Below are positions 1 to 36,598 of a stretch of DNA of 36,598 nt, one piece after another. The first letter of the stretch is position 1. Each line of letters opens with the position of its first letter. This DNA is from Oligoflexales bacterium (GTDB lineage Bacteria; Bdellovibrionota_B; Oligoflexia; Oligoflexales; Bog-1112). Position numbers and translations under genes: made by a program. The notes beneath the pieces are model-generated. The model was not told where the DNA came from. It saw only the letters and a list, made by a program, of their open reading frames with translations, and made no database searches. The stretch is taken from positions 1-36,598 of the forward strand of contig JAGNWK010000022.1 of assembly GCA_017985985.1 (NCBI GenBank). Reading direction: 5' to 3'.

Positions 1-2411
1 GAAGAAATCTCACGTTCCTTCAAAATTCTCGAAAGAAAGGGGATATCCTCGAGAAAAAATTTATTTGACATCCCAGTGACACTTGAAAATTCTATGGAAA
101 ATAGATCGTCTGGATTCAAACCTATCTCAACAGCTTTCTTTGCTAAAAAAGAACTCGCTCCTGTTCTCGGCACCACTAAAGATTTCTTCAAAGGAATCAC
201 TTGATAGGAAGCCTTAGCCGTCCATTCACTGGAATTCTTCTTCACGTAAAAATCGTTTAAAGTCCAATTTTGAGATGAATTTGAATGCAATTTAAAACGC
301 AAATCATCAGCTATTTTCTCTTCTGCAAAATGAATATCTTTAAACAATCCGAACAAATCCGTTTTAAAAATTTTTAATGGAGCTATGCCCATCTCTAGGT
401 CTAGATCTAGGTCTTCCACTAGGAGATCAACCACTTCGGATCTGCCTAGTTCTCTTAAAAGAAAAGAAGAAATCGATAAGGGGAGATTTTTAGACTTGGC
501 TTTCACTTGGATTTTTTTTTCTTTTATAAAAAAAGATCCTTCTTTTGATTCTAAGAAAGAATGCTCACTCCAATTCAATCGAACATGATCCCAAGATATT
601 TTAAAGGGTTCGTCTTCGACAGTTAAATGTCCAGAGGTCTTCCCAAGAAAAAAATCCTTCCAAAGCATTTTTGAAAAGGAAAAAGAACTTAGCACCCGCG
701 TTCGTGAATCATCTAAATTATTTTTCTTTGGTCCCCGGTTCTCAGAGCTATCAATATCGACTTTTACAGAACCTTTTCCTGAAAATTTTGTGGGTAAAAA
801 AACATTGAATAACGAACTATCCATATCAGCACTCGAAACCGTCATATGAGCTAGGCCGTGGTCTAAATCTATATAACGAGAGATCTTTAGAGCACTTACA
901 GCATGAGATTGTTCTGGAGCTTTTATAGAGCCATGACTCAAAAAACTTTCTGCTTGATAAGACTTTTCAGTGACAAAGCAGACGCCACTGCTATCATTGA
1001 AAAATAAGGTCTGCTTTGTGAAATGGAGGTCTGCCTTCATGCGACAAGTAGGTGCGAGATCCGAATCTGAGTTGTCCTTAAGACTCTTCACCTCTTTAAG
1101 ACTAGGGAATACAATTTGTGACAGTTCAACATCTGCTTTTATCTTCAGACTAAAAGGCATCCCCGTTCCAAAAATATGGAGTTTTGGACTAAATAAGCCA
1201 AAGTCCAAAACATCAAAAGAGACGGAAAAAGCTTCAAGAATACCCGACAAGGGAGCACCCTTCGCCTTTATTTCAAAATCAAAAGATCCTGGATCATCAA
1301 AATGAATCGTCCCATGTCCATATCCAAATTTTTTATTATCCTTAATAATAGTAGCTTCTTCCACAAACAGCTTATCTGAGTCGATCTTAATCCTGGCTTT
1401 ACTTTGAAATAGTTTTATATCACTCAGCACGGCATCGCGAGAAATAAGGTCTAGGGTCAGACGAAATTTTGAAGGTTTATCAGAAAAGGAAAGAGAAGAG
1501 GTCAAAATATAGCTGCTATTCACGAAACCCTTCGTTTGTTGCCACTTCAACAGCTGACCTAATAAAACCACATCCAGCACAGACTTGGCTCGATTCATCA
1601 AATGCAAACCCATCAGCCTTGTCTTGTCTTTATCGAAAAGCAGATCGATGCGAAACGACCCATTCAAATCCAAGCTGCTGCCTTTCAGAAGCAGCTTCGA
1701 ACTTTGACAGATCGACTGCAAACACTGCGCACTGATCGACAGTTCAGAAAGAGAAAGCCATGGTTCCTTGTCAAGAGAGCTTTCTAAACGATCAAGAGTG
1801 ATTTGAGCAGAATAATCTTCAGCATTTTTGAGCTTAATGTCGAGATTGAGCCCCGCAGTCAAGAAAGAATACGCTTGAGGGTAACCGTGAACTTCGTCGA
1901 GGACGATGTCCCCTTGAATTTTAGAGTTCCTGAGTTCAATTTTCTTAAAAAATGAAGCTAAGTTCTTCACCGGCCACAAAACACCTTGGAGTTTTTTCTC
2001 CTGATTTGTAGCAATTGTAGAGCGAAAACCCAAGTCAGCGCTATCTAGCTGCAAGGACAATCGACTATCCCCTAAGAAAAGATCTAACCAGGAAAATCCG
2101 AGACGAAGATGAGTCATCGTAGTGCGATAACTTTCAAAATTTTGAGGAGACTTATCTTTTGACTGCTTAGCTTCCGCCTGATCCTTAAGCTTTAACTTAA
2201 CATTATAAAGATCTAGCCGCAGCGGGAAGATCCCCCAGTTCACCTCATCAAAATCAAGATCAAAGGGGTATTTTTTCTCTTCCACAAAGGCAAGAGTTGC
2301 CTTACGCACAATCTGGTGTATGTATGGATTATCTAAGACAAAATTTAGACAAAACACGAACAGGACAATAGCTAATAAAAAAGCCAATATATTTTTAAAA
2401 TGAACGATCAT
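1..2411 (-). CDS. AsmA/TamB-like envelope protein, 3' end cut by window edge
   Basis: The minus-strand frame stays open from an ATG at 2411 to the left edge, at least 803 residues with no stop. It begins with a short N-terminal anchor helix (roughly residues 5-28), then a segment with the motif WGIFPLRLDLYNVKL. A long region of alternating hydrophobic and polar residues follows, as expected for extended beta-strand repeats. AsmA and TamB family proteins have this plan: one inner-membrane helix and a long periplasmic beta-groove that carries lipid or helps assemble outer-membrane proteins. The frame was checked at several points and holds. It follows the pseudo-receiver/TPR gene by 22 bp on the same strand, so the two are probably co-transcribed. 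No strong ribosome site precedes the ATG. Whether it is AsmA, TamB or another member cannot be decided without the missing C-terminus. Confidence 0.72.
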   Translation of the reverse strand, partial: MIVHFKNILAFLLAIVLFVFCLNFVLDNPYIHQIVRKATLAFVEEKKYPFDLDFDEVNWGIFPLRLDLYNVKLKLKDQAEAKQSKDKSPQNFESYRTTMTHLRLGFSWLDLFLGDSRLSLQLDSADLGFRSTIATNQEKKLQGVLWPVKNLASFFKKIELRNSKIQGDIVLDEVHGYPQAYSFLTAGLNLDIKLKNAEDYSAQITLDRLESSLDKEPWLSLSELSISAQCLQSICQSSKLLLKGSSLDLNGSFRIDLLFDKDKTRLMGLHLMNRAKSVLDVVLLGQLLKWQQTKGFVNSSYILTSSLSFSDKPSKFRLTLDLISRDAVLSDIKLFQSKARIKIDSDKLFVEEATIIKDNKKFGYGHGTIHFDDPGSFDFEIKAKGAPLSGILEAFSVSFDVLDFGLFSPKLHIFGTGMPFSLKIKADVELSQIVFPSLKEVKSLKDNSDSDLAPTCRMKADLHFTKQTLFFNDSSGVCFVTEKSYQAESFLSHGSIKAPEQSHAVSALKISRYIDLDHGLAHMTVSSADMDSSLFNVFLPTKFSGKGSVKVDIDSSENRGPKKNNLDDSRTRVLSSFSFSKMLWKDFFLGKTSGHLTVEDEPFKISWDHVRLNWSEHSFLESKEGSFFIKEKKIQVKAKSKNLPLSISSFLLRELGRSEVVDLLVEDLDLDLEMGIAPLKIFKTDLFGLFKDIHFAEEKIADDLRFKLHSNSSQNWTLNDFYVKKNSSEWTAKASYQVIPLKKSLVVPRTGASSFLAKKAVEIGLNPDDLFSIEFSSVTGMSNKFFLEDIPFLSRILKEREIS

Positions 2412-2433
2412 GCTTTTGGGCAACTATAAATCA

Positions 2434-3396
2434 CTAAGTATTTGGACTTTCAAAGTCCCAACTTTCAGCTATTTTCTTAAATATAGACTTGGCTGACGCC
2501 CCAATTCTTTCTGCTTCCAGATGCTTATTCTCTGCAAAGAGACAATGCAAGTAGACCGGAATAATCTCTGCCAGAAAATAACCTTTTTTAAAAGCGATTT
2601 GAAGCAGTTCAAGAGCTGCTTCAAATCGATTCATTAAATAAAGGGCCTGTATACAGTCTGGGTAGAGAAAAAGACTCTTGGGAAACCTCCTCGACAAACT
2701 CAAGAAAAATCGATTTGCGACGAGAGGCATCGCCCAGCGCATATAAAGGTCACCTAAAAAGACCGTCGAAGCCAGATGCTGGGGGTATCTTTGCACAGCT
2801 TCTAATAATAGCTCTTCTGCCTTGTGAGGAAAAGAAGAGCTGTAGAGTTCATAAGCTAAACAGGGGATAGCGACTTTTTTAATGTCTTCTAACTGCGTCA
2901 ATTTCACTAAAATTTCGATTCGAGACTGCACCTTATCCATTTTTAGATATTGAGCCATCCCAAGACGTAAGGCATAGAAAGGGGGCGTCTCCCATTTAGT
3001 GATCAGATTCTGAAATGCTTTGACGAAGATGACAGGACGAAATGGCTTCGGAACAACATCCATGTAGGTCAGGCCAACTAAAACATCCTTTTCATAAGCC
3101 CGATGCTCCATCAAAAAACAGATGATGGGAAAAGAAAGCAGAACTGGCTGGAGCAAGAGTTTTCTAACCAAAGCCAGAACAGGCAGCTCAAGGGTGTCAT
3201 CAACAATAATAAAGGAAAAACTTTGTTTACGTGCCTCTAGCAAGAGCGATTCAACGCTCGTACAGATCTTTGTCACCCTCCAATCTTGAGGGAGAGACAC
3301 CTGCTGTAGAGAAGAAAGAGTACTTGCAGAATTGCCAAAAATCACGCAAGTCTTGTTCGACCATTCTTTTTTAGCAGGTTTACTGTCGTCAGGCAT
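2434..3396 (-). CDS. Degenerate response-regulator receiver fused to TPR-like helices
   Basis: The product has 320 residues. Residues about 15-135 resemble a CheY-type receiver: an FIIVDD strand where the phospho-acceptor aspartate normally lies, and a VVPKPF strand with the conserved Lys-Pro. The acidic pair expected after strand 1 is absent (NKTCVIFGN instead), so metal binding and phosphorylation are doubtful. Residues about 140-310 are helical and TPR-like (for example YPQHLASTVFLGDLYMRWA). This is a signalling or scaffold protein, probably cytoplasmic; receiver-TPR fusions are common in deltaproteobacteria-like lineages. It lies just upstream of the AsmA-like gene and diverges from the tsaC remnant across about 150 bp. 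The partner is unknown. The TPR call is by pattern only. Confidence 0.6.
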   Translation of the reverse strand: MPDDSKPAKKEWSNKTCVIFGNSASTLSSLQQVSLPQDWRVTKICTSVESLLLEARKQSFSFIIVDDTLELPVLALVRKLLLQPVLLSFPIICFLMEHRAYEKDVLVGLTYMDVVPKPFRPVIFVKAFQNLITKWETPPFYALRLGMAQYLKMDKVQSRIEILVKLTQLEDIKKVAIPCLAYELYSSSFPHKAEELLLEAVQRYPQHLASTVFLGDLYMRWAMPLVANRFFLSLSRRFPKSLFLYPDCIQALYLMNRFEAALELLQIAFKKGYFLAEIIPVYLHCLFAENKHLEAERIGASAKSIFKKIAESWDFESPNT

Positions 3397-3463
3397 AAAA
3401 GAACCTATCTACTACATCAAAGCTGGGCTGTAACGAGACGGTGACTTAGGGCTTAAACCCGTC

Positions 3464-3501
3464 AAGTCAGCTCTCTTATAAAAAGTCAGCTCTCTTATAA
3501 A
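3464..3501. repeat. Two-copy tandem 19-bp repeat in divergent intergenic region
   Basis: AAGTCAGCTCTCTTATAAA occurs twice back to back (3464-3482 and 3483-3501), differing only by normal run-on of the A tract. It lies 43 bp before the tsaC remnant start and 68 bp before the start of the divergent receiver/TPR gene. It could be a duplicated operator or a replication-slippage duplication. Nothing else is recognised in 3397-3543. Confidence 0.75.
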
Positions 3502-3543
3502 ATAGATCAGCTTCGGACATTCAAAAATCAGAGTATCTAAACA

Positions 3544-4294
3544 ATGAACACAGATCTAGTTTATCACTTCATCAAGGCCCTAAAATCAGGCAAGGTTTGC
3601 CTGCACCCTACGGACACCCTGCCCGGGCTAAGCTTTGATCCTAGTTCAAAATTAGGATGGGAAGCCCTCCTTCACATAAAAAAAAGAAAAAGGGTAGTCC
3701 TAAATGGCTAATGCTGAGTTAAATGCGTGCTCAGAATTTTCTCTTTACTTTCAGGTGGATCAATTACCTTAGCATTAGCGGCTTAGGACTACCAGAAAAA
3801 GCACCTCGTCTCGTGCGAAGCCCTTCGTAAGCCTGATCCATCGAGCAGAGCAGGCTCGAAAACTATGGAAGCCTCTTCCCGCCAACTGGGACCAAGCTGT
3901 TTCTCTTCTCTGGCCTGGACCTCTTACATTGATATGGAAGGCCTCTCTCCAAGCTGATCCCCAACTTGTATCCGAAGATGGAACCTTGAGTTTACGGCTA
4001 CCGATTTAGCCCGAAGGCTGCTCATGGAGGGCAGAGCTTCTTGCCAAACTCGACATAGCTTTGCCATCCACAAGCGTCAACTTAGCCTCTACAAGTCCCT
4101 ACTTGAGCTGGGATAAAGCTGTTCAATTTTGTGAGGAAAGTACAGACATCTATATCCCACGACTTGAATCCCAACCCCATTTTTCTGGAGCAGTATCATC
4201 TCTCGTCAAAATACACGAAGATGGCTCTTACACCTTCCTCAGACAAGGGGCTGTGGGAGAGCAGGAAGTTCAACAAGCCTTAGGGACTCTTTGA
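3544..4294 (+). pseudogene. tsaC: Disrupted tsaC/sua5 (threonylcarbamoyl-AMP synthase)
   Basis: TsaC/Sua5/YrdC makes threonylcarbamoyl-AMP from threonine, bicarbonate and ATP for the tRNA t6A modification. From ATG 3544 the frame reads a YrdC N-terminus with HPTDTLPGL and the IKKRK motif, then stops at 3709-3711 inside an inserted element. Beyond the element the same family continues: LLWPGPLTLIWKA, GTLSLRLP, then LPSTSVNLAS with the SxN motif, ending at TGA 4292-4294. Removing the element and one 8-bp target copy restores one frame across the join (IKKRK-STSSRAKPFVSLI). A second lesion, an in-frame TAG at 4007-4009, follows GTLSLRLPI. The gene therefore has an insertion plus a nonsense codon and is very unlikely to make active enzyme. 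Since t6A is essential in most bacteria, an intact copy is expected elsewhere (inference). Confidence 0.88.
3693..3793. mobile_element. 101-bp miniature inverted-repeat element inside tsaC
   Basis: The ends are inverted repeats of 23 bp (3693-3715 and 3771-3793), both starting GGTAGTCCTAA and ending GCTAATGCT with three mismatches between. It is flanked by an exact 8-bp direct duplication, AGAAAAAG, at 3685-3692 and 3794-3801. It has no coding capacity, so it would need a transposase in trans. The insertion is visible because excision with one target copy repairs the tsaC frame. The parent element is not identified; an 8-bp duplication fits several IS families. No second copy was found in this window. 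Confidence 0.88.
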
Positions 4295-4560
4295 TGGAGA
4301 TTGCTGCGCTCGCAATGACGAGGTTCTGCATGGAGATTGCTGCGCTCGCAATGACGAGGTTCTGCAATGAATACTTCGACCGCTTGGCTCCTACCTGTCT
4401 ATGTATTGCGATTTCGTCATTGCGAGGAGCCGCAGGCGACGAAGCAATCTTGCCTTTACACGGAGATTGCTTCGCTGCGCTCGCAATGACGAGGTTCTGC
4501 ATGGAGATTGCTGCGCTCGCAATGACGAGGTTCTGGATAAATACTTCGACCGCTTGGCTC
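4294..4560. repeat. Cluster of palindromic CGTCATTGCGAG-type repeats
   Basis: Three copies of a 36-bp unit (atggagattgctgcgctcgc plus continuation) lie at 4294-4329, 4330-4365 and 4501-4535. Between them is a 77-bp long-stem palindrome at 4415-4491 whose ends are CGTCATTGCGAG and CTCGCAATGACG. The 20-bp flank atacttcgaccgcttggctc occurs at 4371-4390 and again at 4541-4560. The first unit begins on the last base of the tsaC stop codon. The same 77-bp palindrome recurs at 14609-14773 and 34274-34350. Dispersed repeats starting with CATTGCGAG are known in many bacterial genomes. No coding role is supported. Confidence 0.88.
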
Positions 4561-4572
4561 GAGTTGACGGGG

Positions 4573-4725
4573 CTAGGTTTCTAGCCAACCCACCATATCC
4601 TCAAAAAAACCCAGAGTGTAGCTTGCCAATAAAAATGGCGCTATGAGAGCCACAAACGGCACGATAAGCAGGAAGGGAACAAATTCGCCAACGGAATCAA
4701 CTTTGAAATCTTCTTTGCTGAACAT
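4573..4725 (-). CDS. Small membrane protein translationally coupled to hppA
   Basis: A 50-residue frame starts with ATG at 4725, sharing one base with the hppA stop codon (TAATG), and ends with TAG at 4573-4575. It begins [15 protein letters not shown] and has one hydrophobic stretch at about residues 16-43 (VPFLLIVPFVALIAPFLLAS), then a short tail ending MVGWLET. Stop-start overlap is a typical arrangement for coupled translation, and a single membrane helix would suit a small partner of the pyrophosphatase. No family is recognised. The stop lies 13 bp from a repeat cluster, so the C-terminus could have been altered. Coding status rests on position and composition. Confidence 0.5.
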   Translation of the reverse strand: MFSKEDFKVDSVGEFVPFLLIVPFVALIAPFLLASYTLGFFEDMVGWLET

Positions 4726-6854
4726 TAAAATCTCGTCCTTAAAAAAGAGATGAGAGGTTCAAGAAAGCGAAGCAAACTATCGTGTGCAGTCAAGATAAAC
4801 GGACAGAGAACAAGACTCAGTATAGCCATGAGCTTCATCAAAATATTGAGAGAGGGGCCTGAAGTATCTTTCATAGGGTCACCCACTGTATCGCCGACAA
4901 CAGCCGCTTTGTGTGTCTCAGAACGTTTCCCGCCATGCACACCGCTCTCGATGTATTTCTTAGCGTTGTCCCAGGCACCCCCTGAGTTGGAGGAAGAAAT
5001 CGCTTGCACAACCCCAACAGCTAAGGATCCGGCAAGCAATCCAGCTAGGGCTTCTACACCAAAAAGAACACCAAAAACAAGAGGACTCAGAAGAACAAGT
5101 AGACCTGGGGCGACCATTTCCTTCAAAGCCGACTGCGTTGAGATAAAGACACAACGAGCATAGTCAGGCTTCGCACGACCCTCCATCAAACCTGGTATCG
5201 TCCTAAACTGTCTCCGCACTTCTTCAATCATACCAAAAGCTGCTTGACCCACAGCTCGCATAGTTTGCGCGGAAAAAAGCATCGGAAGGCTCGTTCCTGC
5301 CAGAAGCCCTGCAAACACAGCTGGACTCAGCAAATCGAGATGTTTAACGTTAGAACGAGTTAGAAAGGCGGCAAAAAGAGCAAGGCCCGTGAGCACAGCT
5401 GAGCCGATCGCAAAACCCTTTCCAATGGCAGCCGTCGTATTTCCTGCTGCATCGAGGATATCTGTACGCTCACGAACGGACTTTTCGAGACCAGCCATTT
5501 CTGCTATCCCACCAGCATTATCAGAAACAGGACCGTAAGCATCGATCGTCAAACCTATGGCAAGCGTCGAAATCATCCCGAGTGCAGCCATAGCGATCCC
5601 GTACATCCCTGCACAGGTCCAAGCCAAGTAAACGATCAGTGAAATAAGAAGAACAGGCACGACCGAAGACTTATAGCCAAGACTGAGTCCATAAATAATA
5701 TTGGTAGCAGCGCCCGTTTTGGATGCATCAGCAACCTGACGGACGGGACTGTAACTATGGGAAGTATAGTATTCTGTTATATATCCAATAAGGAGACCAC
5801 CCCACAAACCGGAGAGGACAGACAGTAGAACCCCAGCCTTTTTTACGACCTGTCCATCGAGGGTAAACTCATCCACCATCGCCCAGTCATTCAAGAGCCA
5901 CAGACCCAGCGTCATCAAGAGAGTAGAGAATAAAAGCTGACCCTTCAAAGCTTTTTCAACAGATCGAGCCTCTTCACTCACACGAGCAAAGAACATCGTG
6001 ATCAGACAAACGGGAATGCCTAGGGCCGAGATCAAAAGCGGATAATAAAGAGCCTCTAAAGACTGAGACAGGGCGTGAACGGAGCCACCAATAATGAGAG
6101 CTGCGCAGGTTGCCTCTGCCAAGGAACCGAAGAGATCCGCACCCATTCCTGCAATATCACCGACGTTATCACCGACGTTATCTGCAATAACAGCTGGATT
6201 CCGCGGGTCATCCTCGGGAATTCCTGCTTCCAGCTTACCGACGAGATCCGCTCCTACGTCTGCTGCTTTTGTATAAATTCCTCCCCCGACGCGGCCAAAG
6301 AGAGCCACTGTCGACCCGCCAAGACCAAAGCCTGAAACCATCTCCATGGCAAGGTGAGTGCTAGGAATAAGCCATGTAAAGAGAAGACATATCGAAATAA
6401 GACCCAGTAAGGCGAGACCACAGAGAGCAAAGCCCATGACCGCTCCCGAGTGGAACGCCACATGGAAAGCCGAAGAAAGGCTCTTTCTGGCAGACACAGT
6501 TGTCCTCACATTGCCTTTCGTCGCTATCTTCATCCCAAGAAAAGCACAAGCACTTGACGTCAAAGCTCCTGCCAAGAAGGCAGCCGAACTAAATAGGCCT
6601 GTATGGATAGGTGCATTTGGATCATTGAGGGCGAAGAATAAAAGGGCTGCTAAAAAGAGGCAAAAGAAGGCTACATATTTGTATTCCGCCTTGAGAAAGG
6701 CCATCGCCCCTTCGGATATAGCACCCGAAAGCTCCTTTAAACGCAAAACCTCCTCTGCTGTCCCATCGATAGGAACCCGCAACACTCTCTGCCAAAAGAC
6801 AAGAGCTGCAACCAATGCTAAAGCAATACAAACAAAAATAAGAGAAAGAGCCAA
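4725..6854 (-). CDS. hppA: K+-dependent membrane-bound ion-pumping pyrophosphatase
   Basis: The product has 709 residues, a normal length for the family, with about 16 membrane helices. It hydrolyses pyrophosphate at the cytoplasmic face and pumps H+ and/or Na+ outward. The catalytic signature [20 protein letters not shown] is at 199-218, followed by [15 protein letters not shown]; the C-terminal acidic site includes [15 protein letters not shown]. In the motif [10 protein letters not shown], Ala475 and Gly478 occupy the positions that separate K+-dependent (Ala, Gly) from K+-independent (Lys, Thr) enzymes, so this is the K+-dependent type. H+ versus Na+ specificity cannot be settled by eye. 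The gene is followed without a gap by a 50-aa membrane frame. The upstream neighbour, the H1-like gene, is on the same strand, with a likely terminator between. Confidence 0.97.
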
Positions 6855-6930
6855 CGCCGACCTCGCTGTATGATAGAATCCGTAACGTCAGGCATAAAAA
6901 CCCGCTGACTCTACATACACTTTTCCGCAG

Positions 6931-6957
6931 AAAAAATAAAGGGCCGTCTTGGCACTT
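6931..6957 (-). terminator. Probable intrinsic terminator after the H1-like gene
   Basis: Read on the minus strand, AAGTGCC and GGCCCTT form a 7-bp stem with one mismatch and a 5-nt loop, then TTATTTTTT. It lies about 20 bp downstream of the H1-like stop and before hppA. The stem is short, so strength is uncertain. Confidence 0.45.
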
Positions 6958-6978
6958 CTTCTCAGCCAGGTTCAGCGA

Positions 6979-7272
6979 CTATTTTTTCTTTCTTGCTACT
7001 TTCTTCTTAGCCAGCTTTTTTACTTTCGCCTTTTTGCCAGCTACCTTTTTCTTTCTTGCTACTTTTTTCTTAGTGACTTTTTTAGCTCTCGCTTTTTTCC
7101 TTTTTGTCGTCCTTTTTTTAAGAACTTTTTTAACCGCTACTTTTTTCTTTGTTTTCTTTTTAGCTTTCTTTTTCACTTTTTTCTTCACTGTCGCAACTTT
7201 AGATTTTTTCACCTTCTTTTTAGCTTTTCTTTTTGTTGCAGACGCCTTTTTTGTGTGGATCAAACCTAACAT
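6979..7272 (-). CDS. Lysine-rich histone H1-like DNA-binding protein
   Basis: The 97-residue product is almost wholly Lys, Ala, Val, Arg and Thr, with tandem KKKVAKK-like blocks, as in bacterial H1-like proteins and the C-terminal tails of AlgP or HU variants. Such proteins bind DNA without sequence specificity and compact the nucleoid. ATG 7272 was chosen because AAGGAG lies six bases upstream (7279-7284). The frame stays open further upstream, but that extension runs through a palindromic repeat and has no basic character. There is no globular domain. A probable terminator follows. The low-complexity sequence could also match ribosomal or viral basic proteins, but the composition is typical. 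Confidence 0.83.
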   Translation of the reverse strand: MLGLIHTKKASATKRKAKKKVKKSKVATVKKKVKKKAKKKTKKKVAVKKVLKKRTTKRKKARAKKVTKKKVARKKKVAGKKAKVKKLAKKKVARKKK

Positions 7273-7421
7273 GCTTATCTCCTTTCTAGGTTGGGAGGAA
7301 GTTCCCAAAAATTTCAAGATAGCCGTTCGTAAAAAACGGCTAATGACTTGGTCGGAAAAATTTGAATAAAGTTTAGTCAAATTACTGATGTTAGACACTC
7401 TTGACGGCCAAGGGGAAACTT

Positions 7422-7470
7422 CGCAGTTGGTTTCTCCCAAAATTTGATTTTTTGGGAGAAACCAACTGCG
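7422..7470. repeat. Perfect 21-bp inverted repeat (CGCAG..TTTCTCCC family)
   Basis: The arms at 7422-7442 and 7450-7470 are exact reverse complements (start CGCAGTTGGTTTCTCCC), with a 7-bp loop. It lies between the coiled-coil gene (ending 7560) and the H1-like gene, and neither side has a run of T typical of a terminator. The right arm continues into CACCCATTCGAC and the sequence CAGCTCAGGGCAAGG, a REP-like phrase seen again inverted near 14560 and 14810. It belongs to the dispersed family also seen at 9837, 11469, 13551 and 14824. Confidence 0.85.
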
Positions 7471-7559
7471 CACCCATTCGACCAGCTCAGGGCAAGGCTT
7501 TCTTTCAAGACCTCTTCCTTGCAACGAAGTAAAGCTAAGCGACATAGAGAAACTCTTCC

Positions 7560-9767
7560 TTATTTATGACCATTGAGAAGGTCTACTATCGTTTGAACTC
7601 TTCGATCGGCTCGCCCCATCCCCACACTGTCACGAAGGGGAAGATTCCCAGAGCCAGCCCCTTTTCCTAACCCTCTTTTTTCAAGTCCAGAGACGCTTTG
7701 TGCTCGGGGTATAGACCTGTCACGATTAGCCTTATCCACCTCTCCAAAGCCCAAAGCTTTTAAAGAAGGGCTCAAGGCCTCATCCAATGTAAGAAAAATA
7801 TGACAGCCAGAAGAGGGTTGAGAACTCTGCTCGAACATCTTTAAAAAGACATTCTTTGACCCCTGAGGGTAGGACAGGAACAAGCCCCATGTAGACAGAG
7901 CGGAGCCATCATCGACAAGAAAGGACTGCGAGGAGGAGAGGCCAAGACCCTGGTGGAGCGAGATCAATCCTGTCGCCTCTTCCATATCCTTTAAAAAATC
8001 TTTCATTCTCACGTCAGATAGGGAAGGCTCCGCTGATGAGATCTCCCGCCAAACCTTGGTCCAAGCTAGGCTATACTCCTGAATTTTCTTAGAAAATATA
8101 CTTCTTAACTCTTGCCGCGCCAGGCTTGATGACAGCTTCTGTGACAGCTGCCTCAGCATGCCTAACTTTTCATTCTTGTACCGAACAAGATTCTTAGCTT
8201 CACCAAATAAAGCAGTTAGATTTTGATTTTGTATTTTTTTCTGACTGCCGGTTTGTTTCTGCCATAGAACCAAAAGACCCTCTAGCTCCCTACTTTTCTG
8301 CCTAAGCTGTGATCTTAACAGATCATTTTGGGAAAGAATCTTTGCTGCAGTAGCAGCTTCTATACCCACTATACTGAGATCAAAGAGCTCCTTCACCGAT
8401 AGGTCAGGAGACACATTAAAGTCCAGCAGGTCCTCCGCTAGTCTTTTTTTCTTTTCTTCAAAGTCCCCTTGATCGCCGCCCAGAGGATCGGGAAGGCAGA
8501 CTGAGTCCAAACTTAGAGCATCTTGTAGCTCGTCCTTTAAAGTCCTCAAAAAAACAGCTAGATCATAAATCGTCATCTCTGCACGTTCTAAATTTTCCAA
8601 TTTCATTTTTTCGTTAGAAATTTTCAAATCTCGATCAGCCTGTCCATGTCCCCATCTCTGCAAAAAAGAGCTGATTCCATGCGACCATTTCGAACTTTTC
8701 TCCTTCTCTAGCTCTATTTTATTTTTAGCAAGCTCAAGTTCTTTTCTGAAAATATTTTTCCCATTCTCTAAAACCTGAAAGGATCTCTCTGTAGAAAAAA
8801 GAGCTTGGAATGGGCTCGATTGACTCTTACATATGCTCACGACTTTATCTTGAACACTCGATTCTAGCTTATGGAGATAAGATCTCGCATCACTTTTCAT
8901 TTTGACTTCAAAAGCATTGATCAGAAAATCATACCAACCCATGTGACTATAGTCGCTTTCTTTTCTGGCCATGACATTTTCAAGTCTACGGTACTTCTCA
9001 TTAAATGCTTTCTTCTCTTCCGGTGATAGACACGACCTACTTAAATTTTGGATGAACCAAAGAAGATCCTCCATCCGACTAAGAAGTGAAATTTCTTCTG
9101 ATAATTTTTCAAATGAATTGAGATCAAGCTCCGGATCTGTCGTATCCGATAAAGAGCCCAAGCTTTCTGAACACATTTGATATTCATGATAGATGGTTTT
9201 AAGAAGATCGACTGTTTTCTGAGGGGAATAAGATTGAAGGATAGACTGAACAAGTAAACTCTCATTACTTTGCAACCAAGAAGCACATAGACCTTGAATT
9301 TTGTTCTTTATCCATCTTTGAACTATTTTTTCATCCACCCCAAGTGAATTTGAGACCAAACTGACACGTACCCCCTCCCCTTCCGGGATTACCTCGAAGT
9401 GCCTACACAGTGGCCCCGAATCCAAAAGTTTAATTTCAGAACCTACAGAGCAAATCTCTGAAATTAAGTCCCTAACCCCTTTAGCTTCGGCAAAGCGACT
9501 ACCATTTTTTGAAAAGATAGTCCTACCCTGCTTGCGGGATATTGTCCATATATCCCCAGCATCATCCGAAACTTCGCAACTTAACTCTAAAACATCTGGA
9601 GAAAATTGCTCTTCAAAAAGACAGGAACAGACTGTTTTGAGAACAGAAAGCTCCTGGGCACTCCCCACACATATAAACGACTTTCTGTAAGGACCTACCC
9701 CTCCACGAAATTTCCACTCATACTGAGTCTGGTCCAAGACGGTAGCCTTCAAAGAAAGTAATTGCAA
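7560..9767 (-). CDS. Large coiled-coil protein of unknown function, possibly a P-loop-less YhaN/SMC relative
   Basis: The 735-residue product starts with TTG at 9767, where GGAG lies seven bases upstream. Its first 110 residues have a beta-rich pattern like the head of YhaN/SbcC/RecF-type ATPases (FICVGSAQELSVLKT where the ATP loop would be, then WTISRKQGRTIFSKNG). The Walker A glycine-lysine signature is missing. Residues about 150-600 are mainly helical, with long charged heptad-like stretches (for example KELELAKNKIELEKEKSSKW). The C-terminus includes HIFLTLDEALSPSL, faintly like a Walker B strand, and a basic disordered tail. No enzymatic residues are recognised. It is divergent from the HD phosphohydrolase across 158 bp. 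The YhaN relation is inference; a structural coiled-coil protein is equally possible. Confidence 0.6.
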   Translation of the reverse strand: MQLLSLKATVLDQTQYEWKFRGGVGPYRKSFICVGSAQELSVLKTVCSCLFEEQFSPDVLELSCEVSDDAGDIWTISRKQGRTIFSKNGSRFAEAKGVRDLISEICSVGSEIKLLDSGPLCRHFEVIPEGEGVRVSLVSNSLGVDEKIVQRWIKNKIQGLCASWLQSNESLLVQSILQSYSPQKTVDLLKTIYHEYQMCSESLGSLSDTTDPELDLNSFEKLSEEISLLSRMEDLLWFIQNLSRSCLSPEEKKAFNEKYRRLENVMARKESDYSHMGWYDFLINAFEVKMKSDARSYLHKLESSVQDKVVSICKSQSSPFQALFSTERSFQVLENGKNIFRKELELAKNKIELEKEKSSKWSHGISSFLQRWGHGQADRDLKISNEKMKLENLERAEMTIYDLAVFLRTLKDELQDALSLDSVCLPDPLGGDQGDFEEKKKRLAEDLLDFNVSPDLSVKELFDLSIVGIEAATAAKILSQNDLLRSQLRQKSRELEGLLVLWQKQTGSQKKIQNQNLTALFGEAKNLVRYKNEKLGMLRQLSQKLSSSLARQELRSIFSKKIQEYSLAWTKVWREISSAEPSLSDVRMKDFLKDMEEATGLISLHQGLGLSSSQSFLVDDGSALSTWGLFLSYPQGSKNVFLKMFEQSSQPSSGCHIFLTLDEALSPSLKALGFGEVDKANRDRSIPRAQSVSGLEKRGLGKGAGSGNLPLRDSVGMGRADRRVQTIVDLLNGHK

Positions 9768-9836
9768 AGTCTTGCTCCAAAAAATTCAGAGTGATATGTT
9801 TAATCGCAAGGAACACCACCCCTATCGAGGAAGGGT

Positions 9837-9869
9837 TTGGGAGAAAATTGCGCAGCTAGCTTCTCCCAA
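9837..9869. repeat. Hairpin repeat TTGGGAGAA/TTCTCCCAA with TGCGCAGCT loop
   Basis: Nine-base perfect arms at 9837-9845 and 9861-9869 enclose a 15-base loop containing TGCGCAGCTAG. It sits in the divergent region between the coiled-coil and HD genes. The loop core is shared with the element at 11469-11497, where the arms differ but still pair. The rest of 9768-9925 holds no recognised promoter. Confidence 0.75.
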
Positions 9870-9925
9870 GAGACATTATTATTGTACAGTAGGGTGAATA
9901 AGAACGGAAGATCGGGTAATCACAC

Positions 9926-11401
9926 ATGGCTCTAACAATTAGAAGACGAATACGTGGAAATATCCTAGGATCAGTCGATATTTCTTTGCTGGAAGATAAG
10001 GTTATTGCTCACAGATTTTTTCAACGTCTAAGAAGAATTCGTCAAACTGCTTTTCTGAGTTATGTTTTCCCAGGAGCAACCCACACACGCTTCGAACACT
10101 CTTTGGGTGTCATGCATCAAGCTGATCTAGCCTGGCATAAGATGAGAGATAATCAGTCCAGACTAAGAGAGGCCAGTCGAAAAGACCCTCATTTCTCCCA
10201 GAATGAAATTTCTGGAACCTATCAAAAACACGAAGCTAAACAGACTCCTATCCAAATATCTGGACTCTTGTCCCCGACATTTGAACTTATCGATAAGATC
10301 TTTTCCTCTGACTACACTCTACAGTGTCTTCGTTTGGCAGCTCTCTGCCACGACCTAGGGCATCCACCTTTCTCTCATGGTGGGGAAAGATTCTTTATGC
10401 CCTCTCTGAAGCAAGTCTTGGAAGGCAATTCTTACCTACCCCCATACCTGAAATCTTATCTCGAACAGGAAATTCAAAAGCAAGAAAGCTCTTATCCAAA
10501 AAAAACATATGCTCGCCATGAGATCTTCACAGTCTTACTCATCGACAAAGTTCTGCAGGACATCTATGAAAAAAACCCAGAAATTTCACTCAAACCGAGT
10601 GCCCAAGATCTAGCATCGATCATCATCCCTAGTATAGAGCCTCAAGCCGACTCTGAACTGATTAGTCTCGGCGTCCACCAGATCTGTCATGAACTCCTAT
10701 CTGGAGACATCGACATCGACAGAATGGACTATCTCCGGAGAGATTCTCAAGAGTGCGGTGTAACTTATGGTCTCTTTGATAGCGATCGTATCCTCAATTC
10801 TTTGGCGATCTACTTCAAACCAGAAGATAAGAGGCTTCATCTTGCACTCGACGGATCTGGTCTAGCTGCCTATGAAAACTACCTCCTCGCAAGACAGACC
10901 ATGTACGCACAGCTCTACTTTCATAAAACTTCGGTCGCTTGTGAGGCCATGTTACAACGCATCGCTCGTCTTCTAAAAGGCTGGACTCTACCAGCTAACG
11001 TTCATGAGTATGTCGCAGTCGATGAATTTTCTATCAGAGATCGCCTGCTCACTGCCGGTCAAGTCGTTTTTCATAAAGCTGAAGAGTTCAAATCTTTCCA
11101 AGAACTCGTGGACGACCTTCTCCTCAACAGAAAGCTCTGGAAAAGGGCTTTTGAACACCGCTCCTCTCACCCAGGGCCACATCTCGAGCTTGAACAAGCC
11201 AAGACTTCTCTCTCAGAAAAAGGGAGCATCTACGAGGAAATCCTCTCTAAGAGCGTAAGAGGAAGTTCTGGTGGAAATCTCCAACTGATTAAAAAAAGTG
11301 AGCAGGAGCTACCTTTTGTCGAAACGCTACATACTCAGCTCCAGACAGATGATCGACACCCCTCCCTATTTATTTCCAGCCTTTATATCCCCCGGCCCTA
11401 G
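9926..11401 (+). CDS. HD-domain phosphohydrolase (dGTPase/SAMHD1-like, COG1078 type)
   Basis: The product has 491 residues. The N-terminus has the RRIRQTAFLSYVFPGATHTR-type start of this family. Metal-binding residues visible are His58 in THTRFEHSLG and His142-Asp143 in CHDLGHPPFSH; a further Asp lies in SGDIDIDRMDYLRRD near residue 250. Family members hydrolyse dNTPs to nucleoside and triphosphate or act on other nucleotides; substrate cannot be inferred here. The segment LALDGSGLAAYENYLLARQT, including the lead-in to the conserved YxQLYFHK motif, supports the assignment. The protein is cytoplasmic. It is monocistronic in appearance: divergent from the coiled-coil gene and convergent with the YbjN-like gene. 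The ATG has only a weak ribosome site, so the exact start is uncertain. Confidence 0.88.
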   Translation: MALTIRRRIRGNILGSVDISLLEDKVIAHRFFQRLRRIRQTAFLSYVFPGATHTRFEHSLGVMHQADLAWHKMRDNQSRLREASRKDPHFSQNEISGTYQKHEAKQTPIQISGLLSPTFELIDKIFSSDYTLQCLRLAALCHDLGHPPFSHGGERFFMPSLKQVLEGNSYLPPYLKSYLEQEIQKQESSYPKKTYARHEIFTVLLIDKVLQDIYEKNPEISLKPSAQDLASIIIPSIEPQADSELISLGVHQICHELLSGDIDIDRMDYLRRDSQECGVTYGLFDSDRILNSLAIYFKPEDKRLHLALDGSGLAAYENYLLARQTMYAQLYFHKTSVACEAMLQRIARLLKGWTLPANVHEYVAVDEFSIRDRLLTAGQVVFHKAEEFKSFQELVDDLLLNRKLWKRAFEHRSSHPGPHLELEQAKTSLSEKGSIYEEILSKSVRGSSGGNLQLIKKSEQELPFVETLHTQLQTDDRHPSLFISSLYIPRP

Positions 11402-11468
11402 TCTCCTCTGCTGAAAATTCCCCGCTGAAGCAAGAAGAGGTAAGGTGAAACTGCTAGCAAGGAGGGGT

Positions 11469-11497
11469 GAGTGAAAACTGCGCAGCTGGTTCCACTC
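11469..11497. repeat. Hairpin repeat, variant arms with the same TGCGCAGCTGG loop
   Basis: GAGTG (11469-11473) pairs with CACTC (11493-11497) around AAAACTGCGCAGCTGGTTC. It lies between the convergent HD and YbjN-like genes. The loop matches the 9837 element, while the arms have changed on both sides and keep pairing. Confidence 0.6.
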
Positions 11498-11502
11498 GAA
11501 CA

Positions 11503-11916
11503 TCACTCGCTAAGTTTCCATATAAGTTTTTTTTGTATTGTCTCTGAGAAATGGGCGATGACACCAAGCATGAGGACGAGCTGTTCATAAGAAAAACCTT
11601 CCGCAAAAGACTCTGAGGACAGGGTCACTGTGTCTTTTTCATTCAGCCCCAGGCGGACTACACTCAAATTATTATTAAGCTCTAAAAGATATTCCCAGAA
11701 AGAGGTTAGCTCAATATTTCTGACTTTCCATGAACTAAGAGCCAAGAGGCGAACCTCGAAAAAAAAGAGGGTGTCCGACACCGTGATCTTCAAACCATAA
11801 TTTTTTTGTTTGGTACTCCAACCAGAATAGAAGATACCCTGGCCATCATGACGATAGACCCAACCGTATCGGTCAAAATAATCTTGCAACGTTTGAATAT
11901 TGCATTGAACGAGCAT
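11503..11916 (-). CDS. YbjN-like protein (type III chaperone-like fold)
   Basis: The product has 137 residues with the alpha-beta-beta-beta-alpha pattern of the YbjN/CesT-like fold: an N-terminal helix (CNIQTLQDYFDRYGW), several strands (GIFYSGW, YGLKITVSD, LFFFEVRLLAL), a central LLELNNNLSVVRLGLN like the conserved N-rich turn of YbjN, and a C-terminal helix. YbjN proteins are small cytoplasmic sensors or chaperones, often tied to motility or stress. No catalytic residues are expected. It is convergent with the HD gene and divergent from the hydrolase gene. Identification is by pattern, so family assignment is moderate. Confidence 0.6.
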   Translation of the reverse strand: MLVQCNIQTLQDYFDRYGWVYRHDGQGIFYSGWSTKQKNYGLKITVSDTLFFFEVRLLALSSWKVRNIELTSFWEYLLELNNNLSVVRLGLNEKDTVTLSSESFAEGFSYEQLVLMLGVIAHFSETIQKKLIWKLSE

Positions 11917-11954
11917 ATGTAAAAATCTTAGTCAGGGTGAATATCTTTTCAGGC

Positions 11955-11960
11955 TATAAT
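11955..11960 (+). promoter_or_regulatory. Possible -10 box upstream of the hydrolase-hpt operon
   Basis: A consensus TATAAT lies 54 bases before the hydrolase start. No matching -35 hexamer is visible at 16-18 bases upstream, so this is weak. Confidence 0.3.
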
Positions 11961-12014
11961 TTCTAAGGCCTTACCGTCAAGACCTTTAAACAATTTCCCT
12001 CGATAAGGTTGTCC

Positions 12015-12980
12015 ATGAAAAAAAATGAAGAAAAAATGCTAAAAGATTTTTGTTTAAAAAACAACTGTCAGTCTGCTCGCATTCACTCCCTACGGGGTGA
12101 CGGTGCTATTCGCTTCCAATTCTTTTATCCCAACCTAGGGAAAGAAGCTGAGCCCTCAGGTATTGTTCTCTTTGCTCACGGAGCGGGAAACGATGCTATT
12201 TTTCCAAACTTCACCTTATTTAGATCTCTATTGCAAAAGAAATTAATTGTTTCTTCTTTCGACATCGATGGGCATGGTCATTCCAGCAGCACCTATTTGG
12301 ATACAGATTTGATTTTTAACCTTATAGACCACGTGATAAGAGATCTCCCTCATTTAATCCAAAAGACGATACCAAAAGGCCTTCTCAAGCATTCAAATGG
12401 CCCCCTTGACCTCCATCTTGTTGGTCACAGCCTAGGGGCTGCCCTTCTCTATCATCGCATCCAAGAGGAAAGGCCCTTTCCAAAAGAGGCTTTCCTTCTT
12501 AGGAGCCTTACACTCATCAGTATGCCTTTGTCGCTTAAGCTGAAAGGTAGCCCCCTGCCTTACATATTTGAACTCCTAAGTGTAGGAAGTTTATCGTTTT
12601 GGAAAAACTTTAAGACCTGGAAACTGGAACTCATTACATTTGGTCGCCTCAAAAGAAAAAACTACCCATTTCGGATCAAGTTACGATCCCACCGTTGGTT
12701 TTTTCATGATTTTATAGGGACTGTATCTGAAATTCTTAAAAAAGCAGATCTTCTAAAGAACTTAGGGACAAAGAATGGAAAAAGATTGAACTTACCCACC
12801 CTCCTCTGCTACTCTGCGCTCGACTCGATATCCCCCATTCATGTTGGAGAAACATTGGCCTCTGCCTTCTCGAACTCTAAGCTCCTGACTTACGAGGGTG
12901 AAACGCACTATTCACTTGTTTTAACAGAGCGATTAGCTAACGATATTTCTGAATTTATAGCCCAGCAGGGATCGAAATGA
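12015..12980 (+). CDS. Alpha/beta hydrolase (serine hydrolase)
   Basis: The product has 321 residues. HGAG after the second strand (FAHGAGND) fits an oxyanion-hole loop. The nucleophile elbow is GHSLG at 137-141 with Ser139. The acid is probably the Asp of YSALDSISP, and the His is in GETHYS near the C-terminus. It is a cytoplasmic esterase, lipase or thioesterase-type enzyme with unknown substrate. ATG 12015 was chosen because AAGG lies six bases upstream; a TTG at 12009 is an in-frame alternative. The gene overlaps the next, a purine phosphoribosyltransferase, by four bases (ATGA), so the two are co-translated. The insert between residues about 155 and 245 is probably a helical lid. Confidence 0.88.
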   Translation: MKKNEEKMLKDFCLKNNCQSARIHSLRGDGAIRFQFFYPNLGKEAEPSGIVLFAHGAGNDAIFPNFTLFRSLLQKKLIVSSFDIDGHGHSSSTYLDTDLIFNLIDHVIRDLPHLIQKTIPKGLLKHSNGPLDLHLVGHSLGAALLYHRIQEERPFPKEAFLLRSLTLISMPLSLKLKGSPLPYIFELLSVGSLSFWKNFKTWKLELITFGRLKRKNYPFRIKLRSHRWFFHDFIGTVSEILKKADLLKNLGTKNGKRLNLPTLLCYSALDSISPIHVGETLASAFSNSKLLTYEGETHYSLVLTERLANDISEFIAQQGSK

Positions 12981-13507
12981 TCAACAAACCTTATAAGATT
13001 CTCTACAGCGAAGAGCAGATAGCTCAAAGAATCAGCACACTAGCAGAATCCATTAATAAAGATTATCAAAACCTGACAGAGGACAACCCTCTTATCGTCA
13101 TCGTCGTCCTCAAAGGAGCTTTTATATTTGCAGCCGACCTAGTCCGTCGACTTAAGGTTCCGTTGCGCATGGAGTTCATTGGAGTTTCCTCCTACGTAGG
13201 CACAAAATCAACTGGGCATGTCCGAATCACCAATGACCTCACGGCAGAAATTAAAGATCATCACATCCTTGTCGTTGAAGATATTATAGAGACTGGCACA
13301 ACTATCGACTTCCTGATGAAACTTCTCCAGGTAAGAGAACCAAGTTCTACAAAAATATGCTCGCTCCTCTCCAAGCCCCATTGCCATCAAATGAGCCATA
13401 AAGTGGACTACTCTGGCTTTGAGATCTCAGATGAATTCGTCATAGGTTATGGTCTCGACCTCGATGGAAGCCTCAGACAGACCCCTTATCTTGTACAGAT
13501 GATCTAA
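12977..13507 (+). CDS. hpt: Hypoxanthine phosphoribosyltransferase
   Basis: The product has 176 residues, normal for the family. It transfers ribose-5-phosphate from PRPP to hypoxanthine or guanine in purine salvage. The PRPP loop ILVVEDIIETGTT ends at 109, the LKGAFIFAADLVR segment carries the cis-peptide loop, and DEFVIGYGLDLDG matches the conserved base-binding region (usually F-V-VGYGLD). The LLSKPHCHQ stretch replaces the usual LLDKP-x-RR, a mild divergence. The start overlaps the hydrolase stop as ATGA. Substrate range (hypoxanthine, guanine or xanthine) cannot be fixed by eye. Confidence 0.95.
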   Translation: MINKPYKILYSEEQIAQRISTLAESINKDYQNLTEDNPLIVIVVLKGAFIFAADLVRRLKVPLRMEFIGVSSYVGTKSTGHVRITNDLTAEIKDHHILVVEDIIETGTTIDFLMKLLQVREPSSTKICSLLSKPHCHQMSHKVDYSGFEISDEFVIGYGLDLDGSLRQTPYLVQMI

Positions 13508-13550
13508 TCCTTCTGCCTGCAGAGGACGAAAGATTGAAAGATCTGAGCTC

Positions 13551-13573
13551 ATGGGTGCGCAGCAGGTTTCTCC
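13551..13573. repeat. Copy of the GCGCAGC..GGTTTCTCC repeat
   Basis: The sequence begins ATGGGTGCGCAGCAGG and continues into TTTCTCC. It matches the reverse complement of 7454-7476 and the copy at 14824-14845. It lies in the 112-bp gap between hpt and the EamA gene. Confidence 0.65.
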
Positions 13574-13619
13574 AAAAAATAAGTTCAATATTTAAAGATA
13601 AATTTAAAAGGTGTTTGAA

Positions 13620-14537
13620 ATGATCCAGGTTGTTTTCCTCTTTGCCATGTTTGCAAGCATATTCGGGTTGTCTAAGGCGAGCTTAGAGTACAGCGAACCC
13701 TACTTTTTAGTGGGCTCCCGAATGCTACTAGCTGGAGTTCTACTTCTGGGCTATCGGGCTTTTATAAAACCAAGAGAATTTTTGCTCTCCCGAAAAGAGT
13801 TATTGAGCCTGACCTTACTAGGATTTTTCAATATCTATTTAACAAATATTCTAGAAATTGTTGGTTTAAAAACAATAGCCTCATCAAAAGCATGTTTAAT
13901 TTATAGTGTATCCCCTTTTCTCTCAGCTTTCTTTTCCTTCTTTGTTTTCTCAGAAATTCTTTCCAAAAAAAAATGGGTAGGGATGAGCCTAGGTTTTGCA
14001 GGGCTCATGTTTCTTATGCTGGAAGGCATGGTAGGGGATAGCCACCAAGACGTTATCAAGCATCTTAGTCAGTTTCACGTAGGGGACTTCCTTTTATTTG
14101 GCGCTGTGATCAGTAACGTTTATGGCTGGATTCTGCTCAAAAACATACTCACTCAAACGGGAAAATCAGCAGTCTTTGTGAATGGTGTGAGCATGCTCAT
14201 CGGCGGATTCATTGCCTTGGCTCATTCCTACATGGCTGGAGAGACTTGGGCTCCGATCCCAGTCTTCGACATGCAGATGTTCCTACGCAACACTTTTCTG
14301 ATTTGCATGATTTCAAATATCATCTGTTACAATCTTTATGGTCATCTTCTTAAAACCTACAGTGCAACATTCCTGTCTTTTGCAGGTCTGATCTCCCCTC
14401 TCTTTGCCTCTCTTTTTGGCTGGCTCTTTCTCGATGAAAAAATCTCGATTATTTTCCTGATTTCCTTTCTCTTTTTTATGTTCGGTCTGATTGTCTTCCA
14501 CCGAGAAGAAGGCCGAGAAGAGCTACAAAAAAGCTAG
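13620..14537 (+). CDS. EamA/DMT-family membrane transporter
   Basis: The product has 305 residues with about ten hydrophobic helices in two EamA repeats: the first ends near LAGLMFLMLEG-like residues 135-140, the second runs from FHVGDFLLFGAVISNVYGW to the C-terminus. DMT exporters move small metabolites, often amino acids or nucleosides, across the inner membrane; the substrate is unknown. ATG 13620 was chosen since AAAAGG (13606-13611) lies eight bases upstream; the GTG at 13611 overlaps that site and is less likely. The charged tail HREEGREELQKS is cytoplasmic. It is followed by a repeat cluster. Confidence 0.88.
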   Translation: MIQVVFLFAMFASIFGLSKASLEYSEPYFLVGSRMLLAGVLLLGYRAFIKPREFLLSRKELLSLTLLGFFNIYLTNILEIVGLKTIASSKACLIYSVSPFLSAFFSFFVFSEILSKKKWVGMSLGFAGLMFLMLEGMVGDSHQDVIKHLSQFHVGDFLLFGAVISNVYGWILLKNILTQTGKSAVFVNGVSMLIGGFIALAHSYMAGETWAPIPVFDMQMFLRNTFLICMISNIICYNLYGHLLKTYSATFLSFAGLISPLFASLFGWLFLDEKISIIFLISFLFFMFGLIVFHREEGREELQKS

Positions 14538-14608
14538 CTAGGAAGGGGCTGGAAACCTTGCCCTGAGCCCGTTTAAATCAGCTCCAACCTGTCTACGTAT
14601 TCCAATTT

Positions 14609-14773
14609 CGTCATTGCGATGAGACGGAGGCGACGAAGCAATCTTGCCTTTACACGGAGATTGCTTCGCTACGCTCATGGCGAGGTTCTGCCATTTCGTC
14701 ATTGCGAGGAGACGGAGGCGACGAAGCAATCTTGCCTTTACACGGAGATTGCTTCGCTACGCTCGCAATGACG
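14609..14773. repeat. Two tandem copies of the 77-bp palindromic repeat
   Basis: Units start at 14609 and 14697 (period 88). The second is complete, 14697-14773, with CGTCATTGCGAG and CTCGCAATGACG ends. The first has a decayed right arm (gctcatggcgag). The flanks resemble those at 4371-4414 (gtctacgtattccaattt; gatgaatacttagac). The 315-bp gap 14538-14852 holds these repeats and a REP-like tail (14806-14845), and no gene. Confidence 0.88.
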
Positions 14774-14823
14774 GGTTCTGCGATGAATACTTAGACAAGT
14801 TGGCTCAGGGCAGGCTCCGTCGA

Positions 14824-14845
14824 ATGGGTGCACAGCTGGTTTCCC
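14824..14845. repeat. Copy of the GCGCAGCTGGTTTCTCC repeat
   Basis: It begins ATGGGTGCACAGCTGG and ends TTTCCC, just upstream of the stop of the small phosphotransfer gene. The preceding GGCTCAGGGCAGGCTCCGTC is the inverse of the sequence that follows the right arm at 7471-7498. Confidence 0.6.
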
Positions 14846-14852
14846 AGAGAAG

Positions 14853-15110
14853 CTATTCCTCTTTAGCCCGTAACCATTCCCTACGTTGATCGAGAAGGAT
14901 TGTGACTTTATCTAGGTAGGTCGCTGTTTTTTTCAATTTTTCAAGAATAAAATCTGGAGGAAGAGCTGGATCCCGGTCCATCTTTGCGAGAAGTAGCTGT
15001 ATGTTGCCATACACCACGGCAAGGGGGTTGCTCAGGTCGTGTAGAAACTTTCTCTCATCGCTATCAAGTCGCTCACTGCCTCCACTTTGATCTTGGGGAT
15101 CGTCAGTCAT
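14853..15110 (-). CDS. Stand-alone histidine-kinase dimerisation/phosphotransfer (DHp) domain
   Basis: The 85-residue product contains an H-box, FLHDLSNPLAVVYGN, with phospho-acceptor-like His24. A second helix follows (FILEKLKKTATYLDKVTILL). This is the two-helix DHp unit of histidine kinases without sensor or ATP-binding domain. Dimers could form a four-helix bundle, as in Spo0B or ChpT, and pass phosphate to a receiver. ATG 15110 is preceded by AGAGAGG seven bases upstream; upstream Met codons overlap the previous gene. It follows the REC-PilZ gene by 19 bp on the same strand, which suggests the two work together. Its own kinase is not in the window. Confidence 0.68.
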   Translation of the reverse strand: MTDDPQDQSGGSERLDSDERKFLHDLSNPLAVVYGNIQLLLAKMDRDPALPPDFILEKLKKTATYLDKVTILLDQRREWLRAKEE

Positions 15111-15129
15111 ACCAAGTCCTCTCTGTGCT

Positions 15130-15900
15130 CTAACACTTAGGAATAAATGGAACTGGCTGAACCTTTTGCAAATAAGCAAGCACTGCTGCTAAAGAGGAAC
15201 TGTCTAGAAAAAGAAACTCTAAACCTACAGCATTCAAAAAATCTGATTCTTTCTTTCTTCGGATCCAGCGAATAACTCCCCGACCTCGTAACTTTTTTAA
15301 CTCCCCCTCAGCAAAATGAATTTGAAAATCAATAGGCATGGACACAGGAGGGAGTTCGGTCTTTTGGTGAGAAGCCAAGAACATGCCCCCACGACCTAAA
15401 CTTAAAAGCCCATCCGCCTTAGCCTGTTCCAAACTTTGAAAAGAGGACTGAATCCGCAGGACAGGAGCTTCTGCACTCATGTCTCCTCTTTGTACCCATC
15501 TTTGCTCTGGAGGTACCGTGAGTGTTTGTAAGATAGAGACCAGATCTTTTCTATAAAAGGGCTTTCCCAGAACAGCAGAAGCACCCCTGTCGTACACATC
15601 CTCTAGGGCAAGATCATAGAAAGCAGACATCAGAACAAAGATGGGGACAGACTTCAATGGAGTCCTCTGAACTCGATCCAAAAATTCAAGCCCTCCCCCA
15701 TTCGGCATCCGGATATCTGAAATGATGAGGTCGACGTGATGTTCTTCTAATATCTCAAAAGCTATTTGTGTATTGCCTGCTTTATAGACATGGCTGCCCA
15801 TAGCCGTAAGTTCGTACTCCAGAAGATCCAGAAGATCAGGCTCATCATCAACAGCTAAAATCTTTAGTTCTTGAATGGTCCTCAATTTCCTGTTTCTCAC
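15130..15900 (-). CDS. Response regulator with receiver and PilZ-like domain
   Basis: The product has 256 residues, starting GTG. Receiver residues are present: Asp18-Asp19 (VDDEP), phospho-acceptor Asp62 (ISDIRMP), Ser92 and Lys113 (LGKPF). The C-terminal half is PilZ-like: GLLSLGRGGMFLAS corresponds to the DxSxxG motif, and GRGVIRWIRR and NAVGLEFLFL to later strands. The Asp of DxSxxG is replaced and no clear RxxxR is seen, so c-di-GMP binding is doubtful. In Myxococcus- and Bdellovibrio-like bacteria such proteins link phosphorylation to surface behaviour. It is co-directional with the DHp gene. An in-frame TTG at 15885 is an alternative start. Confidence 0.8.
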   Translation of the reverse strand: MRNRKLRTIQELKILAVDDEPDLLDLLEYELTAMGSHVYKAGNTQIAFEILEEHHVDLIISDIRMPNGGGLEFLDRVQRTPLKSVPIFVLMSAFYDLALEDVYDRGASAVLGKPFYRKDLVSILQTLTVPPEQRWVQRGDMSAEAPVLRIQSSFQSLEQAKADGLLSLGRGGMFLASHQKTELPPVSMPIDFQIHFAEGELKKLRGRGVIRWIRRKKESDFLNAVGLEFLFLDSSSLAAVLAYLQKVQPVPFIPKC

Positions 15901-15973
15901 TTTCCAAAGTCATAAGGAGTATGGCAGTCTAGACAACTCTATTTTAGCTCTTTTCCTTGAGGATAAGCAGCCC

Positions 15974-18094
15974 ATGCAAAGAAAAATAAAGAGGGTGTTC
16001 ATCGCCAACAGGGGAGAAATCTGCCGAAGGGTTGCCCATACGGCCCACGCTCTCGGTATTCAAAGCGTCTGCGCAAGAGCGAAGAACTCGACACCACCCC
16101 TATTCCTCTCCGAACTTATCGATGAATTCGCAATTGTCGATGAGGAAAGTCCTGCTTTCTATCTTTCTGCAGAGCGCCTCATCGAGCTAGCTCTCCAATA
16201 TGGGTGTGACTCTCTGCATCCAGGCTTCGGTTTCCTTTCTGAAAAAGCAAGCTTTGCCAAAAAAGTAATAGAGAACGGTTTGATATGGATCGGCCCCTCC
16301 CCCCTGGCCATGGAAAGCATGGCCAGCAAAGAAAACGCCAAAATTCTAGCTGAAAAAGCAAAGGTCCCCTGTCTTCCTGGTCTCAAAGGTCTACGGCTAA
16401 GCTCTGATCAGAAGAAAAATGAGCACCTGCTCAAAGAGCTGGAATCCTTCTCTGAACAAGCGGGATTTCCCCTTATTGTTAAAGCCAGCATGGGGGGAGG
16501 GGGAAAGGGGATGAGGCTGGTTCACAAGAGGGGGGAGCTAATGGACGCTCTGAAAAGAGCCAGCTCTGAAGCTCTCCACGCTTTTGGGGATGACTCCCTT
16601 ATTTTGGAAAAATATCTAGCCGCTTCTCGCCATATCGAAGTTCAGATCTTGGCAGACAGCCATGGGCAGGTTTCTGCCATAGGGAGCCGGGACTGCAGTC
16701 TACAAAGAAGGCACCAAAAGATCATCGAAGAAAGCCCAGCCCCAGGACTACGAGAAGAAACGCAGAAAGCCCTCTACGCCTCAGCTGTTCAGCTTGCCTC
16801 TTCTATTGGTTATGAGTCCGCAGGAACTGTCGAGTTTCTCCTCGACAGCACCAGCCCTATAGAGCAGGCTCAAAAATTCTATTTTCTAGAAATGAACACT
16901 CGCCTCCAGGTCGAACACCCGGTCAGCGAGGAAGTCTTTGGTCTGGACTTGGTCGCCTGGCAATTTAGAGTAGCCCAGGGAGAAGCTCTCCCGCCCAGAC
17001 TTTTAAAGCCAGAAACTCGCGGTCACTGTGTAGAAGCTAGGCTTTATGCAGAAGACCCTGAACAAGATTTTTTCCCTGCCCCAGCGCTTGTTCGCTGCTT
17101 TAAACCAGCCCAAGGACCTCATGTGCGCTGGGAAGTAGGGATAGACTCCCTCGATGAAGTCAGTGCTCGCTTTGACCCTATGATGGCCAAAGTCATAGCC
17201 TGGGGGGAAGACAGGCCCTCTGCTCTCAGAACCCTAGCCCACAGCCTTCGCAGAACCTTAGTGGTAGGCCCAACTTCTAATAAAGAGTTCCTGATACACC
17301 TGCTCGAGTCCTCTCCTTTTAAAGAGGCTCCCGTCGACACCCACTTCATATCCAGCAAAACCCTCCCTCTACTGAGTGCATTGAATGAGAACAGAGCGCA
17401 GTATGAGGGACTGGCTCAAGAGTTTTTACAGACCCTCGAACAGGCGAAGGGAAGTTTTTTCTCCCAAGGAGAACATATCCATTCCGAAAGTTCTATAGAC
17501 CTTAAAACAAAGAATATCTTTGGCAGTTCTGATGCGCTCCCTGATCAGAAGCCTATGAGCAAGGTCGAGACTGGACAAGGAAAAGGCCCCCTAGACCGCT
17601 TTGACTTGCTTACAGAAGAAAGAGTGTGTTCGAGGAGACCCGAACACAGTCCTGTCACCACGGGGATGGGCTATTTTCATCCTGAAAACCAGAGCAAGAA
17701 AGGGAGACCCCTTCAGATCTTTTACTCGTCGTGGAGCAGCGATGAAGCTGATCATTACCTTGTGCAACTAGAAGGCTATTCTTTCAAACGTGAGAAAGCA
17801 AAAAAAACTGCGAGGACTCTTCAAGGTCAAAATCGACAGGGAGGGTCTTCCTCTGATAGAACACTCAAAGCACCTGTCCCAGGACGCATCGTTAAAGTCC
17901 AGACTCGCGAGGGAGCTCACGTAGAAGCACAAGAGACCCTCATCGTACTTGAGTCGATGAAGATGGAGTTTCAGATTGCTGCTCCCTTCAAAGGATCCGT
18001 TCTTCAAGTTCATGCCAAAGAAGGCCAGCAAGTAACAGCTGGACAAATTTTGGTCGAATTAGAAACACCCAAGAATCAGGGGGGAGTATCTTAA
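15974..18094 (+). CDS. Biotin carboxylase/biotin carrier fusion (acyl-CoA carboxylase alpha subunit)
   Basis: The product has 706 residues. Residues 1 to about 450 are biotin carboxylase: FIANRGEICRRV, the ATP-grasp glycine loop GGGGKGMRLV, HIEVQILADSHG, and EMNTRLQVEHPVSEEVFG. The C-terminal biotinyl domain carries VLESMKMEF, with Lys663 for biotin. The enzyme uses ATP and bicarbonate to carboxylate biotin; a carboxyltransferase partner completes the reaction. This layout is that of propionyl-, acetyl- or methylcrotonyl-CoA carboxylase alpha subunits. No beta subunit is nearby, so the substrate is unresolved. ATG 15974 begins the canonical family N-terminus; further upstream the frame overlaps the start of the REC-PilZ gene. 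The middle linker (about 500-590) is poorly conserved. Confidence 0.94.
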   Translation: MQRKIKRVFIANRGEICRRVAHTAHALGIQSVCARAKNSTPPLFLSELIDEFAIVDEESPAFYLSAERLIELALQYGCDSLHPGFGFLSEKASFAKKVIENGLIWIGPSPLAMESMASKENAKILAEKAKVPCLPGLKGLRLSSDQKKNEHLLKELESFSEQAGFPLIVKASMGGGGKGMRLVHKRGELMDALKRASSEALHAFGDDSLILEKYLAASRHIEVQILADSHGQVSAIGSRDCSLQRRHQKIIEESPAPGLREETQKALYASAVQLASSIGYESAGTVEFLLDSTSPIEQAQKFYFLEMNTRLQVEHPVSEEVFGLDLVAWQFRVAQGEALPPRLLKPETRGHCVEARLYAEDPEQDFFPAPALVRCFKPAQGPHVRWEVGIDSLDEVSARFDPMMAKVIAWGEDRPSALRTLAHSLRRTLVVGPTSNKEFLIHLLESSPFKEAPVDTHFISSKTLPLLSALNENRAQYEGLAQEFLQTLEQAKGSFFSQGEHIHSESSIDLKTKNIFGSSDALPDQKPMSKVETGQGKGPLDRFDLLTEERVCSRRPEHSPVTTGMGYFHPENQSKKGRPLQIFYSSWSSDEADHYLVQLEGYSFKREKAKKTARTLQGQNRQGGSSSDRTLKAPVPGRIVKVQTREGAHVEAQETLIVLESMKMEFQIAAPFKGSVLQVHAKEGQQVTAGQILVELETPKNQGGVS

Positions 18095-18116
18095 AGAGGG
18101 GGGAACGCCCTCTTTA
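18092..18116 (+). terminator. Stem-loop after the biotin carboxylase gene
   Basis: TAAAGAGGG (18092-18100, starting with the stop codon) pairs perfectly with CCCTCTTTA (18108-18116) around a 7-base loop. No T run follows, so termination is uncertain; it could instead stabilise the transcript end. Confidence 0.4.
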
Positions 18117-18156
18117 GAAAAACATTATAAGAAAACTACTTATGAAAAGGTACGAA

Positions 18157-18720
18157 ATGACTCTTGCACATCTAACCGACAACATAGAAACCCTCCTCAC
18201 CTCGCTTGGCGAAAATCCAAATCGACAGGGTTTGAAAAAAACCCCCCAGCGATTTTTAGATGCTCTTCTTTTTTTAAGCTCTGGCTACAACGTCAATCTA
18301 GACGAAGTGGTTGGAGACGCCGTTTTTGATGAACCCTACCAAGACATGGTGGTTGTTCGGAGCATAGAATTCTACAGTCTCTGTGAACACCATATGTTGC
18401 CTTTTTACGGATCCTGTCATGTTGGATATATCCCAAACGGGAAAATCATTGGCCTCTCTAAGATCCCTCGTATCGTCGAAGTCTTTGCCAGACGTCTGCA
18501 AGTTCAAGAACGTCTAACTCACGAGATAGGGGAAGCTCTGGGAAAGATCCTTAGTCCTCAGGGTGTCGGTGTCGTTATTGAAGCCAGCCATCTTTGTATG
18601 ATGATGCGGGGAGTACAAAAACAAAACAGCGTCACATCGACCAGCTTTGTCAGCGGTTGTTTTAAAAAACTCGAGACAAGACAAGAATTTATGTCTCACG
18701 TCCAAGGTCGTCGATCTTAG
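18157..18720 (+). CDS. folE: GTP cyclohydrolase I
   Basis: The product has 187 residues and converts GTP to 7,8-dihydroneopterin triphosphate, first step of folate biosynthesis. Zinc and active-site motifs are clear: [25 protein letters not shown], and [10 protein letters not shown] with the second cysteine; [11 protein letters not shown] opens the family. ATG 18157 was preferred because AAAAGG lies six bases upstream. ATG 18142 is in frame and would add five residues, but has no such site. The stop codon abuts the lipB ATG directly (TAG then ATG), so the genes form one operon. Confidence 0.97.
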
Positions 18721-19404
18721 ATGAGTCTCGAGTTTGAAAATCTTGGCCTGATCTCTTATGCCAGTTGCCTTGAAATTCAGCTCCAGCATCATCGACTCGT
18801 CGTCGAAGGCAGAGCTGCTTCACGCATCTTTCTTGCGGAACACCCCCCTGTCCTCACGCTTGGCAAGCACGCCAACCCAGCTCATCTCTTGCTGACTAGA
18901 GAAACTCTGCAAAAAGAACAGATCGAGCTTATTCATGTTGACCGAGGGGGAGAGATCACTGCCCATGAAAAGGGGCAGCTCCTCGCCTACCCTATCTTAG
19001 ATATGAACGCCCTCAAACTGAGACCAAAAAACTATGTTCAGATTTTGGAAGAATCGGCGCTAATGCTGCTTGCTGAGTTTGGACTCAGTGCCGAACGAGC
19101 GCCGGGTTTCCCTGGTGTCTGGGTGCAGAAAAAGAAAATTGCAGCAGTAGGGATACGAATTGCGCAGAGAGTTTCCTATCATGGACTATCTTTGAATGTG
19201 AACAATAGCCTCAAACTTTTTCAAAAAATCGTGCCGTGTGGCCTTGAGGGTAAAGAAGTCTGCTCCCTCTCCTCCTGCCTCCAACGAGACATCTCTATAA
19301 CCGACATTCTTCCTCGCTACACTGAAATTTTGCGAACTTTAATTTCTCCTCTTTCGGATAAGTTCATTAGGAACCATCCAACAAGTTGTATGGCAAGGCA
19401 TTGA
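18721..19404 (+). CDS. lipB: Octanoyl-[acyl carrier protein]:protein transferase
   Basis: The product has 227 residues and transfers octanoate from ACP to lipoyl domains. Family motifs: RGGEITAHEKGQLLAYPILD, KIAAVGIRI with Lys139, SYHGLSLNV, and VPCG with catalytic Cys173. The usual HGPGQ is HEKGQ here, a noticeable departure. The last 11 residues (RNHPTSCMARH) and the stop codon are encoded by a 124-bp repeat element that starts at 19368, so the natural C-terminus was probably different. It starts directly after folE with no spacer and converges on prkA. Confidence 0.93.
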   Translation: MSLEFENLGLISYASCLEIQLQHHRLVVEGRAASRIFLAEHPPVLTLGKHANPAHLLLTRETLQKEQIELIHVDRGGEITAHEKGQLLAYPILDMNALKLRPKNYVQILEESALMLLAEFGLSAERAPGFPGVWVQKKKIAAVGIRIAQRVSYHGLSLNVNNSLKLFQKIVPCGLEGKEVCSLSSCLQRDISITDILPRYTEILRTLISPLSDKFIRNHPTSCMARH

Positions 19405-19491
19405 GGAGTGAGCAGCGCAGTTTACTTGCTGGTAAATGAGCAGCGCAGCGATGAAAATAACGCAGCTAGACGACTTGTGGGATGGTTCCTA
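19368..19491. mobile_element. 124-bp inverted-terminal element, copy 1 (overlaps lipB 3' end)
   Basis: The ends are inverted: TAGGAACCATCCAACAAGT at the left and ACTTGTGGGATGGTTCCTA at the right, with one mismatch. The outer TA at both ends may be a TA target duplication, as for IS630/mariner-type MITEs. Inside, GAGCAGCGCAG appears on both sides of TTTACTTGCTGGTAAA. The second copy is at 31613-31736, the same length. It fills the space between the convergent lipB and prkA and ends four bases before the prkA stop. Confidence 0.83.
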
Positions 19492-19495
19492 GCCT

Positions 19496-21766
19496 CTAAC
19501 CCACTCTGTTGGCGAGGACGAAGGTCATACACTTGTAAGCCATGGGACGTGTATAGCCAAAGCTGTCCCACAAATTACTGTAAGTTCTTTCCACATCTGC
19601 TTTCTCTTGTTCAGAGACCTGAGCTTTCTCCCCATCTTTTTCAAGGGTGATCATCACTCTGAAATGAGCTTCGATAACTTTACGATTTTCTTCATAGAAA
19701 TGCAATTTAATGGCAGCCATCATATCTTTAAAAACAGAACTCAAGTGGATGTTATCTTTAGGTCGTTCTATCTTCGCTGCTGCAATCCGATTGAGGAGAT
19801 TAGCCCTATAATCCAGAACCGGAATATTGATCTTTAGAATTTTCTCAAGATCTTCCATCAGAGTCTGAGAAGGATGGACATAGGAATTGCTGAGTTCATC
19901 CCATATTTTTTCCTTTTTGATATCCGCAACAACATGGCTCACATAGCGTTTGAGCAGGGTTTCATACTGGGACTCGTCAGCAAGATCCATAGCCTGAACC
20001 ACTTCGTTCTCAAAAATATCAACAAACTCTTTCTTTAAAATCGTAATAAAAGCTTCTGCATCATGATAAGCACCCTGTGGTTCAAACTGCAGAAATTCAT
20101 AGATGCTTCGATCCCTGGTCAAAAGATAGAGCTCATCAAAGATGGCCATAGGTGTGAGATCGTCATGAGCAGGATTTTGTGTAGCTCTATGCAGGATAGC
20201 CCGAACCTCTCGCGGAGAAGCCCCAAAGCTCCCTTCACAAACGTTTGTATTCATAGATTCCCTCAGCAGGGCTGATCGAACTTCCTCTAAAACATCCTGT
20301 TCTTCCACACTAAAATAGGGTTGAAGAGGTTTTTTTTCATACAGAAGCGCTTTATGACGAGGGCTCAACCTAGCAACAAGAGTTCTGTGTCTTTTGCTAT
20401 AGAGTTCTAGGTCTGGCTGCTTAAGACGTGTCATCACAGCCCAAGTACACAGCAGATTGAGACTATGGGGAGCAACACTCTTAATCTTTTGAACAGACTT
20501 GATATCAATCTGATAAATTTTTTCTTCTTGCTCAGGGAACAATAAATACGGCACGGTGATCAGTTCAAAACGACCTTTAAAAGAACTAAAATCAGGGATG
20601 GTTTTAAAGGCTTCCAGATGCTTATCATTCGTAGTGGCCATAAACACAATATCGAGAAAACTCGTACTGGAAGGAAGGCTTATCGTACCTTTTTCTATCG
20701 TTGTGAGTAAATATTTAAAACTTTCAATCGGTCTTTTAAGGAGATCAGAAAACTCTAAAAGACCACGATTAGCTTCGATCAATTCTCCACTGGTCTGATG
20801 AAAATTCATCGTTTGGAGAACTGCAGGCATGTTCATCAGGTTTTTATCAAGCGTCAACTGTTTCTCACTGGCATCTAAGGAGAACTGAGGCTCAATCGTA
20901 GAAATTCCGACACGATACTGACGCGAAAAAAAGAATCTTTCGATCTGCACATGTCGGAAAACATGATTCAGATTACCTTCATAGGCATTTAAGAGATTTT
21001 CAAAAATTTCTTGATTCTTCTTCGACAGTCCCCCCTGCAAAATATGAGGTGGAAGAGAGACCTCATCTTCTTCTAGTCCCTCAGCTTTGGCTATCCATGT
21101 TCTTAAAAGATTTTCACGATAAGGCATAGGGATCAAGAAGAGAGGGTTCTCTTTAAACTCTGAGCTGAGCTTTGAGGTGATTTTTCCCTCCTCCAAGTGA
21201 GCATATGAGTCATGAGAATCCCTGCGAATGGCATTTTGTCCACTACCAAAGCCTATCGGGAGCAGTTCTCCCTTGGCTCGCGGGAGTTTGTCTTTATCAC
21301 TTGGGAAAATCCAATTGAACCTGTAAATAGCTCCCTCCTCAACCCTACTGTATCTCTCCATAGCATTAGCTAGAGTTTCGACGGTAGAAGACTTGGAAGA
21401 GCCATTGGGGCCATGAAGAAGAATCAGCTTAGAGACGAAGCCATGCCGTGTAAAATTTTTAAGCAGATTGTAAATTTCCTGGTGGACGCTCTCCCCCCCG
21501 ATGATCGGACCAGAACGCTCCGTCCCCAAATCAAAGAGCTTAAATCGATCTAAGCGTCCGTCTAAACCAGATCCTGACATGCTCTGAAAGTAGTCAAATA
21601 TATCGAGTATATATTGCGCTGAATTTCGGATCTGTTTCCTAGGCTTTTGTGAGACAAGATCAAGAAAAGCTGGGAAGCTCATCAAAATTTTTCTGTCTGT
21701 GTAGAGTGCTTGAAAATCGATGAAAAAATTTTGGAGCGATTCCTCTGTATGAGCTTGGTGCGCCAT
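19496..21766 (-). CDS. prkA: PrkA-type serine kinase/AAA+ protein
   Basis: The product has 756 residues, longer than the roughly 640 of E. coli YeaG. The AAA+ PrkA core follows a short N-terminal region; its Walker A is GPNGSSKS at 119-126, close to the family GPxGxGKS. SFLDIVFMATTNDKHLEAF includes the sensor-1 region, and SFKGRFELITVPYLL the arginine-finger region. The C-terminal PrkA domain with ERFFFSRQYRVG and EVRAILHRATQNP is typical. PrkA acts in stationary-phase and nitrogen-stress responses and in sporulation in Bacillus; recent work suggests protease-like ATPase roles. The usual YeaH and SpoVR partners are not seen nearby. It diverges from phoH across 80 bp. Confidence 0.9.
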   Translation of the reverse strand: MAHQAHTEESLQNFFIDFQALYTDRKILMSFPAFLDLVSQKPRKQIRNSAQYILDIFDYFQSMSGSGLDGRLDRFKLFDLGTERSGPIIGGESVHQEIYNLLKNFTRHGFVSKLILLHGPNGSSKSSTVETLANAMERYSRVEEGAIYRFNWIFPSDKDKLPRAKGELLPIGFGSGQNAIRRDSHDSYAHLEEGKITSKLSSEFKENPLFLIPMPYRENLLRTWIAKAEGLEEDEVSLPPHILQGGLSKKNQEIFENLLNAYEGNLNHVFRHVQIERFFFSRQYRVGISTIEPQFSLDASEKQLTLDKNLMNMPAVLQTMNFHQTSGELIEANRGLLEFSDLLKRPIESFKYLLTTIEKGTISLPSSTSFLDIVFMATTNDKHLEAFKTIPDFSSFKGRFELITVPYLLFPEQEEKIYQIDIKSVQKIKSVAPHSLNLLCTWAVMTRLKQPDLELYSKRHRTLVARLSPRHKALLYEKKPLQPYFSVEEQDVLEEVRSALLRESMNTNVCEGSFGASPREVRAILHRATQNPAHDDLTPMAIFDELYLLTRDRSIYEFLQFEPQGAYHDAEAFITILKKEFVDIFENEVVQAMDLADESQYETLLKRYVSHVVADIKKEKIWDELSNSYVHPSQTLMEDLEKILKINIPVLDYRANLLNRIAAAKIERPKDNIHLSSVFKDMMAAIKLHFYEENRKVIEAHFRVMITLEKDGEKAQVSEQEKADVERTYSNLWDSFGYTRPMAYKCMTFVLANRVG

Positions 21767-21846
21767 AAAAAGAGGTTCCTTTTTTTTGTAACTCTTGTAC
21801 GCTTTGACTTATACCCATTCTATCACAACCAGAAAGGGATTTTTTG

Positions 21847-23187
21847 ATGAAAAAAGTCTTCGTCCTGGATACGAACGTTCTCTTGAGCGGTCCTAGCAGT
21901 CTTTTCAAATTTGATGACAACGATGTGGTCATCCCTATCTCCGTCATAGAAGAAATCGATCGATTTAAGAAAGATCAGACCGAAACGGGAAGGAACGCGA
22001 GGGAGGTATCTAGAATCTTAGATAAACTACGCCAACGGGGCGCGCTCTCCTCGGGGATCGCCCTTTTTGAAGATAGATCCGACTCCGGCCTACTGTTCGT
22101 CTACCTGGGTCATGACATGGGGATTCTGCCGGAGCTGCTAGCTGATAGTGCGGACAATCACATCCTGGCGATTGCCTTAACTTTACAAAAAAAATTTGGA
22201 GATAAGCGAAAAGTTATCCTTATCACCAAAGATTCCAATCTGAGAATCAAGTCAGATGCCTTTGGGATCACCTCGGAAGACTTCGAAGCTGATAAAGTCG
22301 ACATCTCTGAGCTCTATACTGGGATCACCCACATCAAACTAGCTCCAGAATCGCTCCATTCTTTCATGAGAAAAGGTGAACTGCAAAAATCTATACAACT
22401 ACCCAATAAGATTTCTGCCAATCAGTTTTTTGTTCTTGAAAATGAAGAATCAAATTCAGACTACGCTCTAGGGATTTACGATGCCGCGAGCGAGAAAATA
22501 AAACTCCTGCCTTCTGCGGATGACAATATCTGGGGGGTTTCACCACGCAATATCGAGCAGCAGTTTGGGCTGCACGCCTTACTCGACGATCGTTTTAAAC
22601 TGGTCACTCTTTCTGGGGGAGCTGGAACCGGAAAAACACTGCTAGCGATCGCTGCAGGGCTCAATAAGACCACCAATGAAGACATCTATCAGAAGCTGCT
22701 TGTAGCAAGACCCATCTTTGCGATGGGGCAAGACCTGGGCTACTTACCAGGTGACCTGGATGACAAGCTGAACCCCTGGATGCAGCCTATCTATGACACC
22801 CTCGACTTCCTACTCGGGGGAGGAGCTCCTGCTCGGCAAAAACGACTTAGTAAAACCTATCAAGAACTGATCCACCAAGGGCTGCTGGCGATCGAACCAT
22901 TGACCTATATCCGGGGACGATCCCTGCCCAATGCCTTCTTTGTGATCGACGAGTCCCAAAATCTCACCCCCCATGAAATCAAAACTATTCTTACCCGTGC
23001 CGGTGAAGGAACAAAGATCGTCTTGACAGGGGATCCATTCCAGATTGACAATCCTTATATAGACTCAACAAATAATGGTCTCACTTACGTCATTGAACGC
23101 TTCAAACATGCTCAACTTGCGGCCCATATCACCTTTAAACAAGGGGAACGCAGTGAGTTGGCAACGCTGGCTGCTGAATTGCTCTAA
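21847..23187 (+). CDS. PIN domain-PhoH ATPase (PhoH2/YlaK type)
   Basis: The product has 446 residues. Residues 1-145 form a PIN nuclease domain with acidic residues Asp8 (VLDTNVLL), Glu35/36, Asp103 (SADNHILA) and Asp129. The PhoH ATPase follows, with Walker A GGAGTGKT at 257-264 and Walker B VIDESQN. PhoH2 proteins combine RNA helicase and ribonuclease activities in RNA decay. ATG 21847 was chosen because AGGGA lies about seven bases upstream; a TTG at 21844 is adjacent. No antitoxin-like gene precedes it, unlike the mycobacterial PhoAT pair. It is divergent from prkA. Confidence 0.92.
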   Translation: MKKVFVLDTNVLLSGPSSLFKFDDNDVVIPISVIEEIDRFKKDQTETGRNAREVSRILDKLRQRGALSSGIALFEDRSDSGLLFVYLGHDMGILPELLADSADNHILAIALTLQKKFGDKRKVILITKDSNLRIKSDAFGITSEDFEADKVDISELYTGITHIKLAPESLHSFMRKGELQKSIQLPNKISANQFFVLENEESNSDYALGIYDAASEKIKLLPSADDNIWGVSPRNIEQQFGLHALLDDRFKLVTLSGGAGTGKTLLAIAAGLNKTTNEDIYQKLLVARPIFAMGQDLGYLPGDLDDKLNPWMQPIYDTLDFLLGGGAPARQKRLSKTYQELIHQGLLAIEPLTYIRGRSLPNAFFVIDESQNLTPHEIKTILTRAGEGTKIVLTGDPFQIDNPYIDSTNNGLTYVIERFKHAQLAAHITFKQGERSELATLAAELL

Positions 23188-23204
23188 TTTCTCTTTAACT
23201 CGAT

Positions 23205-23400
23205 ACCTCTTGAAGGACTCGAGGTACGTTCTCGCCTCGTTAAAGCCCCGTCACCTCGAGCGAAGCCGAGAGGTATCGAGTCTAAATAGAACAGACGATT
23301 AACCCTCACTTCACTCGGGGTACGTTGTCCAAGCTAGTTAAAGCCTCGTCACCTCGAGCGAAGCCGAGAGGTATCCAGTTAACATAGAACAGACGATTAA
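23205..23400. repeat. Two tandem ~98-bp repeats with CCTCGAGCGAAGCCGAGAGG hairpins
   Basis: Units end with nearly identical 64-bp blocks at 23239-23302 and 23337-23400 (start GTTAAAGCC, end ACAGACGATTAA). Each holds CCTCGAGCGAAGCCGAGAGG. In the first copy, ACTCGATACCTCT near 23199 also pairs with AGAGGTATCGAGT near 23269. The 305-bp gap 23188-23492 contains these repeats, and 23401-23492 shows no clear promoter. This is another dispersed palindromic family, distinct from the CATTGCGAG one. Confidence 0.8.
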
Positions 23401-23492
23401 GGAATTCCGCCTAACCGAATGACATTGGCGGTCCGGTGATCTCGCATGTAAAGGTCGTTCTCGTAAAGTTGACTTTTTTATATGGAACAAAG

Positions 23493-24518
23493 ATGAACCT
23501 GCTACTTCCCCTTATATGTTTACTTGTTTTCACCGTCGTAGACTGTCGAACATCCAAGAAGTATAAACCCATCAAGCGGGCCACCGACGTAACGGACTAC
23601 CACCCCATAGAAAAAGACTCTGAGCTCGTCGATGATAAAGAAAAAAAGGCTCAAATTGAGATTTACCTCCAAGAGCAAGAACAGGCTCAGCAAAGAAGAA
23701 AACAATCTCTAAGCGACAGAAAAGAACAAGAGAAAAATCTTGAAGAAGAGATTCACCATGCAGACGATCGTTTAAAAAGTAAACAAGCAGAGCTCGATAA
23801 AAAAAAGCAGAAACTAGAAAGAGCCGAGGATAAGCTTAAAGAGACCCCTTGGATTGAAGAACCGGCTATACCAACAAGCCCTGCTGGACCTAGCGTTACC
23901 CTACCACCAGCAGCTAATCCCCTACCTCCAACTGATCAGACTGTTATAAGTAACAGACCACCGAAGGAATGGGCTGCTGAGCTGGCTCCTATCGTCGCTC
24001 GTTATTTGATCGATGTCAAAAGATTAAAAATGGTAGACCTTACTGAAGTGACAAAACACCTCGGAAAAGTAGAGCTCGTCGATACGCTCAGTCATGCAGG
24101 AGCAGTTGGTATCTGTGAGCGATACTATCCAGGTCCAACACTCAACATCAAAATGTTAAAGCAACCACCCCCCATCACCATTCACACACCATTTGGAGTC
24201 CAAATGGTGAATGGGGTCTGGGATCAAGGGGCGATGAGAGCCATCATGTATCATGAATTGACCCACTGCCTACTCAATAAAGATCATCTCCCAACAACGT
24301 CCGAAAATCAAACCGAGCTGATGTACCCACAAGCCCCCCTAGAACCAAAGAACATAGCAAGTTTGTCAAGCTTGCTAAGCGCATTGAGCCCCTTCCCACC
24401 AACTACCTCACTTACCTTTTCCACCAAGTTCTCTGAAGACCAATGGGAGGCTAAACTGTTCAATCTCTTGGTCGGAAAGTTTGACCTCTGCCCTAATCTT
24501 TTAGGGGGAAACTTATAA
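23493..24518 (+). CDS. Predicted lipoprotein with coiled coil and metzincin-like zinc site
   Basis: The product has 341 residues from ATG 23493. Residues 1-17 form a hydrophobic signal and Cys18 (FTVVDC) is a possible lipidation site, though Asp at -1 is atypical. A charged coiled coil runs about 48-115, then a Pro-rich linker (about 120-165), then a globular part. At 254-265 it reads HELTHCLLNKDH: HExxH plus an Asp at the position of the third metzincin ligand and a His one further. Thirteen residues later ELMYP resembles a Met-turn. A periplasmic or outer-membrane zinc peptidase is the natural reading (inference), possibly cell-wall or prey/host directed. The stop overlaps ccoG by 6 bp in convergent orientation. 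Confidence 0.66.
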   Translation: MNLLLPLICLLVFTVVDCRTSKKYKPIKRATDVTDYHPIEKDSELVDDKEKKAQIEIYLQEQEQAQQRRKQSLSDRKEQEKNLEEEIHHADDRLKSKQAELDKKKQKLERAEDKLKETPWIEEPAIPTSPAGPSVTLPPAANPLPPTDQTVISNRPPKEWAAELAPIVARYLIDVKRLKMVDLTEVTKHLGKVELVDTLSHAGAVGICERYYPGPTLNIKMLKQPPPITIHTPFGVQMVNGVWDQGAMRAIMYHELTHCLLNKDHLPTTSENQTELMYPQAPLEPKNIASLSSLLSALSPFPPTTSLTFSTKFSEDQWEAKLFNLLVGKFDLCPNLLGGNL

Positions 24519-25895
24519 AGGCATTTTCCATACCAGTTCAGGGTGTGATTTATGTCTTAGAATAAGTGTCTTATCTTGATTTGTTTGAGACGGCATAACC
24601 ATCAGCATAAAGCGAGTTTCTCCGAAAGGGATCATCTCTCCTTTTAGACAAGGCCCACAGATCAGTTCAGCTCCTCTTGGTTCGACGAGCTCCAGATTAA
24701 GATTGAGTGATTCACGGAAGTTACTGATAGCATGGACTTCAAATATATGTGCTACTCGTCCATCAGGAAGAGTGCTCGTAAGCGTTCCTTTGGGTCGATT
24801 GAAGTTCAGCGTTAGAAGTGAACGGGTAGAAATTTTATAGATAAAAATTAAGCTTATAACAAGAACCGTCACAGCGTAAAAGAGAACCCTAGGACGGAGC
24901 ACATCCCTTAGTTTGGCTTTTTTCTGAGTTTGAAGCTCTTGCTCTGATGCCTGTCTCACAAGTCCAAGAGGACGATTCAAATTGAGCATAATTTCATCAC
25001 AGGCATCCGCACAGCGAAAACATTGGATGCACTCCAGTTGAATGCCGTTCCTGATATCGATGCCGGTTGGGCAGACTCGAACACAGAAGCCACAGTCTAT
25101 GCAGTCTCCCGCAGCTTTTTTACCCCTTGGTTCCCCACGAGTTTTATCGAAGGAAACAACAGGTGTCTTCTCATCTATAAGCAGGGATTGAAAACGAGCA
25201 TACGGGCAGAGAAAGGAGCAGAACTGCTCTCGAAACCATGAGAAGTCTAGGTAGAAAACGAGCCAAAGAAAGGCCATCACAGAAAAGCCACCTGGGTGAT
25301 CAAAAGGAGATGAGTTCAACCAATGAGAAAGAGTCCTCCAATGGACAAAGTAAGCTAAGAAAATATTAGCTATGATCCAAGCTATGCAGGCAAAACTAAG
25401 GTGTTTTATGAATTTTTTAAGGATATAGAGTGGGCTAAAAGATTTCTTTTGATCCGCAATTTTTCTCTTAGAAGCGTTTCCCTCACAAAGTTCTTCGATA
25501 GGACGAATAAGCCAATCTAAGAAGACCGTCTGGGGACAGGCCAGCCCACACCAGAGTCTTCCTGCTACGGCCGTAGTCAGAAATAACAAAAATCCTGCCG
25601 CCAGGAGAAGATACACTAGCAGGTGGATTTCATGAAAACGAAGGACTTGAGCAAAAAAATAAATTTTTTGCTCTTCTATACTGATCTGTAGCAGTGGCCG
25701 CCCATCGAGTTCAAGAAAAGGTACGGAGCAGTAGATAAACATGAGGGCTACAGCCAGATACTTACGCAGGCTGATGCGAGAACCTTTCTTTCTTCGCTCC
25801 GGGTAAATCCAGCGACGTCCACCCCCAGCAGTTACTGTCGGAGCAAGAAAAGATAAACTTACCTTCTCTGCCGCTGAGGACTTTTTCTCCTGCAT
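24513..25895 (-). CDS. ccoG: cbb3 oxidase accessory iron-sulfur protein CcoG
   Basis: The product has 460 residues: N-terminal membrane helices (RYLAVALMFIYCSVPFL and others), CPQTVFLDW, two 4Fe-4S motifs in CIDCGFCVRVCP and CIQCFRCADAC, another helix near 330, and a C-terminal Ig-like FixG domain. CcoG is an inner-membrane copper reductase that supports cbb3 oxidase assembly. A strong site (AAGGAAGGGGAGAGG) precedes the ATG at 25895. It follows the TauE/SafE-like gene on the minus strand and is divergent from the other cco genes. Confidence 0.95.
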   Translation of the reverse strand: MQEKKSSAAEKVSLSFLAPTVTAGGGRRWIYPERRKKGSRISLRKYLAVALMFIYCSVPFLELDGRPLLQISIEEQKIYFFAQVLRFHEIHLLVYLLLAAGFLLFLTTAVAGRLWCGLACPQTVFLDWLIRPIEELCEGNASKRKIADQKKSFSPLYILKKFIKHLSFACIAWIIANIFLAYFVHWRTLSHWLNSSPFDHPGGFSVMAFLWLVFYLDFSWFREQFCSFLCPYARFQSLLIDEKTPVVSFDKTRGEPRGKKAAGDCIDCGFCVRVCPTGIDIRNGIQLECIQCFRCADACDEIMLNLNRPLGLVRQASEQELQTQKKAKLRDVLRPRVLFYAVTVLVISLIFIYKISTRSLLTLNFNRPKGTLTSTLPDGRVAHIFEVHAISNFRESLNLNLELVEPRGAELICGPCLKGEMIPFGETRFMLMVMPSQTNQDKTLILRHKSHPELVWKMPL

Positions 25896-25963
25896 GACCT
25901 CTCCCCTTCCTTACAAAAAATATGTTTCCCAATTCCTACCGAATTTTCACTCCCCGTCTTAGC

Positions 25964-26683
25964 TCACGCATGAAAAACTCGAACAATCGTCACAAGCCCA
26001 GCTAAGAAAAGAAGTGCCGAGAGGATCTTCTGCTGGGGAATGAACGTAAAAAAGCTAGACCCTTTTTCCATCAAAGCTGGTCCCAGTACCATCGCAGGAA
26101 CGGTTCCTAAGTAGAACGAGAAGAGAAGTAATGCTCCTTTCAAGGGACTACCTGCTGTTATAGATAAGATCACAATAGGCGTCAGGCTCATACAGGGAAA
26201 GATCACTGTCAAAAAGCCAAGAACAAAACTTCTAAGCAATTGAGATTGAGACTTTAACTCGATAATTATTTTATTGTTAAGTAAAATAGTTGAGTTTGAA
26301 ATTGTTTGAAATGCTGACCTCCAAGGATTATTTATTCGCAAAGGAGTTGAAAGTAGGAGTAGAATAGTGCCTATGAGAATCGATAAGAAAACTCCAATCT
26401 CGTAAGAGAGAGTCGAGACCCCAGCTCCAAAAAATGCCGCACTTGCTCCAAGCAATGGGTAGGATAGGGCTCTTGCTAAGTTATAAACGAATAGAGCTGA
26501 TTTTTTTTTAGAGCACGTTTTGAGATGAGCACAGACAAGGGGTGAACACATAGCTAGGCAATGCAAGGAAGAGACAAAGCTCAGGGACCAGATCACACCA
26601 AGAGTAGCCAGATCAAGGGTACCTAGCTGATGGCTTGAAAGAAATAGAGAAAGGTTGGAGTGATCTCGACAAGAAAGATCCAT
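25964..26683 (-). CDS. TauE/SafE-like (UreH/DsbD-type) membrane protein of the cco cluster
   Basis: The product has 239 residues with about six helices. SFVSSLHCLAMCSPLVC near residue 45 and FPCMSLTPIVILSITAGS near 165 are the two Cys-containing helices typical of the DsbD-like/UreH-like transmembrane domain found beside ccoG and ccoI. The role is probably metal delivery or redox handling during cbb3 oxidase maturation (established for the gene neighbourhood, not for this protein). It is divergent from ccoI with starts at 26683 and 26684, so promoters would lie in the coding start regions or the true starts lie further in; a TTG about 23 codons downstream is a possible start. Confidence 0.8.
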   Translation of the reverse strand: MDLSCRDHSNLSLFLSSHQLGTLDLATLGVIWSLSFVSSLHCLAMCSPLVCAHLKTCSKKKSALFVYNLARALSYPLLGASAAFFGAGVSTLSYEIGVFLSILIGTILLLLSTPLRINNPWRSAFQTISNSTILLNNKIIIELKSQSQLLRSFVLGFLTVIFPCMSLTPIVILSITAGSPLKGALLLFSFYLGTVPAMVLGPALMEKGSSFFTFIPQQKILSALLFLAGLVTIVRVFHA

Positions 26684-29215
26684 ATGTTCTCCGATAAGAT
26701 TTCGACATTCCAGGCTCTTACGAAGTCATGCTTACACTGCAGTCGGCCTTTTGTACCAATTCATGAGAAGGACTCGCTGCCCGTACAATGCCCTCAGAGT
26801 TCACCACAGAGAAATGAATTTTGCTGCCATGGCTGCTTTGGCTCTTACCAGCTTATACACTCCCTGGGACTCTCCGATTATTACACACTTCGAGAACAAT
26901 CTTCTCTATCTCGTTTTGAAGAAAGCTTTAGTTCTGCTGCAATCTATGATGAGGAGATCTTCAAAAGATCATTTTGTGAGCAGCAGGAAGACGGAAAAGA
27001 GAAAGCCAATTTTAGCATCTCAGGTCTGCATTGTTTTGCCTGCGTTTGGCTCTGTGAAAAAGCTCTAGCAGCTAAACATCCTGAAGTCACTCCTTCGATT
27101 AATTTTGCTAAAAAAAGACTATCTCTTCAGTATCAAGCATCTAGCTCAAAGCTAAGTACTCTCGTCATTTTTTTCCAAGATCTGGGTTTTCATCTCGAAC
27201 CATATCAGCACGAGAGTGCTCATCTTTCCATGAATGTCCGGGATGAATTGATTCCATTAGCCTGCTCCTTCCTCAGTGCTAGTCAGATTATGATTTTCTC
27301 GCTGGCCGACTATTTTTCAGGGGGGGCTGTTTCGGGTCCGATCCGCCCTCTTTTCCTTGCTGCTTCTTTGGGCTTTGCTTCGATCAGTCTCTTTTACTGC
27401 GCGCAGTCCTACTTACTTTCACTTCTACGTTTTCTGAGATCGGGCAAAATCTCTCTTGACATTCCTATTTCTATAGCCTTTTTAAGTAGCTACTTTTATT
27501 CCCTCTGGTCTGTCTACTCTGGGCATGGGGCTGTCTACTTCGACTCTCTGAGTTTTATTATCTTCCTGCTGCTTGCTGGTCGATATCTCAAAAATAGGCA
27601 AGTGGAAAAGATCGATCAGCAGATCTCAAGCATAGCTTTTAATTCGAGTCGCAAGGGTGAAGGGGAGTTCGTCCAAGCTTCAGGACAAGATGGAAAAAAG
27701 ACATTCATCGCCCTAGAAAAAATCAAAAAAGGGATGACTATCTACTTGGTCCCCCATGAACTGCTCCCACTCCGTGCAGAACTGGTATCTCCCGAACAGG
27801 CTGAGCTCTCCGTAGAGCCGATGACAGGCGAGCTACGTTCCCTTGTTTATAAAAAGGGAAATAGTCTGAATGGAGGACTACAGAATGGATCCAGACCTCT
27901 CGAGCTTAAGGCTCTCGAAGATGGGCTAGTGAGTCAGCTGTACAAACATAAGACCTTCCTCGAAGAGCTCTATCACGCGAAAGGATCTTATACGCTCTGG
28001 GCCGAGCGCTTGAGCCTCCTTTTCTTCTGGTTCATGCTTCTTGCTGGGGCAGCTGTTCTCCTCTATTGGTTACCAAAATCTCCAGAAACAGCTTTTTACA
28101 GATTTATTGGGGTGATGATAGTCGCCTGTCCCTGTGTTTTCAGCCTTTGTCTTCCACTCGTTTATGGGCTCAGCTTCTCAGAAGGTTTGAAAGCTGGGCT
28201 AATTTTTAAAAATCAAGCTGCGATAGAAAAAATGTCTCAGGTCAAAAAAATATTTTTTGATAAGACAGGAACTCTCACCAAAGGCAGGCCACATATCACC
28301 AGAGCGATACTTGACGAGAAAAAATTATCAGAACTCGGCCTATCCCGAAATGACGCTTTGAATATCTTTAGAGAGCTAGCCCTGTCTTCACAACACCACC
28401 ACCTTCTCGGTTTAATCCGTTGGGCAGAAGAAGAGTCTCCTCCTACCCCTAAAAGGAAAACACTCCGCATTTCCAAGGTGAAAGAACAATTGGGAGAGGG
28501 CATAACTTTTGAGCTTGAAAATGAAAAGAGAACTTCCTTCGCCAGACTTGGCAGATCAGCCTTTGCCCTGACAGACAAAGACACAATCAAATCACCTAGC
28601 AAGGAACCTGCCAGTCTGTATTTCAGTCTTGACGGGAACATCATTGGTTCTTTTATCCTCGAAGATGAACCTCTTGAAGGTGTCCGAGCTGAACTGGCGC
28701 TAATTCGACAAAAAGGATTTGAAATTCAGATTTTAACAGGAGATGGAGCTCGAGAGGCTCATCGTATCGGCACTCTACTCGATTTTAGAGAAGAAGAAAT
28801 TTCCCATTCTCTAAGTCCTGCAGAAAAACAAAACATCATCCTCGCAGAAAAAAAATTCTCAGCCATGGTTGGGAATGGACTCAACGACGCCATGGCTCTC
28901 GGCTCTTCCTGTGTGGGAATTGCTGTCTTAAAAGCTCACTCTTTAGCCAAAAATCAAGCAGATATAATTTTGCTTCGAGAAGATCTTTCCCTTCTCCATC
29001 AAACTTCTAAAATCAGTAAAAAGGCTGTAAACGCAATCAAGAAAGCTTTCTTTGTTTCCACCGTCTACAATCTGCTCTCTCTCAGCTTAGCGTTGACAGG
29101 GAGAATTTCACCGTTGGTTGCAGCTATTCTTATGCCGATCAATTCGCTTCTTGTTCTTATGATCAGCACCTTTTGGGCCAGGGGAACGGCTCTCGCAACG
29201 AGGCCAGTCCCATGA
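26684..29215 (+). CDS. ccoI: Cu+-exporting P1B-ATPase for cbb3 oxidase assembly
   Basis: The product has 843 residues. The N-terminus has CLHC, then FCCHGC, then a heavy-metal domain with GLHCFACVW. About eight helices follow, with the CPC motif in IVACPCVFSL, phosphorylation motif DKTGTLT, TGE in PMTGELRS, and GDG in LTGDGAREAH. Two motifs are altered: MVGNGLNDAMAL has Asn where MVGDGxND usually has Asp, and the His-Pro motif region reads SQHHHLL. CcoI delivers copper to CcoN. It overlaps ccoS by four bases (ATGA). GTG 26660 is an alternative start inside the opposing gene. Confidence 0.94.
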   Translation: MFSDKISTFQALTKSCLHCSRPFVPIHEKDSLPVQCPQSSPQRNEFCCHGCFGSYQLIHSLGLSDYYTLREQSSLSRFEESFSSAAIYDEEIFKRSFCEQQEDGKEKANFSISGLHCFACVWLCEKALAAKHPEVTPSINFAKKRLSLQYQASSSKLSTLVIFFQDLGFHLEPYQHESAHLSMNVRDELIPLACSFLSASQIMIFSLADYFSGGAVSGPIRPLFLAASLGFASISLFYCAQSYLLSLLRFLRSGKISLDIPISIAFLSSYFYSLWSVYSGHGAVYFDSLSFIIFLLLAGRYLKNRQVEKIDQQISSIAFNSSRKGEGEFVQASGQDGKKTFIALEKIKKGMTIYLVPHELLPLRAELVSPEQAELSVEPMTGELRSLVYKKGNSLNGGLQNGSRPLELKALEDGLVSQLYKHKTFLEELYHAKGSYTLWAERLSLLFFWFMLLAGAAVLLYWLPKSPETAFYRFIGVMIVACPCVFSLCLPLVYGLSFSEGLKAGLIFKNQAAIEKMSQVKKIFFDKTGTLTKGRPHITRAILDEKKLSELGLSRNDALNIFRELALSSQHHHLLGLIRWAEEESPPTPKRKTLRISKVKEQLGEGITFELENEKRTSFARLGRSAFALTDKDTIKSPSKEPASLYFSLDGNIIGSFILEDEPLEGVRAELALIRQKGFEIQILTGDGAREAHRIGTLLDFREEEISHSLSPAEKQNIILAEKKFSAMVGNGLNDAMALGSSCVGIAVLKAHSLAKNQADIILLREDLSLLHQTSKISKKAVNAIKKAFFVSTVYNLLSLSLALTGRISPLVAAILMPINSLLVLMISTFWARGTALATRPVP

Positions 29216-29406
29216 ACATACTATTCTTTCTCATCCCTCTGAGTCTTCTCTTCTCTCTCTTGGGCCTTGCAGCCTTCATCTGGGGAGTCAAGTCGGGTCA
29301 GTTTGATGATTTAGAATCGCCAGCCTTAGAACTTACGTATGAAGAACGCATCTATAATCGTGCATCAAAAACCATATCCAAGGGAGGGGAACGTGACGAT
29401 ATCTGA
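29212..29406 (+). CDS. ccoS: cbb3 oxidase maturation protein CcoS
   Basis: The product has 64 residues with one helix (LFFLIPLSLLFSLLGLAAF) and the family signature FIWGVKSGQFDDLESPA. CcoS is needed for heme and copper insertion into the oxidase. The ATG overlaps the ccoI stop (ATGA), and the ccoNO gene starts 14 bases before its stop, so translation is coupled on both sides. Confidence 0.94.
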   Translation: MNILFFLIPLSLLFSLLGLAAFIWGVKSGQFDDLESPALELTYEERIYNRASKTISKGGERDDI

Positions 29407-31531
29407 GAACACAGAAAGGAACCCAAAACTGAGCTACGATGATGGCATTGTGCGCCTCTTCGTCTGGGCCACGATCATCTTCGGTGTCATCGGCATGGTA
29501 GCAGGGGTACTGGCCGCCCTGCAGCTGGCCTGGTGGCCTGCTAATCTAGGACTCCCATGGACCAGCTTTGGTCGGATCCGTCCCGTACATACGAATGCTG
29601 TAGTTTTTGCTTTTGCTGGGAACGCATTTTTTGTTGCCCTCTACTACTCGCTGCAACGCCTCTTAAAAACACGGATGTATTCCGATCTACTCTCAAGGAT
29701 TCATTTTTGGGGTTGGCAGTTTATCATTCTCTTGGTGGCCATCACTCTACCTCTGGGAATGACACGAGGGAAAGAGTATGCCGAAGCGGAATGGCCTATC
29801 GCTATTTTGATCACAGTGATATGGGTCGTCCTCTGTCTAAACGTATTTTTTACTTTAAAAGTACGTCGTGTTCAGCATCTCTATGTGGCCATTTGGTTTT
29901 ACTTAGCATCCTTACTTGCCATAGCCATGCTTCACATTGTGAACGCACTGGTCATCCCGTTAGACTGGTTTAAAAGTTACTCGATTTATTCAGGCGTGCA
30001 AGACGCTCTGGTCCAGTGGTGGTATGGACACAATGCGGTTGGATTCCTGCTAACAACACCCTTTCTCGGTCTTATGTACTACTTTGTACCCAAGGCCTGT
30101 GGACAACCCGTCTACTCCTATAGACTATCGATCATCCACTTCTGGTCCCTGGTCTTTATCTACATATGGGCAGGACCACATCATCTTTTATACAGCTCTC
30201 TCCCGGAATGGGCTCAGTCACTTGGTATGGTTTTTTCTCTGATGCTCCTTGCTCCTTCTTGGGGAGGGATGATCAACGGTCTTCTCACCATGAGAGGAAC
30301 TTGGGACCGGTTAAAATCAGACCCTGTTTTAAAGTTTTTCCTCCTGGCTCTTACCTTTTATGGGATGGCCACACTTGAGGGGTCATTACTATCTATCAAA
30401 AGCCTGAACCTTCTTACTCATGATACAGACTACACGATTGCCCACGTGCATGGTGGGGGTCTAGGTTGGGTAGGGGGTATGGTTTTCGGTATGCTCTACT
30501 ATCTAGCCCCAAGACTCTGGCAGAGGGAACTTTATAGCAAAAGTCTGGCTCACACTCATTTCTGGCTCGCTACCATAGGAATCCTCCTCTACGTAAGCTC
30601 CATGTGGGTAGCCGGTCTTATGCAGGGGCTGATGTGGTTCGCCACCGATAAAAATGGGTACCTGCTTTACCCTCAATTCATTGAGACAGTGGAAGCTATT
30701 AAACCACTCTACTGGGCTCGCCTGATTGGTGGGACTCTCTATCTGGTCGGAGCCATACTTTGCTTATATAATTTGATACGAACGGCTCTTGCTGGCTCTT
30801 GTCCAGCCGATGAGACTTTCTCCTATACTAGGGAAGTGAGTAAGCATGTAGGAACTGTTCATGAAAAGATTGAGCATCGCGGCTTGCTTATGGGGGTTCT
30901 TGCTTTTATTGCCCTTGCTGTTGGTGGACTCTGTGAGTTTATCCCTGCTTTTCTTGTCGAAATCCCAGAAGAAAAATTAGCTCATATTCGTCCCTACACA
31001 GCCCTTGAACTAGAGGGCCGAGATGTCTACATAGAAGAAGGGTGCAGCTACTGTCACACCCAGATGGTACGGACTTATGCCAAAGAAACCCTTAGATATG
31101 GTCCAAAGTCTGAACAAGAAGAGTTTATTTATGATCACCCCTTCTTATGGGGATCAAAGAGGACAGGCCCAGACTTGCACAGAGTGGGAGGAAAGTATCC
31201 CGATCTTTGGCACTATCGACATATGAAAGATCCTCGCTCTATTTCCCCTGGCTCAGTGATGCCCTCCTATGCATGGCTGGAGAGCTCTCGCATCGACAGA
31301 ACTCGTCTATCCGACAAATTAGATGTCATGAGACGACTTGGTGTCCCATATAGCGCAGAAGAGATCAAAACAGCAGAAAGTATGGCTCGTCAACAAGCTG
31401 AGGGTATCCTCTCTCGATTGAGCAAAGACGGGGTGCAAGAGCTCCCCTGGGACTCAAAGCTTCTTGCTCTGATTGCGTACCTGCAGCGGCTCGGAGTGGA
31501 TAGAAAAAATGAATCGGTTTCTCAGCCCTAG
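29393..31531 (+). CDS. ccoNO: Fused cbb3 oxidase subunits I and II (CcoN-CcoO)
   Basis: The product has 712 residues. The first ~500 are CcoN: His ligands in PVHTNAVVFAF, WWYGHNAVGF, AGPHHLLY and IAHVHGGGLGW serve the hemes and CuB. The rest is CcoO: a membrane helix (LLMGVLAFIALAVGG), then cytochrome c motif CSYCH at 551-555, RTGPDLHRVGG, and the Met ligand in VMPSYAW. GTG 29393 was chosen for its GGAGG site five bases away, overlapping ccoS. Separate CcoN and CcoO are usual; natural fusions are known in some lineages. The enzyme reduces oxygen to water at high affinity and pumps protons. Confidence 0.96.
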   Translation: MTISENTERNPKLSYDDGIVRLFVWATIIFGVIGMVAGVLAALQLAWWPANLGLPWTSFGRIRPVHTNAVVFAFAGNAFFVALYYSLQRLLKTRMYSDLLSRIHFWGWQFIILLVAITLPLGMTRGKEYAEAEWPIAILITVIWVVLCLNVFFTLKVRRVQHLYVAIWFYLASLLAIAMLHIVNALVIPLDWFKSYSIYSGVQDALVQWWYGHNAVGFLLTTPFLGLMYYFVPKACGQPVYSYRLSIIHFWSLVFIYIWAGPHHLLYSSLPEWAQSLGMVFSLMLLAPSWGGMINGLLTMRGTWDRLKSDPVLKFFLLALTFYGMATLEGSLLSIKSLNLLTHDTDYTIAHVHGGGLGWVGGMVFGMLYYLAPRLWQRELYSKSLAHTHFWLATIGILLYVSSMWVAGLMQGLMWFATDKNGYLLYPQFIETVEAIKPLYWARLIGGTLYLVGAILCLYNLIRTALAGSCPADETFSYTREVSKHVGTVHEKIEHRGLLMGVLAFIALAVGGLCEFIPAFLVEIPEEKLAHIRPYTALELEGRDVYIEEGCSYCHTQMVRTYAKETLRYGPKSEQEEFIYDHPFLWGSKRTGPDLHRVGGKYPDLWHYRHMKDPRSISPGSVMPSYAWLESSRIDRTRLSDKLDVMRRLGVPYSAEEIKTAESMARQQAEGILSRLSKDGVQELPWDSKLLALIAYLQRLGVDRKNESVSQP

Positions 31532-31612
31532 CCATTGCTGCTGATCTGTACCGATAGTCGTATCAGCAAACGGAAAGCCGACTTACGACTTATGTGATGA
31601 GCAGTTCAAGAC

Positions 31613-31736
31613 TAGGAGCCGTCCCACAAGTCGTATAGCGAGGCATTGAGGAGCGAGCAGCGCAGTTTACTTGCTGGTAAATGAGCAGCGCAGCGACGAA
31701 AATAACGCAGCTAAACGACTTGTGAGATGGTTCCTA
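31613..31736. mobile_element. 124-bp inverted-terminal element, copy 2 (inside the cco operon)
   Basis: It has the same length and sequence plan as 19368-19491, including TA outer ends, GAGCAGCGCAG pairs and GGTAAATGAG. The left end (TAGGAGCCGTCCCACAAGT) has drifted from the right (ACTTGTGAGATGGTTCCTA). It lies in the 233-bp gap between ccoNO and ccoQ, where an oxidase operon normally has little space. The preceding 31556-31590 also shows AGTCGTA/TACGACT arms, perhaps an older decayed copy. Confidence 0.83.
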
Positions 31737-31764
31737 GGATCATTAGCTTTTTAAGGAGTACTGC

Positions 31765-31956
31765 GTGTTCAAAGAAGCTCTTGCACCTTTTACACTTTTA
31801 CCTTTAGTGAGTTTGCTTCTTTTTTTTGGACTCTTATGTGTCATCCTCTTTTGGGTTTATCGCCCATCTTCAAAAAAATTTTATGAGCAGATGGCTAAAA
31901 AAGCCTTAGAGGATCCGCTCGCAAACCAACGACGAAAAGGAGAGGGACCTTTATGA
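31765..31956 (+). CDS. ccoQ: cbb3 oxidase subunit CcoQ
   Basis: The product has 63 residues with one helix (residues about 9-33) and the basic-charged tail RPSSKKFYEQMAKKALED. GTG 31765 is preceded by AAGGAG at six bases. CcoQ stabilises the oxidase. It overlaps ccoP by four bases. The sequence is short and weakly conserved, so position carries most weight. Confidence 0.83.
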   Translation: MFKEALAPFTLLPLVSLLLFFGLLCVILFWVYRPSSKKFYEQMAKKALEDPLANQRRKGEGPL

Positions 31957-32558
31957 GTGTTGAACAACAAAAACTAGAGCCTAAAAGACCTTATATTGCA
32001 GATGGCATTGAAGAGTTTGACAACCCCATGCCCAGTTGGTGGTTGGGACTTTTTTATGCCACCATTATCTTTTCGATCATATACATCTTCGCTTACCATG
32101 TTTTCAGGGCCCCTTCTTTGGAGGAAGAGTTCTCTCAGGACACCCAGCACTTGCTTGAGCAAAAGACGAACGGGAAAGACACTCCACCTCAGGAGCATGG
32201 GCCAGGTTCAGAACCTACAGCACCCGCAGTCTCCCTCAAGGAGAAGCTCAAATCAAAAGATTTGATAGCGAAAGGAAAAGATGTCTTCATGACTAACTGT
32301 GCGCCCTGTCATGGAAATTTAGGGGAAGGGGGAATCGGACCCAACCTAACAGATGAGTACTGGATCCATGGGGGAAAAGAAGAAGACATTATCAAGACGA
32401 TTTCGAATGGGGTCTTAGAAAAGGGAATGATATCCTGGCTCCCTATACTGGGTCCCGAAAAGACCGAAGAAGTCGCGGCGTATACTCTGAGCCTGCAAGG
32501 GACCAACCCTCCCAAAGCCAAAGCGGCTGAGGGCGCTATCTATAAACGCCAAGACTAG
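31953..32558 (+). CDS. ccoP: Single-heme cbb3 oxidase subunit CcoP
   Basis: The product has 201 residues. IADGIEEFDNPMPSWW is the typical CcoP N-terminus, then one helix (LGLFYATIIFSIIYIFAY). There is one heme motif, CAPCH at 116-120, with GIGPNLTDEYW and Met in GMISWLPIL as distal ligand. Usual CcoP has two hemes and is near 300 residues; here one is absent. Electrons would enter via the single heme. Confidence 0.94.
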   Translation: MSVEQQKLEPKRPYIADGIEEFDNPMPSWWLGLFYATIIFSIIYIFAYHVFRAPSLEEEFSQDTQHLLEQKTNGKDTPPQEHGPGSEPTAPAVSLKEKLKSKDLIAKGKDVFMTNCAPCHGNLGEGGIGPNLTDEYWIHGGKEEDIIKTISNGVLEKGMISWLPILGPEKTEEVAAYTLSLQGTNPPKAKAAEGAIYKRQD

Positions 32559-32649
32559 TCAAGCCTGCCACTCCAGCATGATAAATGAGGCAGTGAGTTC
32601 TCCCTCAGGCAAGTACTTATGGAGTAAACTTGTAGGGGGAGGCTCACCT

Positions 32650-34247
32650 ATGAAACGATTTTTTTGATTAGTAATGTTTTTTTACTCTTGTTAAATTTAG
32701 AGTCCTGCAAATCAGACGCTAAGAGAGAGAAGAGTCTTGCTCAACCTGGAAGCTTAGAACCTGTTCTCCAAACCCAGTGTTCTGAACCTATTCATCTATT
32801 CGATGACAAAGATGTCAAACAAGTTCGTCAGTCGCTAGCTTGGAGTTCTGAACTCGTTTTAAAGGCAGAGGTGAAAACGACAGGATCTCTATCTGTCCTG
32901 GAAGTTTCCCATGACTATGCTAATAATCCAGGATTTTTAGCTTGGCAAATGTGCACAGACACCTGCACAGAATGGAAGAGGGATTATAGACCTTTCTTTG
33001 AAATTGCAGATATTCCCCCTGGAGCTGTTCATTTTAATGCCAAATTGTGTGTGACAGACCCCAGTTTTGTCACCGAGGGAATATCCAGCAAAGATGGACT
33101 TTGCTGTGCTGAGTCTAAGCAGTGGGTCTTAGAGATGGGGGACAACTCCACCGCCGACAAAACAGATTTAGAGGACATACAAGCAGATAATGACAGAGCT
33201 AAACTTATATTTGCAAGAGCTGAAAAAATCATAAACATCAGTAAAAACGAGATTGGAAAAAGGAAGTTAAAAACTCAGAAAGAAGCTCGAAACTCTTCTT
33301 TTGAAGATAACATTCTTTGGAATTTAGCGAATAAGGATGTATGGATCTTAGCCCACCAGTTGGATGTCGATATTCCCCAGACTCTGAGTGATTTGGATGA
33401 AAAGCAAGCATCAGGGCTTCTGGAAACTCTCCCCAAAACTGAGCTTGTGAAACTTGAAAATGGCGGCTACGGACTCGTCGAAACAAATTGTTCTCAAGAG
33501 GTAGGCTTGGGTTTAGATTCACACGCCCGCCTTCCAGGTCTTCCCCCAACTAGTGGACGCTTGTCAGGTGCTACAGAAGCACCCCGACTTCCCTCCACAC
33601 TCCTCCCTCCTCCGCGCAAGAGATTATCAGATACAATACCTCGAGCTACCGATCTGCTTGAAGTTGATATTACACCTAAAAATGTCCCTCAGATTCTTAT
33701 TAAAGAAAAAGTCACTCAACAAGAGTGGGATCAGTTAGGAAAACTTGTGTACAAGCAAGCAAAATTACTTGCTCGTTGGAATTCTTTATACAAATTGAAT
33801 CCCACATCAATAGAGATAGAAGCCCGTCTCATCCAGGCTTGGAATTGGTTTAAAGGAGACCTAGCCATTTTGCCAGCTATAGTTGCAACAACAAGGTCTT
33901 CCCCACGTCCCCCCACGCCAGCTGTTCCCAGCACGCCAGGTGTTTCCAGCACGCCAGTCTCCTTCCCCCCAGGAGGGCTGACAGATCAGGTTTTCGAAGC
34001 CCGTGCTAACACTTCACCGGCATTACCACCAAGTCCAAGAACAATAGAGAACGATCCAGGGGTGAGAAGGAGAGTAGATGCCGCTGAACAACAAGGAGAC
34101 GCTTTGATGACACTAGAGAATCGATGGAAAATATCAGTCTCAAACCCTGACCTCGTAGACCCATCCTCTTTACCCCAAGCCCCGAGGAGAAAGAAAAGAG
34201 CTCCGCAACCAAAAGAAGATGCCACCAGGGCCTTGGAAGGCACCTGA
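32650..34247 (+). CDS. Predicted lipoprotein with Pro-rich region; start out of frame at a T7 tract
   Basis: An ATG at 32650 with GGGGGAGG seven bases upstream reads MKRFF and then stops, because the tract 32659-32665 has seven T. With eight T the frame would join the downstream 527-codon frame to give MKRFFLISNVFLLLLNLESC, a good lipoprotein signal with Cys20. From the in-frame TTG at 32664 the product lacks the positive N-terminus. The mature part has several Cys (for example CTDTC), a helical middle, a Pro/Thr-rich segment (PPTPAVPSTPGVSS) near residue 415 and a basic tail. No domain is recognised. A second T7 run follows at 32677-32683. The locus may switch by slippage, be a pseudogene, or contain a sequencing error. 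Confidence 0.6.
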
Positions 34248-34273
34248 ACCAACCAATCCAAATATTCCGAGTT

Positions 34274-34350
34274 CGTCATTGCGAGCGCAGCGAAGCAATC
34301 TCCGTGTAAAGGTAAGATTGCTTCGTCGCCTACGGCTCCTCGCAATGACG
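34274..34350. repeat. 77-bp palindromic repeat, inverted copy
   Basis: It is the 77-bp CGTCATTGCGAG palindrome seen at 4415-4491 and 14697-14773, in opposite orientation (the gatgtaagtattct flank lies to the right). It begins 26 bp after the lipoprotein stop codon. Confidence 0.88.
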
Positions 34351-34381
34351 AAATCAGAATACTTACATCGCAAAACCTCGT

Positions 34382-34518
34382 CGAACGCCATTCGGGTCAG
34401 TCACCTTTATTTAAAATGCCTACTTTTATTAAAAAAACAGGGACACCCGAGCGAACGCCATTCGGGTCAGTCACCTTTATTTAAAATGCCTACTTTTATT
34501 AAAAAAACAGGGACACCC
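34382..34518. repeat. Two tandem 70-bp repeats ending AACAGGGACACCC
   Basis: Units start at 34382 and 34452. About 67 bp are identical (start CGAACGCCATTCGGGTCAGT), ending AAAAAAACAGGGACACCC. The GGGACACCCGAG end recurs at 36054-36065 near the transposase remnant, so these may be element edges. Confidence 0.83.
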
Positions 34519-34708
34519 AACCGACTGACCCTTTCTTTTTGGCCTTCTACCAAAAGGGACAGTCTGAAGCTGCTTCTAAGGCTCTTTTGGAGATTAGAAC
34601 TCAGTCTAGCGACACAATTAGCGAAGCTATTTAGCTCTTTGGTCGGTATTTCCTTGAAGGATATTTTGAGAATGTGTCGTTCTGCTGTCATACATTCTCA
34701 CATATAGT
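34516..34708 (+). pseudogene. Short decayed reading frame, possibly TPR-like
   Basis: One frame reads TQPTDPFFLAFYQKGQSEAA, then an in-frame stop after DTISEAI, then LFGRYFLEGYFENV. The alanine, leucine and aromatic spacing resembles a TPR or Sel1 helix pair, but no start is visible and the frame is broken. It may be the 3' end of a gene truncated by the upstream tandem repeats. Evidence is thin. Confidence 0.2.
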
Positions 34709-34715
34709 TCATATT

Positions 34716-34732
34716 GAGGTATGCCTGTGACC
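34716..34732 (+). repeat. Direct repeat GAGGTATGCCTRTGACC, left copy
   Basis: This 17-bp block matches 35899-35915 with one mismatch, and some flanking sequence (tatagtt) is shared. The pair brackets the isochorismatase-like gene. GAGG plus ATG looks like a gene start (MPVTYNTIG), but the frame closes after 18 codons, so it may be the remnant of a gene's 5' end. Confidence 0.5.
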
Positions 34733-35132
34733 TATAATACTATTGGGTTTGCCTCACTTCGCTCCCATCCACAGTAAAATTATAAGGGAAAGGAAAGCAC
34801 GAGTCTCGTACTAAAAAGCTTTGGTTAGATTTTTTTCTAGAAATCGTTACTCGAACAGATAGGACAAGAAAAATAAATTGCTTTTCCCGGGGATTACCTC
34901 TGTGTATCTGTTTATCCCATAAATCATACTTGTACAGTACCGTTAGGTGGTGACAGAATTTGAATTTCTTTATTGACCAACTATCCAAAAAGGGCTTAAA
35001 AGGGCCTTGAAAAAAGAGTTATAACAGTTCTGTTTTCAAGACCCCTGCTTCAGACCGGATTTTTTCTGAGGTTTTATCTTTTGGATAGAACTTCTTAATA
35101 TTCAGTAAATTCCAATTTTAAAAGAGGCTCAG
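34733..35132. other. Intergenic stretch with no recognised gene
   Basis: No convincing gene, RNA or repeat is seen here. A minus-strand 82-codon frame exists at 34740-34988 but has no ribosome site or family features. AAGAGG five bases before 35133 is the ribosome site of the next gene. Confidence 0.5.
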
Positions 35133-35864
35133 ATGCAAAATATTTTACTCTCAATTTTCCTAATTTTCTCAGGATACTCATTTGCTTACGGGAGTGATCA
35201 AACAAAGCTAAACAATCCTCACTCCTACGTACTTGCCATCATAGACATGCAAGAATCTTTTTTGCGTGAATGGTTCTATAACTTTGAAAGACATGCTCTA
35301 AGTGAAGATATAAAACGCGAAATTCATGAAGCAATGACTGACAATGCATGGATTGTTTTTGTTGAATTTGGAGAAGAAAAAACCACTCCTGAACTTCTGA
35401 ACCAGACAGCAGGCTACGATAAGATTGACATCGTAAAAAAATATGACCTGAGTGGAGCGGAGGGAATTTTGGCAAGTATAGAGCGCAATAATGTGAGCTA
35501 TGACAGCATTAGGGTAGCTGGTATATTTTTTGACCAATGTGTTTTAAAGACAGTCGTAAGACTTAGCGCATCGATTGCTCCTGATAAAAAGGTTTATGTG
35601 CTCAACGCTGCGACAAGGGCACAACCTTATGGCAAATTGTCCGCAACTGACGCTGAAAGGATGATTATTGAGAAGAACAGAAATGTTATCTTTACGCACC
35701 ACTCAAGTATGTTTTCTTTGCTTAGAACTGCAGGTAATAGTGTTCTGATTGTAGGCTATTGGTGGTCGATGGTAGGCATTCAAGGGATTAAAATGGCTAC
35801 TTTTGCTTTTCCATTGTGGTATGTTGCACACAGAATTGGACTACTAAGAGCGAATCCTGAATAA
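35133..35864 (+). CDS. Exported isochorismatase-like cysteine hydrolase with membrane tail
   Basis: The product has 243 residues. An N-terminal signal (about 1-18, FAYGS junction) is followed by the isochorismatase fold: Asp38 in AIIDMQESF, Lys102 or Lys103, and Cys136 in GIFFDQCVLKT form the expected Asp-Lys-Cys triad. LNAATRAQP matches the usual strand-DA region. A hydrophobic segment near 205-230 (SVLIVGYWWSMVGIQG) could anchor the C-terminus. Family members hydrolyse amides or vinyl ethers; most are cytosolic, so a signal peptide and membrane tail are uncommon. It sits alone between two direct repeats. Confidence 0.72.
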   Translation: MQNILLSIFLIFSGYSFAYGSDQTKLNNPHSYVLAIIDMQESFLREWFYNFERHALSEDIKREIHEAMTDNAWIVFVEFGEEKTTPELLNQTAGYDKIDIVKKYDLSGAEGILASIERNNVSYDSIRVAGIFFDQCVLKTVVRLSASIAPDKKVYVLNAATRAQPYGKLSATDAERMIIEKNRNVIFTHHSSMFSLLRTAGNSVLIVGYWWSMVGIQGIKMATFAFPLWYVAHRIGLLRANPE

Positions 35865-35898
35865 CATCTCTTTCCGCTTATAGTTTTAATAACATGTG

Positions 35899-35915
35899 GA
35901 GGTATGCCTATGACC
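35899..35915 (+). repeat. Direct repeat GAGGTATGCCTRTGACC, right copy
   Basis: It matches 34716-34732 in 16 of 17 positions. As there, a GAGG precedes ATGCC like a gene start, but the frame ends in ten codons. Confidence 0.5.
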
Positions 35916-36091
35916 GTTAATGGTATTATGACCTAGATAGGATAGAGCGGCCCATATAAAAACGGAAATGGTATCTTAAAGAAGCAACACGTTGCTTACT
36001 TTGAATATCAGGCTGTTCAACAAAAGCCCGAAGTTTGACGAGCACAGGAAAACGGGGACACCCGAGAGGTATTTTAAAAAGTACGTAATAC

Positions 36092-36115
36092 GGCACCTTC
36101 GGTGCTGTTTTTTTA
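36092..36115 (+). terminator. Intrinsic terminator GCACC-TTC-GGTGC with T run
   Basis: GCACC (36093-36097) and GGTGC (36101-36105) form a tight stem, then TGTTTTTTT. It lies just upstream of the transposase remnant and after GGGACACCCGAG. Confidence 0.6.
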
Positions 36116-36132
36116 TAGAAAAGTTAATAAAG

Positions 36133-36446
36133 GTGAGTAAGAATCGTCCTTCAACAACCCAGTTTTCACCGGAGGATGATCCTTGGACAGCAATATACTT
36201 CACAATTGGAAGAAGATTCAACGTTGTATTTTTCCAACATTCGAGGAGGAGTATGGCCCACAAACTCCAGCTCATGAACGTATCATTGTAATCCTTGACT
36301 ACCTTGACCTTGCACGTTTTATTCCACAACCTGGAAGAATTAATGGTCGCCCACCCCATGATCGGGTAGCACTTGCAAATGAAGATAGGAAAAATTATAG
36401 CACTTTTCAATACTCCAATTATGCCGCCTTTTACCCCTATCCCTAA
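36133..36446 (+). pseudogene. Remnant of a DDE-type insertion-sequence transposase
   Basis: In one frame (36183-36377) it reads LHNWKKIQRCIFPTFEEEYG, then PAHERIIVILDYLDLARFI and GRPPHDRVALA. This resembles the N-terminal W-x-KIQ-x-x-FP-x-LEEE and GRPPKDR-ALA segments of ISNCY-like transposases. After ALA the usual continuation is lost. Upstream, another frame from GTG 36133 reads SKNRPSTTQFSPEDDPW and appears to join by a frameshift near 36183. It has no catalytic region here, so it is inactive. Confidence 0.45.
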
Positions 36447-36598
36447 GTTTTTAGTCACCGCCAAGATCTGCTCTCAAGAAAACCACAGAAAACTGATCTT
36501 CTCGTCCTTCCAAACTAGCGAGTTCAGCTCAAAATCAGTGAAACACGCAAAGCGCTGCTAAGTCTCCTTGCAGAAGATTTAGCTCACAAACAGTGTTT
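36447..36598. other. Right-edge stretch, partial frame only
   Basis: From 36519 one plus frame is open to the edge and reads ISETRKALLSLLAEDLAHKQ near its end. It has no visible start and is too short to assign. A gene may begin or continue beyond the window. Confidence 0.25.

Follow-up and report, generated by a model that had tools for sequence, protein, structure and literature searches.

Which sequence interrupts the tsaC gene of this Oligoflexales bacterium, and from which parent element was it derived? These questions were addressed in a window of 36,598 nucleotides, which denotes the whole stretch of DNA analysed here, and in the draft genome from which it comes. The analysis revealed that the inserted sequence is very probably a non-autonomous derivative (MITE) that arose by internal deletion from an IS1 with GGTAGTCCTAA-type ends; it was presumably mobilised in trans and lies in a probably dispensable tsaC paralog.

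Structure of the insertion in tsaC

The features of the insertion, its host gene and the related termini found elsewhere in the genome are collected in Table 1. The preliminary description had placed a 101-bp element with inverted ends and an exact AGAAAAAG duplication at 3685-3801, and these coordinates were found to be exact. The two arms of the element, 33 nt each, were 82% complementary as inverted ends, and the outermost 11 bp (GGTAGTCCTAA on one side, TTAGGACTACC on the other) formed a perfect inverted repeat. The 8-bp AGAAAAAG duplication on its flanks was without mismatch.

Table 1. Coordinates of the insertion, its host gene and the IS1-type termini of the host genome (window positions, or contig names)
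Feature	Position	Strand	Basis or remark
TsaC/YrdC-family pseudogene hosting the element	3544..4294	+	PF01300, frames
Left target duplication copy AGAAAAAG	3685..3692	.	
101-bp non-autonomous IS1-type element (MITE)	3693..3793	.	inverted ends and duplication
Left inverted arm, from the IS 3' end	3693..3725	.	complement reads FNSALAI* (IS, YNSALAV*)
Internal core between the arms	3726..3760	.	common to the C86 relic; no match to the retrieved IS ends
Right inverted arm, slightly nearer to the IS 5' end than to the 3' ends	3761..3793	.	
Right target duplication copy AGAAAAAG	3794..3801	.	
Further in-frame stop (TAG) of the tsaC remnant, independent of the insertion	4007..4009	+	
IS1-type 5' ends with GGTAGTCCTAA	C20, C100, truncated C71		
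IS1-type 3' ends with GGTAGTCCTAA	C80, C87, C125		
IS1-type end fragment with GGTAGTCCTAA	C112		

An inverted repeat that is perfect over 11 bp and flanked by an exact repeat of 8 bp was present once in the window and in none of 100 windows simulated with a first-order Markov model of the window. An A-rich target makes short repeats easier to obtain, and the duplication and the inverted repeat could in principle be products of chance or of the assembly; however, the outcome of the simulations, together with the recovery of the same ends with 8-bp duplications at unrelated loci in independent records, makes such an origin extremely improbable. The view that a non-autonomous element truly transposed into the TsaC/YrdC reading frame with an 8-bp target duplication was thereby upheld.

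The 101 bp encode no transposase, and all three forward frames contain stops. No evident IS1-type gene could be found among the window ORFs of at least 80 aa, and genome searches with the IS1 transposase and with the end sequence produced no match in the window outside the element itself; both results agree with the earlier remark that the window holds no matching transposase. The Rfam scan of the window returned no RNA families and the tRNA scan no tRNAs.

Folding of the element as a single strand predicted a long hairpin of -41.2 kcal/mol (z = -4.4). Such a hairpin might have been kept for a function, for example as a terminator for transcripts that run through on the minus strand from the adjacent H+-pyrophosphatase gene, given that the minus strand reads the hairpin and then CTTTTTCTTTTTTTT, a T-rich stretch beside a strong hairpin. 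The loop, however, is about 35 nt long, the element itself was not called in the terminator scan, and the T-run is target sequence that predates the insertion. The element was moreover absent from all searched relatives, hence there is no conservation to assess, and a retained function of this kind is considered very unlikely.

Decay of the host gene

The host gene is a short one and matched the YrdC domain (PF01300) with 80 bits when X was placed at the insert and at the stop. Its current frame ends at TAA 3709-3711, within the element, so that no intact tsaC frame includes the inserted sequence. It had also been claimed that the TsaC frame is restored by removing the element together with one duplicate. 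This was borne out in that both halves of the gene then share one frame, but the restoration is incomplete, as an in-frame TAG persists after the removal (Table 1) and four extra codons directly follow the insertion point in an alignment with 22 homologues. Because of the stop in the element and this TAG, the host gene is disabled by at least two changes and is a pseudogene. The remnant shared 40-42% identity with the best-matching intact homologues of the order, and its TIGR00057 score was 65 against a cut-off of 123 for an intact L-threonylcarbamoyladenylate synthase, with the frame broken twice.

An intact and longer Sua5-type synthase (PF01300, 166 bits) could be identified on another contig, C67. 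Judging from the established role of its family, this protein could supply the threonylcarbamoyl-AMP step; the loss of tsaC would therefore be tolerable, and the interrupted gene is probably a dispensable spare copy. For the host genome, the decay of a redundant TsaC paralog is thus documented beside an intact Sua5. Flanking synteny was weak in the relatives, with a TPR gene near the tsaC homologue in a single genome (G003), and the relatives searched included no other genome of the host's genus.

Several other repeats could be seen in the window. A 19-bp tandem repeat, AAGTCAGCTCTCTTATAAA, present in 2.5 copies (3464-3512), lies just upstream of the tsaC remnant. Dispersed and partly tandem repeats with the units CGTCATTGCGAGGAG..CGACGAAGCAATC and TGCGCTCGCAATGACGAGGTTCTG occupy 4294-4560, 14581-14806 and 34249-34285. 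A 70-bp unit occurs twice in tandem at 34382-34521, within a mechanical ORF and with 97% identity over the full unit, and a 125-nt direct repeat (92% identical) is found at 19368-19492 and 31613-31737, 12 kb apart.

IS1-family copies in the host genome

The preliminary description regarded the parent element as unknown. This part had to be revised, since the same genome contains IS1-family copies with identical 11-bp ends and an 8-bp duplication. The genome search that it proposed for short elements and IS copies with the same ends was productive, yielding a decayed relic on C86, an end fragment on C112 and IS1 ends at contig ends. In the 2.9-Mb genome, GGTAGTCCTAA occurred nine times without mismatch, against about 1.4 expected occurrences (an estimate with equal base frequencies). 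Two of the nine are the element's own ends, while the other seven lead IS1-type termini. Five of the nine, those on C20, C100, C80, C87 and C125, were located approximately 120-190 bp from contig ends and run into sequence repeated between contigs; the assembly broke at this repeat, which is why the IS1 copies lie at contig ends. No complete IS1 copy was readable in the draft assembly (2.885 Mb in 153 contigs), every intact-looking copy being cut at a contig end.

The Pfam family DDE_Tnp_IS1 (PF03400) matched C125:4460-4609 with 33.5 bits and C101 with 28.8 bits (cut-off 24.1), and only fragments were matched because the contigs break within the IS. The transposase on C125 ends with HYNSALAV at its C-terminus, and its stop codon lies in the inverted repeat. 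For the N-terminus of the IS, Pfam returned no more than weak zinc-ribbon matches. The flank before the 5' end on C100 (TTCGAAAGGG) and the flank after the 3' end on C80 (CGAAAGGGATCT) have exactly 8 bp in common, CGAAAGGG, a duplication length equal to that of the tsaC insertion. These two flanks most likely bracket a single IS copy that was collapsed by the assembler. In a Pfam search of 43 genomes of the order, PF03400 was present in one, the Oligoflexales host genome; its IS1 was therefore probably acquired horizontally. Several contigs (C30, C108 and C125 (starts), C5 and C123) are also broken by another IS1-type element, whose 3' end, CAATTTCTCTACATTACC, is a different one; by its ends it is unrelated to the tsaC element.

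Probable derivation of the element from an IS1

Comparison of the element with the resident IS copies revealed that its tips are identical, at 11 of 11 positions, to the IS1-type ends on C20, C80, C87, C100 and C125. The left arm showed 86% identity over 29 nt to the 3' ends on C80, C87 and C125, while the right arm was 88% identical over 24 nt to the 5' end and 87% over 23 nt to the 3' ends. The identity of the arms to the resident ends lay at 86-88% over 24-29 nt, with a best value of 95% over 21 nt, and because it reaches only this level the element may stem directly from another IS1 variant or from an older one. Translation of the complementary strand yields FNSALAI* for the left arm, like the YNSALAV* of the IS 3' end, which is the transposase C-terminus, and ITLALAA* for the right arm, nearest to AITLAV* at the IS 5' end. 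These readings suggest that the element is an IS1 in reverse orientation that has lost its interior.

A permissive search of the genome returned the element itself, the C86 relic and the C112 fragment as its top three matches. The lower-ranked matches of the arms were the IS ends, the C112 fragment and the element's own opposite arm, in addition to three short marginal matches (E of at least 1.65). The relic, from C86:4192 onward, is 86% identical to positions 15-73 of the element, including the core that is foreign to the IS; several bases of its left tip and its entire right end have been lost, and its GGT start is recognisable.

Another route to the same structure would be a full IS1 already residing in tsaC that lost its interior once and was never mobile as a short unit. 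That the genome has a single known intact copy of 101 bp and that the two arms correspond to two different IS ends would both fit such a one-off deletion. However, the relic, with the same core and the GGT start, places the short form at a second locus, and the core lacks a match to the retrieved IS ends, which together make a single deletion in place unlikely. The core shared with the C86 relic speaks for a short form that was a unit of its own, present at two loci.

Insertion of a pre-formed, deleted IS1 derivative is thus the preferred reading, and its course may be pictured as follows. A transposase from an IS1 copy with the same ends, acting in trans, would bind the terminal repeats of the element and mobilise it, and the 101-bp unit would enter tsaC at a cut staggered by 8 bp. 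Repair of the gaps would then duplicate AGAAAAAG; the tsaC frame is truncated by the insertion six codons into the element. The host gene, a second TsaC-type paralog, has also gained a nonsense codon, its dispensability and the order of the two mutations being presumed.

The short form is represented in the genome by one intact copy, one decayed copy (C86) and one end fragment (C112), and one intact copy with one or two relics is fewer than the many copies that the term MITE usually implies. In a BLAST search of 191 genomes the 101-bp element was found in its own genome only, and a distant blastn search of plasmids gave no match.

Comparison with known elements

The C-terminal fragment of the resident transposase was 70-79% identical, by tblastn, to the best plasmid IS1 transposases, which belong to cyanobacteria, Waddlia and Protochlamydia. 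The IS1 of the Waddlia chondrophila plasmid pWc (833 bp) and that of the Pseudanabaena galeata plasmid pPg_04 (818 bp) are bounded on both sides by GGTAGTCCTAA and flanked by exact 8-bp duplications, whereas the IS1 of the Leptolyngbya boryana plasmid p2 (781 bp) has the same ends without an exact duplication. The identical 11-bp tip at both ends is common to the tsaC element and these three, and a duplication length of 8 bp is seen in tsaC, at the C100/C80 copy and in the Waddlia and Pseudanabaena IS1. In contrast, the plasmid copies are approximately 780-830 bp long and encode (or encoded) a transposase, while the tsaC element, with its 101 bp, is non-coding.

Short elements with the same ends were searched for in 84,980 species genomes with the pattern GGTAGTCCTAA-N50-80-TTAGGACTACC. 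A total of 24 stretches could be retrieved, 23 from Thioploca, Thiomargarita and Thiotrichales HSG1 and one from a Bacillota MAG; in viral contigs the paired-end pattern was not found, nor were such elements present in 57 other genomes of the phylum. The sulfur-bacterial elements are 72-91 bp long and multicopy in all three of these lineages. The 8-bp duplication was exact in 6 of the 24 and had one mismatch in two more; many of the Thiotrichales elements are now without it. Their 11-bp ends are the same as those of the tsaC element but their interiors differ, most of them carrying a subterminal AGTAGTG where the tsaC element has TAATGCT. Since the interiors differ, the Thiotrichales elements appear to be parallel products of related IS types and not copies of the tsaC element. 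Their ends and duplication length suggest that their parents, too, would be IS1. It may be proposed, tentatively, that the IS1 group with GGTAGTCCTAA ends is a recurrent maker of MITEs across phyla, giving rise to independent forms of 70-100 bp in the lineage of the host genome and, with many copies, in the giant sulfur bacteria.

The tsaC insertion represents a clean case of a known kind of event in which the parent can be identified, and it leaves the current understanding of transposition unchanged. One IS1 terminus type is nevertheless common to the tsaC element, to the multicopy elements of the giant sulfur bacteria and to the plasmid IS1 of cyanobacteria and amoeba-associated chlamydiae. 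IS1 goes unmentioned in a review of prokaryotic MITEs (PMC10969869), although IS1-derived MITEs may still be present in ISfinder or in other papers.

Two described MITEs can be compared directly with the tsaC element. The MITE in hupL of Candidatus Thiomargarita nelsonii (PMC4853749) likewise interrupts a metabolic gene and has inverted ends and direct repeats, but its repeats are different ones: the direct repeats measure 10 bp and the inverted repeat 19 bp, and ISfinder yielded no parent for it. The 187-nt MITE of Microcystis aeruginosa PCC 7806 (PMC11448079) is similar in its 8-nt duplication, its stem-loop, the disruption of a gene and a parent recognised by end matching; its ends, however, are of the ISL3 type (GGCTCTTCG), while those of the tsaC element are of the IS1 type.

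Follow-up and report, generated by a model that had tools for sequence, protein, structure and literature searches.

The metzincin signature, HExxHxxGxxH/D, serves to recognise such enzymes in genomes, and snapalysin (M7) carries the HExxHxxGxxD form. An excerpt of PMC5491558 gives HEXXHXXXGXXH as a general statement of the metzincin motif. Here we describe a small, unnamed group of proteins that departs from this consensus, with HExxHC-x5-H in 20 of 21 members, and that probably constitutes an undescribed metzincin-like subfamily. A literature search for an x6-spaced zinc motif returned no description of such a family at the level of titles and abstracts.

Our analysis started from a 36,598-nucleotide stretch of Oligoflexales DNA, which we call the window. 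A plus-strand ORF at 23493..24518 encodes 341 amino acids and a stop codon, and is backed by its translation, its coding potential, a paralogue and further relatives. By codon usage its own frame is the best of six, its GC and GC3 match those of the adjacent genes, and an in-frame GTG at 23436 is a possible upstream start that would add 19 residues. An earlier note on this DNA had the coordinates, frame and residue numbering right: HELTHCLLNKDH occupies residues 254-265, with H254, E255, H258, D264 and H265, and is followed by ELMYP, in which LMYP spans residues 276-279 and the Met is M277.

The window protein alone, used as query, matches in 7 of 38 genomes; its own genome encodes a paralogue, and genomes of the same family encode relatives. 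One hit, L005, was excluded from the protein family since it matches only through N-terminal residues 7-116. The window protein and 8 relatives formed a first alignment (A1), which was then used as a search profile and identified 21 places in 14 of the 58 genomes of the class; the phylum-level profile search covered the same 58 genomes. The second alignment (A2) has one row for each of these 21 places, two of which (L021 and L022) are near-identical. A search of genome contigs identified 7 relatives among 100 candidate stretches, and the MAGs that carry named relatives are labelled Oligoflexales, Deltaproteobacteria or Zetaproteobacteria. Viral contigs contributed 1 relative among 43 candidates, a protein with HELSHCLLNKKH and then YMYP. 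This small relative (L039, 1779-2210) and an ORF on the opposite strand (2587-3129), which looks DD-peptidase-like by eye, are about 0.4 kb apart. As a query against viral contigs it recovered only itself (70 candidates), and tblastn returned no match in phage records with this protein and none in phage or plasmid records with the family member L015. To date, members of the family have been observed in one bacterial class and on one viral contig.

Residues C208, H254, E255, H258 and C259 are identical in all 21 rows of A2, and an IM or LM pair lies downstream of the third His in the sequence of every member. That third His is placed at +11 from the first His in 20 of the 21 members, the window protein included. 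The sole exception, L018, carries its His residues at +10 and +12 without one at +11, and L029 has His at both +10 and +11; the H265 column itself reads 21/21 because, next to L018, the aligner placed a gap in the other rows. Conservation of the H, E and H is partly a product of selection, since the relatives were collected with profiles that contain the motif. In the window protein the motif H254-E255-L-T-H258-C259-L-L-N-K-D264-H265 lies at 24252..24287 on the plus strand, as do all features given below. Column counts and spacing make H254, H258 and H265 the likely zinc ligands, in a motif that runs one residue beyond HExxHxxGxxH. The putative Met-turn, L276-M277-Y-P (24318..24329), falls in a column that has Met in 20 rows out of 21, all except L023, whose IM comes farther along, at +34. 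Across family members the invariant Cys pair is found at -31 to -56 and at +5 relative to the first His. Cys208 (24114..24116), invariant in 21/21 rows, is the proposed partner of Cys259, and the two probably form a disulfide, a pairing suggested by their shared invariance.

The earlier note had called for a structure prediction, and the AF2 folds turned out to be nearest to metzincins, at VIA Z-scores that are all below 8, a range that may reflect merely a common arrangement. With the window domain as first row above 8 relatives, AF2 reached a pLDDT of 71.0 and a pTM of 0.73 (model md6e27052e83d), with a weak region near an insertion (model residues 134-158, pLDDT <50); with the relative L036 as first row, these values were 82.7 and 0.81. 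Neither model had a Foldseek match in the PDB at E ≤ 0.001. Of the best 16 Foldseek matches of the window model, 15 are named as metzincins or as other zincins, the sixteenth being a conserved hypothetical protein, and for the L036 model an MMP holds second place among mixed rows. VIA, a second look at Foldseek's own candidates, ranked 1hv5 (MMP-11) best for the window model (Z 7.7, rmsd 3.6, 120 aligned) and for the L036 model (Z 7.2, rmsd 3.7, 124 aligned), and metzincins account for 50 of 50 among the matches listed for each of the two. In BFVD, the L036 model matches the predicted structure of a protein of Lactobacillus phage 3-521 (E 1.4e-5, probability 1.00), a phage matrixin whose sequence contains a canonical HELGHVLGLGH and IMQP.

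These proteins could instead be zincins of another branch (selecase-like, SprT-like or another minimal zincin) that do not derive from metzincins. The family profile aligns without gaps to selecase MJ1213 (PDB 4qhi) over HELLHLKYGKYH at E 0.13, one member matches SprT-like at 1.6e-5, and PF18894 matches 7 of the 21 members at E ≤ 1, with a best value of 3e-5. We consider such an origin unlikely, given the IM/LM pair after the third His in every member, the VIA matches listed, which are metzincins throughout, and the Foldseek ranking of the window model, which places 4qhi below MMPs and ADAM17. PDB sequence searches returned nothing below E 0.05 with the family profile, the best protease being fragilysin (0.057), and nothing relevant with single proteins.

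The preferred assignment, a metzincin-like catalytic domain at residues 161-341 (23973..24515), draws on the AF2 model, VIA and a profile built without the window protein. Outside this core, the window copy reads as a divergent paralogue, with an extra charged helix, a Pro-rich linker, an insertion and a degenerate lipobox, a layout absent from all other relatives aligned in A2. From its sequence and the lipoboxes of relatives, a hydrophobic export segment (residues 1-18, 23493..23546) ends at Cys18 in VVDC, with Asp rather than Gly, Ala or Ser at -1; the hydrophobic segment closes with A/G/S-Cys in 15 of 20 relatives by reading, and 11 of them pass the strict pattern. With this lipobox, the designation of the window protein as a lipoprotein is no more than plausible. 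Residues 47-117 (23631..23843), missing in the aligned relatives, are 55% charged and by composition and weak coiled-coil matches form a charged helix or weak coiled coil; given this charge and only one clear heptad stripe, the coiled coil that had been proposed is no more likely than a single charged helix. Against Pfam and NCBIfam the whole protein has weak matches only; all stay below the curated cut-offs, and almost all fall on this N-terminal helix. By composition, residues 118-160 (23844..23972; 28% Pro) form a Pro-rich linker. Alignments A1 and A2 place the insertion after the Met-turn, at residues 285-311 (24345..24425), in the window copy only.

Such divergence raises the possibility that the window copy is a degenerate paralogue that has lost protein cutting and plays a binding or structural role in the envelope. 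Its branch length of 6.67 in the tree, its top identity of 28%, the VVDC lipobox, the low-complexity additions and a layout unmatched among the aligned relatives all favor this view, but the protein retains every family-invariant residue and its codon usage is normal, and we regard a loss of activity as quite improbable. With a long window branch, and 14 of its 18 inner branches open, the tree does not resolve an origin of the window copy from its own-genome paralogue.

The genomic setting of the window copy also differs from that of its relatives. In 7 of 7 neighborhoods of relatives (L040 10832-12167 and L041-L046, with the own-genome paralogue included), the copy is near an RNase H gene, and in 4 of 7 it is near a FliG gene; Pfam was the basis of assignment for 4 of these RNase H proteins and 2 of these FliG proteins, and the rest were joined by blastp. 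The window copy lies elsewhere, between phoH and ccoG. The latter (window 24513-25895) encodes a CcoG-like ferredoxin and has no match in the remaining 7 genomes of the family, which may mean that the cbb3 region is specific to this lineage. Farther along, a single ORF at window 29339-31531 combines COX1 (CcoN) and FixO (CcoO) domains as a fused cbb3 oxidase subunit. Elsewhere, a 735-aa ORF at window 7560-9767 has no Pfam match at 0.001. Upstream of the gene for the window protein are two copies of a 67-nt repeat (window 23236-23302 and 23334-23400, 91% identical). Its palindromic core, CACCTCGAGCGAAGCCGAGAGGTATC, occurs at 27 places in the genome at ≤2 mismatches, the reversed control at 0, and the repeat looks like a dispersed, REP-like intergenic element.

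The earlier note had put Asp264 at the third-ligand position, with a His beside it. An Asp ligand would place the protein with snapalysin-like or Asp-zincin peptidases. Asp264 does sit at the canonical +10 spacing, and snapalysin 4hx3 is among the VIA matches listed for L036 (Z 6.3, rmsd 3.3, 105 aligned). Position 264, however, is replaceable across the 21 rows (G 11, D 2, S 2, and A, K, T, H, E and N once each), whereas the adjoining His keeps its exact spacing in 20 of 21. The 8 first-found relatives, which the window protein retrieved as query and which were aligned in A1, were free to match either residue; they keep H265 in 8/8 cases and D264 in 0/8. We therefore rejected Asp264, which is very unlikely to be the ligand, in favor of H265. 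The usual Gly is indeed missing, as had been remarked, its place at position 261 being taken by Leu; this ceases to be an oddity because the motif is one residue longer. At position 262, where the active-site helix would end, the 21 rows have N 11, S 3, E 2, D 2, and A, K and G once each. The AF2 models end that helix at M143 (L036) and L110 (window), in model numbering, which is one and two residues short of the Asn position, and the third His follows 4 and 5 residues after the helix end, respectively.

Statistical support for membership comes from a leave-one-out profile built from the 20 relatives without the window protein. This profile scores the window protein at 53.2 bits (E 1.7e-16 for 100 sequences), against at most 4.9 bits over 2000 shuffles of the domain and at most 1.7 for other ORFs of the window. 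The motif supplies most of the homology signal but not all of it: when the motif block alone was kept in place the mean score was 37.1 (500 shuffles), and when it alone was shuffled a mean of 10.6 remained (500 shuffles), so homology reaches past the motif. An HExxH can arise randomly, and among the window reading frames of 80 aa or more one other, at 27209, contains HESAH. For the window protein, a coincidental HExxH without relation to the family is refuted by the leave-one-out score and shuffles and is scarcely credible. Pfam, NCBIfam and PHROGs returned no match for the window domain.

Taken together, we consider it reasonably likely that the window protein is exported, is probably tethered to the envelope and acts as a zinc endopeptidase through a metzincin-like catalytic domain. 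In the proposed mechanism, the N-terminal hydrophobic segment would direct export, and Cys18 may carry a lipid, its lipobox being imperfect. The charged helix and Pro-rich linker, judging from their composition, could space the catalytic domain from the membrane. H254, H258 and H265 would bind zinc with E255 as general base, roles suggested by their conservation and by the established chemistry of zincins. The active-site helix appears to exceed that of metzincins by about one residue and to end near Asn262 instead of at a Gly, as indicated by sequence and predicted secondary structure, which would put the third ligand at +11 rather than +10 from the first His. M277, by its position in the sequence, would form the Met-turn beneath the zinc, and a C208-C259 disulfide would probably pin the active-site helix to the sheet. 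The substrate would most probably be a secreted protein or one of the envelope, and the insertion at 285-311, which would fall at the place of the metzincin S1' loop, could alter specificity.

The proposal of a new subfamily of surface peptidases is thus supported in its main part, without the Asp ligand: invariant zinc-site residues occur across the relatives, no curated family covers the domain, and metzincins are the nearest neighbors of the predicted folds. A surface location of the window protein is something that we infer. What deserves interest is the family as a whole and not Asp264 of the window copy, a lineage-specific variant whose own biological reach is therefore limited. On balance we are evenly divided on a fuller formulation, in which a new metzincin-like family has a zinc helix extended by one residue (HExxHC-x5-H), a helix end that is mostly Asn one place after the canonical Gly, and an invariant disulfide fixing the active-site helix, so that the signature is broken and the fold kept. 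If true, a family that keeps the fold and lengthens the motif would escape signature searches and would test how strictly zinc geometry depends on that Gly and on the motif spacing; the bacterium, for its part, would have a probable envelope protease.

Among known systems, PF18894 (PhageMetallopep) resembles this family through the member matches given above; unlike those members, the window domain does not match it, and the two member matches with positions are partial and under the curated cut-off. Selecase MJ1213 shares the HExxHx6H spacing, a likeness in sequence alone, but has a chain of ~110 residues and ranks under MMPs for the window model. Snapalysin resembles the window copy in its Asp at +10 and in the 4hx3 match, but on the basis of conservation the family differs from it and from other Asp-zincins, its Asp being variable and the adjoining His almost invariant. 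The matrixins (PF00413, MEROPS M10) and other metzincins are alike in HExxH, the third His, a Met-turn-like IM/LM and the nearest predicted fold; unlike them, this family adds one residue before the third His, lacks the helix-ending Gly and has the invariant Cys pair. The PF00413 cut-off is not reached: the window protein and its domain give no match, and 4 of the 21 members match at E ≤ 1 (best 9e-4). We do not class the protein as a metzincin, metzincin-like as its proposed working is, because it lacks the defining HExxHxxGxxH.

A Peptidase_M10 search of the same class matched 53 of 54 genomes, and 30 loci were taken from these matches as a matrixin comparison set. All 30 show HExxHxxGxxH, as expected for loci chosen by the Peptidase_M10 model. 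Aligned to them by hhalign, the family without the window protein gave a probability of 95.4 over 35 columns, in the motif region only, with one residue more between the second and third His than in the matrixins. Six of the 30 carry HExxHCxGxxH, sharing with this family a Cys right after the second His and an upstream Cys, but the upstream one lies at -20 or -21 in them, as opposed to -31 to -56 here, and their zinc spacing is canonical. A disulfide on the active-site helix is thus plausible in both groups, with its partner at a different position in each.
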